This document shows positions 1-64,000 of a stretch of DNA of 64,000 bases, one piece after another. A program made the position numbers and the translations under genes. The notes beneath the pieces were generated by a model. It did not search any database and was not told the DNA's origin. It was given only the letters and a program-made list of their open reading frames with translations. Origin of the DNA: an uncultured Roseobacter sp. (GTDB lineage: Bacteria; Pseudomonadota; Alphaproteobacteria; Rhodobacterales; Rhodobacteraceae); NCBI RefSeq assembly GCF_947493125.1, contig NZ_CANLQB010000003.1, positions 186,001 through 250,000 of the forward strand, given 5' to 3'. The first letter of the stretch is position 1. Each line of letters begins with the position of its first letter.

Positions 1-91
1 ATTTTATCGAAATTCGACCCGTCAGGCGGCATTGTTTCGTCGTCCACGTGGGTCGAGCCCACTGGGTAAAGGGGGATGCGTGTTCTAGTAA

Positions 92-583
92 ATGGTTCAG
101 ATTGAAATGAAACATCCTGTTTTTAGTGGAAAGGTCCGCGCTGCGGGCCACGATGATCTTGCGACCGTGTTGGACATGGTCGCCCAGCTTGCGGCTTATC
201 ATGGCGATGTCGCCACCGTGACCCCCGATCAATTGATGCGCTACATGGAGGGGCCCGAGCCCTGGGTGCGCCTGCTGCTGGCCGAAGAGCGCGGTCGGGC
301 GCTGGGATATGCGGCGCTGACGCCCTGGTCACAGATGCAATTCGGTGTCCGCGGCATGGACATGCATCACCTTTTTGTTGTGCCGGAGGCGCGTGAGCGG
401 GGTGTGGGCGGGGCGTTGATTGCAGCCAGCGAGCGCATCGCGCGGCAAGGGGGATGCCACTATTTGTCCGTGGGCACCCACCCGGACAACGCGCGGGCGC
501 AGGAGATCTATCGCGGCATGGGCTTCGAAGAGCTCGATCCGCCGGGGCCGCGGTTCCGGATCAGGCTTGCGGCGGCGTCCTGA
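92..583 (+). CDS. GNAT family N-acetyltransferase
   Basis: This 163-aa protein is a single-domain GNAT acetyltransferase, which would move an acetyl group from acetyl-CoA to an amine. Motif A, the acetyl-CoA pyrophosphate loop, is visible at about residues 93-112 (LFVVPEARERGVGGAL), and the C-terminal NARAQEIYRGMGF stretch at 133-145 is the usual motif B region. The substrate cannot be read from the sequence. The start is uncertain: ATG at 92 and a second ATG at 107 are both possible and neither has a strong ribosome site. The gene runs convergently into accA and the two stop codons are only 2 bases apart. Confidence 0.85.
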   Translation: MVQIEMKHPVFSGKVRAAGHDDLATVLDMVAQLAAYHGDVATVTPDQLMRYMEGPEPWVRLLLAEERGRALGYAALTPWSQMQFGVRGMDMHHLFVVPEARERGVGGALIAASERIARQGGCHYLSVGTHPDNARAQEIYRGMGFEELDPPGPRFRIRLAAAS

Positions 584-595
584 GATCAGGCCGCC
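571..595. terminator. Hairpin spanning two convergent stop codons
   Basis: GGCGGC (571-576) pairs with GCCGCC (590-595), and CTGA (580-583) with TCAG (586-589) inside it. The hairpin covers the stop codons of both the acetyltransferase and accA. No T-run follows on either strand, so a bidirectional terminator role is inference. Confidence 0.35.
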
Positions 596-1548
596 AGTCC
601 GATCCCCCCGATTTCGATGAATTTGGCGCGGCGGTCCGCGATCAGTGTCTGCGCATCCTTACCGTCGAGATCCTCGAGCATGCCGTCGAGCGCGCGGCCC
701 ACGGCGGCGATGGCGGCGGTGGAATCACGATGCGCGCCGCCCATAGGCTCGGCGATGATCCGGTCGATGACGCCGAGCTGCTTGAGATCCTCTGCGGTGA
801 GCCGCAACGCCTCGGCGGCCTCGCGCATTTTCTCGGCGTCCTTCCAGAGGATCGACGCGCAGCCTTCGGGGCTGATCACCGAATAGACGGAGTGCTCGAG
901 CATGGCCACGCGGTTGGCGGTGGCAAAGGCGACAGCACCGCCCGAGCCGCCTTCGCCGATGATCGCCGAGACCAGTGGCACGCCGATCTGCAGGCATTTT
1001 TCGGTGGCGCGCGCGATGGCCTCGGACTGGCCACGCTCTTCGGCACCCTTGCCGGGATAGGCGCCGGGTGTGTCGACGAGCGTTATCACCGGCAGCTTGA
1101 AGCGGTGCGCCAGGTCCATCAGGCGGATCGCCTTGCGGTAGCCTTCGGGGCGCGCCATGCCGAAATTGCGCTCGATCCGGGATTTGGTGTCATTGCCCTT
1201 CTCATGGCCGATCACCATCACCGGGCGGTCGTTCAGCCGTGCGAGCCCACCCATGACCGCGTGGTCATCGGCGAAGTTCCGGTCCCCTGCAAGCGGCGTG
1301 TAATCGGTAAACAGCGCGTCGATATAATCCTGACAGTGGGGCCGTTCGGGGTGCCGCGCGACCTGGCATTTGCGCCAGGGGGTCAGCGATTTGTAGAGCT
1401 CCTCGAGCATCGCCTTGGCCTTGACGTCGAGGGCGGCCGCCTCTTCGGTGACGTCCATCTCTTCATTCGCCCGGGCGAGCGCGCGCAACTCCTCCGCCTT
1501 GCCCTCGATCTCGGCCAGCGGTTTTTCGAAATCCATGTATTGGGTCAT
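586..1548 (-). CDS. accA: Acetyl-CoA carboxylase carboxyltransferase subunit alpha
   Basis: At 320 aa this is the normal length for AccA, the alpha subunit of the carboxyltransferase that moves CO2 from carboxybiotin to acetyl-CoA to make malonyl-CoA, the first step of fatty acid synthesis. It acts in the cytoplasm with AccD and the biotin carboxylase/BCCP parts, which are not in this window. Typical family blocks are present: [38 protein letters not shown] and [11 protein letters not shown], the last forming the oxyanion and CoA-binding region. The ATG at 1548 gives the usual [15 protein letters not shown] start; a second Met four codons later is less likely. It is a single gene facing the GNAT gene. 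Confidence 0.96.
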
Positions 1549-1623
1549 GGGAGACCTTCTGTTTGTTGTCTCCCGTTATATGACGGGCCTTGCAGGGCAA
1601 TGCAACGCCGCGTCACAGGTGGG

Positions 1624-2219
1624 TCACGCGGGCCAAAGCACCGGGTAGAGCGAGGCGATGAGCAGCGCGGCCATGGTCCAGTTGAAGATGGCGAGCCGCC
1701 GCGGGTTGGTCAGCACGCGCGCGAGCTGCTGGCCCAGCACGGTCCAGGCGGTGATCGCGGGCAGGTTCACGGTGGCGAAGACGACCGCGACGACCGTGAA
1801 GGCGGCGAGCGTCTGGCTGGGCGCGTAGACCGAGAGCGCTGTCAAGGCCATCGCCCAGGCCTTGGATTCACCCATTGGAAGGCCGCGGCCTGCAGGAAGG
1901 TCATGGGCCGACCCTCGGCTGCCGTGCTGTCGATGGGCGCGGCGGTCGCGATCTTCCACGCGAGGTAGCTGAGGTAAAGCACCGAGAGGAGCTTCAGGAT
2001 CGTATAGCTCAATAGGTAGCTGTCGAAGATCTGCGCGAGACCTGCGCCCACGAGCACGATCATCAGGCCGAACCCGATGGAGATGCCGAGCATATGCGGG
2101 ATCGAGCGGGTAAAGCCGTAGTTGGCGCCGGAGGCCATGAGCATCAGGTTGTTCGGCCCCGGCGTCGCCGAGGTGACGAGGGCAAAGAGGATAAGGGCGG
2201 AGAGCAGCTCGAGTGTCAT
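1624..2219 (-). pseudogene. LysE family amino acid exporter, frameshifted
   Basis: Read from 2219, the first about 120 codons match the N-terminal half of a LysE/RhtB exporter (TPGPNNLMLMASGANYGF, with hydrophobic helices), then the frame hits a stop after WVNPRPGRWP. The C-terminal half (KAWAMALTALSVYAPSQT to the end) continues in the next frame to 1624. Adding one A in the CCAAGG near 1860-1866 would give FQWVNPKAWAMALTAL and a full protein of about 198 aa, the usual family length. So the gene is either a recent pseudogene or carries a one-base sequencing error in a short homopolymer. It diverges from the Lrp/AsnC gene at 2292, the usual arrangement for a LysE exporter and its regulator. 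Confidence 0.8.
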
Positions 2220-2248
2220 GGCGCAACAGTTGCGGAAGATATGCGGTT

Positions 2249-2261
2249 TGAAATTGCGTAG
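2249..2261. promoter_or_regulatory. 13-base word shared with the mcl1/dgcN promoter
   Basis: TGAAATTGCGTAG lies between the divergent LysE and Lrp genes and occurs again, identical, at 4335-4347 between mcl1 and dgcN. In both places TGCTGC follows within a few bases. It may be a binding site for the adjacent Lrp/AsnC protein; this is inference from position and identity only. Confidence 0.35.
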
Positions 2262-2291
2262 TGCTGCGTATCTCGGTTAGTTTTGCAACAA

Positions 2292-2744
2292 ATGCGTGGA
2301 ATAGATCAGAAATCCGATCAGATATTGCGTGAGCTGAAGCGCGATGGTCGTATCAGTAACCTCGAGTTGGCCGAGCGGGTGGGGCTCTCGCCCTCGGCCT
2401 GCCTGCGCCGGGTGCAGGAGTTGGAGCGGTCTGGCGTGATCCGGGGGTATCGCGCGGTGCTGGACCCGGTGAAGCTGGGCCTTGGGTTCACAGCTTACAT
2501 CACCGTGGGGCTGAGCGATCATTCGAAGGCCTCGCAGGAGGCCTTTGAGCGGGCGATTGCGCGGTCGCCGGAGGTGGTGGAATGCCACAACATCACCGGG
2601 GCGACGGAATACCTGTTGCGCGTGGAATGCGCCGATCTGCCAAGCTACAAGCAGTTTCATACCGACAAGCTCGGGGCGCTGCCGCAGGTGAACGCGATCA
2701 CCTCTTACGTGGTCATGGGCTCGCCCAAGGATGAGCGGGCGTGA
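2292..2744 (+). CDS. Lrp/AsnC family transcriptional regulator
   Basis: This 150-aa protein has the standard Lrp/AsnC layout: an N-terminal winged helix-turn-helix (about residues 4-55, with NLELAERVGLSPSACLRRVQ as the HTH) and a C-terminal RAM effector domain (about 65-145, with EVVECHNITGATEYLLRVE). Such proteins sense amino acids and form dimers to octamers on DNA. ATG at 2292 gives the usual start; an in-frame TTG at 2283 would add three residues. It is transcribed away from the broken LysE exporter, so it probably regulated that exporter and itself. Whether it also acts at other promoters sharing TGAAATTGCGTAG is open. Confidence 0.9.
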   Translation: MRGIDQKSDQILRELKRDGRISNLELAERVGLSPSACLRRVQELERSGVIRGYRAVLDPVKLGLGFTAYITVGLSDHSKASQEAFERAIARSPEVVECHNITGATEYLLRVECADLPSYKQFHTDKLGALPQVNAITSYVVMGSPKDERA

Positions 2745-2791
2745 GGGTTGCCACCGGTTGGGCTTGCATATTTTTTGGAACAATGAAGCGG

Positions 2792-3262
2792 TCAGTTGAC
2801 GGCGGCTTCCGCGATGGTGGCGAAGCGGGTGTCGAGGTCTTTGGCGAGCGCGTCGAGGGCCGCACCGCCTTCGTCCAGGTAGGGCGCAAAGACGAAGCTG
2901 GGCGTCTTGTAGGACAGCGTGGCGGTGCCGTCGGGTTCTTCGGTGACATAGAAGCGGATGGGCGCTTCGATCATCGCGGCCGTTGATGTCGCGAGTACCT
3001 TTACGGCGAAGTCGTTGTTGAACACACCGACGACGCGGTTTTGCGGGATCGTGATGCCGCGCGCCTTGGCCGCACCCGTGGGGCCTGCCTGGGTCACGAT
3101 ACCCATCTTGTTGGCTTTCACTGCCTTTTTCAGATCATCGAGCAGTTTGTCGTGAGGCTTGTCCGTGCCGATTACCATCCAGCCGTCGCGCGGCGCGATG
3201 GACTGAGCGTGAAGTGCAGTGGCGCAAAGGAACGCGAGGCAGGTGGCGAGGATGGATTTCAT
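2792..3262 (-). CDS. Secreted DUF302 domain protein
   Basis: A 156-aa protein starting at MKSILATCLAFLCATALHAQ, a clear signal peptide with a likely cleavage after HAQ, so the mature protein is probably periplasmic. The rest fits a DUF302 domain: DKPHDKLLDDLKKAVKANKMGIVTQ, then FNNDFAVKVLA and a C-terminal helix ending in TRFATIAEAAVN. DUF302 proteins are small and of unsettled function. A longer reading frame starts upstream at 3322, but only the Met at 3262 puts a signal peptide at the N terminus. It stands alone between the Lrp gene (convergent) and mcl1 (same strand). Confidence 0.75.
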   Translation of the reverse strand: MKSILATCLAFLCATALHAQSIAPRDGWMVIGTDKPHDKLLDDLKKAVKANKMGIVTQAGPTGAAKARGITIPQNRVVGVFNNDFAVKVLATSTAAMIEAPIRFYVTEEPDGTATLSYKTPSFVFAPYLDEGGAALDALAKDLDTRFATIAEAAVN

Positions 3263-3329
3263 GGCAGGCTCCCGGGTGGTCTGCCCCAATAGGGGCAGAG
3301 TGCACGCCCCTTGCCAAGTCACGAGCGCG

Positions 3330-4286
3330 TCAGCCCACGATCATCTCCGATTGGCGCACGATGACCTCTGCCTGTTTGATGGAGGCGATGTCGACGAGGC
3401 GGCCCTTGTAGACCGTGGCGCCTTCGCCCTTGGCCTTGGCCTCTTCCATGGCGGCGAGGATCTCGCGCGCCTCGGTGACGGCTTCGTCGGAGGGGGTGAA
3501 GACCTCGTTAGCGATGGCCACCTGTTTGGGGTGGATCGCCCATTTGCCGACCATGCCGAGCGTGGCGGAGCGACGGGCCTGTGCGCGGAAGCCCTCGTCA
3601 TCAGAGAAGTCGCCAAACGGGCCATCGACCGGCAGCACGCCATGTGTGCGGCAGGCGGCAACGATGGCGGCCTGGGCCCAGTGCCACGGGTCCGACCAGT
3701 GTTTCTGGCCCTCACGGATCATGTAGTAGTTCTCCTGCGTGCCGCCGATGCCGGTGGTGGCCATGCCCATGGAAGCGGCGAAATCGGCCGCGCCGAGGCT
3801 CATCGCGGCGAGACGCGGGGAGCTGGCCGCGATCTCTTCCACATGGGCGATGCCGGCGGCGGATTCGATGATGACCTCGAAGGTGATCTTTTTGCTGCGG
3901 CCTTTGGCGGCCTCGATGGCTGTGACCAGCGCGTCAACCGCATAGATGTCCGCCGCGCAGCCCACTTTGGGGATCATGATCTGGTCGAGCCGGTCACCCG
4001 CCTGCTCCATCAGGTCGACCACATCGCGGTACCAGTAGGGCGTGTCGAGACCGTTGATGCGAACCGAGAGCGTCTTGTTGCCCCAGTCGATGTCCGAGAT
4101 GGCCGCGATGATGTTGGCGCGCGCGCTGTCCTTGTCGGACGGGGCCACGCTGTCTTCGAGATCGAGGTTGATCACATCGGCGGCTGAGGCGGCCATTTTC
4201 TCAAAAATCGCGGGGCGCGAGCCGGGGCCAAAGAGCTGGCAGCGGTTGGGGCGGGCAGGCGGTGTGGGTTGGAGGCGGAAACTCAT
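3330..4286 (-). CDS. mcl1: L-malyl-CoA/beta-methylmalyl-CoA lyase
   Basis: The 318-aa product closely resembles, from memory, Mcl1 of Rhodobacter sphaeroides, including its length and start MSFRLQPTPPARPNRCQLFG. Mcl1 reversibly cleaves beta-methylmalyl-CoA to glyoxylate and propionyl-CoA and condenses acetyl-CoA with glyoxylate in the ethylmalonyl-CoA pathway of acetate assimilation. It belongs to the HpcH/HpaI citrate lyase beta family. Seen in sequence: the NLDLEDSVAP acidic/Mg2+ region, the FEVIIESAAGIAHVEEIAA barrel strand, and GMVGKWAIHPKQV near the C terminus. The start at 4286 was chosen over an upstream in-frame Met because family members begin here. A paralogous thioesterase (Mcl2) is a less likely alternative. 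Confidence 0.92.
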   Translation of the reverse strand: MSFRLQPTPPARPNRCQLFGPGSRPAIFEKMAASAADVINLDLEDSVAPSDKDSARANIIAAISDIDWGNKTLSVRINGLDTPYWYRDVVDLMEQAGDRLDQIMIPKVGCAADIYAVDALVTAIEAAKGRSKKITFEVIIESAAGIAHVEEIAASSPRLAAMSLGAADFAASMGMATTGIGGTQENYYMIREGQKHWSDPWHWAQAAIVAACRTHGVLPVDGPFGDFSDDEGFRAQARRSATLGMVGKWAIHPKQVAIANEVFTPSDEAVTEAREILAAMEEAKAKGEGATVYKGRLVDIASIKQAEVIVRQSEMIVG

Positions 4287-4334
4287 GTCGGGCCCTTGAG
4301 TAATAAAATTACAATCGTGTCGCGCCTGTTGGTA

Positions 4335-4347
4335 TGAAATTGCGTAG
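4335..4347. promoter_or_regulatory. Second copy of the 13-base word TGAAATTGCGTAG
   Basis: Identical to 2249-2261. Here it is followed by TGCAA (4353-4357) and TTGCA (4365-4369), a small inverted repeat. It lies 49 bases upstream of the mcl1 start, so it could control mcl1 or dgcN. Confidence 0.35.
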
Positions 4348-4431
4348 AATGCTGCAAGTGCATTTTGCAACTGCAGCAATGGATTCGCGATGCCTGCCGT
4401 TAAGGATTGCTGAATTCTTCGCCACGTTGGT

Positions 4432-4451
4432 CAAATATTCGAAGATATTTG
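4432..4451. promoter_or_regulatory. Palindrome upstream of dgcN, candidate operator
   Basis: CAAATAT (4432-4438) and ATATTTG (4445-4451) are perfect inverted arms with a 6-base spacer. The site is AT-rich within GC-rich DNA and lies about 87 bases before the dgcN start codon, in the 251-base gap between mcl1 and dgcN. It looks like a dimeric regulator site; the protein that binds it is unknown. Confidence 0.45.
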
Positions 4452-4537
4452 CGTCTATGGCGCCAGATCCTCTTCATTCGAGATGTCTTTGCGGGGCAAT
4501 GAGGAGAAATTGCAGCGACTTTGACGGAGGCTTTCCC

Positions 4538-5542
4538 ATGATCCAGACACCTTACCTTTTGTTCCTCGGCGACGCACCGGACCAGCTTGCCGCGAAGGTG
4601 GCCCAGGGGATCAAGGACTGGCGCCCTGAAAACGCGGTGGGCCAGTTCCGCCTGCCAGGTTGTGGCGCGGATATGGGGCTCGCCGACATGAGCTTGGAGG
4701 AAGGTCTGGCGGCGGGGGCCAAGACGCTGGTCATCGGTGTGGCCAACCGCGGCGGCGTGATCTCGGCGGAGTGGAAAGTGGTGCTTGTGAAGGCGCTGCA
4801 GCTTGGCTACGACCTCGCTGCCGGTCTGCACAATCTGCTGCGCAACGAGGATGAGCTGCAGGCCGCTTCGAAAGTGCATGGCGGCACGCTGCATGACGTG
4901 CGCGTGCCCACGGTGGCCTATCCGATTGCGAACGGTCAGAAGCGGACGGGCAAGCGCGCGCTGGCGGTTGGGACCGATTGCTCCTGCGGCAAGATGTACA
5001 CCGCGATGTCGATGGATGCGGAGATGGTCAAGCGCGGGATGAGGTCCGATTTCCGCGCAACCGGCCAGACTGGCATCCTGATCACCGGCAAGGGCGTGCC
5101 ACTGGATGCGGTGATTGCCGATTTCATGGCGGGTGCGGTGGAGTATCTGACGCCGGACAACGACGCAGACCATTGGGACCACATCGAGGGACAGGGGAGC
5201 CTGTTCCACGTATCCTATTCCGGCGTGACGATGGCGCTGATCCACGGCGGTCAGCCCGATGCGCTGATCCTCTGCCACGAGCCGACGCGGACGCATATGC
5301 GGGGTCTTCCGCATTATGGGCTGCCGTCGCTGGAGACGCTGCGGGACACGGCGTTGCCGTTTGCGCGTGTGGCCAACCCGGCGTGCCAGGTCACCGGCGT
5401 GTCGGTCAACACCAAGGCGCTGGATGAGGCGGCGGCGAAAGCCTGTCTGCAGGAGATCGAGGACCGGATGAACCTGCCTGCGACTGATCCGTTCCGCTTT
5501 GGGGCGGGCAAGCTGGTGGATGCGCTGCTCGAGATCGGTTAG
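4538..5542 (+). CDS. dgcN: DUF1611 family D-glutamate N-acetyltransferase, DgcN type
   Basis: A 334-aa DUF1611 protein. The domain has an N-terminal Rossmann-like part and a P-loop-like motif (VGTDCSCGKM, about residues 145-153). In marine proteobacteria a DUF1611 protein next to an enolase-superfamily epimerase forms the DgcN-DgcA pair: DgcN acetylates D-glutamate to N-acetyl-D-glutamate. The pairing with dgcA 60 bases downstream is the main support for the name; the family also includes less well assigned proteins. The start at 4538 has a good ribosome site (GGAGG at 4526-4530). The palindrome at 4432-4451 and the word at 4335 lie in its promoter region. Confidence 0.75.
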   Translation: MIQTPYLLFLGDAPDQLAAKVAQGIKDWRPENAVGQFRLPGCGADMGLADMSLEEGLAAGAKTLVIGVANRGGVISAEWKVVLVKALQLGYDLAAGLHNLLRNEDELQAASKVHGGTLHDVRVPTVAYPIANGQKRTGKRALAVGTDCSCGKMYTAMSMDAEMVKRGMRSDFRATGQTGILITGKGVPLDAVIADFMAGAVEYLTPDNDADHWDHIEGQGSLFHVSYSGVTMALIHGGQPDALILCHEPTRTHMRGLPHYGLPSLETLRDTALPFARVANPACQVTGVSVNTKALDEAAAKACLQEIEDRMNLPATDPFRFGAGKLVDALLEIG

Positions 5543-5602
5543 CGGCAGGGCAAGCGTCGCGGATCGTGTCGTGAGTATTTTGGGAAGAATGAAGGAGCGG
5601 GC

Positions 5603-6568
5603 ATGCGCATAGAGGTCAGCCGTGATGTTTTTCGGCTTGCTCAGGTCTTCACGATTTCCCGGGGCTCGCGCACCGAGGCGCAGGTTCTGACGGTGCGGGT
5701 GTCAGATGGCGCGCATCAGGGCTGGGGCGAGTGTGTGCCTTACGCGCGCTACGATGAGACACTGGAGAGTGTGACGACTGAGATCGACGAGTTGCCCTCG
5801 GATGTGACGCGCGCTGCGCTGGCGGATCTTTTGCCCGCGGGAGCCGCGCGCAATGCGGTGGACTGCGCGCTTTGGGATCTGGAGGCCAAGCGTGCCGGCA
5901 GACGGGTTTGGGAGCTTGCCGGTCTGGCGGCGCCGGGGCCGGAGATCACCGCTTATACGCTGTCACTGGACACGGCGGAGAAGATGCGGGCACAGGCGGC
6001 GGCGCATGCGCATCGGCCCTTGCTGAAGATCAAGCTGGGCACACCGGATGACATGCCGCGGTTGGAGGCTGTGCGGGCGGGCGCGCCGGAGGCCCGGATC
6101 ATCGTGGATGCGAATGAGGGCTGGAGCGCGGAGGTCTATGCCGATCTTGCGCCGCATCTGCTGCGTCTGGGCGTGCAGCTTGTCGAGCAACCCTTGCCTG
6201 CCGGGCAGGATGACGCGCTCCTCGGGATGGAGCGACCGGTTCCTGTTTGTGCTGACGAGAGTTGTCATGACCGGGCGAGCTTGCCCGCGCTAAAAGGCAA
6301 ATACGACGTGGTCAACATCAAGCTCGACAAGACCGGCGGGCTGACCGAAGCTTTGGCACTGCGCGATGCGGCACGGGCGGAGGGCTATGACGTCATGGTC
6401 GGTTGCATGGTCGGCTCGAGCTTGGCGATGGCGCCCGCGACGCTGGTGGCGCAGGGCGCGGCGGTGACCGATCTCGATGGGCCGCTGTTGCTGGCTGTGG
6501 ATCGGCCGTGCCCTTTGGGTTTTGATGCTGCAGGGGTACATCCGCCTGTTGCTGCACTCTGGGGGTAG
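5603..6568 (+). CDS. dgcA: Enolase-superfamily N-acetyl-D-glutamate racemase, DgcA type
   Basis: A 321-aa member of the dipeptide epimerase-like branch of the enolase superfamily. The capping domain covers about residues 1-110 and the barrel follows. Barrel catalytic features are visible: KxK at 142-144 (LKIKLG), metal ligands Asp169 (VDAN), Glu195 (VEQP) and Asp218 (ADES), and the opposite-face lysine in NIKLDKTGG (about 240). Next to dgcN the likely reaction is racemisation of N-acetyl-D-Glu to N-acetyl-L-Glu, which a deacylase would convert to L-Glu. L-Ala-D/L-Glu epimerase (YcjG type, murein peptide recycling) is the main alternative. It ends 4 bases before the exonuclease gene. Confidence 0.75.
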   Translation: MRIEVSRDVFRLAQVFTISRGSRTEAQVLTVRVSDGAHQGWGECVPYARYDETLESVTTEIDELPSDVTRAALADLLPAGAARNAVDCALWDLEAKRAGRRVWELAGLAAPGPEITAYTLSLDTAEKMRAQAAAHAHRPLLKIKLGTPDDMPRLEAVRAGAPEARIIVDANEGWSAEVYADLAPHLLRLGVQLVEQPLPAGQDDALLGMERPVPVCADESCHDRASLPALKGKYDVVNIKLDKTGGLTEALALRDAARAEGYDVMVGCMVGSSLAMAPATLVAQGAAVTDLDGPLLLAVDRPCPLGFDAAGVHPPVAALWG

Positions 6569-6572
6569 GCGG

Positions 6573-7202
6573 ATGCGCTCTGTCGTCGTCTATGACTGCG
6601 AGTTTCTGACCGCGCCCGGCGCGCCGCAGCGCTTCTGGTGCGGGCCGGTGGATCCGGACCCGCTGCCGATCCAGATCGGTGCGGTTCGACTGGAGCTGGC
6701 AGCGCCTTTTGCCATTTCGGAACCGGTGGGCTGGTATGTCCACCCGGTGGATCGGGATGAGCGCGCCGTGCCGCTGCATGACCTGGTGACCAAGTTGACC
6801 GGGATCACACAGGAGAGGATCGACGCGGACGGGATTGCGCTTGCCGACGCCCTGGTGCAGCTCGACGCTTTTGCCGCAGGGGCCCCGCTGCTTGCCTGGG
6901 GCAAGGATGAGCTGTTGTCGCTGGCGGCGGGGTTGTTCGTGCAGGACTTGGCCAGCCCGATCCCCGCCGGCCGCTTTCGCAGTGCGGTGCCGCTGGTGGT
7001 CAAGGCGGGCGAGCCTGTTGAGACAGTCGAGACGCTGCGCAGCCATACGATCTGCGCGCATTTTGGATTGGCGGACGCAGGTCCCGCGCATGATGCGCGT
7101 GGGGATGCCATATCGGTGGCGACGGTATTGCAACACTTGCTTGCAACCGGGCGGTTGGCCGACCTAGATGTGAGGGACCTCTGCGGCGGGATGACTGATT
7201 GA
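6573..7202 (+). CDS. DEDD-type 3'-5' exonuclease
   Basis: A 209-aa protein of the DnaQ/RNase T exonuclease superfamily. Motif I is near the N terminus (VYDCEF, Asp8 and Glu10), an AWGKDE block lies mid-protein, and motif III is AHDARGDA, where the His and Asp point to the DEDDh subtype. It would remove nucleotides from 3' ends with two divalent metals. It starts 4 bases after the dgcA stop, so it is probably co-transcribed, although nothing links it to D-amino acids. The start at 6573 was chosen because it yields the exonuclease fold directly; longer in-frame starts overlap dgcA. Confidence 0.75.
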   Translation: MRSVVVYDCEFLTAPGAPQRFWCGPVDPDPLPIQIGAVRLELAAPFAISEPVGWYVHPVDRDERAVPLHDLVTKLTGITQERIDADGIALADALVQLDAFAAGAPLLAWGKDELLSLAAGLFVQDLASPIPAGRFRSAVPLVVKAGEPVETVETLRSHTICAHFGLADAGPAHDARGDAISVATVLQHLLATGRLADLDVRDLCGGMTD

Positions 7203-7258
7203 TCCGATAGGATTGTCGCGCCAGAGATGCAGATGAGGGACGATAAGGAGAACGAACG

Positions 7259-8119
7259 ATGCGCACCGTTTATGTGAATGGCGACTACCTGCCGGAAAAC
7301 GAAGCCACGGTGTCGATCTTTGATCGCGGGTTTCTGATGGCGGACGGTGTCTATGAGGTGACGTCGGTACTGGACGGCAAGCTGATTGATTTTGACGGTC
7401 ACGCCGTACGGCTGGAGCGCTCCCTGCGGGAACTCGACATGAAAACCCCGATCAGCAAGGAGGACCTGCTCGAGGTGCATCGAGAGTTGGTGCGGCTGAA
7501 CGGGATCGAAGAGGGCATGATCTATCTGCAGATCACCAGGGGTGCACCCGGCGACCGGGATTTCGTCTTCCCCGACCCTGAGACGACCGCGCCTACGATT
7601 GTGCTCTTTACCCAGAACAAGCCCGGGCTTTCGGACAGCCCGGCCGCGAAAAAGGGAATGAAAATCATAAGTATAGAGGATATCCGCTGGGGGCGGCGCG
7701 ACATCAAGACGGTGCAGCTGCTCTATCCCTCGATGGGTAAGATGATGGCTAAGAAGGCCGGCGCGGATGACGCCTGGATGATCGAGGATGGGTTCGTCAC
7801 CGAGGGCACGTCGAACAACGCCTACATCGTCAAGGGCAACAAGATCATCACCCGGGGCTTGAGCCATGACATCCTGCACGGGATCACCCGGGCGGCGGTG
7901 TTGCGCTTTGCGCGGGAGGCGCAGATGGAGGTCGAGGAGCGCAATTTCACCATCGACGAGGCGAAAGAGGCGGACGAGGCCTTCATCACCTCGGCCAGCA
8001 CCTTCGTGATGCCGGTTGTAGAGATCGACGGGGTGGCGTTGGGCGATGGGGTGCCGGGGCGGGTGGCTCCACGGCTGCGCGAGATCTATCTCGAAGAGAG
8101 TCTGAAGGCGGCCATCTAG
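7259..8119 (+). CDS. dat: D-amino-acid transaminase (class IV PLP)
   Basis: The 286-aa class IV aminotransferase fits the D-amino-acid transaminase group: NGDYLPENEATVSIFDRGF at the start, the PLP lysine in RDIKTVQLL (Lys150), Glu182 in TEGTSNNAY and a GITRAAVL cofactor loop. It would exchange amino groups between D-alanine, D-glutamate and their keto acids in the cytoplasm. A ribosome site (AAGGAG) lies just upstream of 7259. It follows dgcN, dgcA and the exonuclease on the same strand with a 56-base gap, so the locus plausibly makes and consumes D-glutamate. Branched-chain aminotransferase or aminodeoxychorismate lyase are related but fit less well. Confidence 0.85.
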   Translation: MRTVYVNGDYLPENEATVSIFDRGFLMADGVYEVTSVLDGKLIDFDGHAVRLERSLRELDMKTPISKEDLLEVHRELVRLNGIEEGMIYLQITRGAPGDRDFVFPDPETTAPTIVLFTQNKPGLSDSPAAKKGMKIISIEDIRWGRRDIKTVQLLYPSMGKMMAKKAGADDAWMIEDGFVTEGTSNNAYIVKGNKIITRGLSHDILHGITRAAVLRFAREAQMEVEERNFTIDEAKEADEAFITSASTFVMPVVEIDGVALGDGVPGRVAPRLREIYLEESLKAAI

Positions 8120-8129
8120 ATCCGGCGGG

Positions 8130-8690
8130 TCAGTTCATCACCGCGCCGGGCTCATGGCCACAACGGCTCATCATTTTGAGGTATGCCGCGGTAAACCCTG
8201 ACAGAGACACGGTTGTGACATGCTCGCGACCCGAACTCTGCAGACCCCTGCGGTAGATGATCATCGTCTGGGCCGTCCGCATCGACTGCAGCATCCAAAG
8301 ACTGTCCCGCGCCCACGGCGCGGCCAGCGCATATTCAAAGACGCCCTCTTCAAAACCGGTTGTCAGCGACATGTCAGCGCCGGTGCCGTCGTCAAATTCA
8401 TAGATCACAGAATCTTCAGCCCTGATCTGGGTGGCGTAGCCCCGTGGCGCGCGTTCTTCCAGGGTTGGGAGAGGATATGCGTCGGGTGGACCCGCGTCGC
8501 CATTGGTGATTTCAAGCCGCAGGGTCGGCTGGCCATCTCCACCGGTCCAGGCTGTGCAGGTCCGACGCAGATCCTGACCGGTGTCGAGCTCCTCCACAAG
8601 CACGATCCAGTCCTTATAGTCCCAATACTCCCCGGCCTCAGTGATGCTGGAGATAATAGTCGTTGCCAAGAACGCCAGAAAGACCCGCAT
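8130..8690 (-). CDS. Secreted protein, weakly like IalB
   Basis: I do not recognise this 186-aa protein with confidence. Starting at 8690 (MRVFLAFLATTIISSITEAG) gives a plausible signal peptide, so it is probably periplasmic. The C-terminal TVSLSGFTAAYLKMMSRCG resembles the end of invasion-associated locus B (IalB) proteins, which end in a GFTAA block followed by a Cys; a second Cys at RRTCTAW may form a disulfide with it. It has a Trp/acidic-rich N-terminal region (EYWDYKDWIVLVEE). It converges on the transaminase gene with an 10-base gap. Function unknown. Confidence 0.6.
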   Translation of the reverse strand: MRVFLAFLATTIISSITEAGEYWDYKDWIVLVEELDTGQDLRRTCTAWTGGDGQPTLRLEITNGDAGPPDAYPLPTLEERAPRGYATQIRAEDSVIYEFDDGTGADMSLTTGFEEGVFEYALAAPWARDSLWMLQSMRTAQTMIIYRRGLQSSGREHVTTVSLSGFTAAYLKMMSRCGHEPGAVMN

Positions 8691-8751
8691 CCCGAAAACC
8701 TCCGACCAGATCAGATCGGAGGCTACGGCAGGGAATTGAAGATCGGGTAAA

Positions 8752-9063
8752 CTACTTTTGGCCGACGTTTTCCGCGAAGGCTTTCTCAAAGACCTCTTTC
8801 TGATCGCCCGTCGCCTCGGTCTGATAGTTGGCCTTCCACTCGGCCATCGTCATCCGATAGAAGAGCTCGCGCGCCTCGTCCTTGCTCATCTCGATGCCCT
8901 TCTCGGCTGCCGCTTCCTGATACCAGCGGCTGAGGCAGTTGCGGCAGAACCCGGCAAGGTTCATCATGTCGATGTTCTGCACATCGGTGCGGTCTTCCAT
9001 CAGGTGTTTCTGCAGGCGGCGGAAGGCGGCGGCCTGGAGTTCGATCTCGGTCGGGGTGGGCAT
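8752..9063 (-). CDS. DUF1244 family protein
   Basis: A 103-aa protein of the DUF1244 family, conserved in proteobacteria and of unknown function. The signature AGFCRNCLSRWYQEAA with a CxxC pair is at about residues 37-52, followed by GIEMSKDEARELFYRM and MAEWKANYQ. Start at 9063 gives the usual short N terminus MPTPTEIELQ. It is cytoplasmic and has no signal peptide. It diverges from pyk across a 207-base gap that should hold both promoters. Confidence 0.85.
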   Translation of the reverse strand: MPTPTEIELQAAAFRRLQKHLMEDRTDVQNIDMMNLAGFCRNCLSRWYQEAAAEKGIEMSKDEARELFYRMTMAEWKANYQTEATGDQKEVFEKAFAENVGQK

Positions 9064-9270
9064 GGGCAAGCTCCTGCGCTGTCTGGAACCTAGATTGGGG
9101 CGGCCACCGGTGCTGTCAACCGGGTGGGCTGCTTGCGGGGTAAGCACCGACCGTGTCATCACGATGTAATTATCGCGTTCCAGGATCAGCGCAGTTGCCC
9201 ATGTGGGCATCATGCGACATAAGGTGCGCAAAACAGTTAGCGGTAACGCACCGAGAGGGACGACACGACA

Positions 9271-10719
9271 ATGAGACGCACACGCAATGTTAAGATCGTG
9301 GCCACCCTGGGCCCTGCGTCGGAGACATATGAGACCATCCACGCGCTGCACATGGCGGGGGCCGATGTGTTCCGGCTGAACATGAGCCATGGCAGCCACG
9401 AGGAAATCCGCGAAAAGCACAAGATCATCCGCCAGATCGAAGAAGAGACCGGCGGCAGCATCTGTATTCTCGCGGATTTGCAGGGGCCGAAGCTGCGCGT
9501 CGGCGTCTTTGCCGATGAGGACGGTGAACTGCTGGAAGAGGGGGCGGCGTTCCGCATGGATCTTGACGAAGCGGTGGGCGACGCCAGCCGTGTGTGCCTG
9601 CCTCACCCCGAGATTTTCGAAGCGCTGGAACCGGGCGCGGCGCTGCTCGTGAACGATGGCAAGATCCGTCTCAGGGTCGAGGAGTGCGGCCCGGATTTTG
9701 CCAATTGTACGGTGGTGGCGGGCGGTGTGATCTCGAACCGCAAGGGGGTGAACGTGCCGGATGTGGTGCTGCCTCTGGCGGCGCTCTCTGACAAGGACCG
9801 CAAGGATCTGGAGTTTGTGTGCGAGTTGGGTGTTGACTGGCTGGCGCTGAGCTTCGTGCAACGTCCGGATGATGTGCTGGAGGCGTCGGATCTGGCCAAC
9901 GGGCGGGCCGCGATCCTCAGCAAGATCGAAAAGCCGGCGGCGGTGACCAATTTCGACGAAATCCTCAAGGTCAGCGACGGCATCATGGTGGCGCGGGGCG
10001 ATCTCGGGGTGGAACTGCCGGTGCAGAATGTGCCGCCAATTCAGAAGCGCCTCGTCCGCAAGTGCCGCCGGGCCGCCAAGCCGGTGATCGTGGCGACCCA
10101 GATGATGGAGAGCATGATCGAAAGCCCCATGCCGACGCGGGCCGAGGTCTCGGACGTGGCGACAGCGATCTATGAAGGTGCGGACGCGGTGATGCTGTCG
10201 GCGGAATCGGCGGCGGGCGCCTATCCCATCGAGGCGGTCACGACGATGAACAATGTCGCTACCGAGGTCGAGCTTGACCCGACCTATACGCAGATCATCG
10301 AAGCCTCGCGCGAGACACGTGGCATCACCATCGCCGATGGCATCGTCGCCGCGGCGCGCGAGATTGCGGAGAAAACGGAGATCAAGGCCATCTGTTGCTT
10401 TTCGCAGAGTGGGACGACCGCGGCTCTCACCGCACGCGAGCGTCCGCGGGTGCCGATCATCGCCATGACCCCGCTGCGCAGTACGGCGCGGCGGCTGACC
10501 CTGAGCTGGGGCGTGAACTGCGTGATGACCGAAAAGCTCGACCGCTTCAAGCTGGCGGTTGTCGCCTCGGCCCGGGCGGCAACGCGGCAGGGCTATGCCG
10601 AAAAGACCGATCAGATCGTGGTGACGGCGGGCGTGCCCTTCAACGTGCCCGGCAGCACCAACATCCTGCGGGTGGCGCCCTGCGATGAACGTCTGATTTT
10701 CACCACGGATCCGGAATAG
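9271..10719 (+). CDS. pyk: Pyruvate kinase
   Basis: A 482-aa pyruvate kinase, which converts phosphoenolpyruvate and ADP to pyruvate and ATP in lower glycolysis. The barrel begins with KIVATLGPASETYE, followed by RLNMSHG, the flexible B domain, the catalytic SKIEKPAAVTNFDEI, and the pyruvate kinase signature MVARGDLGVEL, then VATQMMESMI and AVMLSAESA. The C-terminal allosteric domain is present to the end. Length and start (MRRTRNVKIV) are normal. It is probably transcribed alone from the gap shared with the DUF1244 gene. Confidence 0.97.
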   Translation: MRRTRNVKIVATLGPASETYETIHALHMAGADVFRLNMSHGSHEEIREKHKIIRQIEEETGGSICILADLQGPKLRVGVFADEDGELLEEGAAFRMDLDEAVGDASRVCLPHPEIFEALEPGAALLVNDGKIRLRVEECGPDFANCTVVAGGVISNRKGVNVPDVVLPLAALSDKDRKDLEFVCELGVDWLALSFVQRPDDVLEASDLANGRAAILSKIEKPAAVTNFDEILKVSDGIMVARGDLGVELPVQNVPPIQKRLVRKCRRAAKPVIVATQMMESMIESPMPTRAEVSDVATAIYEGADAVMLSAESAAGAYPIEAVTTMNNVATEVELDPTYTQIIEASRETRGITIADGIVAAAREIAEKTEIKAICCFSQSGTTAALTARERPRVPIIAMTPLRSTARRLTLSWGVNCVMTEKLDRFKLAVVASARAATRQGYAEKTDQIVVTAGVPFNVPGSTNILRVAPCDERLIFTTDPE

Positions 10720-10817
10720 GTATTTGGCCCAGCGGCCCCCCGTCAAGAGGGCTAAAGTTGTCGTGCGCTGACGCCAATGCCATGCTGGGCGGCGGGCAAT
10801 CCATGGGGTGAGCGGAC

Positions 10818-11246
10818 ATGAGCTTGGGCTTTCACAGGGACAGGGGCGGGCGCCGCCGGATCAGCAATCGACAGATCGACTTTCTGGGGTGGGTCCTCTT
10901 TACGCTGTCGGCCTCATCCTTCGTCGTCGCCAGCATCGGCAATCTGTGGGCGATGGCGGGCAGTCTCCTGTTTCTGCTGGCCTGTCTGGTCTTCATCATT
11001 CCGTTCTTTCGCAAGGACCGAAGCCGGTGGGCGGAGTCCGCCTTGGCGCGATGTCTACGCCGGGCGCTTGATTTTCAGGCCAGACCTGACGGATCGTCCT
11101 TGCAGTGGGAAAACCGAAAGGGGAGGCAATGGACGCCGACACCGCAATGGTGCCTGGCATCGTCATCGGGGCTTTCTCGCTCATCTCGATTTTTTCTGCA
11201 CTGGTTGACAGGCGGGTGCCGCGTGCCCCGGCGATCACGGTGCTGA
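10818..11246 (+). CDS. Small two-helix membrane protein, 3' end doubtful
   Basis: The first about 65 residues look real: a basic N terminus (HRDRGGRRRISNRQID) then two hydrophobic helices (FLGWVLFTLSASSFVVASIG and MAGSLLFLLACLVFIIPFF). I do not recognise the family. After residue 70 the sequence becomes rich in Arg, Ser, Trp and Cys and overlaps the next gene by 118 bases in another frame, which looks like out-of-frame reading. A one-base shift soon after FRKDRSR would instead stop at 11071, before the next gene. So the true end may be 11071 and either a frameshift or an annotation artefact is present. Confidence 0.45.
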   Translation: MSLGFHRDRGGRRRISNRQIDFLGWVLFTLSASSFVVASIGNLWAMAGSLLFLLACLVFIIPFFRKDRSRWAESALARCLRRALDFQARPDGSSLQWENRKGRQWTPTPQWCLASSSGLSRSSRFFLHWLTGGCRVPRRSRC

Positions 11247-11353
11247 TTGCCACGGGGCTTATCGTCTATGCGGCCAACACGCCGCCCACCGGCTACACGG
11301 TCGCCTCCTTGCCCGAGACCTTTGTGACCGTGATGGTCAATCTGCTGCCCTGA
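11129..11353 (+). CDS. Small membrane protein, unknown function
   Basis: A 74-aa protein with two hydrophobic helices (AMVPGIVIGAFSLISIFSAL and APAITVLIATGLIVYAAN) and a short C-terminal tail. The ATG at 11129 has a strong ribosome site (GGGGAGG) 5-6 bases upstream, which favours it over the earlier in-frame ATG at 11105. It sits between pyk and the ribosomal genes rpmI-rplT. I cannot name a family; a small inner membrane protein is all that can be supported. Confidence 0.6.
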   Translation: MDADTAMVPGIVIGAFSLISIFSALVDRRVPRAPAITVLIATGLIVYAANTPPTGYTVASLPETFVTVMVNLLP

Positions 11354-11473
11354 GGGCGCATGGTCTCTTGCCAATCCGGTGGCAACCTCCTATACGGCGG
11401 CTTCCAAACCGCTCGACCGGCTTATGTGGCATGCCGAGTCGGGCTGACACCGACCCGAGATCAGGAGACGGAA

Positions 11474-11674
11474 ATGCCCAAGATGAAGACAAAATCGAGC
11501 GCCAAGAAGCGCTTCAAGGTGACGGCCACCGGCAAGGTGCTGTCCGCACAGGCTGGCAAACGCCACGGCATGATCAAGCGCAGCAACAAGTTCATCCGTG
11601 ATGCGCGCGGCACGACAACGCTGTCCGCGCCCGATGCCAAAATCGTCAAGGGCTTCATGCCCTACGACCGCTAA
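11474..11674 (+). CDS. rpmI: Large ribosomal subunit protein bL35
   Basis: A 66-aa very basic protein with the L35 pattern: [20 protein letters not shown] at the start and [16 protein letters not shown] mid-protein. It is the usual length. It is a component of the 50S subunit. The start at 11474 follows AGGAGACGG. It is 17 bases upstream of rplT, the conserved rpmI-rplT operon. infC is not in front of it here. The 120-base leader before it contains a small GTCGG/CCGAC hairpin, but I see no clear L20 autoregulatory structure. Confidence 0.97.
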
Positions 11675-11691
11675 GGGACAGGAGATCAGAT

Positions 11692-12057
11692 ATGAGCCGA
11701 GTGAAAGGTGGAACCGTCACCCACGCCCGTCACAAGAAGGTCATCAAGGCCGCCAAAGGTTACTATGGCCGCCGCAAGAACACCTTCAAGGTCGCCCGTC
11801 AGGCGGTCGACAAGGCGAACCAATACGCGACCCGCGACCGCAAGAACCGCAAGCGCAACTTCCGCGCGCTGTGGATCCAGCGGATCAACGCCGCGGTGCG
11901 CAGCCATGACGAGGCGCTGACCTACAGCCGCTTCATCAACGGGCTGACCCTCGCGGGCATCGAGGTGGACCGCAAGGTGCTGGCCGATCTGGCCGTGCAT
12001 GAGCCGGAGGCCTTTGGTGCGATCGTGAAACAGGCGCAGGACGCGCTGACCGCCTGA
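11692..12057 (+). CDS. rplT: Large ribosomal subunit protein bL20
   Basis: The 121-aa product is L20, an early-assembly 50S protein that binds 23S rRNA. It shows the family pattern [20 protein letters not shown] followed by [17 protein letters not shown] and [10 protein letters not shown]. The length is standard. It is the second gene of rpmI-rplT and is followed within 30 bases by a strong rho-independent terminator. Confidence 0.97.
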
Positions 12058-12081
12058 GCCGCAACCGCTTGAGACTGAACG

Positions 12082-12112
12082 AAAAGCCGCCCTGGTTCGG
12101 GGCGGCTTTTTT
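12082..12112 (+). terminator. Rho-independent terminator after rplT
   Basis: GCCGCCC (12086-12092) pairs with GGGCGGC (12100-12106), followed by a T-run of six and preceded by an A-run of four. It ends the rpmI-rplT operon. Confidence 0.9.
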
Positions 12113-12189
12113 CGTGCGCGCGCGTCCCGGGCCTTGAGCGCGCGCGGCGACGTGCTACAACCGCGGCATCCGAACGATGCGAAGGCGCA

Positions 12190-13101
12190 ATGGCGGCGAC
12201 AGGCAACACTCCTTCGAAGACTGACGACCAGGTCGGCCTGAAAGACCGGATCGTCAGCGCGATCATCATCGGGATCATCCGGTTGTTGACGCTGCTGCCC
12301 TACAAGACCCGCGTGCCGGTGAGTGGCTGGGTGCTGTCGCGCATCGTCGGGCCGCTGATCGGCTATCGCACGCGCGTGCGCGACAACCTCAGCCGGATCT
12401 TTCCGGAGATGCCTCTGGCCGAGAAGGAGCAGTTGGCGCGCGCGGTCCCCGATCACATCGGACGCACGCTGGCCGAGCTCTTCTCGCCGAAAGACCTGAT
12501 CAGGACCGCTGCACAGACGCCGGTTACGGGCGCGGGGATCGACGCTGTGGATGCCGCACGCGACGCGGGGCGCCCGATCATTCTGGTCTCGGGCCATTTC
12601 GGCAACTACGACATCGCCCGCTCGGTTCTGATCCAGCGCGGGCACAAGGTCGGCGGGCTCTATCGGGCGATGAACTACCGCGGATTCAACGAATTCTACG
12701 TCTCGCGCATCAGCCAGGTGGGCACGCCGCTGTTCCTGCGCGGGCGGCGCGGCATGGGCGAGATGGTGAAGTTCCTCAAGGCGGGCAATGCGATTGCGCT
12801 GCTGATCGACCAGCATATGGCGGCAGGCGCGCCGCTGAAATTCTTCGGGCATACGGCCTATACCGCCCTTTCGGCGGCGGAGCTTGCCCTGCGCTACGAC
12901 GCGCTGCTGGTCCCCTGTTATGGCGTGCGCCAGCCCGATGGTCTCAGTTTCGAGATGGTGCTCGAAGCGCCCGTTCCGCACACGACGCCGGAGGAGATGA
13001 CGCAGGCGCTTAATGACAGCCTGGAGGCCCAGGTGCGCGCGCACATGGCCCAATGGTTGTGGGTGCACCGCCGCTGGAAGCCTCTGGGCGCTGACATTTG
13101 A
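12190..13101 (+). CDS. Lysophospholipid/lipid A acyltransferase (LpxL/HtrB family)
   Basis: A 303-aa protein of the LpxL/HtrB acyltransferase family, inner-membrane enzymes that add a secondary acyl chain to lipid A or an acyl chain to a lysolipid. The catalytic HX4D motif is visible as SGHFGNYD (about residues 136-143). GLYRAMNYRGFNEFY and LLIDQHMAAGAP, with the Arg/Asp positions expected for the family, follow. A hydrophobic N-terminal segment (IIIGIIRLLTLLPY) would anchor it. The exact substrate is not readable, so no gene symbol is given. It is followed by a long perfect hairpin, which probably ends its transcript. Confidence 0.85.
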   Translation: MAATGNTPSKTDDQVGLKDRIVSAIIIGIIRLLTLLPYKTRVPVSGWVLSRIVGPLIGYRTRVRDNLSRIFPEMPLAEKEQLARAVPDHIGRTLAELFSPKDLIRTAAQTPVTGAGIDAVDAARDAGRPIILVSGHFGNYDIARSVLIQRGHKVGGLYRAMNYRGFNEFYVSRISQVGTPLFLRGRRGMGEMVKFLKAGNAIALLIDQHMAAGAPLKFFGHTAYTALSAAELALRYDALLVPCYGVRQPDGLSFEMVLEAPVPHTTPEEMTQALNDSLEAQVRAHMAQWLWVHRRWKPLGADI

Positions 13102-13110
13102 GGCGCGTCA

Positions 13111-13153
13111 CCCGCAGGCAAGGCCCGGGCTGCGCCCGGGCCTTGCCTGCGGG
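13111..13153. repeat. Near-perfect 20-bp-arm inverted repeat
   Basis: Arms 13111-13130 and 13134-13153 are exact reverse complements with a 3-base loop; they begin CCCGCAGGCAAGGCCCGGGC. Further complementary bases AGGCGC (13101-13106) and GCGCCT (13153-13158) lie outside. It starts 10 bases after the acyltransferase stop codon. No T-run follows. It may act as a terminator, an mRNA-stabilising hairpin or a copy of a palindromic repeat; the sequence alone does not decide. Confidence 0.8.
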
Positions 13154-13205
13154 CGCCTCTCCGGGGATAACCGGAGCAAGCAGATGACAAACGGGGAGCA
13201 TGACC

Positions 13206-14015
13206 ATGTGGACGAAACTGACAGGCGCGGTGCTGGGATCGGTGCTGATCGCAGGTGCGGCGGCGGCGCAAAGCTGCAGCGACGGCAAGACCCTGACCGA
13301 GGGGAAGCTGACCATCGCCACCGGCAATCCGGCCTATTATCCTTGGGTCATCGACGATGCGCCCGAAAGCGGCAAGGGGTTCGAGGCGGCCGTAGCCTAT
13401 GCGCTGGCCGCCGAGATGGGCTTTGCCGCGGAGGACGTGGTCTGGACCCGCACCTCCTTCGATCAGGCTATCCAGCCGGGTGCCAAGGATTTCGACATCA
13501 ACATGCAGCAGTTCTCCATCACGCCTGAGCGCGACAAGGTGGTGGATTTCTCGGCGCCCTACTACACCGCGCCGATGGCGGTGCTGGTGCGGGGTGGCGG
13601 CGATCTCAGCGCCGACCTCGACGCGCTCAAGGCGCTGAAATGGGGCGTCGTGGCCTCAACTACGGCGCTGCCGATGATCACCGAGACAATCCAGCCGACC
13701 GCGAGCCCGCTGGTCTATGATGACAACGCGAATGTGGTCGAGGCGATCAAGGCGGGGCAGGTCGATGCGGCGCTTTTCGATTTGCCCACTGCGCTCTATC
13801 TCTCGGCTGTTGTTCTCGAAGGCGGGCAGGTCCTTGGTCAGTTCGCGCCTGATGAGGCTGCCAACCCCGATCATTTCGGTGCGCTCATGACCGAAGGCAA
13901 CCCGCTGAAAGAGTGCGTGGACACCGCCCTCGAGGCGCTCAAGGCGGACGGGTCGCTCGCGGCCATCGAGGCGGAGTGGCTGCAGGAGGCGACGGGCGTT
14001 CCGCTGATCCAATAG
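13206..14015 (+). CDS. Amino acid ABC transporter substrate-binding protein
   Basis: A 269-aa periplasmic binding protein of the polar amino acid (family 3) type. It has an N-terminal signal peptide (MWTKLTGAVLGSVLIAGAAAAQ), then the two-lobe fold with GNPAYYPWVIDD, GFEAAVAYALAAEMG and the MQQFSITPERDKVVDFSAPYY block. The ligand is not readable. The Met at 13206 is preferred to one at 13200 because GGAG at 13195-13198 is correctly spaced only from the former. It heads a three-gene operon with a permease and an ATPase. Confidence 0.88.
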   Translation: MWTKLTGAVLGSVLIAGAAAAQSCSDGKTLTEGKLTIATGNPAYYPWVIDDAPESGKGFEAAVAYALAAEMGFAAEDVVWTRTSFDQAIQPGAKDFDINMQQFSITPERDKVVDFSAPYYTAPMAVLVRGGGDLSADLDALKALKWGVVASTTALPMITETIQPTASPLVYDDNANVVEAIKAGQVDAALFDLPTALYLSAVVLEGGQVLGQFAPDEAANPDHFGALMTEGNPLKECVDTALEALKADGSLAAIEAEWLQEATGVPLIQ

Positions 14016-14019
14016 GCCG

Positions 14020-14829
14020 ATGAACCGCAGGCAGGCATATGAGGCCGCGGAGCGACGGCGCGCGCTGATCGTCGCCGCTCTGAGCACCGGGCTGGTGGTC
14101 GCCGCAGTTGTTTTGCTGGTCCCGCTTGCGCCGGGCTGGCCTGCGGTGCGGGCCAGCTTCTTTGACGGCGCGGTCTTTGTGCAAACCTTTCCAACGCTGT
14201 TGAAAGCCTTCCTCATCGACGTGATGATCTTTGCCTGGTCGGTGCCACTGATCTGTGTGTTGGGGCTGGCGGTTGCCTTGGCCAGAGGCGCCCGCGCGCC
14301 CGCACTCTTTCCGCTGCGGATCTTCGGCGCGGTTTACGTGGACATCTTCCGTGGCGTGCCGGTGGTGCTGACGATCTATCTCATTGGCTTCGGGGTGCCG
14401 GGGCTTGGGCTGCCCCGCCCGTGGAACAGCCCCTACATTTGGGGGACGGTGGCGCTGGTGCTGACCTATTCCGCCTATATCGCCGAAGTCTTGCGCTCAG
14501 GGATCGAGAGCATCCACGCCAGCCAACGCAACGCCGCGATCTGCTTGGGGCTGAGCGAGCGCGACACCATGCGCTATGTGATCCTGCCGCAAGCCGTCCG
14601 CCGCGTGCTGCCTGCGAATATGAACATGCTTGTGGCCTTGCAGAAAGACGTGGCGCTGCTGTCGTTCATCGGGCCGGTGGAGATTCTGCGGCAGGCCGGC
14701 ATCTACAAGAGCCTGCTGGCCAATTTCACACCGTACGTGGTGGCTGCGGTGATCTTCCTCGCGATCACCGTGCCGGCCACGCGCTATGCGGACCATCTGC
14801 TGAACAAGGATCGTGATGCCCGATCCTAA
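14020..14829 (+). CDS. Amino acid ABC transporter permease
   Basis: A 269-aa inner-membrane permease of the HisMQ type, with about five or six hydrophobic helices. The conserved cytoplasmic EAA loop is seen as [27 protein letters not shown], and [20 protein letters not shown] follows. It forms the channel for the substrate delivered by the binding protein 5 bases upstream and contacts the ATPase that follows. Only one permease gene is present, so the pore is presumably a homodimer. The basic N terminus ([16 protein letters not shown]) precedes helix 1. Confidence 0.88.
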
Positions 14830-15544
14830 GCTGTCCTTGCGCGGCGTGCAGAAGTCTTTTGGCGACAATGCGGTGCTGCGGGGCATCGACCTCGATGTGG
14901 CGGCGGGTGAGATGGTCTGCCTGATCGGCGCCTCCGGGTCTGGCAAGTCGACGCTCCTGCGCTGTATCAATCAGCTGGAGCCGATTGACGACGGCGCCGT
15001 CTGGCTGGATAGGATCGATATTTCGGAGCCGGGACGCGATCTGAGCTCGGTGCGGCGGCGCATCGGGATTGTCTTTCAGTCCTACAATCTCTTTCCGCAT
15101 ATGTCGGCGCTGGAGAATGTGCTGCTGGCGCCGCGCCGGGTCTTGCAGCGGGACAGCACCGCAGAGGCGGAGGCGCTGTTCGCGCGGTTCGGGCTCGCTG
15201 AGCACATGCGCAAATATCCCGACCAGCTCTCGGGCGGGCAGCAGCAGCGTGTCGCGGTGATCCGGGCGCTGGCGATGCAGCCGGAGATCATGCTTTTTGA
15301 CGAGATCACCGCGGCGCTCGACCCGGAGCTTGTGGGGGAGGTGCTTCAGGTGCTGCGCCAGCTGCGCACCGAAGGCATGACGATGATCCTGGCCACGCAC
15401 GAGATGGGGTTTGCGCGCGAGTTGGCCGACCGGGTGTGCTTCATGGACGGCGGCGTGATCGTGGAGCAGGGCCCGCCCGAGCAGATCTTTAGCGCGCCCC
15501 AGGTGGCGCGGACGCAGGCTTTCCTGCGGTCCGTGCTGCGCTGA
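14816..15544 (+). CDS. Amino acid ABC transporter ATP-binding protein
   Basis: A 242-aa ATPase of the GlnQ/HisP type, cytoplasmic, driving uptake with the preceding permease. Walker A is GASGSGKST (about residue 38-46), the ABC signature is LSGGQQQR, and Walker B is [12 protein letters not shown] with the H-loop ATHEMGFA. The gene overlaps the end of the permease by 14 bases, tightly coupling them. The codon before the chosen ATG is GTG and could also start it. No gene of this transporter suggests its substrate. Confidence 0.93.
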
Positions 15545-15551
15545 TCAGCGA

Positions 15552-16379
15552 TCACCCGAGCCCCGGCAGGAAGCCTGACAGGGCGTTCAGAACGGCCTCG
15601 GGGGCTTCGAGTTGCGGCAGGTGGCCGACGCCTGGCAGGGTTTCGAACTGCTCTTGGCCGATCAGCGCGTGCAGGGCTTCGCCGCGGGCGAGGGGGATCC
15701 AGGGATCGTCCGCCCCCCAGATCACCTTGACCGGGCAGCGGATGCTCGCAAAGAGCGGCTCGACCTCTGCGGTGTAGCGCTCATCGGCCTGAGCGAATTG
15801 GCGATAGAAGCTGGCGGCGCCATCCTCCGTCAGCCAGGGCGCCACAAGTTGGGTCACGTCGTCCTCCGGTAACCCGTTTGCGAGGGCGCCGCGAATATAG
15901 GCCTCGACGATGGCTTTGTGGATATGGGGCGGCAGGCCCTGAAAGGCGGCCACATGTTTGCCGACGTGGTCGAAAAACTCAGAGCCCCAGGGGCGCATGG
16001 CGACCACATTCATGATCACGTACCGGTCGAAGTCGCAGCCGTGCAACAGGTGCGCGCGCAGTGTCGTGGCCCCGCCGAAGTCATGGGCGATGACCGACGG
16101 ACGACGCAGCCCCCAGTGATCGAGCATCTCGGCAAAGATCTCACCCTGAACATCGAGGGACGTGCGCTGGTTGGGGCGCTTCTCGGATTGTCCGTATCCG
16201 GGCATGTCGTACCAGTGGACCCGGTAGGCTTTGGCGAGCGTTGGAATGATCCGATGCCAGGAAAAGGACGACCATGGCCAGCCGTGTGCCAGAACAAGGT
16301 CCGGCCCGCGACCACTGCGGCCCGCGCGCACCTGTCCCGCGGAGGTGTGAACCGCATCGGCGATGTCCCAGTGCGACAT
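15552..16379 (-). CDS. Alpha/beta hydrolase, dehalogenase/epoxide hydrolase type
   Basis: A 275-aa alpha/beta hydrolase. The nucleophile elbow is [12 protein letters not shown], with Asp in place of the usual Ser, which is the pattern of haloacetate/haloalkane dehalogenases and epoxide hydrolases. [17 protein letters not shown] supplies the oxyanion region (HGWP), WGADDPWIP holds the acid and [11 protein letters not shown] the catalytic His. Substrate unknown. The start at 16379 has a GAGGGA ribosome site, and upstream sequence looks non-coding. It is transcribed away from pheS and ends 7 bases from the stop of the ABC ATPase gene. Confidence 0.8.
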
Positions 16380-16557
16380 GCTGCGTCCCTCTCGTTCGAT
16401 CTCTGTTCCAGCATGGCAAGACCGCCCCTCGTCCGCCACCCCTGACCCGGGCGTGCAACGCGGGATTGCCATCTGGTCAGCCTATGGATCCGCAGCCCAC
16501 CTTGCAATCGACGGGCATTCTGCTAGCACCTGCGCACCTATGATCGACGAGGCAGAG

Positions 16558-17631
16558 ATGGACGACCTCAAGCAGAAATACCTGGGCCAGATTGCCGATG
16601 CAGGCGATGAAGCCGTGCTGGAGGCGATCCGGCTCTCCGCCGTGGGCAAGAAGGGCGAAGTTGCGCTGAAGATGCGCGAGCTCGGCAAGATGACGCCCGA
16701 GGAGCGGCAGGTCGCGGGCCCGGCGCTGAATGCCTTGAAGGACGAGATTAATTCGGCGCTGGCCGCCAAAAAGGCGGCCCTCGCGGACACGGCGCTCGAT
16801 GCGCGGCTCCGCGAGGAGTGGCTCGACGTCACCCTGCCGGCGCGCAGCCGGCGACAGGGCACGATCCATCCGATCAGCCAGGTCACCGAAGAGGTGACCG
16901 CCATCTTCGCCGAGATGGGGTTCAGCGTCGCCGAAGGCCCGCGCATCGACACCGATTGGTACAACTTCGATGCGCTGAACATCCCCGGGCATCATCCGGC
17001 GCGGGCGGAGATGGACACTTTCTATATGCACCGCGCGGAGGGCGATAACCGCCCGCCGCATGTGCTGCGCACGCATACCTCGCCGGTGCAGATCCGCTCG
17101 ATGGAGACGATGGGCGCGCCGATGCGCATCATCTGTCCGGGTGGCGTCTACCGCGCGGATTATGACCAGACCCACACACCAATGTTCCACCAGGTCGAAG
17201 GTCTGGCCATTGACCAAGACATCTCCATGGCCAATCTCAAGTGGGTCTTGGAAGAGTTCGTGAAGGCGTTTTTCGAGGTAGACGGTGTCGACCTGCGCTT
17301 CCGCGCCTCGCACTTCCCCTTCACCGAACCCTCCGCCGAGGTGGATATTCGCTGCTCTTGGGAGGGTGGCAAGCTCAATGTGGGCGAGGGCGACGATTGG
17401 CTTGAGATCCTGGGCTCCGGTATGGTGCATCCCAAGGTGCTGAAGGCGGGCGGGATCGACCCCGAGAGCTGGCAGGGGTTTGCCTTTGGCATGGGCATCG
17501 ACCGTATCGCGATGCTGAAATACGGCATCCCTGATTTGCGCGCCTTCTTCGACTCGGATCTGCGCTGGCTGCGCCACTACGGCTTTGCCAGCCTGGATCA
17601 GCCAACCCTGCACGGCGGCCTGAGTCGGTAA
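16558..17631 (+). CDS. pheS: Phenylalanine-tRNA ligase alpha subunit
   Basis: A 357-aa class II aminoacyl-tRNA synthetase subunit. Start [18 protein letters not shown] is the usual N terminus, so upstream in-frame Mets (16363, 16540) were rejected. Visible are the N-terminal coiled coil (about 1-100), the motif 1 region, motif 2 ([12 protein letters not shown]), and the motif 3 region [14 protein letters not shown] near the C terminus. It forms an alpha2beta2 enzyme with PheT, charging tRNA-Phe. pheT lies about 1.2 kb downstream, separated by two genes, which is not the usual direct pheST fusion of genes. Confidence 0.96.
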
Positions 17632-17658
17632 ATATCGACGGCACGGGAAAAGCGTGCT

Positions 17659-17922
17659 ATGATTCCCGCCATGGTAGAGAAAGACCAGACACCCGACCGG
17701 GGCTCACGCGTTTTGCTGGTGGCCGTGATGCTGTGCCTGATCATCGTGGCACATGTGTTCATGTGGTTCTCTGACATGCCGCGCGACCTGAAGATCGTCT
17801 TCACGGTTCTGAATGCAGCGGGCTGGACCATCGTGCTTGCCCCGATCCTTCTGGTCGACCGCTGGCTGGCCACGATCCAGTCGGGCAATACGGACGAGGA
17901 CCCGGAGGTTCAGAGCCCCTGA
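17659..17922 (+). CDS. Small two-helix membrane protein
   Basis: An 87-aa protein with two hydrophobic helices (LLVAVMLCLIIVAHVFMWF and LNAAGWTIVLAPILLVDRW) and a charged tail ending in NTDEDPEVQSP. I cannot assign it to a named family. It starts at ATG 17659 or the Met 12 bases on. It lies 27 bases after pheS on the same strand and before the esterase gene, so it probably shares their transcript. Confidence 0.55.
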   Translation: MIPAMVEKDQTPDRGSRVLLVAVMLCLIIVAHVFMWFSDMPRDLKIVFTVLNAAGWTIVLAPILLVDRWLATIQSGNTDEDPEVQSP

Positions 17923-17981
17923 CGGGGGCGACTGACGCGGACGTGATGTGACACGGCATCGGTGCTGCATAGAGTGCGACC

Positions 17982-18791
17982 ATGCTGTTGCGATTTCTCG
18001 TGATGATCTCTCTTATGTGCTTGGCACCCGCCAGCTTTGCGATGGGGCCCGCGACGCCCGCTTGCATGGATGACGTGCCTTGCGTCCTCGGAGACCGGTC
18101 GTATCACTTGAAGCTGCCCGATGACTGGGACGGCACCACGCCCTTGCCGGTCATGCTGCATTTTCACGGGTGGCAGCGCACCGGTGCCCTGCCGGTGAAG
18201 CACCAGCGGATTTCGGGGGCCACCCGGCGGCGAGGCGTGTTGTTGCTGGCGCCGAACGGGCTGCGCAAGACCTGGGACTTTTGGGACAGCGAGACGGAGG
18301 ATGTGGCCTTTGCCGCAGCTGTTCTGGAGGATGCTGCGAGGCGCTACCCGATTGATCCTGAGCGGATCTACGTCTCGGGCTACTCCTTCGGATCGGCCAT
18401 GGCCTGGCGGTTTGTCTGCGAGAACGGCGATGGCGTGGCCGCCCTGTTGGCGGTTGCAGGTACGTTGCGGCAGAGCGAGGACTGCCCGCAGGCGCCGCGC
18501 GAAGTGCGCCACGTGCATGGGCTTGCAGATACGGTCATGGATTTTCCGGTGGGTCCCGGCGGGGACGAAACCTACCCGGTGGCGCTGTGGCGTGCGCATT
18601 TCGGCTGCATGGAGGGGATCGCGCAGGGTTCGTGGAGCGCTCGGGAGTTCCTCACCTTTGAGCGTACCACATGGGAGTGTGACGGCGGGCGCGTGAGCCT
18701 CGATCTGCATCCCAGCGGGCATTTCATTCCGCACGGCTGGATTGCGCGTCAGCTCGACGAGTTGCTGGGATTGCCACCCTCCTATCCCTAA
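17982..18791 (+). CDS. Secreted PHB-depolymerase-like esterase
   Basis: A 269-aa secreted hydrolase of the polyhydroxybutyrate depolymerase/feruloyl esterase (LpqC) type. MLLRFLVMISLMCLAPASFA is a signal peptide. The lipase box is SGYSFGSAMAW (nucleophile Ser in GYSFG), the oxyanion region is LHFHGWQRTG, and a late His (SGHFIPHGW) completes the triad. Cys residues at CMDD, CVLG, CENG, CPQA, CMEG and CDGG suggest disulfides. It sits between pheS and pheT on the same strand, although its role is unrelated. Substrate unknown. Confidence 0.75.
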   Translation: MLLRFLVMISLMCLAPASFAMGPATPACMDDVPCVLGDRSYHLKLPDDWDGTTPLPVMLHFHGWQRTGALPVKHQRISGATRRRGVLLLAPNGLRKTWDFWDSETEDVAFAAAVLEDAARRYPIDPERIYVSGYSFGSAMAWRFVCENGDGVAALLAVAGTLRQSEDCPQAPREVRHVHGLADTVMDFPVGPGGDETYPVALWRAHFGCMEGIAQGSWSAREFLTFERTTWECDGGRVSLDLHPSGHFIPHGWIARQLDELLGLPPSYP

Positions 18792-18865
18792 GCGCACCAA
18801 TGCCTTTCCCCTCGCGGTCCTTTCCGCTATCAGGGCGCGGACTTGATTTGCCCCGGTGCCGAGAC

Positions 18866-21265
18866 ATGAAATTCACGCTTTCCTGGTTGAAAGACCATCT
18901 GGACACAACCGCGACGCTGGATGAGATCCTCTATGCGTTGACCGACCTCGGGCTTGAGGTCGAAGGCGTCGAGGACCGGGGGGCAAAACTGCGCGACTTT
19001 ACAATCGGCTATGTGAAATCCGCCGAGAAACATCCCGATGCCGACCGGTTGCGCGTCTGCCAGGTTGAAACGGACGAGGGTGTGAAGCAGATTATCTGCG
19101 GGGCGCCAAATGCCCGCGAAGGCATCACCGTGGTGGTGGCCAAGCCGGGTGTCTACGTGCCCGGCATCGACACGACCATCGGCGTGGGCAAGATCCGCGG
19201 GATCGAGAGCTTCGGCATGATGGCCTCCGAGCGCGAGATGGAGCTGAGCGATGAGCATGACGGCATCATCGAGTTGCCCTCGGGTGAGGTGGGTCAGAGC
19301 TTTGTCGACTGGCTGGCAGAGAATGACCCGGCCAAGGTCGACCCGGTGATCGAGATTGCGATCACGCCGAACCGGCCCGATGCGCTTGGCGTGCGCGGCA
19401 TTGCGCGTGATTTGGCCGCGCGCGGGCTCGGCACCCTGAAGAAGCGCGATGTGGATGCGGTGGAGGGCACCTTCCCCTGTCCGGTCAGCGTCACTATTGA
19501 TGGCGACACGCTGGAGCAATGCCCGGTGTTTTACGGCCGCGTCATTCGCGGCGTGTCAAACGGGCCTAGCCCTGCCTGGTTGCAGGACTGTTTACGGGCC
19601 ATCGGATTGCGCCCGATCTCCTTCCTCGTGGATGTCACAAACTTCTTCACCTATGACCGCAACCGCCCGCTGCATGTCTTTGATGCGGACAAGATTGCCG
19701 GCAAGGCCCTGCGCGTGCACCGCGCCAAGGGCGGCGAGACGCTGATAGGTCTCGACGAGAAGGACTACACCTTCGACGAGGGCATGACCCTGATCTCGGA
19801 TGCGAATGGCGTCGAGAGCATTGGCGGTGTGATGGGGGGGCTGGCGTCGGGCTGCACGGAAGAGACCACGAATGTGTTCCTTGAGACGGCCTATTTCGAC
19901 CCGATCCGCACGGCCCACACGGGCCGCGCGCTCAAGATCAATTCCGACGCCCGATACCGGTTCGAGCGGGGCATTGACCCGGCGTGGACACCCTATGGCA
20001 TCGAGCACGCGACCCGGATGATCCTGGATCATGCGGGCGGCGAGGCCTCCGAGGTGATCGTGGCGGGCAAGATCCCCGAGACGGGCCGCGCCTACAAGCT
20101 GGATGCGGCGCGGGTGCGCTCGCTGGTGGGCATGGATATTCCCGAAAGCGAGCAGCGTCAGACGCTGACCTCTCTGGGCTTCGTTCTCGAAGGCAGTATG
20201 GCTCATGTGCCCAGCTGGCGCCCCGATGTACAGGGTGAGGCCGATCTGGTGGAAGAGGTTGCACGCGTGGCGTCGCTTACCAAGCTCCAGGGCAAGCCTT
20301 TGCCGCGGGTCACGGAGGGCGTGCCCAAGCCGATCCTGTCGCCGGTGCAGCGCCGCGAAGCGATCGCCCGGCGCACCTGCGCGGCGCTCGGGTACAATGA
20401 GTGTGTGACCTATACTTTCATTGATCAGGCTTCGGCCGCGCTCTTTGGCGGTGGTGCGGAGGACACCAAGCTGGAAAACCCGATCAGCAGCGACATGAGC
20501 CATATGCGCCCGGCACTGTTGCCGGGGCTGTTGCAGGCGGCGGCCCGCAACCAGGCGCGGGGCTTCGGCGATCTGGCGCTTTTCGAGGTCGGCCCCGCCT
20601 TCCATGGGGGCGAGCCCGGAGAGCAGCACACGCTGGTCAGCGGACTTCTCGTCGGACGGACGGGCCCGAAGGACGTGCTGGGCGCCTCCCGCGCGGTCGA
20701 TGTCTTTGACGTGAAGGCGGATGCAGAGACCGTGCTCGCAACGCTTGGGGCACCCGCCAAGGTGCAGATCCTGCGCGGCGCGTCAGAGTGGTGGCACCCG
20801 GGTCGGCACGGGATGATCTGCCTGGGCCCGAAAAAGGTTCTGGGCATCTTTGGCGAGCTGCACCCGCGGGTGCTGGCTGCGATGGATGTAAAAGGCCCGG
20901 CGATGGCTTTCACGCTCTGGCCCGGCGAAGTGCCGATGCCCCGCAAGACGGGCGCGACCCGGCCCGCGCTGAAGATCTCTGATCTGCAGGCGGTCGAACG
21001 CGATTTCGCCTTCGTGGTCGATGCCGATGTAGAAGCGCTGACTCTGGTGAATGCCGCCATGGGTGCTGACAAGGCGCTGATCGAGGATGTGCACATCTTC
21101 GACGAGTTCATCGGCGGCAGCCTGGGAGAGGGCAAGAAATCCCTCGCGCTCACGGTGCGGATGCAACCGGTGGACCAGACCTTGAAGGATACGGATATCG
21201 AAGCGGTCAGTGCCAAGGTCGTCGAGAAAGTCAGCAAGGCGACCGGAGCTGTCCTGCGCGGTTAG
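18866..21265 (+). CDS. pheT: Phenylalanine-tRNA ligase beta subunit
   Basis: A 799-aa protein, the normal PheT length. It starts MKFTLSWLKDHLDTTATLDE and has the tRNA-binding (EMAP-II like) domain (about 40-150), the B3/B4 editing region (about 210-390, with SDARYRFERGIDP), the B5 domain (about 400-470) and a C-terminal ferredoxin-fold anticodon-binding domain (about 705-798, DLQAVERDFAFVVD). It pairs with PheS. The start at 18866 was chosen because upstream residues (MPFPSRSFPLS) do not fit the family. Confidence 0.96.
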   Translation: MKFTLSWLKDHLDTTATLDEILYALTDLGLEVEGVEDRGAKLRDFTIGYVKSAEKHPDADRLRVCQVETDEGVKQIICGAPNAREGITVVVAKPGVYVPGIDTTIGVGKIRGIESFGMMASEREMELSDEHDGIIELPSGEVGQSFVDWLAENDPAKVDPVIEIAITPNRPDALGVRGIARDLAARGLGTLKKRDVDAVEGTFPCPVSVTIDGDTLEQCPVFYGRVIRGVSNGPSPAWLQDCLRAIGLRPISFLVDVTNFFTYDRNRPLHVFDADKIAGKALRVHRAKGGETLIGLDEKDYTFDEGMTLISDANGVESIGGVMGGLASGCTEETTNVFLETAYFDPIRTAHTGRALKINSDARYRFERGIDPAWTPYGIEHATRMILDHAGGEASEVIVAGKIPETGRAYKLDAARVRSLVGMDIPESEQRQTLTSLGFVLEGSMAHVPSWRPDVQGEADLVEEVARVASLTKLQGKPLPRVTEGVPKPILSPVQRREAIARRTCAALGYNECVTYTFIDQASAALFGGGAEDTKLENPISSDMSHMRPALLPGLLQAAARNQARGFGDLALFEVGPAFHGGEPGEQHTLVSGLLVGRTGPKDVLGASRAVDVFDVKADAETVLATLGAPAKVQILRGASEWWHPGRHGMICLGPKKVLGIFGELHPRVLAAMDVKGPAMAFTLWPGEVPMPRKTGATRPALKISDLQAVERDFAFVVDADVEALTLVNAAMGADKALIEDVHIFDEFIGGSLGEGKKSLALTVRMQPVDQTLKDTDIEAVSAKVVEKVSKATGAVLRG

Positions 21266-21326
21266 TGCGGGACAGGCCCGACTGGCGCCCTATCTCAGGG
21301 CAAATATCGAAACGAAGGAGAGCGCC

Positions 21327-21776
21327 ATGACGCTAAACGTCTATTTGTCCGGAGAAATCCACACCGACTGGCGCGAGCAGATCATTGACGGGGCCAAGGA
21401 CCTTGATGTGCGGTTCGACAGTCCTGTCACCGACCACGCGGCCAGTGATGATTGCGGCGTCGCGATCCTCGGGGCGGAGCTGAACAAGTACTGGCACGAC
21501 CACAAGGGCGCGATGGTAAATGCCATCCGCACGCGCAAAGGTATCGCGGATGCCGATGTGGTGGTCGTCAGGTTCGGCGACCAGTACAAGCAGTGGAATG
21601 CCGCCTTCGATGCCGGTTATGCCGCAGCTCTCGGAAAATCACTGATCATCCTGCACGGGCCCGATCATGCCCATGCGCTGAAAGAAGTGGATGCCGCGGC
21701 CTTGGCGGTCGCCGAAGAGCCCGGGCAGGTGGTGCAGATCTTACGCTACGTGCTCACCGGGACGCTGCCGTCCTGA
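21327..21776 (+). CDS. ytoQ: YtoQ family protein
   Basis: A 149-aa YtoQ family protein, related to the nucleoside 2-deoxyribosyltransferase fold. It starts MTLNVYLSGEIHTDWREQI; the block DHAASDDCGVAILGAE, the loop KYWHDHKGAMVNAIRTRKG and a C-terminal GYAAALGKSLIILHG are the family pattern. The biochemical role of YtoQ is not firmly known. ATG at 21327 follows AAGGAGAGC, which fits a ribosome site; upstream sequence overlaps pheT and was rejected as a start. It is the last gene of the rightward pheS-pheT group and is followed by a cluster of hairpins. Confidence 0.8.
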   Translation: MTLNVYLSGEIHTDWREQIIDGAKDLDVRFDSPVTDHAASDDCGVAILGAELNKYWHDHKGAMVNAIRTRKGIADADVVVVRFGDQYKQWNAAFDAGYAAALGKSLIILHGPDHAHALKEVDAAALAVAEEPGQVVQILRYVLTGTLPS

Positions 21777-21787
21777 CGGCGCGCCGC

Positions 21788-21865
21788 GGGGTGGCCTGAA
21801 AGCCCACCCCACCTGCCAGCACACACGGTCAGGCCTGGCAGGTACGGTGGGCCTTTGGGCCACCG
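21788..21865. repeat. Cluster of inverted repeats between convergent genes
   Basis: Three successive hairpins lie between ytoQ and the GST gene. GGGGTGG/CCACCCC is at 21788-21810 with the recurring GCTTTCAGG core on the minus strand. ACCTGCCAG (21811-21819) pairs with CTGGCAGGT (21835-21843). CGGTGG/CCACCG spans 21845-21865. The first matches elements at 31316 and 50864. They probably act as bidirectional terminators, since the genes converge here. Confidence 0.6.
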
Positions 21866-22582
21866 CTAGGCGGCGCGTGATGCCGGCTCGCGCGGCGGGA
21901 TCTGCAGCCCTGTCGCCACGGCAGGCCGCTCCAGGAACCGGTCGAGATGGGCTGCCACATTTGTGTAACCGGAGAAGCCGACCGCCTCTTTCGCACCGTA
22001 GAAATCCAGCGCACGCAGCCACGGTGCAATGGCGATATCGGCGATGGAGTACTCCTCTGCGATCCAGGTCTTGCCGTCCAGCACGCCGTCAAGCACCCCC
22101 AACAGGCGTTTGGCCTCGCCGATGTAGCGTTCTTGAGGGCGCTTATCCTCCCATTGAGATCCGGCAAATTTGTAGAAGAACCCAAGCTGGCCGAACATCG
22201 GCCCCAGACCGCCCATCTGGAACATCACCCATTGGATGATGTGCGCCTTTTCGGCGGCCCCGGACCCGATCAGCTTGCCTGACTTCTCGGCAAGATAGAT
22301 CAGGATCGCCCCGCTTTCGAAGAGCTCAAGCGGTTGGTCGCCGGGGCCGTCCGGATCTATGATCGCCGGGATCTTGTTGTTCGGGTTGAGCGAGAGAAAC
22401 TCCGGGCTCTTCACATCCGCATCCGCAAGCGTGACCGTATGCGCCTCATAGGGAATGCCCATTTCTTCCAGCGCGATGGATACTTTCACCCCGTTTGGTG
22501 TCGGGAAGGAATAGAGCTGCAGCACGCTGGGGTCCTTCGCGGGCCATTTCTCGTTGATCTTGAAGTTGGACACATCCGCCAT
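21866..22582 (-). CDS. Glutathione S-transferase, Nu-class/YghU-like
   Basis: A 238-aa protein with the two-domain GST layout. The N-terminal thioredoxin-like domain is at about 17-105 (LYSFPTPNGVKVSIALEEMG, with the TPN loop as the glutathione site; NPNNKIPAIID; ELFESGAILIYLAE), and an all-helical domain follows with RLLGVLDGVLDGKTWIAEE and SIADIAIAPW. The pattern resembles the YfcG/YghU disulfide-bond oxidoreductase group. The physiological substrate is unknown. It converges on ytoQ and diverges from mscL. Confidence 0.85.
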   Translation of the reverse strand: MADVSNFKINEKWPAKDPSVLQLYSFPTPNGVKVSIALEEMGIPYEAHTVTLADADVKSPEFLSLNPNNKIPAIIDPDGPGDQPLELFESGAILIYLAEKSGKLIGSGAAEKAHIIQWVMFQMGGLGPMFGQLGFFYKFAGSQWEDKRPQERYIGEAKRLLGVLDGVLDGKTWIAEEYSIADIAIAPWLRALDFYGAKEAVGFSGYTNVAAHLDRFLERPAVATGLQIPPREPASRAA

Positions 22583-22731
22583 CCTGGCTCTCCTCGGTCT
22601 GATTGTGAGTGCAAGCTAGGCGGATTTCCCCGTAAAAACAGTCTCGTTTGCGCGCAGCGATGTGTTAACAAATGCACAAGGCGGCCGGTTCCGTGAAACA
22701 GACCGCCGGAAAAACAGTGTGAGGGACATCA

Positions 22732-23160
22732 ATGATCAACGAATTCAAGGATTTCATTGCCAAGGGCAATGTCATGGACATGGCTGTGGGCATCATCATA
22801 GGGGCCGCATTTACGGCGATTGTCACATCGCTGGTGGGGGATCTGATCAATCCGATCATCGCGCTCTTTACCGGCGGGATCGACTTCTCCGGCTGGTTCT
22901 ACGTTCTGGGCGAAGAGACTTTTGCCTCCATTGAATCGGCGACCGAAGCGGGTGTTCCTGTCTTCGCCGTGGGCAAATTCGTGATGGCGGTGATCAATTT
23001 CCTGATCGTGGCCTTCGTGGTGTTTTTGCTGGTGAAGATGGTCAACCGCATCAAGGATGCGGCAACCGCGGAAGAAGAGGCCGCGCCTGAAGAGCCCTCC
23101 GGCCCGAGTGAGCTGGACGTGCTGCTGGAAATCCGGGATGCGTTGAAGACGTCAGACTGA
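22732..23160 (+). CDS. mscL: Large-conductance mechanosensitive channel
   Basis: A 142-aa MscL: an amphipathic N-terminal helix ([20 protein letters not shown]), the pore helix TM1 with the conserved [15 protein letters not shown], a periplasmic loop, TM2 ([20 protein letters not shown]) and a charged cytoplasmic helix ([14 protein letters not shown]...). It forms a pentameric pore in the inner membrane that releases solutes when turgor stretches the membrane. The length is typical. It is followed by a terminator. Confidence 0.97.
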
Positions 23161-23179
23161 ACATAATGGAATAACCTGG

Positions 23180-23214
23180 AAGCCCGCGTGCGACGTCCCG
23201 CGGGCTTATTTTAG
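23180..23214 (+). terminator. Terminator after mscL
   Basis: GCCCGCG (23182-23188) pairs with CGCGGGC (23199-23205), followed by TTATTTTA. Confidence 0.8.
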
Positions 23215-23239
23215 GCCTGGGAGACTGGCTTGGCCCTTA

Positions 23240-23256
23240 GTTCTATTTAGTAGAAC
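23240..23256. promoter_or_regulatory. Palindrome in the AT-rich sbtA upstream region
   Basis: GTTCTA (23240-23245) and TAGAAC (23251-23256) are perfect inverted arms with a 5-base spacer. The surrounding 23230-23290 is strongly AT-rich (ATATATTACA, GATATATTTT) unlike the rest of the window. It lies about 85 bases upstream of the transporter start codon and is a candidate regulator site. Confidence 0.45.
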
Positions 23257-23332
23257 ATATATTACAAAAAGATATATTTTATTTCTTCATTGGGATGCGC
23301 CATATGATCAGACGTTGCACAACGGAGGTTTT

Positions 23333-24388
23333 ATGGACATCATCGCTGACATCGCCACGACCATTCTGGCGCAAATGCAAAAACCGACATTGGCGTTCCT
23401 GCTGGGTGGGATGATGCTGGCTGCCCTCGGCAGCAAGCTCGAAGTGCCGGATCCGGTCTATAAGTTCATTGTCATGCTCTTGCTGCTCAAAGTCGGCTTG
23501 GGCGCGGGTATCTCGGTGCGCGAGGCCGATGTGATTGCGCTTGCCGTGCCGGCGCTCTGCGCGGCTGCGATAGGTGTGGCTATTGTCCTGCTCGGCGGCA
23601 GCACTTTGGCGCGGTGGCGCGGGGTTTCCCGCATGGACGGGATGGCGACGGCAGGTCTTTTCGGCGCTGTCTCTGCCTCGACGCTGGCGGCGGGTATGGC
23701 GATGCTTGACGCGGAGAATATCGCTTATGAAGGCTTCATCGGCGCGCTTTATCCCTTCATGGACATTGCAGCCTTGGTCACGGCCATCGTGCTGGCGCGG
23801 ATGAGTGCGGAGCGGCGCGCGGCAAGTAACGTTCAGTCCGGCGGAACGGTGACCGTGGGCGGTGGCGGTTCCGGCAGTGGGTTTGACGGTGACGTGGTGC
23901 GCGGCATTCTGGTTGACACCTTCCGCAGCCCGGCGATCTCGGCGCTGGTGCTCGGCATTGCCATCGGCCTCTTCGCACGGCCCGAGTCGGTCTATGAAAG
24001 CTTCTACGAGCCGCTCTTCCGGGGGCTGTTGTCGATCCTGATGCTGGTGATGGGCATGGAGGCGTGGTCGCGGTTGTCGGAACTGCGCAAGGTGGCCCAT
24101 GCCTATGTGATCTACGGTCTGACCGCACCGATCGTGCATGGGATGATGGGCTTTGGCCTCGGGCTGGTCGCGCATCACCTCACGGGCTTTTCCGGCGGTG
24201 GCGTGGTTCTGCTGGCAATCATGGCAGCCTCCAGCTCGGATATCTCCGGCCCGCCGACGATGCGCGGGGCGCTGCCCGAGGCGAACCCCTCGGCCTATAT
24301 CGGCGCCTCTACGGGATTGGGCACACCGGTTGCGATCCTGAGCATCCCGCTCTTTATGGCGCTGGTCGAGGTGACCATCGGGCTTTGA
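23333..24388 (+). CDS. sbtA: Sodium-dependent bicarbonate transporter, SbtA family
   Basis: A 351-aa inner-membrane protein of the SbtA (DUF897) family, which imports bicarbonate with sodium. About ten hydrophobic helices are visible, split into two halves by a hydrophilic Gly/Ser-rich loop at about residues 165-190 (VTVGGGGSGSGFDG). Repeated motifs such as AGLFGAVSASTLAAG in the first half and AIMAASSSDISGPPTMRG in the second fit the inverted-repeat fold. Start at 23333 has GGAGG six bases away. No PII-like SbtB gene is next to it, unlike in cyanobacteria, so regulation must be different. A strong terminator follows. Confidence 0.85.
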   Translation: MDIIADIATTILAQMQKPTLAFLLGGMMLAALGSKLEVPDPVYKFIVMLLLLKVGLGAGISVREADVIALAVPALCAAAIGVAIVLLGGSTLARWRGVSRMDGMATAGLFGAVSASTLAAGMAMLDAENIAYEGFIGALYPFMDIAALVTAIVLARMSAERRAASNVQSGGTVTVGGGGSGSGFDGDVVRGILVDTFRSPAISALVLGIAIGLFARPESVYESFYEPLFRGLLSILMLVMGMEAWSRLSELRKVAHAYVIYGLTAPIVHGMMGFGLGLVAHHLTGFSGGGVVLLAIMAASSSDISGPPTMRGALPEANPSAYIGASTGLGTPVAILSIPLFMALVEVTIGL

Positions 24389-24407
24389 AGCAACACGTGA
24401 AGCTTTG

Positions 24408-24439
24408 AAAACCCGGGCGAAAGCGGCCCGGGTTTTTTT
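24408..24439 (+). terminator. Terminator after sbtA
   Basis: AACCCGGGC (24410-24418) pairs with GCCCGGGTT (24426-24434), followed by a run of T bases. A strong rho-independent terminator. Confidence 0.93.
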
Positions 24440-24447
24440 GTGTGAGA

Positions 24448-24729
24448 TCAGAGCAGGGTGATGGACGTCTGCCCGGAGCCGGTGCGCAGGGCATGGGTAT
24501 CGGCCAGTTCCGGATCCGCGCGCCAGTGCTCGGCACCCTCGCGCGTCTCGAATTCCAGCACCACGGCCATTTGCGGCGTGGCGACGTCTCCTTCCAGCAC
24601 GGTCGGATTGGCGGAGGCCTGCAACACCTTGCCGCCGTGTTTGGCCAGTGCGTCGCCGGCTCTTTCACGGTAGGCGGCGAGCTTGTCGGGGTCGGTCACA
24701 TCGAGGGTGACAAAGGCGTATGCGGGCAT
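24448..24729 (-). CDS. DUF1330 domain protein
   Basis: A 93-aa protein of the DUF1330 family (ferredoxin-like, dimeric alpha-beta barrel group). The pattern YAFVTLDVTDPDKLAAYRE at the start, then VLEGDVATPQMAVVLEFETREGAEHW, fits. The function of the family is unknown. The Met at 24729 is the natural start. It is divergent from the LysR gene at 24827, so that regulator may control it. Confidence 0.75.
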   Translation of the reverse strand: MPAYAFVTLDVTDPDKLAAYRERAGDALAKHGGKVLQASANPTVLEGDVATPQMAVVLEFETREGAEHWRADPELADTHALRTGSGQTSITLL

Positions 24730-24826
24730 GGGGGTCTCCTTTTCTGTTGAACAGTTTCGACCTAGGCAGCATGTTTGTCGCCTAAAACCGCTCAACATTG
24801 CGCCTGGCATGTGCAAAAATGATCGG

Positions 24827-25726
24827 ATGAGTTTGAACTGGAACGATCTGCGCTTTGTGCTTGAAACCGTGCGGCATGGCGGGCTGAGCGGCGCGGCGCG
24901 GGCGCTGAAGGTCAACCATGCCACCGTCTCACGCCGGATTGCTGCGGCGGAGGCTGCGATGGGCACCCGGCTTTTCGACCGTGCCCCTGCAGGCTACCGT
25001 CCCACGGACGCAGGGCGGGAAGCGGCGCAGATCGCCGAGCAGATGGAGGCCAGGAGCTTTGATCTCAGCCGGCGGCTGACCGCGCGTGACCAGGTGCTGG
25101 GTGGCAGCTTGACCGTGACCGCGCCGCAACTGCTCGTTGACCGCCTGCTTGCGCCGATCCTTCGGGAGTTCAAGGAGAGCTATCCCGCGATTGACCTCTC
25201 GGTGATTGCCGACAACCGAACGCTGAACCTGGCCGCACATGAGGCCGATGTGGCGTTTCGGATTTCCGACACACCCGGAGAGACGCTCGTGGGCCGCCGC
25301 GTTACGGAACAGGCCGCGGCCGCCTATATCGCGACGGAGCTCGCAGACAGGATGCGCCTGGAGCCAGGCCGTCCGCTCGACTGGATCCGCTTTGCTCATT
25401 GGCCCGGCCCGCCGGAAGCGTTGAAGGAGGTCTGGCCCGACCGGCGCGTGACGCTGACCGTCGACGATATGTATGCCGCGCTTGCGGGTGTCCGCAGCGG
25501 CATGGGGGCGACGCGCATGCCGTGCTTCATCGGGGATGCCGAGCCCGGGCTGGAGCGACTGCCGGGCGTGCCGCTGATGCCCTATCGACCGTTGTGGGTG
25601 CTGACCCACGCTGATCTGCGCGATACGCGAAAGGTCACGACCTTCACGCAGTTCGCGGCAACGCGGATCCAGGCGCAGCGCCCGCTCTTTGAGGGGCGCA
25701 CGCGCGAGACACCGCTCAGCTTTTGA
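24827..25726 (+). CDS. LysR family transcriptional regulator
   Basis: A 299-aa LysR regulator. The N-terminal helix-turn-helix is about residues 4-62 (LRFVLETVRHGGLSGAARAL, then KVNHATVSRRIAAAEAAMG), followed by a substrate-binding domain (about 85-290). The pattern is of the LysR subgroup that regulates an adjacent gene; here the divergent DUF1330 gene is the likely target. The start at 24827 begins MSLNWNDLRFVLE, right before the HTH. The gene ends 11 bases inside the convergent ald gene. Confidence 0.9.
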   Translation: MSLNWNDLRFVLETVRHGGLSGAARALKVNHATVSRRIAAAEAAMGTRLFDRAPAGYRPTDAGREAAQIAEQMEARSFDLSRRLTARDQVLGGSLTVTAPQLLVDRLLAPILREFKESYPAIDLSVIADNRTLNLAAHEADVAFRISDTPGETLVGRRVTEQAAAAYIATELADRMRLEPGRPLDWIRFAHWPGPPEALKEVWPDRRVTLTVDDMYAALAGVRSGMGATRMPCFIGDAEPGLERLPGVPLMPYRPLWVLTHADLRDTRKVTTFTQFAATRIQAQRPLFEGRTRETPLSF

Positions 25727-26834
25727 CGGCGATGCTGGGGGCAATCACGTCGATGCCGAGCGCTTTGCCGACCGCGTAGTAGGTGAGCTGTCCTGCATGT
25801 ACGTTCAGCCCGTTCATCAGATGGGGATCATCCAAGCAGGCCCGCCGCCAGCCCTTGTCGGCGAGCGCCAGCATGAAAGGCATAGTGGCGTTGCCCAAGG
25901 CGATGGTCGAGGTCCGGGCCACGGCGCCGGGCATGTTGGCCACGCAGTAGTGCATGATTCCATCCACATCGTAGATCGGGTCCTGATGGGTCGTGGCCTT
26001 CGAGGTCTCAAAGCACCCGCCCTGGTCGATGGCCACATCGACGAGCGCGGCGCCGGGTTTCAGATCCGCCAGTTGCGCGCGGCTGATCAGCTTGGGGGCT
26101 GCGGCGCCGGGGATCAGCACGGCGCCGATGATCATGTCAGCGGCCTGGGCCAGATCGAGGGTGTTGCCCGCCGAGGCGTAGGAGGTCTTGAAGGTGCCGC
26201 CGAAGACATCGTCGAGATAGCGCAGGCGGGTGAGCGAACGGTCAAGCACGGTGACATCGGCGCCCATGCCGGCCGCGATCTTGGCAGCGTGGGTGCCGAC
26301 GACACCACCACCGATGACCACCACGCGCGCGGGGCCCACGCCGGGCACGCCGCCCATCAACACACCGCGCCCACCGTTGGCCTTTTGCAGGGTCCAGGCG
26401 CCCACTTGCGGCGCGAGCCGCCCGGCAACCTCTGACATCGGCGCGAGCAAGGGCAAGCCGCCCCGGTCGTCTGTCACGGTTTCGTAGGCGATGCAGGTGG
26501 CGCCGGAGGCCAGCAGGTCGTGTGTCTGATCGGGGTCAGGCGCGAGATGAAGGTAGGTGAAGAGCAACTGGCCCTCGCGCAGCATCTTGCGCTCACCGGC
26601 CTGAGGCTCCTTCACCTTCACGATCATGTCGGCGGTTGCAAAGATGTCCTCCGCCGTGTCGATGATGGTGGCACCTGCAGCGATGTAGTCTGCATCCTCA
26701 AAGCCGGCCCCTGTGCCCGCGCCCGCCTGAATGCGAACGTTATGGCCGTGGGTCACAGCTTCGCGCGCGGCATTGGGTGTCATGCCAACGCGGAATTCCT
26801 GCGGTTTGATCTCTGTCGGGCATCCGATAATCAT
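25716..26834 (-). CDS. ald: Alanine dehydrogenase
   Basis: A 372-aa alanine dehydrogenase, the reversible NAD-dependent deamination of L-alanine to pyruvate and ammonium. It starts MIIGCPTEIKPQEFRVGMTP with the family N terminus; the nucleotide-binding motif VVIGGGVVGTHAAKIAAGMG is at about residues 170-190; YLHLAPDPDQTHDL, SEVAGRLAPQVGAW and QGGCFETSKATTHQDP are further family blocks. The start at 26834 was chosen because earlier in-frame codons (to 26990) overlap the divergent regulator promoter and look unlike the family. An Lrp-type gene is divergent and probably responds to alanine. Confidence 0.96.
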   Translation of the reverse strand: MIIGCPTEIKPQEFRVGMTPNAAREAVTHGHNVRIQAGAGTGAGFEDADYIAAGATIIDTAEDIFATADMIVKVKEPQAGERKMLREGQLLFTYLHLAPDPDQTHDLLASGATCIAYETVTDDRGGLPLLAPMSEVAGRLAPQVGAWTLQKANGGRGVLMGGVPGVGPARVVVIGGGVVGTHAAKIAAGMGADVTVLDRSLTRLRYLDDVFGGTFKTSYASAGNTLDLAQAADMIIGAVLIPGAAAPKLISRAQLADLKPGAALVDVAIDQGGCFETSKATTHQDPIYDVDGIMHYCVANMPGAVARTSTIALGNATMPFMLALADKGWRRACLDDPHLMNGLNVHAGQLTYYAVGKALGIDVIAPSIAVKS

Positions 26835-26911
26835 GGGGGCTCTCCTCCACCAAAGGTTTGTGTCGTAGATATCGTGCCGCGCACGCAATGTTGCACCAAA
26901 GATGCCTCGCC

Positions 26912-26931
26912 ATTCGGCATATCTTCCGAAT
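26912..26931. promoter_or_regulatory. Inverted repeat between ald and its regulator
   Basis: ATTCGG (26912-26917) and CCGAAT (26926-26931) are perfect arms with an 8-base spacer, in the 140-base gap between divergent ald and the Lrp gene. It is a candidate operator for that Lrp protein. Confidence 0.45.
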
Positions 26932-26974
26932 ATATTGGCGTACAGATGTCGTACGGCGGGAGATTTTTGCGCAT

Positions 26975-27436
26975 ATGAGCCTGGATGCAACGGATCGGCG
27001 GATTCTCACGGCGCTGCAACGGAAAGGCCGCATGGCCAATGCCGAGTTGAGCGAGGCGGTCAACCTCTCGGCCTCCGCCTGTCACCGGCGGGTGCAGAGG
27101 TTGGAGAAGGAGGGCTATATCCGCGATTATGTGGCCCTGCTGGACGCGCGCAAGATGGGGGTGCCGACGACCGTGTTTGTCGAGATCACGCTGCAGGGGC
27201 AGGCGGATGAGGTGCTGGAGGCTTTCGAGAAGGCCGTACGGCGCATTCCGGATGTGCTGGAATGCCATCTGATGGCGGGCACGGCGGATTATCTGTTGAA
27301 GGTGGTGGCGGAGAACACCGAGGATTTTGCGCGTATCCATCGCCAGTATCTGGCGCGGCTGCCGGGGGTCGGGCAAATGCAGTCGAGCTTTGCGCTGCGG
27401 ACGGTGTTCAAGACCACCGCGCTGCCCGTGACCTGA
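26975..27436 (+). CDS. Lrp/AsnC regulator next to alanine dehydrogenase
   Basis: A 153-aa Lrp/AsnC protein with an N-terminal HTH (about residues 4-50, LTALQRKGRMANAELSEAVN and SASACHRRVQRLEKEG) and a RAM domain (about 65-145, VPTTVFVEITLQG; DVLECHLMAGTADYLLKVV). Located divergently to ald, it matches the AldR/AlaR arrangement, in which the protein activates ald in response to alanine; I infer this from position. The start at 26975 was chosen for its standard N terminus MSLDATDRRILTAL. Confidence 0.9.
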   Translation: MSLDATDRRILTALQRKGRMANAELSEAVNLSASACHRRVQRLEKEGYIRDYVALLDARKMGVPTTVFVEITLQGQADEVLEAFEKAVRRIPDVLECHLMAGTADYLLKVVAENTEDFARIHRQYLARLPGVGQMQSSFALRTVFKTTALPVT

Positions 27437-27480
27437 GAGATCGGGATGCGGCCCGCCCGCCAAGGCAGGCCGCGATAGGA

Positions 27481-28605
27481 CTAGGCGAGGCAGTCCCAGT
27501 CTTGCATGAACTGGAAGCCGGAGCCGCCGTCACCGGCGGTATCGTCCTGCGCGAGCATCATGTCATCGTCGTCCATGTCGCTCCCATCGTCGGAGCCGTT
27601 GAACAGCTCGTCGAACAGCTCGTCGATATTGAAGGTCACTGTCTGCGGTTCGTCGCCGCCAGTCCAGGTGAAGGTGAAATCGTCGTCGAAGAGCGTGGCC
27701 AGGAACCCGGTGACGAAGAATTGCAGCTGCGCAAATGTGTCACTGTCGATTTTACCCACGGGGCTTTCATCGCCGTCATCGGGGGTGTCCGGGTCGGGCA
27801 TGTCGGGTGTCTCCGGCTCAGGCTCCGGTGCTTCGGCGACCGGCTCTTCCGGCTCTGGGGCTTCGGGCTCCGGAGCTTCTGCAATCGGCTCTTCCGGCGC
27901 TTCGGGATCGGGCTCCGGAGCCTCGGCCACCGGCTCCTCGGGGGTCTCCGCGATGGGTTCCTCTGGTTCCTCAGGCTCTGGGCCTGGTGCTTCGGCGACG
28001 GGTTCTTCGGGCGTTTCCGGCGCGGGCTCGGGCGCTTCGGCCACAGGGTCTTCCGTCTCCGGTTCGGGCGCTTCGGCGACTGGGTCTTCGGGGTCCGGTT
28101 GCGGGTCGGACGTGTCGTCAACCTCCTCGGGCGATGTCGCGGTGCCCGCGTCAAGCTGCAGCTCCGCATCCGTCGCTGCGAAGTTCTGTGTGACCATCAC
28201 CGCGTCAAAGCCGTTGAAGTCGCCCATTTCGATGCCAAGCCCGACGACCTCGAAATCCGGGTTCAGGATATTGGCGCGGTGGCCGGGGCTGTTCATCAGG
28301 CTGTCGTGCAGGTCCTCGACGTCATCGGCGAGGCCCGGCGCGCCGCGCTCGCTCTGATAGGCGATGTTCTCGCCCCAGGTCCAGTTGCCGTCGAAGTCGA
28401 AATTGGCGTCACGCATGCGCTCGCCCGCGCTGCTGCCGCCCTCGCCCGTATGTGAAAAGCGGTCCTCCTCGAGCATCCACTGGCTGTGGTCTTCGCTGCT
28501 GTCATTGAGCCGGAGCTCCAGCTCGACCGGGTCGAGGCCGCGGGATGTGCGCTCCTCGTTGATGAGGTCGAGCATCTGCCGTTCTAAGTCGCTTGCGCGT
28601 GACAT
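27481..28605 (-). CDS. CAP/SCP-domain protein with acidic Pro/Glu repeat linker
   Basis: A 374-aa protein. Residues 1-145 form a CAP (SCP/PR1) domain, with the His/Glu pattern FSHTG (His51), WGENIA (Glu79) and SPGHRANIL (His109). Residues about 170-276 are a degenerate repeat of the EEPVAEAPEPE type, strongly acidic and proline-rich. A C-terminal domain of about 95 residues follows (FAQLQFFVTGFLATLFDDDFTF, later an Asp-rich run) and ends in DWDCLA. No N-terminal signal peptide is visible, so if secreted it would use another route, such as type I secretion; this is inference. The start at 28605 has AAGGAGAAT just upstream. Function unknown. Confidence 0.75.
   Translation of the reverse strand: MSRASDLERQMLDLINEERTSRGLDPVELELRLNDSSEDHSQWMLEEDRFSHTGEGGSSAGERMRDANFDFDGNWTWGENIAYQSERGAPGLADDVEDLHDSLMNSPGHRANILNPDFEVVGLGIEMGDFNGFDAVMVTQNFAATDAELQLDAGTATSPEEVDDTSDPQPDPEDPVAEAPEPETEDPVAEAPEPAPETPEEPVAEAPGPEPEEPEEPIAETPEEPVAEAPEPDPEAPEEPIAEAPEPEAPEPEEPVAEAPEPEPETPDMPDPDTPDDGDESPVGKIDSDTFAQLQFFVTGFLATLFDDDFTFTWTGGDEPQTVTFNIDELFDELFNGSDDGSDMDDDDMMLAQDDTAGDGGSGFQFMQDWDCLA
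27778..28098. repeat. Degenerate in-frame repeat coding EPVAEAPEPE units
   Basis: The DNA encoding residues 170-276 of the CAP protein consists of variable units of about 10-12 codons coding for (E/P)EPVAEAPEPE. Units differ in sequence, so they are old or under selection to vary. They encode an extended acidic linker. Confidence 0.7.
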
Positions 28606-28823
28606 GTCATTCTCCTTGATGCGGTGTGTCAGCCTGCAGATCGCTAGAAGCTGGAGATGGGTGCGGATAGGTCCGTCACCGTATGCCTGTTTTTTAAGCA
28701 ATAACGAGCGCGAATGCCGGAGCCGCGACAGCAGAAAAACGCCGCGTTCGCTTGGAGCGCTGCGGGCCTGGTAAAATCGGCAAAAACCCGCGGCTTTTAT
28801 GTGCAAGGGAGCCAAGGAGCAGA

Positions 28824-28866
28824 CACAAAAACCCCCGCACGGCGCATGCCGGACGGGGGGTTGTGT
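28824..28866 (-). terminator. Terminator after rpsU
   Basis: On the minus strand ACCCCCCG... pairs with CGGGGGT and is followed by TTTTTGTGT. On the plus strand the arms are ACCCCCG (28831-28837) and CGGGGGGT (28854-28861). It lies about 26 bases downstream of rpsU. Confidence 0.75.
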
Positions 28867-28891
28867 TTAGATCAGCCTGTTGGCGAGGTGC

Positions 28892-29098
28892 TTAGAGCAT
28901 GCCTTCGCGTTGGGCTTTCTTGCGTGCCAGCTTACGGGCACGGCGGATCGCTTCAGCTTTCTCGCGCGCTTTTTTCTCGGACGGCTTCTCGAAATGTTGC
29001 TTGAGCTTCATCTCGCGGAAGACACCCTCACGCTGCAGCTTTTTCTTCAGGGCACGAAGCGCCTGATCGACATTGTTGTCGCGAACACTAACCTGCAT
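28892..29098 (-). CDS. rpsU: Small ribosomal subunit protein bS21
   Basis: A 68-aa highly basic protein with the S21 pattern: [20 protein letters not shown], then [20 protein letters not shown] and the basic tail ending [15 protein letters not shown]. It is a 30S subunit protein needed for translation initiation. Start at 29098 is normal. It is followed by a terminator. The 286-base gap between it and the CAP protein gene holds the latter's promoter and this terminator; I see nothing else recognisable in it. Confidence 0.97.
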
Positions 29099-29212
29099 GT
29101 GGTTTTCACCACCTTTCTAAGTTGAGTTGCAAGGAATTGCAGGAAGTGGGCATATAGCAAGGACGCCCTAACTTGTCTAGTATGCCATCGTAAGTCCTCT
29201 CGGAGAGTTGTC

Positions 29213-29911
29213 ATGACCACATCATACGAGACTGCCAAGACACAGCTTTTGGACGCCGCTTTGGCGCATGTGCCATTTGACGGCTGGTCGAACGCCACCT
29301 TTCAGGCAGCGATTCGCGACACCGATGTGAGCCCGACGGTGGCGCGGGCGATCTGCCCGCGGGGCGCTGTCGATCTGGCCGTGGCTTTCCACAAGCGCGG
29401 GGACGAGGCGATGGAGGCGCGCATCAAGTCCGAAGATATGAGCAGCATGAAGTTCCGCGAGAAGGTCGCTGCCGCCGTGCGGTGGCGGTTGGAAGCCGTG
29501 GAGGACAAGGAAGCCGTGCGCCGTGGCACCACTCTCTTTGCGCTGCCCATGCATGCCGTTGACGGCGCCAAGCTGATCTGGGGCACGTCGGATGCGATCT
29601 GGACGGCGCTGGGGGATACGTCAGACGACATCAACTGGTACACCAAGCGCGCGACGCTGAGCGGGGTCTATTCCTCGACCGTGCTCTATTGGCTCGGCGA
29701 CGACAGTCCTGACGCAATGGCCACCTGGGCCTTTTTGGATCGCCGCATCGAGGACGTGATGCAGATCGAAAAGGCAAAGGCGCGCCTGCGCAACAGTCCC
29801 ACGCTCAGCCGCCTGATGACGGGGCCCAATTGGGTGTTGAGCCGGATCAAGGCGCCGACACGCATGCCCAAGATGGACTTCCCCGGGAGTTGGACCGCAC
29901 CGCGCGACTGA
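29213..29911 (+). CDS. COQ9 family ubiquinone biosynthesis protein
   Basis: A 232-aa protein of the COQ9 family, found in Alphaproteobacteria and mitochondria. COQ9 binds lipids and supports the COQ7 hydroxylase step of ubiquinone synthesis. The N-terminal HTH-like helical part (DAALAHVPFDGWSNATFQAAI) and the C-terminal COQ9 block (WGTSDAIWTALGDTSDDINWYTKRATLSGVY, in which DDINWYTKR is a family hallmark) are visible. No other ubi genes are near. The start at 29213 follows a GGAGAG ribosome site. Confidence 0.88.
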   Translation: MTTSYETAKTQLLDAALAHVPFDGWSNATFQAAIRDTDVSPTVARAICPRGAVDLAVAFHKRGDEAMEARIKSEDMSSMKFREKVAAAVRWRLEAVEDKEAVRRGTTLFALPMHAVDGAKLIWGTSDAIWTALGDTSDDINWYTKRATLSGVYSSTVLYWLGDDSPDAMATWAFLDRRIEDVMQIEKAKARLRNSPTLSRLMTGPNWVLSRIKAPTRMPKMDFPGSWTAPRD

Positions 29912-30078
29912 TGACGAGAGCGGCAGACTGGCCAGTGTCAGGCTGTGCAGGACAACAACCCCGAAGTTGACGCAGACCAAGGGGCTGGCCGGGCCACCGT
30001 GACGACGGTGATCAGCTTGTAGGGGATCTAAATCGGCAGCAGGTCAAGCGCGAGACCGGTCAAAGCGTTTGACTGGCC

Positions 30079-30282
30079 CTAGGCCATAAGCCCGCGTGCG
30101 GCACGGCTGAGAGCGCCGATCCCAAGATAGACACTTGAAAGGATAGGCCGGGCCACCGTGTCGGGCCCAAGGGTCTCCGTCATTGTGGAGGAGCCGTGCA
30201 GCGGTGAGGCCGCGACGGGAAAGACGATCAAGCAGTTCGCAAGGAAGGACAGCGCGAGTATGCGAGGCCTTTGGTTTGCCAT
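30079..30282 (-). CDS. Small membrane-associated protein, unknown
   Basis: A 67-aa protein starting at 30282: MANQRPRILALSFLANCLIV, then FPVAASPLHGSSTMTETLGP and a second hydrophobic segment (SVYLGIGALSRAARGLMA). The first helix could be a signal or a membrane anchor. It is in the 417-base gap between COQ9 and the quinone oxidoreductase gene, from which it diverges. I cannot name it; the pattern of codons and a plausible N terminus support it as coding. Confidence 0.5.
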   Translation of the reverse strand: MANQRPRILALSFLANCLIVFPVAASPLHGSSTMTETLGPDTVARPILSSVYLGIGALSRAARGLMA

Positions 30283-30327
30283 TCCGAGTTGTCCTGTTAC
30301 GCATGGGGCAACAGAAAGGATCAGTTC

Positions 30328-31317
30328 ATGACCGAGATGATGCGCGCCGTTGAAATCACCAAACCTGGTGGCCCGGAGGTCTTGCAGATCACCGACCGCC
30401 CGGTGCCGGTGCCCGGCCACGGGCAGGTGGTGATCAAGGTCGCCTGGGCCGGGGTGAACCGCCCCGACGCGCTGCAGCGGGCGGGTCTCTACGCCCCACC
30501 GCCGACGGCGAGCGATTTGCCCGGTCTGGAAGCGGCGGGCGAAATCGTGGCGCTCGGTGCGGGCGTCACCGGGCTCTCGGTCGGTGATCAGGTCTGCGCA
30601 CTGTTGCCGGGCGGTGGCTATGCGGAGTATGTGGCCACGTCTGCGGCTCACTGCTTGCCGGTCCCGGAGGGCATGGCGGTGAAAGAAGCAGCCTGCTTGC
30701 CCGAGACTTTTTTTACGGTCTGGTCTAACGTTTTTACCCGGGGCGGGCTGAGAGGGGGCGAGCGGTTTCTGGTACACGGCGGCTCCTCGGGGATCGGCAC
30801 CACCGCCATTCAGCTGGCGAGCGCCTTCGGGGCACGGGTCTTTGCCACGGCTGGGTCCGACGAGAAATGTGCGGCCTGTGTCGAGCTGGGTGCCGAGATC
30901 GCGATCAACTATCGCGAGCAGGACTTTGTGGAGGTGCTGCGCGGCGAGGGCGGCGCAGATCTGATCCTCGACATGGTGGGCGGCGACTATATCCCGCGCA
31001 ACCTCAAGGCGCTGGCCGACGACGGACGTCTGGTCCAGATTGCGTTTTTGCAAGGCCCCAAGGTCGAGGTGAATTTCGCGCAGCTGATGATGCGGCGGCT
31101 GACGATGACAGGCAGCACGCTGCGCCCGCAGAGCGACCTGGCCAAGGCGCGCATTGCGCAGGACCTGCGGGAGGCGGTATGGCCGCTGCTGTCGTCGGGG
31201 CGCATCGCTCCGGTCATGGATCAGTCTTTCCCGTTGGAGGAGGCCGCGAAGGCACATGCCCGTATGGAAAGCTCCGATCATATCGGCAAGATCGTCCTGA
31301 ACGTCTCAGACAGGTAG
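30328..31317 (+). CDS. NAD(P)H quinone oxidoreductase, PIG3 family
   Basis: A 329-aa medium-chain dehydrogenase/reductase without a zinc signature, of the PIG3 quinone oxidoreductase group. The N-terminal GroES-like domain (about 5-120) has GVNRPDALQRAGLYAPPP; the Rossmann part shows VHGGSSGIGTTAIQLASAFG (about 147-165). TFFTVWSNVF is typical of the group. It would reduce quinones with NADPH. The start at 30328 has an AAAGGA site. It converges on the RNase T2 gene with a palindrome between their ends. Confidence 0.88.
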   Translation: MTEMMRAVEITKPGGPEVLQITDRPVPVPGHGQVVIKVAWAGVNRPDALQRAGLYAPPPTASDLPGLEAAGEIVALGAGVTGLSVGDQVCALLPGGGYAEYVATSAAHCLPVPEGMAVKEAACLPETFFTVWSNVFTRGGLRGGERFLVHGGSSGIGTTAIQLASAFGARVFATAGSDEKCAACVELGAEIAINYREQDFVEVLRGEGGADLILDMVGGDYIPRNLKALADDGRLVQIAFLQGPKVEVNFAQLMMRRLTMTGSTLRPQSDLAKARIAQDLREAVWPLLSSGRIAPVMDQSFPLEEAAKAHARMESSDHIGKIVLNVSDR

Positions 31318-31338
31318 GGTGGGCTTTCAGGCCACCCT
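31316..31338. repeat. Recurring palindrome at the end of convergent genes
   Basis: AGGGTGG (31316-31322) pairs with CCACCCT (31332-31338) around GCTTTCAGG. It overlaps the end of the quinone oxidoreductase gene and lies 4 bases from the RNase T2 stop. The same element occurs at 21788 (inverted) and 50864. Confidence 0.75.
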
Positions 31339-31341
31339 TCG

Positions 31342-31971
31342 CTAGCGGATCGGCGTGAAGAGCGCATTGGGCGCGCTGCAGTCGCGCAGGACGTCCGCAC
31401 CGCAGGTGCGGAGCTCCAGATCGCGGGTCAGGCAAATCCGGGCCTCCTGGATATGCCCCTCTCGGCAGGTGATGGTGATCCCCTGGGCAGTCAGCTTCGG
31501 ATTCGCCTCGAGAAACGCTTCTTCGACTACGGACGGCGGCAGTCGTACCGCCGTCTCCAAGCCGCGAAACACCGCCGGGCGGGTGATCCGACCATAAGCG
31601 TCACGGGAGCGCGCGTAGTAGCCGGCTGCGTCCAGCCCGCTGCAGGTGCCGTGCTTCTTCCACTGATGCCAGGCGAGGCCGGAGGTGCCCATGATGTCCG
31701 CCATTTCACCCGTCATGCGCCGCGAGGGCGCGCGTTCCGACGAGTGGCAATACTCGGGATAGCCGCGCTCATACTGCGGCCAGAGCCCGTGCAGGATCCA
31801 GCCGTGATCGTGGTGGGCCTCGCATTGCTCGGACCCGCGCGCGTCGCCCTCGAGCGCGCACCAGTTCGGCGACCAACTCAGACTGAGGACGTAGTAGTCG
31901 AATTCGCCCGCGCGATGATCCTGTGCCGCAAGGGGCAGGGCGGTTAAAAGCCAGAAAAGCAGGCTGCGCAT
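31342..31971 (-). CDS. Ribonuclease T2 family protein
   Basis: A 209-aa secreted protein, starting MRSLLFWLLTALPLAAQDHR, a clear signal peptide. The first conserved active site segment (LHGLWPQYE, catalytic His) is normal. The second segment reads AWHQWKKHGTC, where the family usually has EW before the KHGTC; the catalytic Glu therefore reads as Gln. The KHG His and Lys remain. Cys residues suit the expected disulfides. Such enzymes cleave RNA in the periplasm or outside the cell through a 2',3'-cyclic intermediate. Whether this one is active is uncertain because of the Glu change. Confidence 0.85.
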   Translation of the reverse strand: MRSLLFWLLTALPLAAQDHRAGEFDYYVLSLSWSPNWCALEGDARGSEQCEAHHDHGWILHGLWPQYERGYPEYCHSSERAPSRRMTGEMADIMGTSGLAWHQWKKHGTCSGLDAAGYYARSRDAYGRITRPAVFRGLETAVRLPPSVVEEAFLEANPKLTAQGITITCREGHIQEARICLTRDLELRTCGADVLRDCSAPNALFTPIR

Positions 31972-32109
31972 TGGGTCTTTCCTTATCCGGTCGATCCGCC
32001 TATATAAGCCACAAGTTCCCCCACAATGGAAACCGTTCCGGCCCCAGGGACAGCCCTTTCAGGCGACAGGAGAGATGTGGGCAAAGACCGGTAGACAGGA
32101 GTTAAGACA

Positions 32110-32880
32110 ATGGCAAAACCGATCATGGCCAAAGCCACCGCCGTCTGGTTGGTGGACAATACCACCATCAGCTTCAAACAGATCGCCGATTTCGTCGGTA
32201 TGCACGAGCTGGAAGTGCAGGGCATCGCCGATGGCGATGTGGCGCAGGGTGTGAAAGGGTTTGACCCGATCTCCAACAACCAGCTGACGCAGGAGGAGAT
32301 CGACGCTGCACAGTCCAACCCGCTGCACAAGCTCAAGCTGAAATTCAACGCTGCTGCCCAAGGCGAAGAGAAACGCCGTGGCCCCCGTTACACGCCGCTG
32401 TCGAAACGGCAGGACCGCCCGGCCTCGATCCTGTGGCTCGTGAAATTCCATCCTGAGCTGAGCGATGGTCAGATCAGCAAGCTGGTGGGCACCACTAAGC
32501 CGACGATCCAGGCGATCCGCGAGCGGACGCACTGGAACATCGCCAACATCCAACCGATTGACCCGGTGGCCCTGGGGCTCTGCAAGCAGTCCGAGCTGGA
32601 TGCCGCCGTGCAGAAAGCCGCCGCGAAGAAGGCCGCCGATGCGCCTGTGATGAGCGATGACGAGCGCCGCAAGCTGGTGAGCACCGAGCAGAGCCTCGGT
32701 CTGGACGCGGAACCGAAGATCCCGACAGCCATCGAGGGCCTGGAAACCTTCACGCTGGCGGGTGATCCGGTCGACGAAACCGCCGAGGAAGAAAAAGAAA
32801 CCTTTGCGGATGCGGACAGCTTCTTCAACCTGCCCGATGGTCCGGTGGAAGAGGACGAAGACAGCGACCCGCAGCGCTGA
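32110..32880 (+). CDS. trcR: DUF1013 / TrcR-type cell cycle regulator
   Basis: A 256-aa protein of the DUF1013 family, conserved across Alphaproteobacteria and called cell cycle transcriptional regulator TrcR. The N terminus (MAKPIMAKATAVWLVDNTTISFKQIADFVGM) and the second HTH-like block (ASILWLVKFHPELSDGQISKLVGTTKPTIQ) with WNIANIQPIDPVALGLCKQSELD are the family core (about 1-165). The C-terminal region (about 190-256) is acidic and Pro/Glu-rich, probably flexible. The start at 32110 has GGAG at suitable distance. A terminator follows. Confidence 0.9.
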   Translation: MAKPIMAKATAVWLVDNTTISFKQIADFVGMHELEVQGIADGDVAQGVKGFDPISNNQLTQEEIDAAQSNPLHKLKLKFNAAAQGEEKRRGPRYTPLSKRQDRPASILWLVKFHPELSDGQISKLVGTTKPTIQAIRERTHWNIANIQPIDPVALGLCKQSELDAAVQKAAAKKAADAPVMSDDERRKLVSTEQSLGLDAEPKIPTAIEGLETFTLAGDPVDETAEEEKETFADADSFFNLPDGPVEEDEDSDPQR

Positions 32881-32907
32881 TTCTCTCTCCATTGACACGC
32901 TTGACAT

Positions 32908-32940
32908 CCCCGGTGCCGATGGCGCCGGGGGTTTTCTTTT
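32908..32940 (+). terminator. Terminator after trcR
   Basis: CCCCGGTGCC (32908-32917) pairs with GGCGCCGGGG (32921-32930), with one G-T pair and a GAT loop, followed by GTTTTCTTTT. Confidence 0.9.
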
Positions 32941-32997
32941 GGTTGCAGAGGTTTGCGGCACTGAAACGGTGCAAATGGGAATTTCCCTCAAAACGTG

Positions 32998-33003
32998 TAT
33001 AAT
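32998..33003 (+). promoter_or_regulatory. TATAAT -10 box before the unknown 281-aa gene
   Basis: A perfect TATAAT lies 37 bases upstream of the start codon at 33040, in an AT-rich stretch. A good -35 at 16-18 bases further up is not clear. Confidence 0.5.
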
Positions 33004-33039
33004 ATGGCTCTTTGATAAATTCTTTTTTAGGAGCCAGTA

Positions 33040-33885
33040 ATGAATGTTTCTCAATTCGAACTCGTATTCAAACCGCAATCTCCCGAAGGCCCAGCCGATA
33101 CGGTGCTCCAAGGGTATTTTCTGAAGATCAGCAATGTCGAAGATCAGGAGCTGTCCTACCGGCTGGACTTCACGACGTCCTCGATTTCAGATCCGGACAG
33201 GAGCCTGTTCGAAAACACGATCGTTTTCGTAGACACACCGGGCCAGAACAACGCGGCCGGAACCTTCAGCCTTGTGGGCGGGCTCGATGCCAAATCCTTC
33301 CGGCTGAACCCCCTTGTGACAGTTCCGGCGCATGGCACCGCTTTGGTCGCGGTGCTTCCGGGCGATCCATTTGCCCTGCCAGGGTGCACGCCGCCGACGC
33401 CTGATTTCGAATGCCGCGGCTATGTCGACATCAGCCTGCCTGCGCTCTTCCAGTTCGTGGAGGGACCCGGCGGGTTCGGCTTCTTCCAGCAGGTGCCGCA
33501 AAGCGATGCGCCGGTTGACGTCTTGCTGACACCACAGAACCGCGCCACCTATCTGAAGCCTGACGGTGCCATCGGCGCGCAGACACAATCGTCGCTGCCA
33601 CTTGCGAACGGTGAAGGCAAGATGGCGATAGAGCCCGGGCAGCCGTTTGGCCTTGGCGGCGCAGCCCTCGAAGCCTCCGAGCTTGACGATCTTGTAGCGG
33701 AGTTGCCGGACGGCGCCATACGACCTGCTCTATTGGCGACCTTGATGGGGCAGATCGACCCCAAGGCGATTGATCTCGAAGCGTTCAATGCGACGCTGGA
33801 ACGCGCGGGCGTCGATCTGGCGCTCCAGGCTCGAAAAACGTCCACACGCACCGCCGGAAAAGCGCGGCGTACCGAAGACGCCTAG
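33040..33885 (+). CDS. Unknown 281-aa protein
   Basis: I do not recognise this protein. No signal peptide or membrane helix is obvious. The N-terminal about 165 residues look like a beta-rich domain (FELVFKPQSPEGPADTVLQG, SYRLDFTTSSISDPDRS, ...) with a central loop containing two Cys (GCTPPTPDFECRGY). The C-terminal third is helical (ELDDLVAELPDGAIRPALLATLMGQ, LEAFNATLERAGVDLALQ) and ends in a basic tail. It may be an accessory gene: its AT-rich upstream region and perfect -10 box differ from the neighbours. It is followed by 100 non-coding bases before recR. Confidence 0.6.
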   Translation: MNVSQFELVFKPQSPEGPADTVLQGYFLKISNVEDQELSYRLDFTTSSISDPDRSLFENTIVFVDTPGQNNAAGTFSLVGGLDAKSFRLNPLVTVPAHGTALVAVLPGDPFALPGCTPPTPDFECRGYVDISLPALFQFVEGPGGFGFFQQVPQSDAPVDVLLTPQNRATYLKPDGAIGAQTQSSLPLANGEGKMAIEPGQPFGLGGAALEASELDDLVAELPDGAIRPALLATLMGQIDPKAIDLEAFNATLERAGVDLALQARKTSTRTAGKARRTEDA

Positions 33886-33985
33886 GCCCGCGACCGGGGC
33901 AGTTCTGGTCGCTTGATCGGGGTTGCTTCTAAGCACTTAAGTGTCTCGGTGCGCAATCAATGAAACAAGAGCGCCGTCGCGCCCG

Positions 33986-34579
33986 CTACAACGCCTTGCG
34001 GGCGCGCAATGCCGCGGAGATCGTGCCATCGTCGAGATAGTCCAGCTCGCCGCCGATTGGGACGCCTTGCGCAAGCGACGTCAAGGTGACCTGGCCGTCG
34101 AGCCGGTCGGCGATGTAATGGGCCGTCGTCTGCCCGTCGATGGTGGCGTTCAGCGCGAGGATCACCTCGGTGATGTTTTCGCTCGGGACCCGGTCGATCA
34201 GGCGGGGGATGCGCAGGTCGTCTGGCCCGATGGCATCGAGCGCGGACAGCGTGCCGCCCAGCACGTGATAGCGCCCCTTGAAGACGCCCGCGCGTTCCAT
34301 CGCCCAGAGGTCGGCCACATCCTCGACCACGCAAAGCTCGCCATTCGCGCGCTTCTCGGAAGTGCAGATATCGCAGACGTCCAAGGTGCCGACATTGCCA
34401 CAGTTCAGGCACTCCCGCGCGGTCGCGGCCACCGTTTGCATGACATCGGCAAGGGGGGTGAGCAACAGGCTGCGCTTGCGGATCAGATGCAGCACGGCCC
34501 GCCGGGCTGACCGCGGGCCCAGCCCCGGCAGTTTCGCCATCAACTCGATCAGAGCGTCGATATCCTTGGTGCTGCTCAC
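33986..34579 (-). CDS. recR: Recombination mediator protein RecR
   Basis: The 197-aa product is RecR, which with RecO loads RecA on gaps. HhH region ([19 protein letters not shown]) at about residues 14-32; a zinc finger [17 protein letters not shown] (about 56-72); a TOPRIM domain ([27 protein letters not shown]) follows. The length is standard. The start at 34579 is natural. It is part of the leftward dnaX - ridA - ebfC - membrane protein - recR group, in which ebfC and recR are commonly associated with dnaX. Confidence 0.96.
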
Positions 34580-34612
34580 TGCGGTGCCTCTTTGTGCCTC
34601 TGGTCGCTGCGA

Positions 34613-35590
34613 TCAGAAGAATTTGCGCATCGTGTAGTCTATGAGGCTGGGCATGAAAGACAAGAAGGTCACGATGGCCGCGGCAGAGACCGAGATTTGC
34701 CCGCCCGGCGGTAGCGTGCGCACTTTGAGCAGCAGGTCGCGCGCGTTCACCAGATCCCCGAGGCTGGGCAGTTTGTCGATGTCGACCTCGAGATCCTCGC
34801 GCGGGGTCTGATTGCCAAGGTGCCGGATATGCGCGTCGATCATGCGCTCGATCCGGTCGAGTTCCTGGGCCTTCTTGACGGCGAGCAGGTTCGAAAGGGG
34901 CAGGACCGGGACGGCGTAGGTGGCCACGACCATGGCCAGTGCGGACACGGAGAAGACCAATATGATCGGGTCGACGGCGTAATCCGACAAAACCACCGCG
35001 AGGATGGACAGGCAGGCCACGAGGGCGGTGGCCATCACGATCTGACTGTTTATGCGAAGCAGGGTGATCATGGGCGCGCGATTGAGATTGAGAATGCGCA
35101 GGTCGAGTGTCGACATCTCGCGCAGCACTGACTGCCAGAAGCGACCGATGCCCACGATCACCGTGCCCACGATCAGGTTGTTGACGAAGACAAAGACGCA
35201 AAGCCAGATGGTGAGGTCGGGCGTCTCGCGCCAGGGGTCGATCTGCCAGACCGCGAAGGCGATGAACGCTGCATAGACCACCGCGGGCAGGGCCGTTGTT
35301 CGGTCTCCCAGCAGGTGATCGACGGCGGCTTGCGGATCACGGCCCGCAACCGGAAAGTCACGGAACATGTCGGCGATGCGCGGCGCGATATGGATGCCGA
35401 AGCGGTAGATGAAGAGCGTGTTCGCCGTCACCAGAACGATGAGGGCGGCATCCTTCAAGGCGCCAATGTGCGCCACCTGGATCCCGGCGTAGAGCCCCGC
35501 CACAACAGCGGAGGCAAAGACGACCCATCCCCCGACACGCACCAGATAGGGGGGCGCGTGAAAGTCCAGAGTGGAAGGGCCGTCCGACAT
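34613..35590 (-). CDS. Conserved membrane protein, unknown
   Basis: A 325-aa membrane protein. The N terminus (MSDGPSTLDFHAPPYLVRVG) is short, followed by about six hydrophobic helices up to residue about 240 and a cytoplasmic segment with a coiled coil-like stretch (AVKKAQELDRIERMIDAHIRH) ending in one more helix. It is 34 bases upstream of recR and 6 bases after ebfC, on the same strand, so it is probably co-transcribed. I do not know the family. Confidence 0.6.
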   Translation of the reverse strand: MSDGPSTLDFHAPPYLVRVGGWVVFASAVVAGLYAGIQVAHIGALKDAALIVLVTANTLFIYRFGIHIAPRIADMFRDFPVAGRDPQAAVDHLLGDRTTALPAVVYAAFIAFAVWQIDPWRETPDLTIWLCVFVFVNNLIVGTVIVGIGRFWQSVLREMSTLDLRILNLNRAPMITLLRINSQIVMATALVACLSILAVVLSDYAVDPIILVFSVSALAMVVATYAVPVLPLSNLLAVKKAQELDRIERMIDAHIRHLGNQTPREDLEVDIDKLPSLGDLVNARDLLLKVRTLPPGGQISVSAAAIVTFLSFMPSLIDYTMRKFF

Positions 35591-35596
35591 CTTCGG

Positions 35597-35941
35597 TCAG
35601 AAGGGCAGTTTCATGTCCGCGGGCAGCCCGAGCCCTTCGGTCAGCTTCGACATTTCCTCCTGCGCGCGTTCGCTGGCTTTGGTCTGCGCGTCCTTGATGG
35701 CGGCGAGGATCAGGTCCTCCACCACTTCCTTGTCATCGCCATTGAAGATCGAGGGGTCGATATCGAGCGTCTTGAGTTCGCCCTTCGCCGTACAGGTGGC
35801 CTTGACCAACCCGGCACCGGAGGCCCCTTCCACAATGATGCTGTGCATGTCTTCCTGCAGCTGGGCCATCTTGCCCTGCATTTCCTGCGCCTTCTTCATC
35901 ATGCCGGCCATATCGCCGAGCCCGCCTAGTCCTTTGAACAT
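35597..35941 (-). CDS. ebfC: Nucleoid-associated protein, YbaB/EbfC family
   Basis: A 114-aa YbaB/EbfC protein, a small dimeric DNA-binding protein. The helical start MFKGLGGLGDMAGMMKKAQEM, then QGKMAQLQEDMHSIIVEGASG and a conserved VKATCTAKGELKTLDIDPSIF. It is the usual length. It lies between ridA and the membrane protein gene in the dnaX-recR cluster. In other bacteria this gene sits directly between dnaX and recR; here the order is kept with extra genes inserted. Confidence 0.93.
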   Translation of the reverse strand: MFKGLGGLGDMAGMMKKAQEMQGKMAQLQEDMHSIIVEGASGAGLVKATCTAKGELKTLDIDPSIFNGDDKEVVEDLILAAIKDAQTKASERAQEEMSKLTEGLGLPADMKLPF

Positions 35942-35988
35942 GTCCTGTTTTCCTTGTTGCCTCTGGATGAACCGTGATTGATCTGAAA

Positions 35989-36387
35989 TTAGCCTGTCCG
36001 AAGCCGCGCGACCACCTTCAGCTCAACAATGACGCCCGGGGTGGCAAAGCCCGCGACCTCAATTGCGGTCCATGCGGGGTAAGGCGGACGCACGCGAGCG
36101 GCGCGGATCTGTCGGAACAGTGTGAGGTGGTCGGCAAGCCCCAGGTGGTAGCTGGTCATATCTACGACGTCGGTGAAGTCGAGCCCGGCCTCGGCAAGGA
36201 CCGTCTTCACGGCTTCGAAGGCGGTCTCTATCTGGATCTCCGGCTCGGGTGGCGGAGGGCCCTCTAGTGGACAGCCGTTGAACCCCGTGAGAAAGACGTG
36301 GTCGCCGGAGATAAGGCCGGGCGACATGCGCCAGTCCTGCTCCAGCGCGGCCATCTCGTCCGGGATGAGGGCGCGCAGCTCAGTCAT
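35989..36387 (-). CDS. RidA family protein
   Basis: A 132-aa RidA/YjgF family protein, in the group that deaminates reactive imines or has other small-molecule roles. Family features: GDHVFLTGFNGCPLEG in the beta strand, AFEAVKTVLAEAGLDFTDVVDMTSYH, and PAWTAIEVAGFATPGVIVELKVVA. The conserved C-terminal Arg/Glu site is approximately present. The start at 36387 overlaps the end of dnaX by 8 bases, indicating translational coupling. A different small deaminase group is possible. Confidence 0.88.
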   Translation of the reverse strand: MTELRALIPDEMAALEQDWRMSPGLISGDHVFLTGFNGCPLEGPPPPEPEIQIETAFEAVKTVLAEAGLDFTDVVDMTSYHLGLADHLTLFRQIRAARVRPPYPAWTAIEVAGFATPGVIVELKVVARLRTG

Positions 36388-38140
36388 CCTCGAAGGGGTC
36401 CCATTCGTCCTCGACCTCGGGCAGGGCCTCCTGTTCCGCTTCGGCGGCGATTTTCGCAGGCGTGCGGATGTTCTTGATCTTCGCCTTGGGAAACGCGGCG
36501 ATCACGGCTTGCATAAGGGGGTGTTCCTTGGCGGCCTCGTGCAGCGCGTAGAGCTCTGCGTTGCGCACCTCGTCGATGGTCTTGCCGCCGCCGTCATTGA
36601 CGATAGTGACTGCCCAGCGATTTCCTGTCCACGTTTGCAGGCGATGGCCAAGACGCTGGGCCAGATCGCGGGGCGCGCGGTCGGTCGGTTGGAATTCGAT
36701 CCGCCCGGGTTGATATGAAACCAGCCTCAGGTCCGTCTCCACATCGGCAAGCAGCTTGCCGTCGCGGTTTGCCCGGATCAGCTCCACCACGTGCTCGAAG
36801 GTCGGGAACCGCGCCAGCGCCGCATCCAGATCAACGGCTTGCGCGGTTACAGGCACCGCGCCGCGGCTTGCGGATGTCGGGGCCGAGGCGGCAGCCGAGG
36901 CCCCCCCGGTCGCGGCACGCGCGCCTGTGCTTTGCACAGGCTGTCCGCCGCCATTCGGTCCAGAGGCGGGCGGAGGTGTGGCGCCGTGCAGCTTGCGCAC
37001 GAGGTCTTCCGGGCTGGGCAGGTCCGCCACATGTGTGAGGCGAATGATGGCCATTTCTGCGGCCATCATAGCATTCGGGGCGCTCGCCACTTCGTCCAAT
37101 GCCTTCAGGAGCATCTGCCAGAGACGCGTGAGCACCCGCATCGGCAGCGCATCGGCCATGGCGACACCCCGTGTGCGTTCGTCCGGGGAGACCGTCGGGT
37201 CGGCGGCGGCCTCGGGCGTGATCTTCACGACCGACACCCAATGGGTGATCTCCGCCAGATCCCGCAGGACGGCCATCGGATCGGCCCCTTCCGCATATTG
37301 CGCGGAGAGTTCGGTCAGTGCGCCGGCGGCATCTCCCTTCAGGATCATGTCGAAAAGATCGAGAACGCGCCCGCGGTCCGCCAGACCCAGCATCGCGCGG
37401 ACCTGTGCCGCGGTGGTCTCGCCTGCGCCGTGGCTGATCGCCTGATCCAGCAGCGAGGTCGCATCCCGAGCCGACCCTTCTGCCGCCCGCGCGATCAGCG
37501 CAAGGGCGTCCCCGGCGATCTTTGCGCGCTCGGCCTCCGCGATCCGGCGCATCAGGGCGATCATCACTTCCGGTTCGATCCGCCGCAAATCGAACCGTTG
37601 ACAGCGCGACAGGACCGTCACTGGCACCTTTCGGATTTCGGTGGTCGCGAAGATGAACTTCACGTGAGAGGGCGGTTCCTCCAGGGTCTTGAGCAGCGCG
37701 CTGAACGCGCCGGTCGAAAGCATGTGTACTTCGTCGATGATGTAGACCTTGTAGCGGGCGGCGGCTGCGCGGTAGTGCACCGAATCGATGATTTCACGGA
37801 TGTTCGCCACGCCCGTGTTCGATGCCGCGTCCATCTCCATCACATCGACATGGCGGCCCTCCATAATCGCGGAACAATGCTCACAAGTGCCGCAGGGATC
37901 GGTCGTCGGGCCACCCTGACCGTCGGGACCGATGCAGTTCATGCCTTTGGCGATGATCCGTGCCGTGGTGGTTTTGCCGGTGCCCCGGATGCCGGTCATG
38001 ATGAAGGCCTGCGCGATCCGGTCGGCCTCGAACGCATTCTTCAGGGTGCGCACCATCGCATCCTGTCCGACCAGATCGGCGAAGGTTTCCGGACGGTACT
38101 TTCTTGCGAGGACCTGATAGTCCGATGTGGTGTCTTGCAT
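36380..38140 (-). CDS. dnaX: DNA polymerase III subunit gamma/tau
   Basis: A 586-aa DnaX, the clamp loader ATPase. N-terminal AAA+ domain: Walker A GIRGTGKTTTARIIAKG (about residues 50-66), zinc module CxxC...CGTCEHC, Walker B VYIIDEVHMLS, SRC motif (LSRCQRFDLRRIEP). The C-terminal linker is Ala/Pro rich (about 395-450) followed by the tau-like domain ending EDEWDPFEDD. The start at 38140 (MQDTTSDYQVLARKYRPETF) is normal; upstream residues look unlike the family. I see no A-rich slippery heptamer for a gamma frameshift. Confidence 0.96.
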   Translation of the reverse strand: MQDTTSDYQVLARKYRPETFADLVGQDAMVRTLKNAFEADRIAQAFIMTGIRGTGKTTTARIIAKGMNCIGPDGQGGPTTDPCGTCEHCSAIMEGRHVDVMEMDAASNTGVANIREIIDSVHYRAAAARYKVYIIDEVHMLSTGAFSALLKTLEEPPSHVKFIFATTEIRKVPVTVLSRCQRFDLRRIEPEVMIALMRRIAEAERAKIAGDALALIARAAEGSARDATSLLDQAISHGAGETTAAQVRAMLGLADRGRVLDLFDMILKGDAAGALTELSAQYAEGADPMAVLRDLAEITHWVSVVKITPEAAADPTVSPDERTRGVAMADALPMRVLTRLWQMLLKALDEVASAPNAMMAAEMAIIRLTHVADLPSPEDLVRKLHGATPPPASGPNGGGQPVQSTGARAATGGASAAASAPTSASRGAVPVTAQAVDLDAALARFPTFEHVVELIRANRDGKLLADVETDLRLVSYQPGRIEFQPTDRAPRDLAQRLGHRLQTWTGNRWAVTIVNDGGGKTIDEVRNAELYALHEAAKEHPLMQAVIAAFPKAKIKNIRTPAKIAAEAEQEALPEVEDEWDPFEDD

Positions 38141-38223
38141 GATGCGCTTTCGAGGCTGGCTGCTGGTAAGGTAGAGGCTTCGCAGGTCGCCGTCCAGCGG
38201 CGGCACCGCGTCGTGTCCTGAAA

Positions 38224-38808
38224 TCAGCTGGCTTTTTTGGGTGCGGCTGGCGGCGTCTTGAAAAGATCGGGCAGAGACCTCAGTATGTCCGAGTTGCGCC
38301 GCACCCTGGCCAGTTGCCAGCCGCCTTCGATCAGCAGGAAGACATGTTCCGCGCACCTCTTCGCGTCAGTCTCGCTCAGGCCGAAGCGTCTCGCATTGTC
38401 CTGAACTTCATCGATCCAGCCGGAGTAGCAGCGCTCTGCATGTTCCAGAAACTCGGCATTCCCCGGATCTTCGAACAGTGTAGATCCGATCGGGCAGCCG
38501 TCCTGTTGCCCCGTCAGATCGAAGAGCTTGGCCAGCTTGAAACACAGCGTTGTTGCACCGTCCTCAAAGGTTTTGGCCTCGGCGAAGCTTGCTGCAATCA
38601 GGCGCAGCATCTGGTCTGAGGCCCATGTGGCGGCAGCGATGGCCAGATCGGATTTTCCATTCGGAAAATGGTGATAGAGCGACCCTTTGGGCGCGGCCGC
38701 CTCGGTCAGCAGATCATTGAGCCCGACCCCGTGATATCCGTGGGTGCGGAACAGCTTGGCAGCGGCCTGGATCAGCCTGTCCTTGGTAGGAAGCGCAGCG
38801 GTGGTCAT
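38224..38808 (-). CDS. TetR family regulator, LmrA/YxaF-like
   Basis: A 194-aa TetR regulator. The N-terminal HTH is typical (DRLIQAAAKLFRTHGYHGVG, LNDLLTEAAAPKGSLYHHFP) at about residues 8-53, and the C-terminal ligand domain contains a conserved GCPIGSTLFE stretch that is typical of the LmrA/YxaF/QacR-type subgroup. Start at 38808 was chosen over an earlier Met. It diverges from an alpha/beta hydrolase gene across a gap with two operator palindromes, so it most likely represses both. Its inducer is unknown. Confidence 0.88.
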   Translation of the reverse strand: MTTAALPTKDRLIQAAAKLFRTHGYHGVGLNDLLTEAAAPKGSLYHHFPNGKSDLAIAAATWASDQMLRLIAASFAEAKTFEDGATTLCFKLAKLFDLTGQQDGCPIGSTLFEDPGNAEFLEHAERCYSGWIDEVQDNARRFGLSETDAKRCAEHVFLLIEGGWQLARVRRNSDILRSLPDLFKTPPAAPKKAS

Positions 38809-38826
38809 CCAAAAAGCTTGACACAA

Positions 38827-38844
38827 CTAGACCAAATGGTCCAG
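38827..38844. promoter_or_regulatory. First TetR operator
   Basis: CTAGACCAAATGGTCCAG is an imperfect palindrome matching the perfect site at 38853-38870 in both arms except for one mismatch. It overlaps the region 19 bases upstream of the tetR start codon. Confidence 0.75.
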
Positions 38845-38852
38845 TGATAGAG

Positions 38853-38870
38853 CTAGACCAATTGGTCTAG
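38853..38870. promoter_or_regulatory. Second TetR operator, perfect palindrome
   Basis: CTAGACCAATTGGTCTAG is an 18-base perfect palindrome, 16 bases before the hydrolase start. The two centres are 26 bases apart. The half-site TAGACC with GGTCTA matches the known LmrA/YxaF type operator, from memory. Confidence 0.85.
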
Positions 38871-38886
38871 CGCTGAGGAGTTGGAT

Positions 38887-39798
38887 ATGTTGAAAGTCGT
38901 GGAAGCACCCGTCGTCCGGCGGCGCCTGATCAAGACATCCGATGGGGCCGAGTTGGGGGGCACGCTTATTCTGCCTCCCTTTCAGCCGCGCGCTGCGCTG
39001 GTGCTGAACGGTGCCACGGGTGTTCCGCAGAGCTACTATCAGCGTTTTGCCCGCTGGGCCGCGACCGAACAGGGGGTTGCTGTTTTGACCTACGACTACC
39101 GTGGAACGGGTCGTTCGCTGAACGGGTCGATGCGGGACAGCCGTGCCACCATGTCCGACTGGGGCTTGCGCGACAATGTGGCCGCCCGCGCATATTTGCG
39201 CAGGGCGGTTCCGGATGTGCCGCTTTGGGTGATGGGCCATTCTCTCGGAGCGATGATGTTGCCGATGCAAGAGGACCTCTCGGGGATCGACAAGGTCATC
39301 GGCGTGGCCAGCGGTCTCGTGCATCACGCGGATCATCCGTGGCCCTACCGCGCCTTGGCGCTCTTCTTCTGGTTCGGAATCCCGCCTGTGGCGGCGCGTC
39401 TGTTCGGGTACTTGCCGGGAAGACGGCTGGGGCTGGGAGCTGACATGCCGGCCCCTGCTTATACGGAATGGCGCAGATGGTGCACAACGCCCAGCGTCTT
39501 CGCCGGCGCGGTGCAGGACAGCCTGCCGACGCCGGACTGGTCCAGATCTGGCGCTCCGGTGCGGCTGATCTCCTTCACGGACGACGATGTCTGCCCCGAG
39601 GTGTGCACGCGCAGACTGGCGGCAAAATATGGTGGTTTTGCCGACATAGATTTCGTCCGACCCTCAGATGTGGGGCTGCGCACCCTGGGCCATATCGGCG
39701 CCTTTGCGCGCCAGAACGATGCGGTGTGGACACGGCTCCTCTTTGGTCCGGACGAGGCCGTGCCGAACTCCACGCCGAAACATGCGGCTACAGTCTGA
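38887..39798 (+). CDS. Alpha/beta hydrolase, TetR-controlled
   Basis: A 303-aa alpha/beta hydrolase. The nucleophile elbow is GHSLGAMMLPMQ (Ser in GHSLG), the oxyanion region is LVLNGATGVPQSYYQRFARW, and the late part has FTDDDVCPE (acid) and a His in LGHIGAFAR. The fold resembles predicted serine esterases (YheT/UCP037442-type). Substrate unknown. Start at 38887 with GAGGAG at 38875-38880; a TTG at 38881 is a weaker alternative. It is divergent from tetR. The two-site operator arrangement suggests it is inducible. Confidence 0.82.
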   Translation: MLKVVEAPVVRRRLIKTSDGAELGGTLILPPFQPRAALVLNGATGVPQSYYQRFARWAATEQGVAVLTYDYRGTGRSLNGSMRDSRATMSDWGLRDNVAARAYLRRAVPDVPLWVMGHSLGAMMLPMQEDLSGIDKVIGVASGLVHHADHPWPYRALALFFWFGIPPVAARLFGYLPGRRLGLGADMPAPAYTEWRRWCTTPSVFAGAVQDSLPTPDWSRSGAPVRLISFTDDDVCPEVCTRRLAAKYGGFADIDFVRPSDVGLRTLGHIGAFARQNDAVWTRLLFGPDEAVPNSTPKHAATV

Positions 39799-39822
39799 AA
39801 AGGCGCTGACGAGAGGTGGAGT

Positions 39823-39916
39823 GAGAGGCTGGACAACGACCCAAGCGGGGCTCGTTACGGCTGCTTCCTTCCGGACCTGACCGGGTTGGCGAGGCGCTCG
39901 CCCGCGCCAACCTCTC
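39823..39916 (-). ncRNA. ffs: Signal recognition particle RNA (4.5S type)
   Basis: On the minus strand the conserved SRP Alu-less domain IV reads GGTCAGGTCCGGAAGGAAGC, with the GGAA tetraloop and the asymmetric AGCAG bulge after it. The terminal helix is formed by GAGAGG (39911-39916 complement) and CCTCTC (39823-39828 complement). Length about 94 nt is normal for a small bacterial SRP RNA. It binds Ffh and guides cotranslational membrane targeting. A TATATC box about 10 bases upstream may be its -10. Ends are inferred from helix pairing. Confidence 0.95.
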
Positions 39917-39961
39917 ATCTGGTGATATAGGCAAACCCAATGCGCGAGGCAAGGCCGCAGA

Positions 39962-41839
39962 CTAAAGATGCAGCCGCAATCGCGCGAACCCGTCTTGCGT
40001 GAATCCGCAGGGTTCCGGTGCCATGTGGGCGATGTCGTCAAGATGGTTGAGTGCATTCGGTGCGGTGTGAAGGATCGCCGTGACGCCGGGTGCGGGTCTG
40101 AATTGCCAAGGCGCAGCCGGGACTGTGCGTTCGAGCGATGGGAGCGACAGATAGTCGATCAAGGCTCGGTCCAGCGGGGCGTTGTCTCGGACGACGATGT
40201 CGTCCTCCTCGAACGGTCTGAACATGCCGCCGCCTCCGGCCCGGTGGTCGGTGACGGCGACCAGAAACTCCTGATCAGGATCGACTGGCGCGCCCTGCCA
40301 GGTGATGTCCGACACCCGACCGCGTTCGCCGGGCAAGGGGCGACCGGCTGCGTCGAAGCGCGAGGGCGCGGTGAGGTCGATCTTGTAGTGTAATCCGTAA
40401 AGCGCGTCGTAGCGAAAGCCCGGCACCTTGGGGTCGATCAGCATCTGGTCGGACCTGTCCTTCCGCAGGACATTGAAAATGAGGGCCGAGCGCTCCAGCC
40501 AGCCCGCAATCCGCGCGCCTGTCGCCTTCACGGCCCAGACTTGGTTGGCATAGGGCACAAGACCAGCCACGTGGCGTTGCTCCAACTGGCCTGAGGGAAG
40601 CGTGATGAAGTTCCCGGGCCCGTCAAACCCTCCTGTTGCGGGCGTGGCGGCTGCGGCGATCAGAGGCAGTTGCGCAAGGTCGGACGCTTCGACCGCCTTC
40701 GCGATCGCATATCGTTTGGCTGCGGCCATTAACGCGGTGACGGGGCTGGGACTGGCAAGCGCAAAGTAGCTGTGCATCGGCTCGGTGATCCGGGCAACCG
40801 GCTGTGCCAGATGCTTGCGGGTTGCGAGATGCGCGTCGTCCGCCAGGGTCGCGACTGTTGGATCTTCGCGAATGTCCTCCGTCAGCGGCCGCAGGGTGAC
40901 AACCCGGTCGGAGACGGTCCAGAAGGTTTCCGGCGTGTCTCGTTGCAGACACACGTCGATCACGCCAAGATCCGAGCCGCCGCTGCCGGGCATGACGACG
41001 GGCGTGCCAGAGATAAGGCCTGTGTCGCTGTTGGCGCCCGCGGCCGACTGATGATCGGGCCCGGGGAAACGGAGATGTGTGTGCCCCGCGATCACAACAT
41101 CCACATGCGGGAGCGCGGCCACCTCGGCCACGCGGTTTTGGGCCTCCTCGCCCTCGTCAAAAAGGGCGATGCCCATGTGTGCCAGCGCAATCACGATATC
41201 GGCGCCATCGGACTTCAGTTGATCGGCGGCCTGCTGCAGCGCGCTCACCGGCGGATCGATCTGCACCAGGCCGTCCAACTGCTGACGGTTCCACGTCGCC
41301 GTTTCTTTCGGGAGCGCAGAGATGATGCCGATGCGCAAAGATGCGCTGGCTCCGGCCGTGGTCTGCACGTCCCTTTCAAGCAGCGCGGAGGCCGTCAGAC
41401 CGGGCAACTCTTTGGACGTCACATTTGAGCCTACGACAGGCGCATCGAAGGCCTGGATACAGCGCGCCAGATGGGCAATACCATGGTCGAAATCATGGTT
41501 GCCCAGACCCACGGCGTCATAACCGAGCGTGTTCATTGCGGTGACCATCGGGTTGGGCTGGAATTCCGTCTTGGCGAGAAAGGCGCCCAGTGGGTTGCCC
41601 TGAAGCGTATCGCCATTGTCAAGAAGCAGGCACAGCGCGCCTATGCTCTCGGCCTCGGATCGTGCGGACCGGATCAGCGTGGCAAGACGCGCCAGGCTCT
41701 CCCCATCGGTCTGCCTGTCCTTAACGTAGTCGTAAGCGATGAGCTGCATGTGCAGATCGCTCGTCGCCAGGACTCGCAGATACAGACGCTCGACGTTGGC
41801 GCGCGGGGCCGCAGCTGACGAGGTCTTGGAGGAATCCAT
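39962..41839 (-). CDS. cpdB: Bifunctional 2',3'-cyclic phosphodiesterase/3'-nucleotidase
   Basis: A 625-aa protein of the 5'-nucleotidase/CpdB family. The metallophosphatase domain (about residues 25-330) has LRVLATSDLHMQL, LLDNGDTLQGNP, TLGYDAVGLGNHDFDHG and VVIAGHTHLRFPG; the C-terminal nucleotidase domain (about 370-600) has a substrate-stacking region. CpdB enzymes hydrolyse 2',3'-cyclic nucleotides in the periplasm. Here the natural start (41839) gives no signal peptide (MDSSKTSSAAAPRANVERL), so export is doubtful or the start is wrong; upstream in-frame codons also show no convincing signal. It diverges from nudC. Confidence 0.85.
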   Translation of the reverse strand: MDSSKTSSAAAPRANVERLYLRVLATSDLHMQLIAYDYVKDRQTDGESLARLATLIRSARSEAESIGALCLLLDNGDTLQGNPLGAFLAKTEFQPNPMVTAMNTLGYDAVGLGNHDFDHGIAHLARCIQAFDAPVVGSNVTSKELPGLTASALLERDVQTTAGASASLRIGIISALPKETATWNRQQLDGLVQIDPPVSALQQAADQLKSDGADIVIALAHMGIALFDEGEEAQNRVAEVAALPHVDVVIAGHTHLRFPGPDHQSAAGANSDTGLISGTPVVMPGSGGSDLGVIDVCLQRDTPETFWTVSDRVVTLRPLTEDIREDPTVATLADDAHLATRKHLAQPVARITEPMHSYFALASPSPVTALMAAAKRYAIAKAVEASDLAQLPLIAAAATPATGGFDGPGNFITLPSGQLEQRHVAGLVPYANQVWAVKATGARIAGWLERSALIFNVLRKDRSDQMLIDPKVPGFRYDALYGLHYKIDLTAPSRFDAAGRPLPGERGRVSDITWQGAPVDPDQEFLVAVTDHRAGGGGMFRPFEEDDIVVRDNAPLDRALIDYLSLPSLERTVPAAPWQFRPAPGVTAILHTAPNALNHLDDIAHMAPEPCGFTQDGFARLRLHL

Positions 41840-41983
41840 GATCGAAGCATTCAACTTTCGCACGAAATCATATCCATCAGATCGCGCAGGAGTTGGCAAG
41901 CCTTCGCCGACGCGGAAAAGCGTCATGGCCCTTGAAAGAATGCAGGCTGCATGCCAGTCGTTCCAAAACGGCAGGGACAGAAT

Positions 41984-42952
41984 ATGAGACATGCGGAAAC
42001 GGTGACCTTTGGCGGGTCCGGGCTGGATCGGGCAGGTGAGATACGCCTCGACTGCGCTGCAGTCGGGGCAGCCGCTGGAGCCGCCGAGACCCGGGCGATC
42101 CTGTTCTGGCGCGGCAAGCCGTTGATCCAAATGACCGATCCTGCAGAGCTCGTGCGTTTGCCAATGGATCACCCCGTTCTTGCCGAGGCGTCAGAGGAGC
42201 GCATTCTGCTGGGTCGGGAGGAGGGCGCCTATCGGTTCGCCTGCGACCTGTCAGGCTGGACCCCCGATGATTTGGATGAGGCGGCTCTGGGCGGGTTTCT
42301 GGACCCTAGCGAACAACGACATCCTCAGCTGGCCGATACAATGGCTTTTTTGGAATTACGGCGTGTGATGACCTGGCTCACTCCGCGGGATGCGGAACTG
42401 GCTGCGACCGGAAAGGCGGTTTTCGGATGGCATGAGACCCATCGGTTCTGTTCGCGATGCGGTGCTCAGTCAGACATGAGTCAGGCCGGCTGGCAGCGCC
42501 GGTGCCCGGTCTGCGCCGGCACCCATTTCCCACGCACCGATCCGGTGGTGATCATGCTGATCACGCGCGGCAATTCCGTGCTGATGGGGCGCTCGCCGGG
42601 ATGGCCCGACGGCATGTATTCGTTGCTCGCCGGTTTCGTGGAGCCGGGAGAGACGCTGGAGGCCGCCGTGCGGCGCGAGGTCTTCGAAGAAACCGGGGTC
42701 AAGGTGGGTCCGGTCACCTATCTGTCCAGCCAGCCCTGGCCGTTCCCGGCCTCCCTGATGTTTGGGTGTGCTGGCGAAGCGATCAGCGACAGCATTACGA
42801 TCGACCCCGTTGAAATCGAAGACGCCCTCTGGGTTGGCCGCGAAGAGATGATGACGGTTTTTTCCGGCAAACACCCGAAGATCAAGCCGGCGCGCAGGGG
42901 TGCGATTGCGCATTTCTTGCTGGAAAACTGGTTGTCGGACAGGTTGGACTAG
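41984..42952 (+). CDS. nudC: NAD(H) diphosphatase NudC
   Basis: A 322-aa NudC: an N-terminal domain, a zinc ribbon with CSRCGAQ and CPVCAG (about residues 160-190), and a C-terminal Nudix domain (GFVEPGETLEAAVRREVFEE...) followed by the NADH pyrophosphatase signature SQPWPFPASLM. It hydrolyses NADH/NAD to NMN(H) and AMP and can remove NAD caps from RNA. Start at 41984 with AGGGAC upstream. It is divergent from the cyclic phosphodiesterase gene. Confidence 0.95.
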   Translation: MRHAETVTFGGSGLDRAGEIRLDCAAVGAAAGAAETRAILFWRGKPLIQMTDPAELVRLPMDHPVLAEASEERILLGREEGAYRFACDLSGWTPDDLDEAALGGFLDPSEQRHPQLADTMAFLELRRVMTWLTPRDAELAATGKAVFGWHETHRFCSRCGAQSDMSQAGWQRRCPVCAGTHFPRTDPVVIMLITRGNSVLMGRSPGWPDGMYSLLAGFVEPGETLEAAVRREVFEETGVKVGPVTYLSSQPWPFPASLMFGCAGEAISDSITIDPVEIEDALWVGREEMMTVFSGKHPKIKPARRGAIAHFLLENWLSDRLD

Positions 42953-42988
42953 GGTCGGCCCAGAGCCAGAAGAGAAGATATCCGCTGC

Positions 42989-43471
42989 ATGAAGTTTTCT
43001 ACACAAGAGGTGATGGAGGTTCCGGTCCAAACCGGGTTCGACATGCTCACGGATTTCGAACGACTGGAGCAGGCCGCTATCCACCGTGGTGTGGACCTGC
43101 GGCGGGTGAGCGAACCCGGTCAAGTTGGTGTCGGGCTGGCCTGGGAGGCGTCGTTTGCTTTGAACAACCGCAGGCGGAACATCAGCCTGCAGGTGACCCG
43201 GTTCGAGCCGCCTGGGCTGCTGACGCTGGATTTCCTGTCGCAGGGCCTATCCGGCGAGACCTGTTTGGAACTGGTGATGCTTTCTGCCAGCCGGACGCGG
43301 GTCATGGTCAGCCTGGAGATGCGGCCTGTCACATTGGCGGCGCGTCTCCTGCTTCAGTCGCTCAAGCTTGCCAAGCCGCGACTGAGCCAACGGTACAAGG
43401 CCCGCATCGCCCGTCATATCGGAGATCTGGAGAGCCGGTATGAGGGAGCAGGCTCGGCGGAAATGACCTAG
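42989..43471 (+). CDS. SRPBCC family protein
   Basis: A 160-aa protein of the SRPBCC/START-like (polyketide cyclase) superfamily, a hydrophobic ligand-binding fold. It begins MKFSTQEVMEVPVQTGFDML, followed by beta strands (VGVGLAWEASFALNNRRRNISL, LLTLDFLSQGLSGETCLELVML) and a long C-terminal helix. Ligand unknown. It follows nudC by 36 bases on the same strand, probably co-transcribed, and overlaps the convergent pheA gene by 4 bases. Confidence 0.75.
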   Translation: MKFSTQEVMEVPVQTGFDMLTDFERLEQAAIHRGVDLRRVSEPGQVGVGLAWEASFALNNRRRNISLQVTRFEPPGLLTLDFLSQGLSGETCLELVMLSASRTRVMVSLEMRPVTLAARLLLQSLKLAKPRLSQRYKARIARHIGDLESRYEGAGSAEMT

Positions 43472-44313
43472 TGTCGACCGAGGTCCGCGGGATAGACACC
43501 GAGGATTTCGACCATATTCGTGAAGTATTCCAGCTCTTCCAAGGCCCGCTGCACGCCCGGATCGTCTGGATGACCTTCGATATCGGCATAGAACTGGGTT
43601 GCCGTGAATGAGCCGCCGACCATGTAGCTTTCAAGCTTGGTCATGTTGATCCCATTGGTCGCGAAGCCCCCCATCGCCTTGTAGAGCGCGGCGGGAATGT
43701 TCCGGACCTCGAAGACGAAACTTGTGATCATCCCGTGATCGCCCCGCCGCCTGTGATCCGCTTCGGGCGACATCAGCAGAAATCGGGTGGTGTTGTTGCC
43801 TTCATCCTCGATGTGTCTCGCAAGCACGTCCAACCCGTAGATGTCCCCTGCCAGCTCACTCGCCAGCGCCGCCATGGATGGGTCTCCGGTCGCGGCCACG
43901 TCCTTGGCCGATCCCGCGGTGTCAGCGCCGGTCACGCGAGAAATGCCATGGCGGGCGAGAAATGCCTTGCACTGCCCCAGCAGCACGGTGTGGCTCATTG
44001 CCGATTTTACGTCTTCGATGGCCGTGCCCGGCACGGCCAGCAAGTTGATATGGACCCGCACGAACGCTTCTTCGATGATATGAAGGCCGGATTTCGGCAG
44101 CAGCGAGTGAATGTCGGCAACACGGCCATATGTCGTATTCTCGACCGGCAGCATCGCCAATTCGGCCTTGCCGCTGCGCACCGCATCGATTGCATCTTCG
44201 AAGGTTGCGCAGGGGACGGGGGTCATATTCGGGCGTGCCACCCTGCAGGCCTCATGGCTATAGGCGCCCAATTCACCCTGGAAGGCGATGCGGGCGGAGG
44301 ATGCGGTACTCAT
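43468..44313 (-). CDS. pheA: Prephenate dehydratase
   Basis: A 281-aa prephenate dehydratase, which makes phenylpyruvate in phenylalanine synthesis. The catalytic domain is at about 1-185 (AFQGELGAYSHEACRVARPN, LPVENTTYGRVADIHSLL and NNTTRFLLMSPE with the TTRF motif), and the ACT domain follows at about 195-275 with TKLESYMVGG, where phenylalanine would bind to inhibit. No chorismate mutase domain is present, the monofunctional type. The start at 44313 is natural. pheST elsewhere in the window also concern phenylalanine but are not linked. Confidence 0.95.
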   Translation of the reverse strand: MSTASSARIAFQGELGAYSHEACRVARPNMTPVPCATFEDAIDAVRSGKAELAMLPVENTTYGRVADIHSLLPKSGLHIIEEAFVRVHINLLAVPGTAIEDVKSAMSHTVLLGQCKAFLARHGISRVTGADTAGSAKDVAATGDPSMAALASELAGDIYGLDVLARHIEDEGNNTTRFLLMSPEADHRRRGDHGMITSFVFEVRNIPAALYKAMGGFATNGINMTKLESYMVGGSFTATQFYADIEGHPDDPGVQRALEELEYFTNMVEILGVYPADLGRH

Positions 44314-44432
44314 TAAGCGTTCCTTGGCTCTTTTCTTCTATGCGGGGTCGATTGGTCGCGGTAACTACACCTTGCCACCGGTAAGGTGAAGCAATAGATA
44401 GCGCGCAAACCCGTAGAAATGGATCGATGAGA

Positions 44433-44939
44433 ATGCTCGACACAATGACCTTCACGAAAGCAGCCGGTGCCGTTTGTGGCGCACTGCTTGTATTTCTGCT
44501 TGGTAAATGGGCCGCCGAGGAGCTGTATCATGTGGACAGTCACGGCGAAGCGTCTTACGTGATCGAGGTCGAGGGTGCCGAAGAGGTTGCGGAAGTCGAA
44601 GAAGAAGTCGATTTCGCAACGGTTCTGGCCTCGGCCGACCCGGAGGCGGGCGCGCGTGTCTTCCGCAAATGCTCCGCGTGCCACAAGCTGGCTGATGGTG
44701 AAAACGGCACCGGCCCGCATCTTTATGGAGTGGTCGGTCGCGACAAAGGCGGGGTCGATGGGTTCAACTACTCCGACACGCTGGCCTCGATGGAAGGCGA
44801 CTGGACTGCGGAAAACCTCAACGGGTTCCTGGAGCGTCCCTCTTCTTATGCGCCCGGCACTTCGATGAGCTTTGCGGGCTTGCGGAAGGTCGAAGAGCGG
44901 GCCGATCTGATCGCCTATCTGGACAGTCTCGACAACTGA
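44433..44939 (+). CDS. cycM: Membrane-anchored cytochrome c, CycM type
   Basis: A 168-aa cytochrome c. It begins [20 protein letters not shown], an uncleaved N-terminal anchor typical of cytochrome c552/CycM of Paracoccus, then an acidic linker ([16 protein letters not shown]) and a class I cytochrome c domain with the haem site CSACH and a distal Met ligand in GTSMSF. It would carry electrons from the bc1 complex to terminal oxidases on the periplasmic face. Start could also be the Met 6 bases earlier at 44427. A terminator follows. Confidence 0.92.
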
Positions 44940-44962
44940 TCTTAACCACAAATTAACCAAAG

Positions 44963-44994
44963 AAGCCGCTTGTTAAGAAACAGGCGGCTTTTTT
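44963..44994 (+). terminator. Terminator after cycM
   Basis: AAGCCGCTTGT pairs with ACAGGCGGCTT (one G-T pair), followed by a T-run of six at 44989-44994. Confidence 0.9.
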
Positions 44995-45121
44995 CACGGA
45001 CGTGTCTCTGGCGATACGATCACATTTTCGCAACTTGTAACTTGGCGCGCCGCTCCGTTAGCTTACATGGTTAACGACAGAGACGCCGAGATGCGCGGCG
45101 CAAAACCGGAGGATATGCGAG

Positions 45122-47050
45122 ATGACCCCCCCCCAGGCCCGTAAGGTTGCGCAGCCTTCATGGAGAGGCCTCAAGACGGTCGGTCTTGGCGTTCTGCTGC
45201 TGGCGCTATCTTGGGTCTGGCCCAGCGCGGTCGTTGCTGAAGAAGAGACGATCGTAAGCCATGGGTATTCCTTCTATGGCGATCTCAGCTACCCCGAGGA
45301 TTACGAACACTTCAGCTATGTGAATCCGAATGCGCCGAAAGGCGGCGAGTTGTCCATCGCCTTCGTTGGAACGCTGGATTCCATGAACCCCTATGCCCGT
45401 CAGGGCCGTGCGCACGCCTTCTCCGTCTTCATGTACGAGAGCCTTCTGGGTGAAGGTGCGGCGGGCACCTCGGCACCGGCGGATATTTACGGGGAGTATT
45501 ATGGACTTCTGGCGGAACGGCTGGAGTACCCGCCAAGCAAGGACTGGGTGATCTTCTACATGCGGCCGGAAGCGCGGTTCTCGGACGGCACACCAGTCAC
45601 CGCGCATGATATTGCCTTCAGCCACAACCTGCTGCTGGATCAAGGCTTCAAGTCCTACGCGGACAGCGTGCGCCGGGCCATTCCGAAAGTCGAAGTACTG
45701 GATGATCACACGATTAAGTTTTATTTCGCCGAGGGGATCTCGCGGCGCAGCCTGATTGAGCAAGTGGGGACGGTGCCGGCCTGGTCGAGGAAGTGGTACG
45801 AAGACACCGGCGCACGGCTTGACGAAAGCCGCCTGGAGGCGCCAACCGGCTCCGGGCCGTATATGGTGGAAAGCGTCGATATCTCCCGCCGGATCGTCTT
45901 GAAACGCAACCCCGACTATTGGGGTACGGATTTGCCGTTCAACCGCGGGCGGCACAATTTTGACCGGCTCCGCCTGGAGATTTTCGGAGACGACACCGCC
46001 GCGTTTGAAGCCTTCAAGGCCGGAGAGTACACCTTCCGAGCAGAGGCCGACCCAAAGCGTTGGGCGACCGGGTATGATTTCCCAAAAACCCGTGCTGGCC
46101 AGGTGGTCCAGAAGGAATTGCCGAATGGGAATCCGCCGGTGCCCACCGGTATCATCTTCAATCTCGCCAGCCCGGTGCTGCAGGACAAGCGCGTTCGGGA
46201 AGCGGTCGCGCGTGCCTATAATTTCGAATGGACAAACGAGAGCTTGCAGTACGGGTTGTACAACCAGCGTGTATCCTTCACCCAAGGCTCGCCGCTGATG
46301 GCGGAGGGCACGCCGACAGGCGCGGAACTTGAGCTGCTGCAATCCCTGGGCGACCTGGTGCCTCCCAAGATGCTGACGGAGAATGTCCGTATCCCCCATG
46401 CGTCCAGCGCTGATCGCCTGTTTGATCGGCGGCAGGCGCGTGTCGCGATGGCGCTGTTGGATGAGGCCGGGTGGACCGTCGATGATGACGGGGTGCGGCG
46501 CAATTCCGATGGGACCGCCTTGACGCTCAATTTCCTGTTCAACTCGGCTGCCGGTGCCACACTCACGGCTGCGATGGAGAATTTCGTGTCGAACGCCCAG
46601 AAAATGGGTATCAACGTGGCCTTCGAAAAGGTCGACCCCTCGCAATACACAGCCCGTGAGCGCGACCGGGACTATGATCTGCTCTATGACAGCTATGCGA
46701 GCTTCCTCGCGGCGGGCACCGGGCTGACACAGCGGTTCGGCTCCGAGGATGCGGCCTTTTCCCTGTTCAATCCGGCGGGGCTTGCCAGTCCACTTGTGGA
46801 TGCCCTGATCGACGCTGCTCTGGACGCCGAGACGCGGGAGGAGGAAACGGCTGCTCTGATGGCGCTCGACCGAGCGTTGCGATATGAGTTCATCATGATA
46901 CCGCTCTGGTATAACCCCTCTCATTGGGTGGCTTATTACGATCAATACGAGCATCCTGAGATCCCGCCCTATAACCTGGGGTATCTAGACTTTTGGTGGT
47001 ATAATGAAGACAAGGCGGACGCACTGCGCGACGCAGGGGCGCTGAGGTAG
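45122..47050 (+). CDS. yejA: ABC transporter substrate-binding protein YejA
   Basis: A 642-aa peptide-type periplasmic binding protein (family 5), YejA. The N terminus is unusual ([20 protein letters not shown]) before a hydrophobic signal segment ([20 protein letters not shown]). Family blocks: [67 protein letters not shown]. The YejABEF system imports peptides (microcin C in E. coli). Start at 45122 has GGAGG at 45108-45112. The second to fourth codons contain nine consecutive C bases, see findings. It heads a four-gene operon. Confidence 0.93.
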
Positions 47051-47057
47051 TCTCCCT

Positions 47058-48149
47058 ATGGGCGCCTATATTGTCCGACGTCTTCTGCTCATTGTTCCGA
47101 CCCTGCTCGGAATCATGCTCATCAATTTCGCGCTTGTGCAGTTTGTTCCCGGAGGCCCCGTCGAACAGGCGATTGCCCGCGCTCAGGGCGGCGGCGACGT
47201 GTTTGGAGGCTTTGCGGGCACAAACAACGATGCGAGCGTGGATGAGCTGAATACGGCGTCAGACAGCAAATACGTTGGCGCCCGTGGTCTGCCGCCCGAA
47301 TTCATCGCGGAACTCGAGCGTGAGTTCGGCTTTGACAAGCCGCCGATCGAACGCTTCCTCAACATGATCTGGAATTACATGCGGTTTGATTTCGGAGAAA
47401 GTTACTTTCGCTCCATCTCCGTTATCGACCTGATCAAGGAAAAGCTGCCGGTCTCCATCACGCTAGGGCTGTGGTCGACGCTGATCGCCTATTTGGTGTC
47501 GATCCCCCTGGGCATTCGCAAGGCGGTCAAGGACGGAACCAGCTTCGATACCTGGACCTCCGGCGCCATCATCGCCGCTTATGCCATACCCGGATTTCTC
47601 TTCGCCATTCTGTTGCTTGTGCTCTTCGCTGGCGGCTCCTATTGGCAGATTTTTCCGCTCAGAGGTCTGACGTCTGACAACTTTGACCAGCTTAGCCCGC
47701 TGGGCAAGGTTGCCGACTACTTCTGGCACATCACCCTGCCCGTGCTGGCCTCAACCATCTCGGCTTTTGCGACGCTCACCCTGCTCACGAAGAACAGCTT
47801 CCTCGACGAGATCAAGAAGCAGTATGTGATCACCGCCCGTGCCAAGGGCCTTGCCGAGGGTCGGGTCCTCTATGGGCATGTGTTCCGTAACGCGATGCTG
47901 ATTGTAATTGCGGGCTTTCCGGCCGTGTTCATCGGTGTGTTCTTCGGAGGCTCGCTGATCATCGAAACGATTTTCAGCCTGGATGGCCTCGGCCGATTGG
48001 GGTTCGAGGCGGCGGTCGCACGGGACTACCCGGTGGTCTTCGGAACCCTGTTCATCTTCGGCCTGATCGGCTTGATCGTCGGGATCCTGTCCGACCTCAT
48101 GTATGTGCTCGTCGATCCGCGCATCGATTTTGAGCGGAGGGAAGGTTGA
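47058..48149 (+). CDS. yejB: Peptide ABC transporter permease YejB
   Basis: A 363-aa inner-membrane permease of the dipeptide/oligopeptide type, with an N-terminal helix ([20 protein letters not shown]), a long periplasmic loop to about residue 125, and five more helices. The EAA loop is at [24 protein letters not shown]. YejB is longer than DppB because of the loop. It follows yejA by 7 bases and overlaps yejE by one base (TGATG). Confidence 0.93.
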
Positions 48150-49255
48150 TGGCCATGTCCCCGCTCAACCAGCGCCGCTGGCGAAATTTCAAGCGGAACA
48201 GGCGCGCTTACTGGTCCTTGTGGATATTCGCGGTGCTCTTCGGGATTTCGCTGATGGCGGAGTTCGTCGCCTATGATAAACCGATCCTGGTTCAGTATCG
48301 CGGCAGCTACTATACGCCGATCTGGTCTTTCTACCCGGAGACGGAATTCGGCGGCGATTTCCAGACCGAGGCCGTCTATCGCGACCCTGAGGTGCAATGC
48401 CTGATCGAGACCGGTGGTTTGGAGCTCTGCTTCGACGACCCAGAGGGCTACATCGAAGACGCGCAGGACGGGATCATCGAGGGAGAGCCCATCGAGAAAG
48501 GGTGGGCGATCTGGCCGCTCATCCCGTATTCCTTCGACACCGCCGTTGACCGTCCCGGCGCTGCGCCACTGCCGCCAAACGCGGAGAATCTGCTTGGTAC
48601 CGACGGCACAAAGCGTGATGTGCTCGCTCGTGTGATCCACGGGTTTCGCCTGTCCATCATCTTCACGCTGATCGTCACCGGAGCCGCGAGCCTGATCGGA
48701 ATCATCGCCGGAGCCGTACAGGGCTTCTTCGGCGGCAAGACCGACCTGATCTTTCAGCGGATCATAGAGATCTGGTCTTCGACCCCGTCTCTCTACGTCA
48801 TCATCATCATGTTCGCCATTCTCGGCCGAAGTTTCTGGCTGCTGGTGATCCTGCTGGTGCTGTTCAGTTGGACGTCGCTGGTTGGCGTCGTGCGGGCGGA
48901 ATTTCTGCGCGCGCGCAATCTCGAGTATGTGCGTGCCGCGCGGGCCTTGGGCGTTGGCAACATGACCATCATGTTTCGCCACATGCTGCCAAATGCGATG
49001 GTCGCCACGCTGACCATGCTGCCGTTCATTGTCACCGGAACCATCTCGACGCTTGCGATCCTCGACTTCCTCGGCTTTGGCCTGCCATCCTCAGCCCCGT
49101 CCCTCGGCGAGTTGACCTTGCAGGCCAAGCAGAACCTTCAGGCGCCGTGGCTGGCCTTCACCGCCTTCTTCACCTTCGCGATCATGCTCTCGCTGCTGAT
49201 CTTCATCTTCGAAGGCATCCGCGATGCGTTCGATCCGAGAAAGACCTTCTCATGA
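48149..49255 (+). CDS. yejE: Peptide ABC transporter permease YejE
   Basis: A 368-aa second permease of the Yej system. The N-terminal helix RAYWSLWIFAVLFGISLMAE is followed by a periplasmic loop of about 100 residues (PETEFGGDFQTEAVYRDPEVQC...) and five helices (LIVTGAASLIGIIAGAVQGF onward). EAA motif: YVRAARALGVGNMTIMFRHMLP. Start ATG at 48149 overlaps the yejB stop; its end overlaps yejF (ATGA), so translation is coupled. Confidence 0.93.
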   Translation: MAMSPLNQRRWRNFKRNRRAYWSLWIFAVLFGISLMAEFVAYDKPILVQYRGSYYTPIWSFYPETEFGGDFQTEAVYRDPEVQCLIETGGLELCFDDPEGYIEDAQDGIIEGEPIEKGWAIWPLIPYSFDTAVDRPGAAPLPPNAENLLGTDGTKRDVLARVIHGFRLSIIFTLIVTGAASLIGIIAGAVQGFFGGKTDLIFQRIIEIWSSTPSLYVIIIMFAILGRSFWLLVILLVLFSWTSLVGVVRAEFLRARNLEYVRAARALGVGNMTIMFRHMLPNAMVATLTMLPFIVTGTISTLAILDFLGFGLPSSAPSLGELTLQAKQNLQAPWLAFTAFFTFAIMLSLLIFIFEGIRDAFDPRKTFS

Positions 49256-50832
49256 GCGCATTGCTCGAGGTGAAAGACCTGCGCGTCAGCTTCCGGCAGG
49301 ACGGGACATTGACCGAAGCGGTCAAGGGTGTGAGCTTCTCTGTCGCACGTGGCGAGACCGTTGCGCTGGTGGGCGAGTCCGGATCGGGCAAGTCTGTGTC
49401 CGCTCTGTCAACGGTCGCGCTGCTTGGGGAAAGCGCTGAGGTCTCCGGATCTGTGGTGTTCGACGGCCAACAGATGATTGGCGCAGAGGAGGCGAAACTG
49501 CGCGAGGTGCGCGGAAATGATATCAGCTTTATTTTCCAGGAACCTATGACGTCCTTGAACCCGCTGCACACCATCGAAAAGCAGCTTGGCGAAAGCCTGG
49601 CCTTGCACCAGGGGCTCGCCGGGGCTGCGGCGCGGGCACGGATACTGGAGTTGCTGGATCAGGTCGGAATTCCCGACGCTGAGACGCGGCTTGCCAGCTA
49701 TCCGCACCAGTTGTCCGGCGGGCAACGGCAACGGGTCATGATCGCGATGGCGCTTGCCAATGAGCCCGACGTGTTGATCGCGGATGAGCCGACGACGGCG
49801 CTCGATGTCACCATCCAGGCGCAGATCCTCGATCTGCTCAAGGAACTCAAGGATCGTCTGGGGATGGGATTGTTGTTTATCACCCATGATCTGGGGATTG
49901 TACGGCGCATCGCGGATCGCGTCTGCGTGATGCAGCATGGCGAGATCGTCGAGACCGGTCCTGCACGCGAGATTTTCGACGCACCGCGCCACCCCTATAC
50001 GATAAAGCTTCTAAGTGCCGAGCCGTCGGGTGGCCCCGCGCCCGTGCCACAGGATGCCGATATTGTGGCGCAAACAGACAACATGAAGATCTGGTTTCCG
50101 ATCCAGGCTGGCCTGCTGCGGCGCACCGTCGGCCATGTGAAAGCGGTCAACGATGCCAGTCTGACCGTCCGGGCAGGGGAGACCATCGGGATCGTCGGCG
50201 AAAGCGGATCGGGCAAGACCACGCTGGCACTGGCGATCATGCGGCTGATTGCGTCGGAGGGCCAGATCGTCTTCATGGGGCGGGATGTGCGCAAATGGTC
50301 GACGCGCGAGCTGCGCAGCCTTCGCAAAGACATGCAGATCGTTTTCCAGGACCCCTATGGCTCGCTCTCTCCGCGGATGACCTGCGCGCAGATCATCGCC
50401 GAAGGGCTTGGCATTCACAATGTGGACGCGGATCGTGACCCGCGGGATCTAGTCCGGGAGGTCATGGTCGAAGTTGGTCTGGATCCGGCCACGATGGATC
50501 GCTATCCGCATGAATTCTCAGGTGGTCAGAGGCAAAGGATCGCAATTGCGCGTGCCATGGTGTTGCGCCCGCGTCTGCTTGTTCTGGACGAGCCAACCTC
50601 CGCGCTCGACATGACCGTGCAGGTGCAGATCGTCGATCTATTGCGCGATTTGCAGGCGAAATATGGTTTGGCTTACATCTTTATCAGCCACGATCTCAAA
50701 GTCGTTCGCGCGATGTCACATCAGGTCATGGTGATGAACCGTGGAGATGTTGTTGAGCTTGGAGATGTGAATGCCGTCTTTGACACACCGCAACATACGT
50801 ACACTCGCACGCTCCTGCAGGCTGCGGTCTGA
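49252..50832 (+). CDS. yejF: Peptide ABC transporter dual ATPase YejF
   Basis: A 526-aa fused ATPase with two ABC domains. Domain 1: Walker A VGESGSGKSVSA, signature LSGGQRQRVMIAM, Walker B VLIADEPTTALD. Domain 2 (from about residue 280): Walker A VGESGSGKTTLALAIM, signature FSGGQRQRIAIARAM, Walker B LLVLDEPTSALD. It powers the YejBE channel. It starts with an ATGA overlap with yejE. A GGGTGGGCTTTAGGCCACCC palindrome lies 31 bases after its stop. Confidence 0.96.
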   Translation: MSALLEVKDLRVSFRQDGTLTEAVKGVSFSVARGETVALVGESGSGKSVSALSTVALLGESAEVSGSVVFDGQQMIGAEEAKLREVRGNDISFIFQEPMTSLNPLHTIEKQLGESLALHQGLAGAAARARILELLDQVGIPDAETRLASYPHQLSGGQRQRVMIAMALANEPDVLIADEPTTALDVTIQAQILDLLKELKDRLGMGLLFITHDLGIVRRIADRVCVMQHGEIVETGPAREIFDAPRHPYTIKLLSAEPSGGPAPVPQDADIVAQTDNMKIWFPIQAGLLRRTVGHVKAVNDASLTVRAGETIGIVGESGSGKTTLALAIMRLIASEGQIVFMGRDVRKWSTRELRSLRKDMQIVFQDPYGSLSPRMTCAQIIAEGLGIHNVDADRDPRDLVREVMVEVGLDPATMDRYPHEFSGGQRQRIAIARAMVLRPRLLVLDEPTSALDMTVQVQIVDLLRDLQAKYGLAYIFISHDLKVVRAMSHQVMVMNRGDVVELGDVNAVFDTPQHTYTRTLLQAAV

Positions 50833-50863
50833 TCTTTCGCGTGTCCGGTGACACCGGCAGGTT

Positions 50864-50883
50864 GGGTGGGCTTTAGGCCACCC
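50864..50883. repeat. Recurring palindrome between yejF and hemN
   Basis: GGGTGG (50864-50869) pairs with CCACCC (50878-50883) around GCTTTAGG. It is the third copy of the element at 31316 and (inverted) 21788. It lies between convergent genes and probably terminates both. Confidence 0.75.
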
Positions 50884-50888
50884 TTGCG

Positions 50889-52244
50889 TCAGATCGCCGA
50901 GGCGTGCCCCGCGCCCGACATGTCATAGGCGTCGAAGAAACGCGCGATAATCCGGGTGAGCGGGCGTCCCTCGGGTCTGATCCGCAGACCCGTCTCCGTC
51001 AACTGCACCATCTCTCCAAACCGATCCGCTGCCGATTGCAGCAACTCCGCAAGGCGCCGCACGTGATCGGGAAAGCGCTGCGCAATGTCATCAAAACGCA
51101 CGTCAAAGTCACACATCAGCGCTTCAATGATCCGCGCGCGTAGAAGGTCCTCGCCAGCAAAGGCGTGCCCGCGCGCCGCGGCAAACCGCCCGCTTTGAAC
51201 CGCTTTTGCATAATCCGATGTCGCCGAGGCGTTCTGGGTATATCCTTGCGGAAACCGCGAAATCGCCGAAGCGCCAAGGCCGATAAGCACATCTGCGGGG
51301 TCGTCGGTGTAGCCCTGGAAGTTTCGGCGCAGGCACCCCGCACGCGCTGCAATAGCCAGGCTGTCGTGCGGCGCCGCGAAGTGGTCGATGCCAATTTGGG
51401 TATACCCATCCCAATCGAAGAGCCGCGCTGCCGTTTCAAACAGGTTCAGCCGTCGTTCGGGTGCTGGCAGGGCATCGCTTGGGATCATCGACTGGCGCCG
51501 CGCCATCCAAGGCACATGCGCATAGCCGTAAAGCGCCACGCGGTCCGGGTTCAGTGTCAGCAGTTTCTGAACGGAGGCCGCGATCTTGGTCTCGTCCTGA
51601 TGGGGCAAACCGTAGAGGATATCCGCATTCAGAGAAGTGATGCCGGCGGCCCTGAGCATCTCGGACGCGTCGCGGGTGATCTCAAAGCCCTGGATCCGGC
51701 CAATGGTGGTCTGAACCTCCGGGTCGAAGTCCTGTACGCCAATCGAGGCCCGGTTCATGCCCGCTTTTGCCAGCCCCTGCACGCGTGCCGAATCAATTTC
51801 GTTGGGGTCCACCTCCACCGAGAACTCCGCATTCGGGGCCAGCGGCGCGACATCGGAAACCGCACTTGCCAGGTTGGCGATCATGTCAGGCGGCAGAAGC
51901 GTCGGTGTTCCGCCGCCCCAGTGCATCCGGCTCAGCGTGACACCGGATGGCAGCAGTTGGCCGAGCATCTCAACCTCCTGAATCAGCGTGTCGAGATAGC
52001 CCTGAACCGGTGACAGCGTCTGGGTCCCTTGCGTGCGGCAGGCACAGAACCAGCAGAGCCTTCTGCAGAAGGGGATATGCAGATAGAGCGAGATCTGGCT
52101 GCCCTGCGGGATCGCACGGATCCAGCTTTCCATCTGCCCTCCGCCAATGTCGGATTTGAACTGGGGTGCGGTAGGGTAGCTTGTGTACCTCGGCACCATC
52201 GCGTCAAAAAGACCCAGCTTTGCTAATTTGGATGTCATGTGCAT
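50889..52244 (-). CDS. hemN: Oxygen-independent coproporphyrinogen III oxidase
   Basis: A 451-aa radical SAM enzyme that decarboxylates coproporphyrinogen III without oxygen in haem synthesis. The start region shows VPRYTSYPTAPQF, the radical SAM cluster is in PFCRRLCWFCACR (CxxxCxxC, about residues 60-70), followed by HWGGGTPTLLPPDMI and SVEVDPNEI. Length is normal for HemN proper rather than HemW. The start is 52244 or, two codons later, 52238. An FNR box lies in the short gap shared with the divergent fnrL, so it is probably induced at low oxygen. Confidence 0.95.
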   Translation of the reverse strand: MHMTSKLAKLGLFDAMVPRYTSYPTAPQFKSDIGGGQMESWIRAIPQGSQISLYLHIPFCRRLCWFCACRTQGTQTLSPVQGYLDTLIQEVEMLGQLLPSGVTLSRMHWGGGTPTLLPPDMIANLASAVSDVAPLAPNAEFSVEVDPNEIDSARVQGLAKAGMNRASIGVQDFDPEVQTTIGRIQGFEITRDASEMLRAAGITSLNADILYGLPHQDETKIAASVQKLLTLNPDRVALYGYAHVPWMARRQSMIPSDALPAPERRLNLFETAARLFDWDGYTQIGIDHFAAPHDSLAIAARAGCLRRNFQGYTDDPADVLIGLGASAISRFPQGYTQNASATSDYAKAVQSGRFAAARGHAFAGEDLLRARIIEALMCDFDVRFDDIAQRFPDHVRRLAELLQSAADRFGEMVQLTETGLRIRPEGRPLTRIIARFFDAYDMSGAGHASAI

Positions 52245-52278
52245 ACTGCTCGCATAAAGTGCGTTGTGTCACTGTTCC

Positions 52279-52292
52279 TTGACACAGATCAA
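52279..52292. promoter_or_regulatory. FNR box between hemN and fnrL
   Basis: TTGACACAGATCAA matches the FNR consensus (TTGAT-N4-ATCAA) at all but one arm base. It lies 16 bases upstream of the fnrL start codon and 35 bases upstream of the hemN start, so it can serve autoregulation of fnrL and control of hemN. Confidence 0.9.
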
Positions 52293-52307
52293 AAGTGGAG
52301 CTCCAAA

Positions 52308-53051
52308 ATGCAGCAGGTGGTTGCCCCTGCCTTCAAGACCTGTTCGGACTGTCCGATCCGTCATCGGGCGGTCTGCGCCAAATGTGACAGCCAAGAACTC
52401 GAGCTGTTGGAAGACATCAAGTATTATCGAAGTTTCAGTGCGGGGCAGACCGTGATGTGGGCCGGTGATCACATGGACTTCGTGGCCTCGGTCGTGTCGG
52501 GCGTCGCAACCCTGACTCAGACGATGGAGGATGGCCGGACCCAGATGGTCGGCCTGTTGCTGCCGTCTGACTTCGTCGGGCGCCCCGGACGCGCCGAGGC
52601 GGCCTATACGGTGACGGCCACGTCGGATTTGGTGATGTGCTGCTTCCGGCGCAAACCCTTTGAGCAGATGATCAGCACGACACCCCATATTGCGCACCGT
52701 TTGCTCGAGATGACGCTGGACGAACTAGACGCAGCGCGCGAATGGATGTTGGTTTTAGGCCGAAAAACAGCGCGCGAGAAGATCGCCAGCCTGCTTTCGA
52801 TCATCGCGCGGCGTGATGCGCTCCTTGGTCTGGCCGCGCCCGGAAAGGAGCTGCAGGTCGAGATCCCGCTCACACGCGAAGCCATGGCGGACTATCTTGG
52901 CCTCACACTGGAGACCGTCAGCCGCCAAATCTCCGCACTGAAGCGGGACGGCGTGATCGTGCTCAGCGGCAAGCGGCTGGTGACGATTCCCGATATGGAT
53001 CGGCTCATGACCGAGGCGGGCGACGACAGTGATGGCGGCTATCTGGTCTGA
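52308..53051 (+). CDS. fnrL: FNR-type oxygen-sensing regulator FnrL
   Basis: A 247-aa Crp/FNR family regulator. The iron-sulfur cluster cysteines are CSDC and CAKC (about residues 13-30), with another in the MCC stretch (about residue 110). The cyclic nucleotide-like domain covers about 35-140 and the HTH (about 190-215: EAMADYLGLTLETVSRQISALK) binds FNR boxes. When the [4Fe-4S] cluster is intact, at low oxygen, it dimerises and activates. Start at 52308 was chosen as the first Met after the box. It sits beside hemN and, after usp, the cbb3 oxidase operon, its known targets in relatives. Confidence 0.94.
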   Translation: MQQVVAPAFKTCSDCPIRHRAVCAKCDSQELELLEDIKYYRSFSAGQTVMWAGDHMDFVASVVSGVATLTQTMEDGRTQMVGLLLPSDFVGRPGRAEAAYTVTATSDLVMCCFRRKPFEQMISTTPHIAHRLLEMTLDELDAAREWMLVLGRKTAREKIASLLSIIARRDALLGLAAPGKELQVEIPLTREAMADYLGLTLETVSRQISALKRDGVIVLSGKRLVTIPDMDRLMTEAGDDSDGGYLV

Positions 53052-53057
53052 TCCGCA

Positions 53058-53894
53058 TCAGTGCGCCATGAAGACCGGCACCTTGGCGTGTTCCAGCATC
53101 TCGCGCGTCGCGCCACCAAGGATCGCCTCTCGAAAACGGGAGTGCCCATAGGCGCCCATCACCAGCATGTCGGCGCCCATTTCGGTGACATGGCGCTGCA
53201 ACCGCTCGCTGATACGGGCGCCGTTGCGCGACATCACCTGTATATCACAGTTGACACCATGCCGGGACAGCATCACCGCCAACGCCCCGCCGGGATCTGA
53301 GCGGTCGGCGGCGTGTTCCGGCGGATCAATGATCGCGATATGCACCTCCTTGGCGGCGGTCAGGACGGGCATCGCCGCATGGATCGCACGCAGTGCCTCG
53401 GTGCTCTCGTTCCATCCGATCACGATACGCGACGGTGCGGCGACCGGGTCCATATCCGGCATCACGATCGTCGGGCATGACGCATCGAAGAGCAGCGCTT
53501 CGAGAATGAGGGTCTCCTCAGCGCTGCTGTGTTTGCGATAGGGCAGAGGCACAACGCTGAGATCAGCAAAGCGCGCGGCCAGCGCCAGAGGACGCCCGGC
53601 ATCCGCAAGCGTGGCGATGGCGTCTACGGCGGTCCAGCGGAGGTTTGCGGTCTTAAGCCAGGCATCGACTTCGACGCGGGTCTTTTCCGCCTTTCGATGC
53701 GCCTCTTCGAGCGCCGTCTGGACCAGAATCGCATTGGCCCCGACCTCGTAGTAGTTGCTTCGCGACCGATCCATGCCGAGGCACATTACATCCAGATGCG
53801 CGTCGAGGGTTTCCGCCATTGCGGCAGCTTGTGCCAGGGCGGCCTTGCCGGCTTCAAAGTCGGTCAGCGCGGTGAAGAGTGTCTTGAAGGTCAT
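53058..53894 (-). CDS. Universal stress protein, tandem
   Basis: A 278-aa universal stress protein of the two-domain type. The start MTFKTLFTALTDFEAGKAAL and the C-terminal ATP-binding type motif MGAYGHSRFREAILGGATREM are visible, with the second domain at about 160-278. Universal stress proteins between fnrL and ccoN are usual in Rhodobacteraceae. The start at 53894 was chosen for the standard N terminus; earlier in-frame codons look unrelated. It lies between fnrL (convergent) and ccoN (divergent), and may respond to the same FNR sites. Confidence 0.9.
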   Translation of the reverse strand: MTFKTLFTALTDFEAGKAALAQAAAMAETLDAHLDVMCLGMDRSRSNYYEVGANAILVQTALEEAHRKAEKTRVEVDAWLKTANLRWTAVDAIATLADAGRPLALAARFADLSVVPLPYRKHSSAEETLILEALLFDASCPTIVMPDMDPVAAPSRIVIGWNESTEALRAIHAAMPVLTAAKEVHIAIIDPPEHAADRSDPGGALAVMLSRHGVNCDIQVMSRNGARISERLQRHVTEMGADMLVMGAYGHSRFREAILGGATREMLEHAKVPVFMAH

Positions 53895-53954
53895 GGCGCA
53901 GGTCCTTTGTGGTGATCTTGCCTGCAAAACTAGCCTTCGCGCCCTGCGTGAACC

Positions 53955-53968
53955 TTGATCCTCGTCAG
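53955..53968. promoter_or_regulatory. Weak FNR-like site near usp
   Basis: TTGATCCTCGTCAG has one good half (TTGAT) and a poor second half. It is about 60 bases upstream of usp. It may be chance. Confidence 0.25.
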
Positions 53969-53986
53969 GCAAAAAGCCCAGGATTC

Positions 53987-54000
53987 TTGATGCAGATCAA
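53987..54000. promoter_or_regulatory. Perfect FNR box upstream of ccoN
   Basis: TTGATGCAGATCAA is a perfect TTGAT-N4-ATCAA site about 88 bases before the ccoN start codon. It is expected to bind FnrL and activate the cbb3 oxidase operon at low oxygen. Confidence 0.93.
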
Positions 54001-54087
54001 AGCGCGGCGAAGGTCAAACCGGCACATGCAAAGTATTGAGACGTTCCCACGCCCTGCGTGGGGCTAACCGTAAGGGAACCCGGAACA

Positions 54088-55701
54088 ATGAATACCGGAA
54101 CATCAAACTACGTGAAGCTGGTGGTCCTGGCGCTCGCCACGCTGTTTACGATGATCGCGGCCAGCTATGCCCGCGATCTCGCCTATCAGGTTCACATGAT
54201 CATCTTCATGATCGTTGCAGGGGGGCTGTTTTTGGTCACTCTGCGCGCGACGGATGAGCCCGCAAAGCCTATCCCCACCAACGAGTATTTCGACAGCGTC
54301 GTCCGCGCGGGCGTGATTGCAACTGCCTTCTGGGGCGTTGTCGGCTTTCTCGTGGGTGTGGTGATCGCCTTTCAGCTCGCTTTTCCACAGCTCAATTTCG
54401 AGTGGACACAGGGCTATGGCAACTTTGGCCGTCTGCGTCCGCTGCACACCTCGGCGGTGATTTTTGCATTTGGAGGCAACGCGCTGATCGCGTCGTCGTT
54501 CTACATCGTGCAGCGCACCTCGGCAGCGCGGCTTTGGGGCGGCAACCTGGGGTGGTTCGTGTTCTGGGGCTATCAGCTCTTTATCGTTCTTGCGGCGACG
54601 GGGTACCTTCTGGGCGGCACGCAGTCGAAAGAGTACGCCGAGCCCGAATGGTATGTGGACATCTGGTTGACCATTGTCTGGGTCGCGTTCCTCGCCTGTT
54701 TCCTCGGCACGATCATCCGGCGGAAAGAGCCGCATATCTATGTGGCGAACTGGTTCCTTTTGTCCTTCATCGTGACGGTGGCGATGCTGCATATTGTCAA
54801 CAACATCTCTATCCCCGTTTCGATCTGGGGCAGCAAATCGGTGCAGGTCTTCTCAGGCGTGCAGGATGCGATGGTGCAGTGGTGGTACGGCCACAACGCT
54901 GTGGGATTCTTCCTGACGGCCGGGTTCCTGGGCATGATGTACTACTTCGTGCCAAAGCAGGCCGAACGCCCGGTGTTCTCCTACAAACTGTCGATCATCC
55001 ACTTTTGGGCGCTGATCTTCCTCTATATCTGGGCCGGGCCGCACCACTTGCATTACACCGCACTCCCTGACTGGGCGTCTACGCTTGGCATGGTCTTCTC
55101 GATCATCCTGTGGATGCCCAGCTGGGGTGGGATGATCAATGGCCTGATGACGCTGCAAGGCGCCTGGGACAAGCTGCGCACCGACCCGGTGCTGCGGATG
55201 ATGGTCACCAGCCTCGCGTTCTACGGCATGTCCACCTTCGAGGGGCCGATGATGTCGATCCGCTCGGTCAACTCCCTGAGCCATTATACCGACTGGACCA
55301 TCGGGCACGTGCATTCCGGTGCGCTTGGCTGGAACGGGCTGATCACCTTTGGCGCGCTCTACTATCTGGTGCCCGTGCTCTGGAAGCGCGAGCGGCTCTA
55401 CAGCCTCAGCCTTGTGAGCTGGCACTTCTGGCTCGCGACCATCGGCATCGTGCTCTACGCCGCGTCCATGTGGGTGACCGGGATCATGGAGGGCTTGATG
55501 TGGCGCGAAGTGGATGCCAACGGTTTCCTCGTGAACAGCTTTGCCGACACCGTGAGCGCCAAGTTCCCCATGTATGTGGTGCGCGCTCTGGGTGGGGTGC
55601 TGTTCCTCGCTGGCTCGATCATCATGTGCTACAACCTGTGGATGACTGTCCGTGCGGCGCCTGCCAAGGCGACCCTCGGCACAGCCGTCCCTGCGGAATA
55701 A
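54088..55701 (+). CDS. ccoN: Cytochrome c oxidase cbb3-type subunit I
   Basis: A 537-aa haem-copper oxidase catalytic subunit of the cbb3 oxidase, with about 12 membrane helices. Haem and CuB ligand histidines are visible in [51 protein letters not shown] and [19 protein letters not shown]. It reduces oxygen to water at high affinity and pumps protons. ATG at 54088 is preceded by GGGAACCCGGAAC, a weak ribosome site. It opens ccoNOQP. Confidence 0.97.
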
Positions 55702-55713
55702 GGAGGGGCCAAG

Positions 55714-56439
55714 ATGTCGATCCTCACAAAACATAAGCTCATCGAAACCAACGCCACCCTGTTGCTGATCCTCAGCTTCCTGGTGGTGACCATCGGTGGC
55801 ATCGTGCAGATCGTGCCGCTCTTCTACCTCGAAAACACCATCGAGAAAGTGGAGGGGATGCGCCCCTATTCGCCGCTGGAGCTGGCGGGTCGCGACATCT
55901 ACATCCGCGAGGGTTGCTATGTGTGCCACAGCCAGATGATCCGCCCGATGCGGGACGAGGTCGAGCGCTACGGCCACTACAGCCTTGCCGCGGAATCGAT
56001 GTACGACCACCCGTTCCAGTGGGGCTCCAAGCGGACCGGCCCGGACCTGGCCCGCGTGGGTGGGCGCTATTCGGATGACTGGCACATCGACCACTTGCGC
56101 AACCCCAAGGCGGTGGTGCCGGAATCAATCATGCCACCCTATGCGTTCCTTGAGGAAACGCTGATCGAAGGCGATCATATCGAGGACTTGCTCCGGACTC
56201 ACCAACTGGTTGGTGTGCCCTATACAGACCAGATGATCGCGGAAGCGGCTGCGGACTTCCGGGCGCAGGCCGACCCCGACAGCGACTTTGACGGGCTGCT
56301 GGAGCGCTATCCGGGCGCACAGGTGCGCAACTTCGACGGCGCCCCTGGCATCTCCGAGGCCGATGCGATGATCGCTTATCTGCAAATGCTGGGCACGCTG
56401 GTCGACTTCTCGACCTTCACGCCTGACGCAAGCCGATAG
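55714..56439 (+). CDS. ccoO: Cytochrome c oxidase cbb3-type subunit II
   Basis: A 241-aa mono-haem cytochrome c subunit with an N-terminal membrane anchor ([20 protein letters not shown]) and a haem site CYVCH at about residues 69-73. It passes electrons to Cco[23 protein letters not shown] and a downstream Met region (ESIMPPYAF) are family features. It follows ccoN by 12 bases (AAGGAGGGG ribosome site). Confidence 0.96.
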
Positions 56440-56451
56440 GAGGGCCAAGAA

Positions 56452-56637
56452 ATGGAAACCTATTCGCTCCTGCGTGAATTCGCTGACAGCTGGATGCTTC
56501 TGGTCCTGTTCTGCGTCTTTGTGGGTATCTGGTTCTGGGTCATCCGGCCCGGATCGGGAAAGGCCCACCGCGAAGCCGCAACCATGATCTTCCGTAACGA
56601 TGAACGACCCGCGCCCCGAGAGGAGGCAGACAAATGA
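56452..56637 (+). CDS. ccoQ: Cbb3 oxidase subunit CcoQ
   Basis: A 61-aa single-helix protein ([21 protein letters not shown]) with a charged C terminus. CcoQ stabilises the cbb3 oxidase. Its ATGA end overlaps the start of ccoP. The small size and position are diagnostic. Confidence 0.93.
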
Positions 56638-57497
56638 GCAAAGTACCCCCAAAGCAAGAGGGCGATCCGAACACCACCGGTCACAGCTGGGACGGGATCG
56701 AAGAGTTTGACAACCCGATGCCGCGCTGGTGGCTCTGGACGTTCTACGCCACCATCGTCTGGGGTGTGCTGTACACCATCGCCTATCCCGCCTGGCCGCT
56801 GGTGTCCTCGGCCACCGCTGGCCTTCTGGGATACTCGACCCGAGAGGAAGTGGCGGTTGAAATCGCTGCCGTTGAAGAGGCCAATGCGGGTATCAATGCG
56901 CGGCTGGCCGAAGCGGAACTGACAGAGATCTCCGCTGATGCGGACCTAAACAGCTATGCTGTTTCTTCCGGGGCCGCCGTCTTCCGGACTTGGTGCGCGC
57001 AATGTCACGGTTCTGGTGCCGCTGGCTTTGTGGGGTATCCAAATCTTCTGGATGATGACTGGTTGTGGGGGGGGGATATCGAGGCGATCCACACAACAAT
57101 CGCGCACGGGATCCGCAATGAGGATGATCCAGATGCGCGCTATTCGGAGATGCCGGCCTATGGCGACATCTTCGAACCTGAGGAGATCAGCCAAGTGGTC
57201 CACTACGTCATGTCGCTCTCAGGTGGGGAGCATGATGCCGCGCTGGCCGAGCCGGGGGCCGAACTGTTTGCCGATAATTGCGCGGCGTGTCACGGCGACA
57301 ACGGGCTCGGGAACACCGATCTCGGCGCACCGAATCTCGCCGATGCGATCTGGCTCTATGGGGGTGACGAAGAAACCCTGACCGAGACTGTGACCTATAG
57401 CCGCTATGGCGTGATGCCACCTTGGACAAACCGCTTGAGCGAGGCAGAGATCAGGGCGGTCGCACTTTATGTGCACCAGCTTGGCGGGGGGGAGTAA
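56634..57497 (+). CDS. ccoP: Cytochrome c oxidase cbb3-type subunit III
   Basis: A 287-aa di-haem cytochrome c. It starts [20 protein letters not shown], a membrane helix follows (about residues 33-55), then haem sites CAQCHG and CAACHG (about 121 and 218). It receives electrons from soluble or membrane cytochromes c. A run of nine G bases (57067-57075) codes for part of DDWLWGGD, which is a conserved CcoP motif. It ends the oxidase operon. Confidence 0.96.
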
Positions 57498-57586
57498 ACC
57501 CCGCCGAACCGGGGCCGGATTTGCGGTAAGCCGCCGCAGATACACGCCGGCCCCGACAGCTTCTTACCCTATCCGCAAGGACAGCC

Positions 57587-59017
57587 GTGACAGATCAAGC
57601 GCCGCCTCCCAGCCTCTACGCCGCTCGCGAGCCGATTTTTCCGCGCCGCGTTTCGGGGTCGTTTCGCAACCTCAAATGGGTGATCCTCGCGGTCACCCTC
57701 GGCATCTACTACCTCGTGCCCTGGATCCGCTGGGACCGCGGACCAGAGTTGCCCAACCAGGCCGTGCTGCTCGATCTGGCAAACCGGCGCTTCTACTTCT
57801 TCTGGATCGAGATCTGGAGCCACGAGTTCTATTTCGTTGCCGGGCTCTTGATCATGGCGGGGTTGGGGCTCTTCCTCTTCACCTCCGCCTTGGGCCGCGT
57901 CTGGTGCGGCTATGCCTGTCCGCAGACCGTCTGGACGGATCTGTTCATCCTCGTTGAACGCTGGGTCGAAGGAGATCGCAACGCCCGCCTGCGGCTGCAT
58001 CGGCAAGCGAAAATGGATGGGCGCAAGCTGCGGTTGCGGCTGACCAAATGGGTTCTCTGGCTGTTGATTGCCGTGGCAACCGGTGGGGCCTGGGTTTTCT
58101 ACTTCGCCGATGCGCCGACACTCTTTGTCGATCTCTTCACCGGGCAGGCGCACGCTGTGGCCTACATCACCGTCGCGATCCTGACGGCGACGACCTTCGT
58201 CTTCGGCGGCTTCATGCGGGAGCAGATCTGCATCTACGCCTGCCCCTGGCCGCGCATCCAGGCCGCGATGATGGACGAAGACACACTCACCGTCGCCTAT
58301 CGTGAATGGCGGGGCGAGCCGCGCAAACACAGCCAGGAGGCCAAGACACAGCCGCAGGGCGACTGCATCGATTGTATGGCCTGCGTCAACGTCTGCCCCA
58401 TGGGCATCGACATTCGCGACGGACAGCAGCTTGAGTGCATCACCTGCGCGCTTTGCATCGACGCCTGCGATGATGTGATGGAGCGTATTGGCAAGCCGCG
58501 GGGGCTGATCGACTATATTGCCCTGTCTGACGAAGAGCGGGAACGTGCCGGCGCCGAACCGCGAGCAGTCTGGAAGCACGTCTTCCGTCCGCGCACACTT
58601 CTCTATACGGCGCTTTGGAGCGGTGTCGGTGTCGCTCTTCTCGTGGCGCTGTTCATCCGCGCAGAGATCGAGATGACCGTGGCTGCCGTGCGTAATCCGA
58701 CGTTTGTCACGCTCTCCGACGGCTCGATCCGCAATACCTACGACATCCGCCTGCGTAACAAGAACAACGATGAGCGGCTTTTCCGCTTGTCGCTCGCCGG
58801 TGATCCGGCACTGCGGATCCAACTTGAGGGCACACCTTACGGGTCAGTCGATGTCCCCGCCGACACCTCCCTGTTGCAGCGGGTTTATGTCATCGCCCCG
58901 CCGGGGTCTGACCCCGCCGAAGCCGCGCGTACCGATCTGCGGTTCTGGGTTGAGGATCTGACGAATGGTGACCGTGCCTACAAGGACAGCAGCTTTAACG
59001 GCAAAGGAGACGAGTAA
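57587..59017 (+). CDS. ccoG: Cbb3 oxidase maturation protein CcoG
   Basis: A 476-aa membrane ferredoxin-type protein (RdxA/CcoG). About five hydrophobic helices, two [4Fe-4S] motifs (CIDCMACVNVCPMG and CITCALCIDACD), and a C-terminal immunoglobulin-like domain. It reduces copper(II) for assembly of the cbb3 oxidase copper centre. It begins 89 bases after ccoP and overlaps ccoH by one base; probably one transcript with ccoHIS. Confidence 0.95.
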   Translation: MTDQAPPPSLYAAREPIFPRRVSGSFRNLKWVILAVTLGIYYLVPWIRWDRGPELPNQAVLLDLANRRFYFFWIEIWSHEFYFVAGLLIMAGLGLFLFTSALGRVWCGYACPQTVWTDLFILVERWVEGDRNARLRLHRQAKMDGRKLRLRLTKWVLWLLIAVATGGAWVFYFADAPTLFVDLFTGQAHAVAYITVAILTATTFVFGGFMREQICIYACPWPRIQAAMMDEDTLTVAYREWRGEPRKHSQEAKTQPQGDCIDCMACVNVCPMGIDIRDGQQLECITCALCIDACDDVMERIGKPRGLIDYIALSDEERERAGAEPRAVWKHVFRPRTLLYTALWSGVGVALLVALFIRAEIEMTVAAVRNPTFVTLSDGSIRNTYDIRLRNKNNDERLFRLSLAGDPALRIQLEGTPYGSVDVPADTSLLQRVYVIAPPGSDPAEAARTDLRFWVEDLTNGDRAYKDSSFNGKGDE

Positions 59018-59490
59018 TGACATCAGCGCCCAAACAACTGACAGGTCGCCATGTGGCCTTGATCTTCGTCTCGGCCTTCACCGTTATCATCGGCGTCAAC
59101 CTGACGCTTGCCTATAACGCGCTGAGCACCTTTCCCGGCCTCGAAGTGAAGAACTCCTATGTGGCCAGCCAGACGTTCGATGAAAACCGTGCCGCACAGC
59201 AGGCGCTCGGCTGGTCGGTGCTGGCACAGGCTCGCGGCGATGACGTTGTCCTGTCGATCACAAACAGCGCGGGTCGGCCAGTCGAGGTGAATGAACTGGA
59301 GGCCACGTTGGGGCGCGCGACCCATGTGCGCGATGATCAGACGCCAGCCTTCGTCTTCGACGGAACGGCCTATGTCGCGCCCGCGACTCTCGCACCCGGC
59401 AATTGGAACCTGCGGATGAAGGCCGTCGCGGATGATGGAACAGTCTTTCAGCAGCGTGTCATCCTGCACGTTCCCCGAGCCAAGTCGTGA
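59017..59490 (+). CDS. ccoH: FixH/CcoH family protein
   Basis: A 157-aa FixH/CcoH protein, required for assembly of the cbb3 oxidase. It has an N-terminal membrane helix (ALIFVSAFTVIIGVNLTLAY) and the periplasmic domain with NSYVASQTFDENRAAQQALGW, a family signature. The start ATG at 59017 overlaps the end of ccoG. It ends by overlapping ccoI (GTGA). Confidence 0.93.
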   Translation: MTSAPKQLTGRHVALIFVSAFTVIIGVNLTLAYNALSTFPGLEVKNSYVASQTFDENRAAQQALGWSVLAQARGDDVVLSITNSAGRPVEVNELEATLGRATHVRDDQTPAFVFDGTAYVAPATLAPGNWNLRMKAVADDGTVFQQRVILHVPRAKS

Positions 59491-61676
59491 CGACCGTCAC
59501 CACAAATACGGCGGTTGCCTGTCCGGGGTGCCTTGCCGGGCCCGTTGATCCCATCGATGCACCATCAAAAGATGCGCGGATCCTGCTGTCCTTGCCGACG
59601 GTCCATTGCCAGGCCTGCATCGCCAAAGTCGAGCGTGCCCTGAATTCGTACTTGGGCGTGACTTCGGCCCGTGTGAACCTGACACTGAAACGGGCCATGA
59701 TCGAGGCGGCCCCCGAGGTCGAGACCGGCACCCTGATCGATCTTCTTGCCGATGAAGGGTTTGAAGCCCACGAACTGGACGCCGGTGCCCTCAGTGAAAC
59801 GACGACCCGGACGGCGGGGCGGGACCTGCTCATGCGCCTCGCTGTGGCCGGCTTTGCCTCGATGAACGTGATGTTGCTGTCCGTGGCCGTATGGTCCGGC
59901 GCCGAAGACGCGACGCGCGACCTCTTCCATTGGATTTCAGCGGCCATTGCTTTGCCCGCCATCTCGTTCTCGGCGCAGCCGTTCTTCGTGAATGCCTGGC
60001 ATGCGCTGCGTGTCGGCCGGCTTAACATGGATGTGCCGATCAGCCTCGCAATCGTCCTGGCCTTGGTCACGTCGCTCTGGGAGACCTGGCTCTCCGGCCA
60101 TCATGCGTATTTTGACGCCGCGCTGACGCTGACGTTCTTTCTGCTCGCGGGGCGTTGGCTTGACGCGCGCGCCCGCTCTGCAGCCCGCTCTGCTGCGGAG
60201 GAATTGACAGCTCTTGAGGTTCCGCGCGCATTGCGCTGGTCCGAGAATGGCCCTGTCGAGGTCGCTGTTTCGGAGTTGCAGGTGGGTGATCGTGTGCTGG
60301 TGCGCCCCGGCGCGCGCGCGCCGGTTGACGGCGAGGTTGTGAACGGTCAGTCGGAGGTGGACCGGGCCCTGCTCACCGGAGAGACCCTGCCTGAGCGGCG
60401 ATGCCCCGGAGACATGATCAGCGCGGGTGAGGTCAACCTGACCGGGCCGCTGACCCTTCGTGCGACGGCCGTCGGTCAGGATACCTCGCTACAGCGCATG
60501 GCGGCTCTGGTCACCATCGCGGAAAGCGGTCGGTCGCGTTACACATCCTTGGCGGACCGCGCGGCGAAGCTCTACGCACCGGGCGTTCACATCTTGTCAG
60601 CCCTGGCCTTTATCGGATGGTTGATTTGGTCGGGCGACATGCGGGTCTCGTTGAATATTGCGGCGGCTGTTCTGATCATAACCTGCCCCTGCGCGCTCGG
60701 GTTGGCCGTGCCAGCCGTCACAACCGCGGCCTCAGGGCGCCTGTTTGGCCAAGGGCTTCTGATCAAGAGCGCCACAGCGCTTGAGCGGCTGGCCGAGGTC
60801 GACACCGTCGTGTTCGACAAGACCGGAACGTTGACCACCGGCAAGCCCCAACTGACCAATTGGGACGATTTGCAGGCACAGCAAAAGGCGGTCGCATATG
60901 CTTTGGCACTGGGGTCTCAGCACCCGTTGTCGCTGGCGATTGTCGAGATGGCGCGCGCTCAGGGCTGTGAGCAGGTACAGCTGTCAGATACCAGCGAAAT
61001 ACCGGGGTTTGGTGTCGAGGCATCTTTTGGATCGGAGAAGGTGCGCATGGGGCGGCCCGACTGGATCGGCGTTGTCTCGGATGGAGACGAAATCTGTACT
61101 GCTCTGCAGGTGGGCGGTGCGGCGCCGATCCTGCTGACCTTCACTGACACGGCGCGCTTGGGGGCTGATCAGCTTTTGACAGCGCTGAAGGATCAGGGGT
61201 TTGACGTCGTGCTGTTGTCAGGTGACCGGACCGCAGCCGTCGAAGCCTTTGCAGATGCGCTTGGGATTGATGAGTGGCACGCGAGCATGTTGCCGCAAGA
61301 GAAGGCGGAATTCGTTGCGGAGCTTGGTGATCAGGGGCGCCGCGTGCTGATGGTCGGTGATGGCCTGAATGACACAGCCGCGTTGGCCTCCGCGCATGTC
61401 TCGATCAGCCCCGCACAGGCGCTTGATGCCGCGCGCGCAGCCTCTGACATGGTCTTGCTTGGCCAGACCCTGTCTCCGATTGCCGATGCGGTTGCGGTGG
61501 CCCGGCAAGCCACACGACGCATCCGCGAGAACTTCCAGATTGCCACTCTCTACAATGTCATCGCAGTGCCTTTGGCCGTGGCGGGGATGGCGACACCGCT
61601 CATAGCGGCGCTGGCCATGTCAACATCCTCTATCTCGGTGTCGCTCAATGCGCTGCGAATTGGAGGACGTCGATGA
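59487..61676 (+). CDS. ccoI: Copper-translocating P-type ATPase CcoI
   Basis: A 729-aa P1B-type ATPase. An N-terminal metal-binding domain has HCQACIAKVE (CxxC, about residues 40-46), the membrane metal site is CPC (ITCPCALGLAVPAVTTA), the phosphorylation site DKTGTLTTGKP, and the hinge GDGLNDTAAL. It supplies copper for the oxidase. The reading frame starts at GTG 59487, overlapping ccoH. It ends overlapping ccoS by ATGA. Confidence 0.96.
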   Translation: MTTVTTNTAVACPGCLAGPVDPIDAPSKDARILLSLPTVHCQACIAKVERALNSYLGVTSARVNLTLKRAMIEAAPEVETGTLIDLLADEGFEAHELDAGALSETTTRTAGRDLLMRLAVAGFASMNVMLLSVAVWSGAEDATRDLFHWISAAIALPAISFSAQPFFVNAWHALRVGRLNMDVPISLAIVLALVTSLWETWLSGHHAYFDAALTLTFFLLAGRWLDARARSAARSAAEELTALEVPRALRWSENGPVEVAVSELQVGDRVLVRPGARAPVDGEVVNGQSEVDRALLTGETLPERRCPGDMISAGEVNLTGPLTLRATAVGQDTSLQRMAALVTIAESGRSRYTSLADRAAKLYAPGVHILSALAFIGWLIWSGDMRVSLNIAAAVLIITCPCALGLAVPAVTTAASGRLFGQGLLIKSATALERLAEVDTVVFDKTGTLTTGKPQLTNWDDLQAQQKAVAYALALGSQHPLSLAIVEMARAQGCEQVQLSDTSEIPGFGVEASFGSEKVRMGRPDWIGVVSDGDEICTALQVGGAAPILLTFTDTARLGADQLLTALKDQGFDVVLLSGDRTAAVEAFADALGIDEWHASMLPQEKAEFVAELGDQGRRVLMVGDGLNDTAALASAHVSISPAQALDAARAASDMVLLGQTLSPIADAVAVARQATRRIRENFQIATLYNVIAVPLAVAGMATPLIAALAMSTSSISVSLNALRIGGRR

Positions 61677-61834
61677 ACGTTTTGGCCTACCTGATCCCCA
61701 TCTCGCTCATCCTCGGAGGCTTGGGCCTTCTGGGGTTTCTCTATACGCTCAAGTCACGCCAGTATGATGATCCGGAGGGCGACAGTCGTCGGATCCTCAG
61801 CGATACCTGGGACGATTATCCCAAAGACGACTAG
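61673..61834 (+). CDS. ccoS: Cbb3 oxidase assembly protein CcoS
   Basis: A 53-aa protein: an N-terminal membrane helix (ISLILGGLGLLGFLYTLKSR) and a cytoplasmic tail with YDDPEGDSRRI, the typical CcoS pattern. It is needed for cofactor insertion in the cbb3 oxidase. Its ATG at 61673 overlaps the ccoI stop. It is the last gene of ccoGHIS. Confidence 0.94.
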   Translation: MNVLAYLIPISLILGGLGLLGFLYTLKSRQYDDPEGDSRRILSDTWDDYPKDD

Positions 61835-61842
61835 GCTGGTCG

Positions 61843-63288
61843 TCAGGACGGTCCAACCATCTGGCAGCTGATATTTCTGGCTGTGAGCCTGCGGCAGGCA
61901 AGATCTGCGCTTTCTTGCGTCATGCCCAGGAAATTCGCTTCAAAGCCCGTCGGCTTCTTCACAACCTTGCGCAACGTACCTTCCAGCGTGGTCATCTCTG
62001 CAAGGGCTGTCGTGACCAAGGCGCGTTCCGCATTGTACCGCGTGGTGTAGCGGCCGACGTTTACGCCCCACTGATGCCCCCCGGATGTCGACAGGCGTGT
62101 CACGACTTCATTCTCCTCCGCGGCGCCTTCTGCCTCGGCCAGGGTTTCATCTGCAGGTCGCAGGATGGGCCGCAGGCTGACACCAGCCAAGCCGTTGGAG
62201 GCTGACGCCGTCGTTGGCGCGGGCTCGATCGGGGTTTCTTGTGCTGCGATCAAAGCCATTTGAATGTCAGAGGACAGAACGCCGCTGGTGCTGGCCTGCG
62301 CCGCTGCGGGAGGGGGCGTCGTTGCGGCTGGTGCCGCGGCTATCAAGCTGCCCGCTCTCATCTGAGGGCGTAGGCTGGTTCGGGTAAGCCCACTCGTACG
62401 CACGATTTTTCCGGCTCCACCACGGACGTACGCCGGTTTCTTGGGTTTGCGCAAGGTGACCCGCGAGGGTGCGCGCTTGAACCCCATGTCGAGCAACTCG
62501 GCCACACGCGCATTCCGCGCGCTTGTGGACGTGCCGCCAAAAACCGTCGCAATGATCCGCTCGCGGCCGCGCTCGGCGGAGGCGACCAAGTTGAACCCTG
62601 CAGCGCGCGTGTACCCGGTCTTGATACCGTCTGCGCCACGATAGGCTGACAACAGTCGCCGATTGGTATTGGCAACTTCGCGCACGCCTGCGTTGGTCGA
62701 GCGGCGCGAAAAGAGATTGTAGTACTCCGGATAGTCATACAGCACATGACGGCCCAGGATCGACATGTCACGCGCCGTCGACAGATGGCCGGATTCGGTC
62801 AGGCCGTGCGCGTTCTTGAAGGTCGTTCTGGTCATGCCCAAGGCTTTGGCTGTGCGGTTCATCCGGCGTGCAAAGGCAGCTTCGGAGCCTTCCAAGGCCT
62901 CACCGATGGCCGTCGCCGCGTCATTGGCAGATTTCACGGCAGCGGCGCGGATCAAGTAGCGAAATGCGATTCGCTGCCCCGGCTTGAGTCCAAGCTTGGA
63001 GGGAGGTTCAGAGGCTGCAAACCGGGAAATCTTGACCTTGGTGTCGAGTGTGATTTCGCCCTGCTCAACAGCCTGGAAAGCAATGTATAGCGTCATCATC
63101 TTGGTGAGAGAGGCCGGGTGCAGGCGTGTGTCGGCATTTCGAGAGTGCAGGACCTCGCCGGATCGTGCATCCATGACGTAGGCCGCGTAGGGTGCTGCCA
63201 CCGCACTCAGCGGCACGATGACCAACATCCATAAAGCTGCCAGAATAAATAGCCCGTACCGGGCCGGCACCGCGCGCCGAACCTTCAT
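61843..63288 (-). CDS. D-alanyl-D-alanine carboxypeptidase with SPOR domain
   Basis: A 481-aa penicillin-binding protein of the DacA type. It starts with MKVRRAVPARYGLFILAALW, a signal peptide/anchor. The catalytic residues are SLTK (SxxK, about residues 60-63), SAN (SxN) and KTGYT (KTG). The C-terminal SPOR domain (about 405-481, HQWGVNVGRYTTRYNAERAL) binds denuded peptidoglycan and is joined through an Ala/Pro-rich linker. It trims the terminal D-Ala of stem peptides in the periplasm. The start at 63288 was preferred to a GTG codon 24 bases earlier. It converges on ccoS. Confidence 0.92.
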   Translation of the reverse strand: MKVRRAVPARYGLFILAALWMLVIVPLSAVAAPYAAYVMDARSGEVLHSRNADTRLHPASLTKMMTLYIAFQAVEQGEITLDTKVKISRFAASEPPSKLGLKPGQRIAFRYLIRAAAVKSANDAATAIGEALEGSEAAFARRMNRTAKALGMTRTTFKNAHGLTESGHLSTARDMSILGRHVLYDYPEYYNLFSRRSTNAGVREVANTNRRLLSAYRGADGIKTGYTRAAGFNLVASAERGRERIIATVFGGTSTSARNARVAELLDMGFKRAPSRVTLRKPKKPAYVRGGAGKIVRTSGLTRTSLRPQMRAGSLIAAAPAATTPPPAAAQASTSGVLSSDIQMALIAAQETPIEPAPTTASASNGLAGVSLRPILRPADETLAEAEGAAEENEVVTRLSTSGGHQWGVNVGRYTTRYNAERALVTTALAEMTTLEGTLRKVVKKPTGFEANFLGMTQESADLACRRLTARNISCQMVGPS

Positions 63289-63432
63289 GATAACCTGCCT
63301 TTTCTGCCTCACGCCGCCGATTAGTCGACTGGCTATTTTATTGTGTGCGAGACTAACACAGCTTTGGATTTCTATAAAGTCTTTGATTTAAAGTATTTGC
63401 GTTAAGTTTTGATGAACCCGAATCCACATCTG

Positions 63433-63455
63433 GGGGGCCAACACCCTAGGCCCCC
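63433..63455. other. Hairpin in the gap before the D,D-carboxypeptidase gene
   Basis: GGGGGCC (63433-63439) pairs with GGCCCCC (63449-63455). It is followed by A-runs on the plus strand and preceded by a T-run on the minus strand, so it is not a standard terminator for the HAD gene. The rest of the 220-base gap is AT-rich near 63340-63410 and probably holds the promoter of the carboxypeptidase gene. Confidence 0.4.
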
Positions 63456-63508
63456 AAAAAGGAGGATTGCCGGTGTATTGAAGATGACAACCATTTGGTT
63501 GCGTCGGT

Positions 63509-64000
63509 TCAGGACGACTCAATTAGCCGGATCAGATCAGGCAGTTCGGCAAGGCTGGTCAAACTATGGTACCGATCATTGCGAGCCGGTGGTGCGGCCC
63601 GTTCCATGTCCCACTCGTGTTCATGGGGGACGAAGACACCCCAGCCACCCGCTTCGATCATCGGCAAGACATCGGAACGCAAGGAGTTGCCCACCATCAT
63701 GCCTTGGTCGGTGACCGTCCCGTAGCGCGCGAAGATTTCAGAATAGACCTGCGGGGTTTTGTACGAAACGATTTCCACGCCATCAAACAGATCGTCCAGC
63801 CCGGACTGTGCCAGTTTGCGTTCCTGATCGAGCAGGTCGCCTTTGGTGATCAGCAGAATGCGGTGCGTTTCGCGGGCGCACTCGACGGCCCGGCGGGCAT
63901 GCGGCAGAAGGTCGACAGGGTGACGGAGCATTTCGCGGCCTGCATCGAGGATCTCCGCGATAACCGGTGCGGGGACCTGACCGCCGGTGACTTCGATTGC
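63509..64000 (-). CDS. HAD family hydrolase, cut by the window end
   Basis: The reading frame is open from 63509 to the window edge at 64000 (163 codons shown), so the 5' end with the catalytic DxD motif lies outside. Visible are VPAPVIAEILDAGREMLRHP and the late HAD motifs ITKGDLLDQERK (motif II/III region) and GNSLRSDVLPMIEAG (motif IV). It is a phosphatase-like HAD protein of unknown substrate. A Met at 63931 is not the true start. Confidence 0.85.
   Translation of the reverse strand, partial: AIEVTGGQVPAPVIAEILDAGREMLRHPVDLLPHARRAVECARETHRILLITKGDLLDQERKLAQSGLDDLFDGVEIVSYKTPQVYSEIFARYGTVTDQGMMVGNSLRSDVLPMIEAGGWGVFVPHEHEWDMERAAPPARNDRYHSLTSLAELPDLIRLIESS

What the first reader, a model, noticed from the sequence alone, without database searches (positions are those of the whole stretch)
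4538..8119. Possible complete D-glutamate island: dgcN, dgcA and a D-amino-acid transaminase, with an exonuclease
DgcN-DgcA together form a D-Glu to N-acetyl-L-Glu route known from marine proteobacteria. Here a class IV D-amino-acid transaminase follows, which would feed D-Glu into it from D-Ala or other D-amino acids. A 3'-5' exonuclease is sandwiched 4 bases after dgcA.
Basis: partly seen in the sequence, partly recalled or inferred. Interest (0 to 1): 0.55.

Follow-up and report, generated by a model that had tools for sequence, protein, structure and literature searches.

The report
Conserved D-amino-acid gene trio
Three neighbouring genes, two for a known D-glutamate breakdown route and one for an enzyme that should swap amino groups between D-amino acids, form a unit kept in most sampled members of one family of mainly marine bacteria, while the exonuclease gene between them is a passenger that most relatives lack.

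Summary
dgcN (4538-5542) and dgcA (5603-6568) pass NCBI's equivalog cut-offs; dat (7259-8119) passes a D-amino-acid-transaminase subfamily cut-off. A weakly matching DEDD-type exonuclease (6573-7202) starts 4 nt after dgcA. In 100 genomes of the family (one per genus) 80 have DgcN over cut-off, and in 75 of those dat lies downstream on the same strand within 6 kb, at a median 22 nt after dgcA. Of 35 DgcN genomes from other alphaproteobacterial families 32 have dat, but 1 has it linked. So the trio is a conserved, nearly family-specific unit. The exonuclease occupies that slot in 3 of 100 genera. Two complications: dgcA-dat survives without dgcN in 5 genomes, and the family's DAT has Phe where the canonical carboxylate trap has His (94 of 94). 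Most likely role: DAT moves D-amino nitrogen onto 2-oxoglutarate and DgcN-DgcA pull the D-Glu irreversibly to N-acetyl-L-Glu. Activities, flux direction and co-transcription are inferred. The pathway is known; the linkage and DAT subtype look like a new variant.

The parts
4538..5542 (+). dgcN, D-glutamate N-acetyltransferase family (DUF1611)
   Evidence: NF041892 DgcN equivalog 540.8 bits, cut-off 480; PF07755 and PF17396; 557.9 bits to PDB 7xrj over residues 1-331
5603..6568 (+). dgcA, N-acetyl-D-glutamate racemase family (enolase superfamily)
   Evidence: NF042940 DgcA equivalog 505.4 bits, cut-off 400; fourteen residues checked (among them K142, K144, D169, E195, D218, K240, D290, D292) are invariant in 85 family DgcAs, except R23, which is K in 3
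7259..8119 (+). dat, class IV aminotransferase of the PRK06680 D-amino-acid-transaminase subfamily, Tyr-Arg-Phe type
   Evidence: NF005209 369.5 bits, cut-off 320; K150, E182, Y32, R100 and F102 invariant in 94 of 94 family DATs
6573..7202 (+). DEDD-type exonuclease-like gene, probable passenger in the dgcA-dat gap
   Evidence: PHROG 192 at 1.5e-9; RNase_T below cut-off; relative in 7 of 100 family genomes and in this slot in 3
3333..4286 (-). divergent HpcH/HpaI-type CoA-ester lyase ('ccl'); neighbour that marks the locus, not part of the unit
   Evidence: PF03328 142.3 bits; divergent upstream of dgcN in 55 of 78 family loci with room for it

Best explanation
dgcN-dgcA-dat is an operon kept across this Roseobacter-type family that gathers nitrogen from D-amino acids. 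DAT transfers the amino group of D-Ala (and probably other D-amino acids) to 2-oxoglutarate, giving D-Glu and a 2-oxo acid (inferred). DgcN acetylates D-Glu and DgcA racemises N-acetyl-D-Glu to N-acetyl-L-Glu (published for homologues; here inferred from family membership). N-acetyl-L-Glu is then hydrolysed to L-Glu or used for arginine synthesis (inferred). The irreversible acetylation would pull the reversible transamination. The exonuclease in the dgcA-dat gap is a passenger.
For: Family cut-offs passed by all three. Linkage in 75 of 80 family genomes with DgcN and 73 of 80 named relatives, 7 undecidable. Operon-like spacing: dgcA-dat median 22 nt, 55 of 75 at 100 nt or less; dgcN-dgcA median 71.5 nt, 9 of 78 with a 4-base overlap. 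Better kept than the neighbour ccl (55 of 78). Linked in 1 of 35 DgcN genomes of other families although 32 of them have dat. Glutamate racemase is present in this genome (145.9 bits, just under the curated cut-off 146.65) and in 93 of 100 at 1e-15 (30 of 100 over the curated cut-off), so wall D-Glu need not come from DAT. A Rhodobacteraceae strain annotated with all three activities grew on D-Glu, D-Ala, D-Ser, D-Lys and D-Phe (PMC11747546, passages).
Against: No activity, transcript or phenotype of these genes was available. dat is present in 16 family genomes without DgcN over cut-off, so it has a use without dgcN. The DAT lacks the canonical His of the carboxylate trap and its place 35 (numbering of the Bacillus enzyme), where a Lys was proposed to hold the gamma-carboxylate of 2-oxoglutarate (PMC10003956), is Ser in the window and in 85 of 94. 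A weak terminator-like hairpin lies between dgcN and dgcA (5557-5574), and the scan found 9 such sites against 2.5 expected and no sigma-70-like promoter (0 against 1.0) in 4200-8300. In the window dat starts 690 nt after dgcA.
Confidence: 0.58

Rival explanations
1. D-Glu/D-Ala balance for peptidoglycan: DAT exchanges the D-Ala and D-Glu pools, or supplies D-Glu where glutamate racemase is missing, and DgcN-DgcA are the overflow valve.
For: dat is in 96 of 100 family genomes, also in 16 without DgcN. 7 of 100 genomes have no murI match at 1e-15; 6 of the 7 have dat (all but G028), among them the 5 that are at least 90% complete.
Against: murI is present in the window's genome and in 93 of 100. 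dat is so common (96 of 100) that its presence in murI-less genomes is not informative. The tight linkage with a D-Glu consuming pair is not needed for this role.
Confidence: 0.22
2. DgcA here works mainly, or also, as an L-Ala-D/L-Glu epimerase in the recycling of wall peptides; DgcN is an add-on that can be lost.
For: 6 family genomes have DgcA over cut-off but no DgcN, and in 5 dgcA stays next to dat. In the class 11 of 48 DgcA genomes have no DgcN over cut-off, whereas all 37 DgcN genomes over cut-off have DgcA. The E. coli epimerase 1jpd is the second-best solved match, and the DLDG motif is kept in 85 of 85.
Against: DgcA misses the E. coli-type epimerase cut-off (305.7 bits, cut-off 343) and passes the DgcA cut-off. 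80 of 86 family DgcA genomes have DgcN.
Confidence: 0.13
3. Inherited neighbourhood only: dat sits beside dgcNA because the whole chromosomal stretch is conserved, without a joint function.
For: accA, ccl, DUF1244 and pyk recur around the unit in family loci.
Against: ccl is kept in 55 of 78 loci on the other strand; dat is kept in 75 of 80 on the same strand at operon spacing. The three genes also lie in a row in G164, assigned to another family, whose nearest DATs in the tree belong to family genomes.
Confidence: 0.07

Closest known systems
DgcN-DgcA D-glutamate pathway (Yu et al. 2023, ISME J 17:537-548; not held, seen as a citation and through passages of PMC12363236 and PMC10845958)
   Same: DgcN and DgcA orthologues over the equivalog cut-offs, adjacent and in the same order.
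   Different: dat is linked to them. I could not check whether that paper already shows dat in its gene clusters.
D-Ala use through D-Ala aminotransferase in Pseudoalteromonas sp. CF6-2 (Yu et al. 2022, AEM 88:e02219-21; title seen in a reference list)
   Same: A D-amino-acid transaminase as the first step of D-Ala use in a marine bacterium (from the title).
   Different: Here the transaminase gene lies next to dgcNA and has Phe instead of His in the carboxylate trap; gene context in CF6-2 not seen.
Group I (canonical) D-amino-acid transaminase, Bacillus sp. YM-1 type (PDB 1DAA; PMC10003956, PMC12429042, passages)
   Same: Class IV fold family, Tyr31, Arg98, catalytic Lys and the YxQ motif kept.
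   Different: His100 is Phe in 94 of 94 family DATs.
L-Ala-D/L-Glu epimerase of E. coli (PDB 1jpd)
   Same: Best-matching characterised relative by name: 268.8 bits; catalytic lysines and DLDG kept.
   Different: Below the cut-off of the E. coli-type epimerase model and above that of DgcA.

Membership tests
DgcN D-glutamate N-acetyltransferase | passes the NCBIfam DgcN equivalog cut-off, full length | tested here: met
   540.8 bits against 480, residues 5-330 of 334
DgcN D-glutamate N-acetyltransferase | N-acetylates D-Glu with acetyl-CoA | not testable with these tools
   needs an enzyme assay
DgcA N-acetyl-D-glutamate racemase | passes the NCBIfam DgcA equivalog cut-off | tested here: met
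   505.4 bits against 400
DgcA N-acetyl-D-glutamate racemase | lysine pair and metal ligands of the enolase superfamily (roles recalled) | tested here: met
   K142, K144, D169, E195, D218, K240 present and invariant in 85 of 85
DgcA N-acetyl-D-glutamate racemase | gene adjacent to dgcN | tested here: met
   60 nt after dgcN in the window
L-Ala-D/L-Glu epimerase (E. coli type, PRK15129) | passes its equivalog cut-off | tested here: not met
   305.7 bits against 343
D-amino-acid transaminase, PRK06680 subfamily | passes the subfamily cut-off | tested here: met
   369.5 bits against 320; the same model rings over its cut-off in the B. subtilis control
D-amino-acid transaminase, TIGR01121 equivalog | passes the equivalog cut-off | tested here: not met
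   235.3 bits against 277.45
Group I (canonical) D-amino-acid transaminase | Tyr-Arg-His carboxylate trap | tested here: not met
   Tyr32, Arg100, Phe102 in the window and in 94 of 94 family DATs
Group II (non-canonical) D-amino-acid transaminase | Arg at place 26 and Phe at place 31 of the Bacillus numbering (PMC10003956, Table 2) | tested here: not met
   Met27 and Tyr32 of the window protein stand at these places
D-amino-acid transaminase (any) | exchanges amino groups between D-amino acids and 2-oxo acids | not testable with these tools
   needs an enzyme assay
DEDD 3'-5' exonuclease (RNase_T) | passes the Pfam cut-off | tested here: inconclusive
   window copy 13.9 bits against 24, gene in the same slot of L097 28.2; PHROG 192 at 1.5e-9

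The most novel reading that the evidence does not exclude
The family's DAT is an undescribed Tyr-Arg-Phe subclass of D-amino-acid transaminase, recruited into the dgcNA operon as the entry of a general D-amino-acid nitrogen funnel: many D-amino acids are transaminated to D-Glu, and one irreversible acetylation-racemisation exit turns them all into L-Glu, without an oxidase or dehydrogenase.
Probability: 0.3. Interest if true: 0.55.

Novelty: new variant of a known kind. Interest (0 to 1): 0.4.

Why it matters
D-amino acids are a part of the slowly used organic nitrogen of the sea, and dgcN in Tara Oceans and polar metagenomes was reported to be mostly alphaproteobacterial (PMC12363236, passage). 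A conserved dat in the same unit predicts that it handles more D-amino acids than D-Glu, which can be tested directly by deletion. It also points to a transaminase type outside the two described groups; the same paper says that earlier marine counts of DAT were mainly gammaproteobacterial (passage), so this type may have been undercounted (inference).

Tried and rejected
Exonuclease as part of the unit: rejected. A relative at E 1e-8 is in 7 of 100 family genomes and lies between dgcA and dat in 3. In the 17 loci (window included) whose dgcA-dat gap exceeds 250 nt other ORFs are seen: one is a NUDIX protein by Pfam (L041); the other labels I gave (transporter-like, phosphoesterase-like) are by eye.

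An N-formylglutamate amidohydrolase as the missing deacylase: a cluster of ORFs, one member of which was tested and is PF05013 (L128), lies at a median 2 kb from the dat start, on the opposite strand in 30 of 31 loci, of 101 loci clustered, three of which are not of this locus. I saw none between dat and pyk in the window; the own genome has 5 PF05013 genes elsewhere. Left as a lead.

Constant partners of dgcNA outside the family: none stood out by eye in 20 loci, taken from the 35 non-family genomes with DgcN over cut-off; dgcN and dgcA were found together in 20 of 20.

DAT as a substitute for MurI: cannot be decided, since dat is in 96 of 100 genomes.

Literature: of 7 papers holding at least two of DgcN, DgcA and D-glutamate I opened two, by passages (PMC12363236; PMC10845958), and also passages of PMC11747546 and PMC9602339, PMC10003956 and PMC12429042. 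None of these passages mentions dat beside dgcNA. The listings showed nothing more on it. The two key papers are not held, so I cannot say that the linkage is unpublished.
Full report
WHAT IS THERE. The four genes are open and at the stated coordinates. dgcN and dgcA pass NCBI's equivalog cut-offs for these enzymes (540.8 against 480; 505.4 against 400). dat passes the PRK06680 subfamily cut-off (369.5 against 320) and misses the TIGR01121 equivalog cut-off (235.3 against 277.45). DgcN aligns over residues 1-331 with PDB 7xrj. The best solved matches of DgcA are 4gfi and the E. coli L-Ala-D/L-Glu epimerase 1jpd, those of DAT are D-alanine aminotransferases (9pxs, 3lqs, 1DAA). The nearest named carriers of the DgcN are Roseobacter sp. 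WL0113 (95%), other Roseobacter (92-93%) and Tateyamaria (89-93%). That the family is Rhodobacteraceae/Roseobacteraceae is inferred from these names; the G genomes bear none.

In 100 genomes of the same family, one per genus, DgcN is over cut-off in 80 (81 with any match), DgcA in 86 and dat in 96. By the printed places dat lies downstream of dgcN on the same strand within 6 kb in 75 of 80; in 58 of the 75 the distance from dgcN to dat is at most 1250 nt, room for dgcA alone. The five exceptions: G018 (dat on the other strand, about 3.2 kb off), G054 and G090 (dat on another contig), G005 and G062 (dgcA-dat together, dgcN elsewhere). Of 80 named relatives 73 show the linkage; the other 7 loci end 576-1256 nt after dgcN and cannot tell. 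The gap from dgcA to dat has a median of 22 nt, 55 of 75 at 100 nt or less; from dgcN to dgcA the median is 71.5 nt, 62 of 78 at 100 nt or less and 9 of 78 with a 4-base overlap. Starts were set by alignment, so single gaps may be off by some codons.

NEARLY FAMILY-SPECIFIC. In 142 alphaproteobacterial genomes, mostly one per family, DgcN is over cut-off in 37, DgcA in 48, dat in 80. Of the 35 DgcN genomes outside the family 32 have dat over cut-off; one, G164, has the three genes in a row. The nearest DATs to that of G164 are those of family genomes G080 and G007, which suggests transfer of the block or a blurred family border.

WHAT DOES NOT BELONG. The exonuclease starts 4 nt after dgcA, but a relative is found in 7 of 100 family genomes at E 1e-8 and between dgcA and dat in 3, the window included. 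Among 80 named relatives it is in the slot in 4, 6-13 nt after dgcA. Why it recurs there in distant genera is unexplained.

TWO COMPLICATIONS. First, dgcN can be missing while dgcA and dat stay. Six family genomes have DgcA over cut-off and no DgcN; in five (G010, G012, G034, G055, G093) dgcA and dat are adjacent. On the DAT and DgcA trees these five do not sit together as one group, but several of the splits have weak support, so several losses are likely rather than shown. The fourteen DgcA residues checked are kept in them, apart from R23K in G010; the DgcA of G008 was not fetched. DgcN over cut-off never occurs without DgcA (80 of 80 family genomes; 37 of 37 in the class); one below-cut-off DgcN hit (G190, 467.4 bits) has no DgcA match at 1e-80. 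DgcA may thus have a second task, perhaps dipeptide epimerisation. Second, the DAT. The canonical trap for the substrate carboxylate is Tyr-Arg-His; a second described group has an Arg-[Arg/Lys] pair (PMC10003956 and PMC12429042, passages). In 94 of 94 family DATs the His place is Phe (the dat of G054 and G090 was not fetched). I also took DATs of 30 genomes outside the family, chosen by me from 84 with a match: 23 have His and 7 Phe (one gene came in twice and was counted once; second copies in G139 and G204 were not fetched). Of the 101 Phe types 99 form one group in the tree with support 1.0; L250 and L261 fall outside. So the Phe type is not confined to the family and is not tied to dgcNA linkage alone.

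MECHANISM. Shown here: gene identity at family level, conserved order, strand and spacing, and near restriction to one family. From the families and citing papers: DgcN is named D-glutamate N-acetyltransferase and DgcA N-acetyl-D-glutamate racemase (PMC11747546, passage), and class IV D-amino-acid transaminases exchange amino groups between D-amino acids and 2-oxo acids. Inferred: that DAT here makes D-Glu, that the flux runs to L-Glu, that the genes share a transcript. Against a shared transcript: a weak terminator-like hairpin between dgcN and dgcA at 5557-5574; the scan of 4200-8300 found 9 terminator-like sites against 2.5 in shuffles and no sigma-70-like promoter against 1.0. Glutamate racemase is present in this genome (145.9 bits, curated cut-off 146.65) and in 93 of 100 at 1e-15, 30 of 100 over the curated cut-off, so wall D-Glu need not depend on DAT. 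One Rhodobacteraceae strain with the three annotated activities grew on D-Glu, D-Ala, D-Ser, D-Lys and D-Phe (PMC11747546, passages); this agrees with the funnel but does not test it.

NOVELTY. The D-Glu pathway is published (Yu et al. 2023), and the same group published D-Ala use through D-Ala aminotransferase (Yu et al. 2022); I saw both only as citations. I rate it a new variant of a known kind, of moderate interest.

Noticed in passing
L055:4711-7175 (G000 contig 12) and L056:4161-6685 (G000 contig 16): The own genome has two further DUF1611 genes, each overlapping by 4 bases a 373-aa protein with an alanine-racemase N-terminal domain, nearest to ornithine racemase Orr but far below its cut-off (265.6 and 266.8 against 480). 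A DUF1611 plus PLP-racemase pair may be a parallel to DgcN plus DgcA for another D-amino acid.
   Followed up: partly
downstream of dat in family loci, e.g. L128:3331-4068: A likely N-formylglutamate amidohydrolase gene lies convergent about 2 kb from the dat start in 31 of 101 loci clustered, beside DUF1244 and pyk in those read; it could be a deacylase for N-acetyl-L-Glu, but the window lacks it there.
   Followed up: partly
family genomes G001, G015, G061, G083, G090: These genomes, at least 90% complete, have no murI match at 1e-15 but have dat; in G001, G015 and G083 it is linked to dgcNA. How they make D-Glu for the wall is open.
   Followed up: no
6573-7202, and L048, L097, L137, L145, L147, L213: Exonuclease-like genes recur in the same dgcA-dat slot in distant genera though they are rare overall.
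   Followed up: partly
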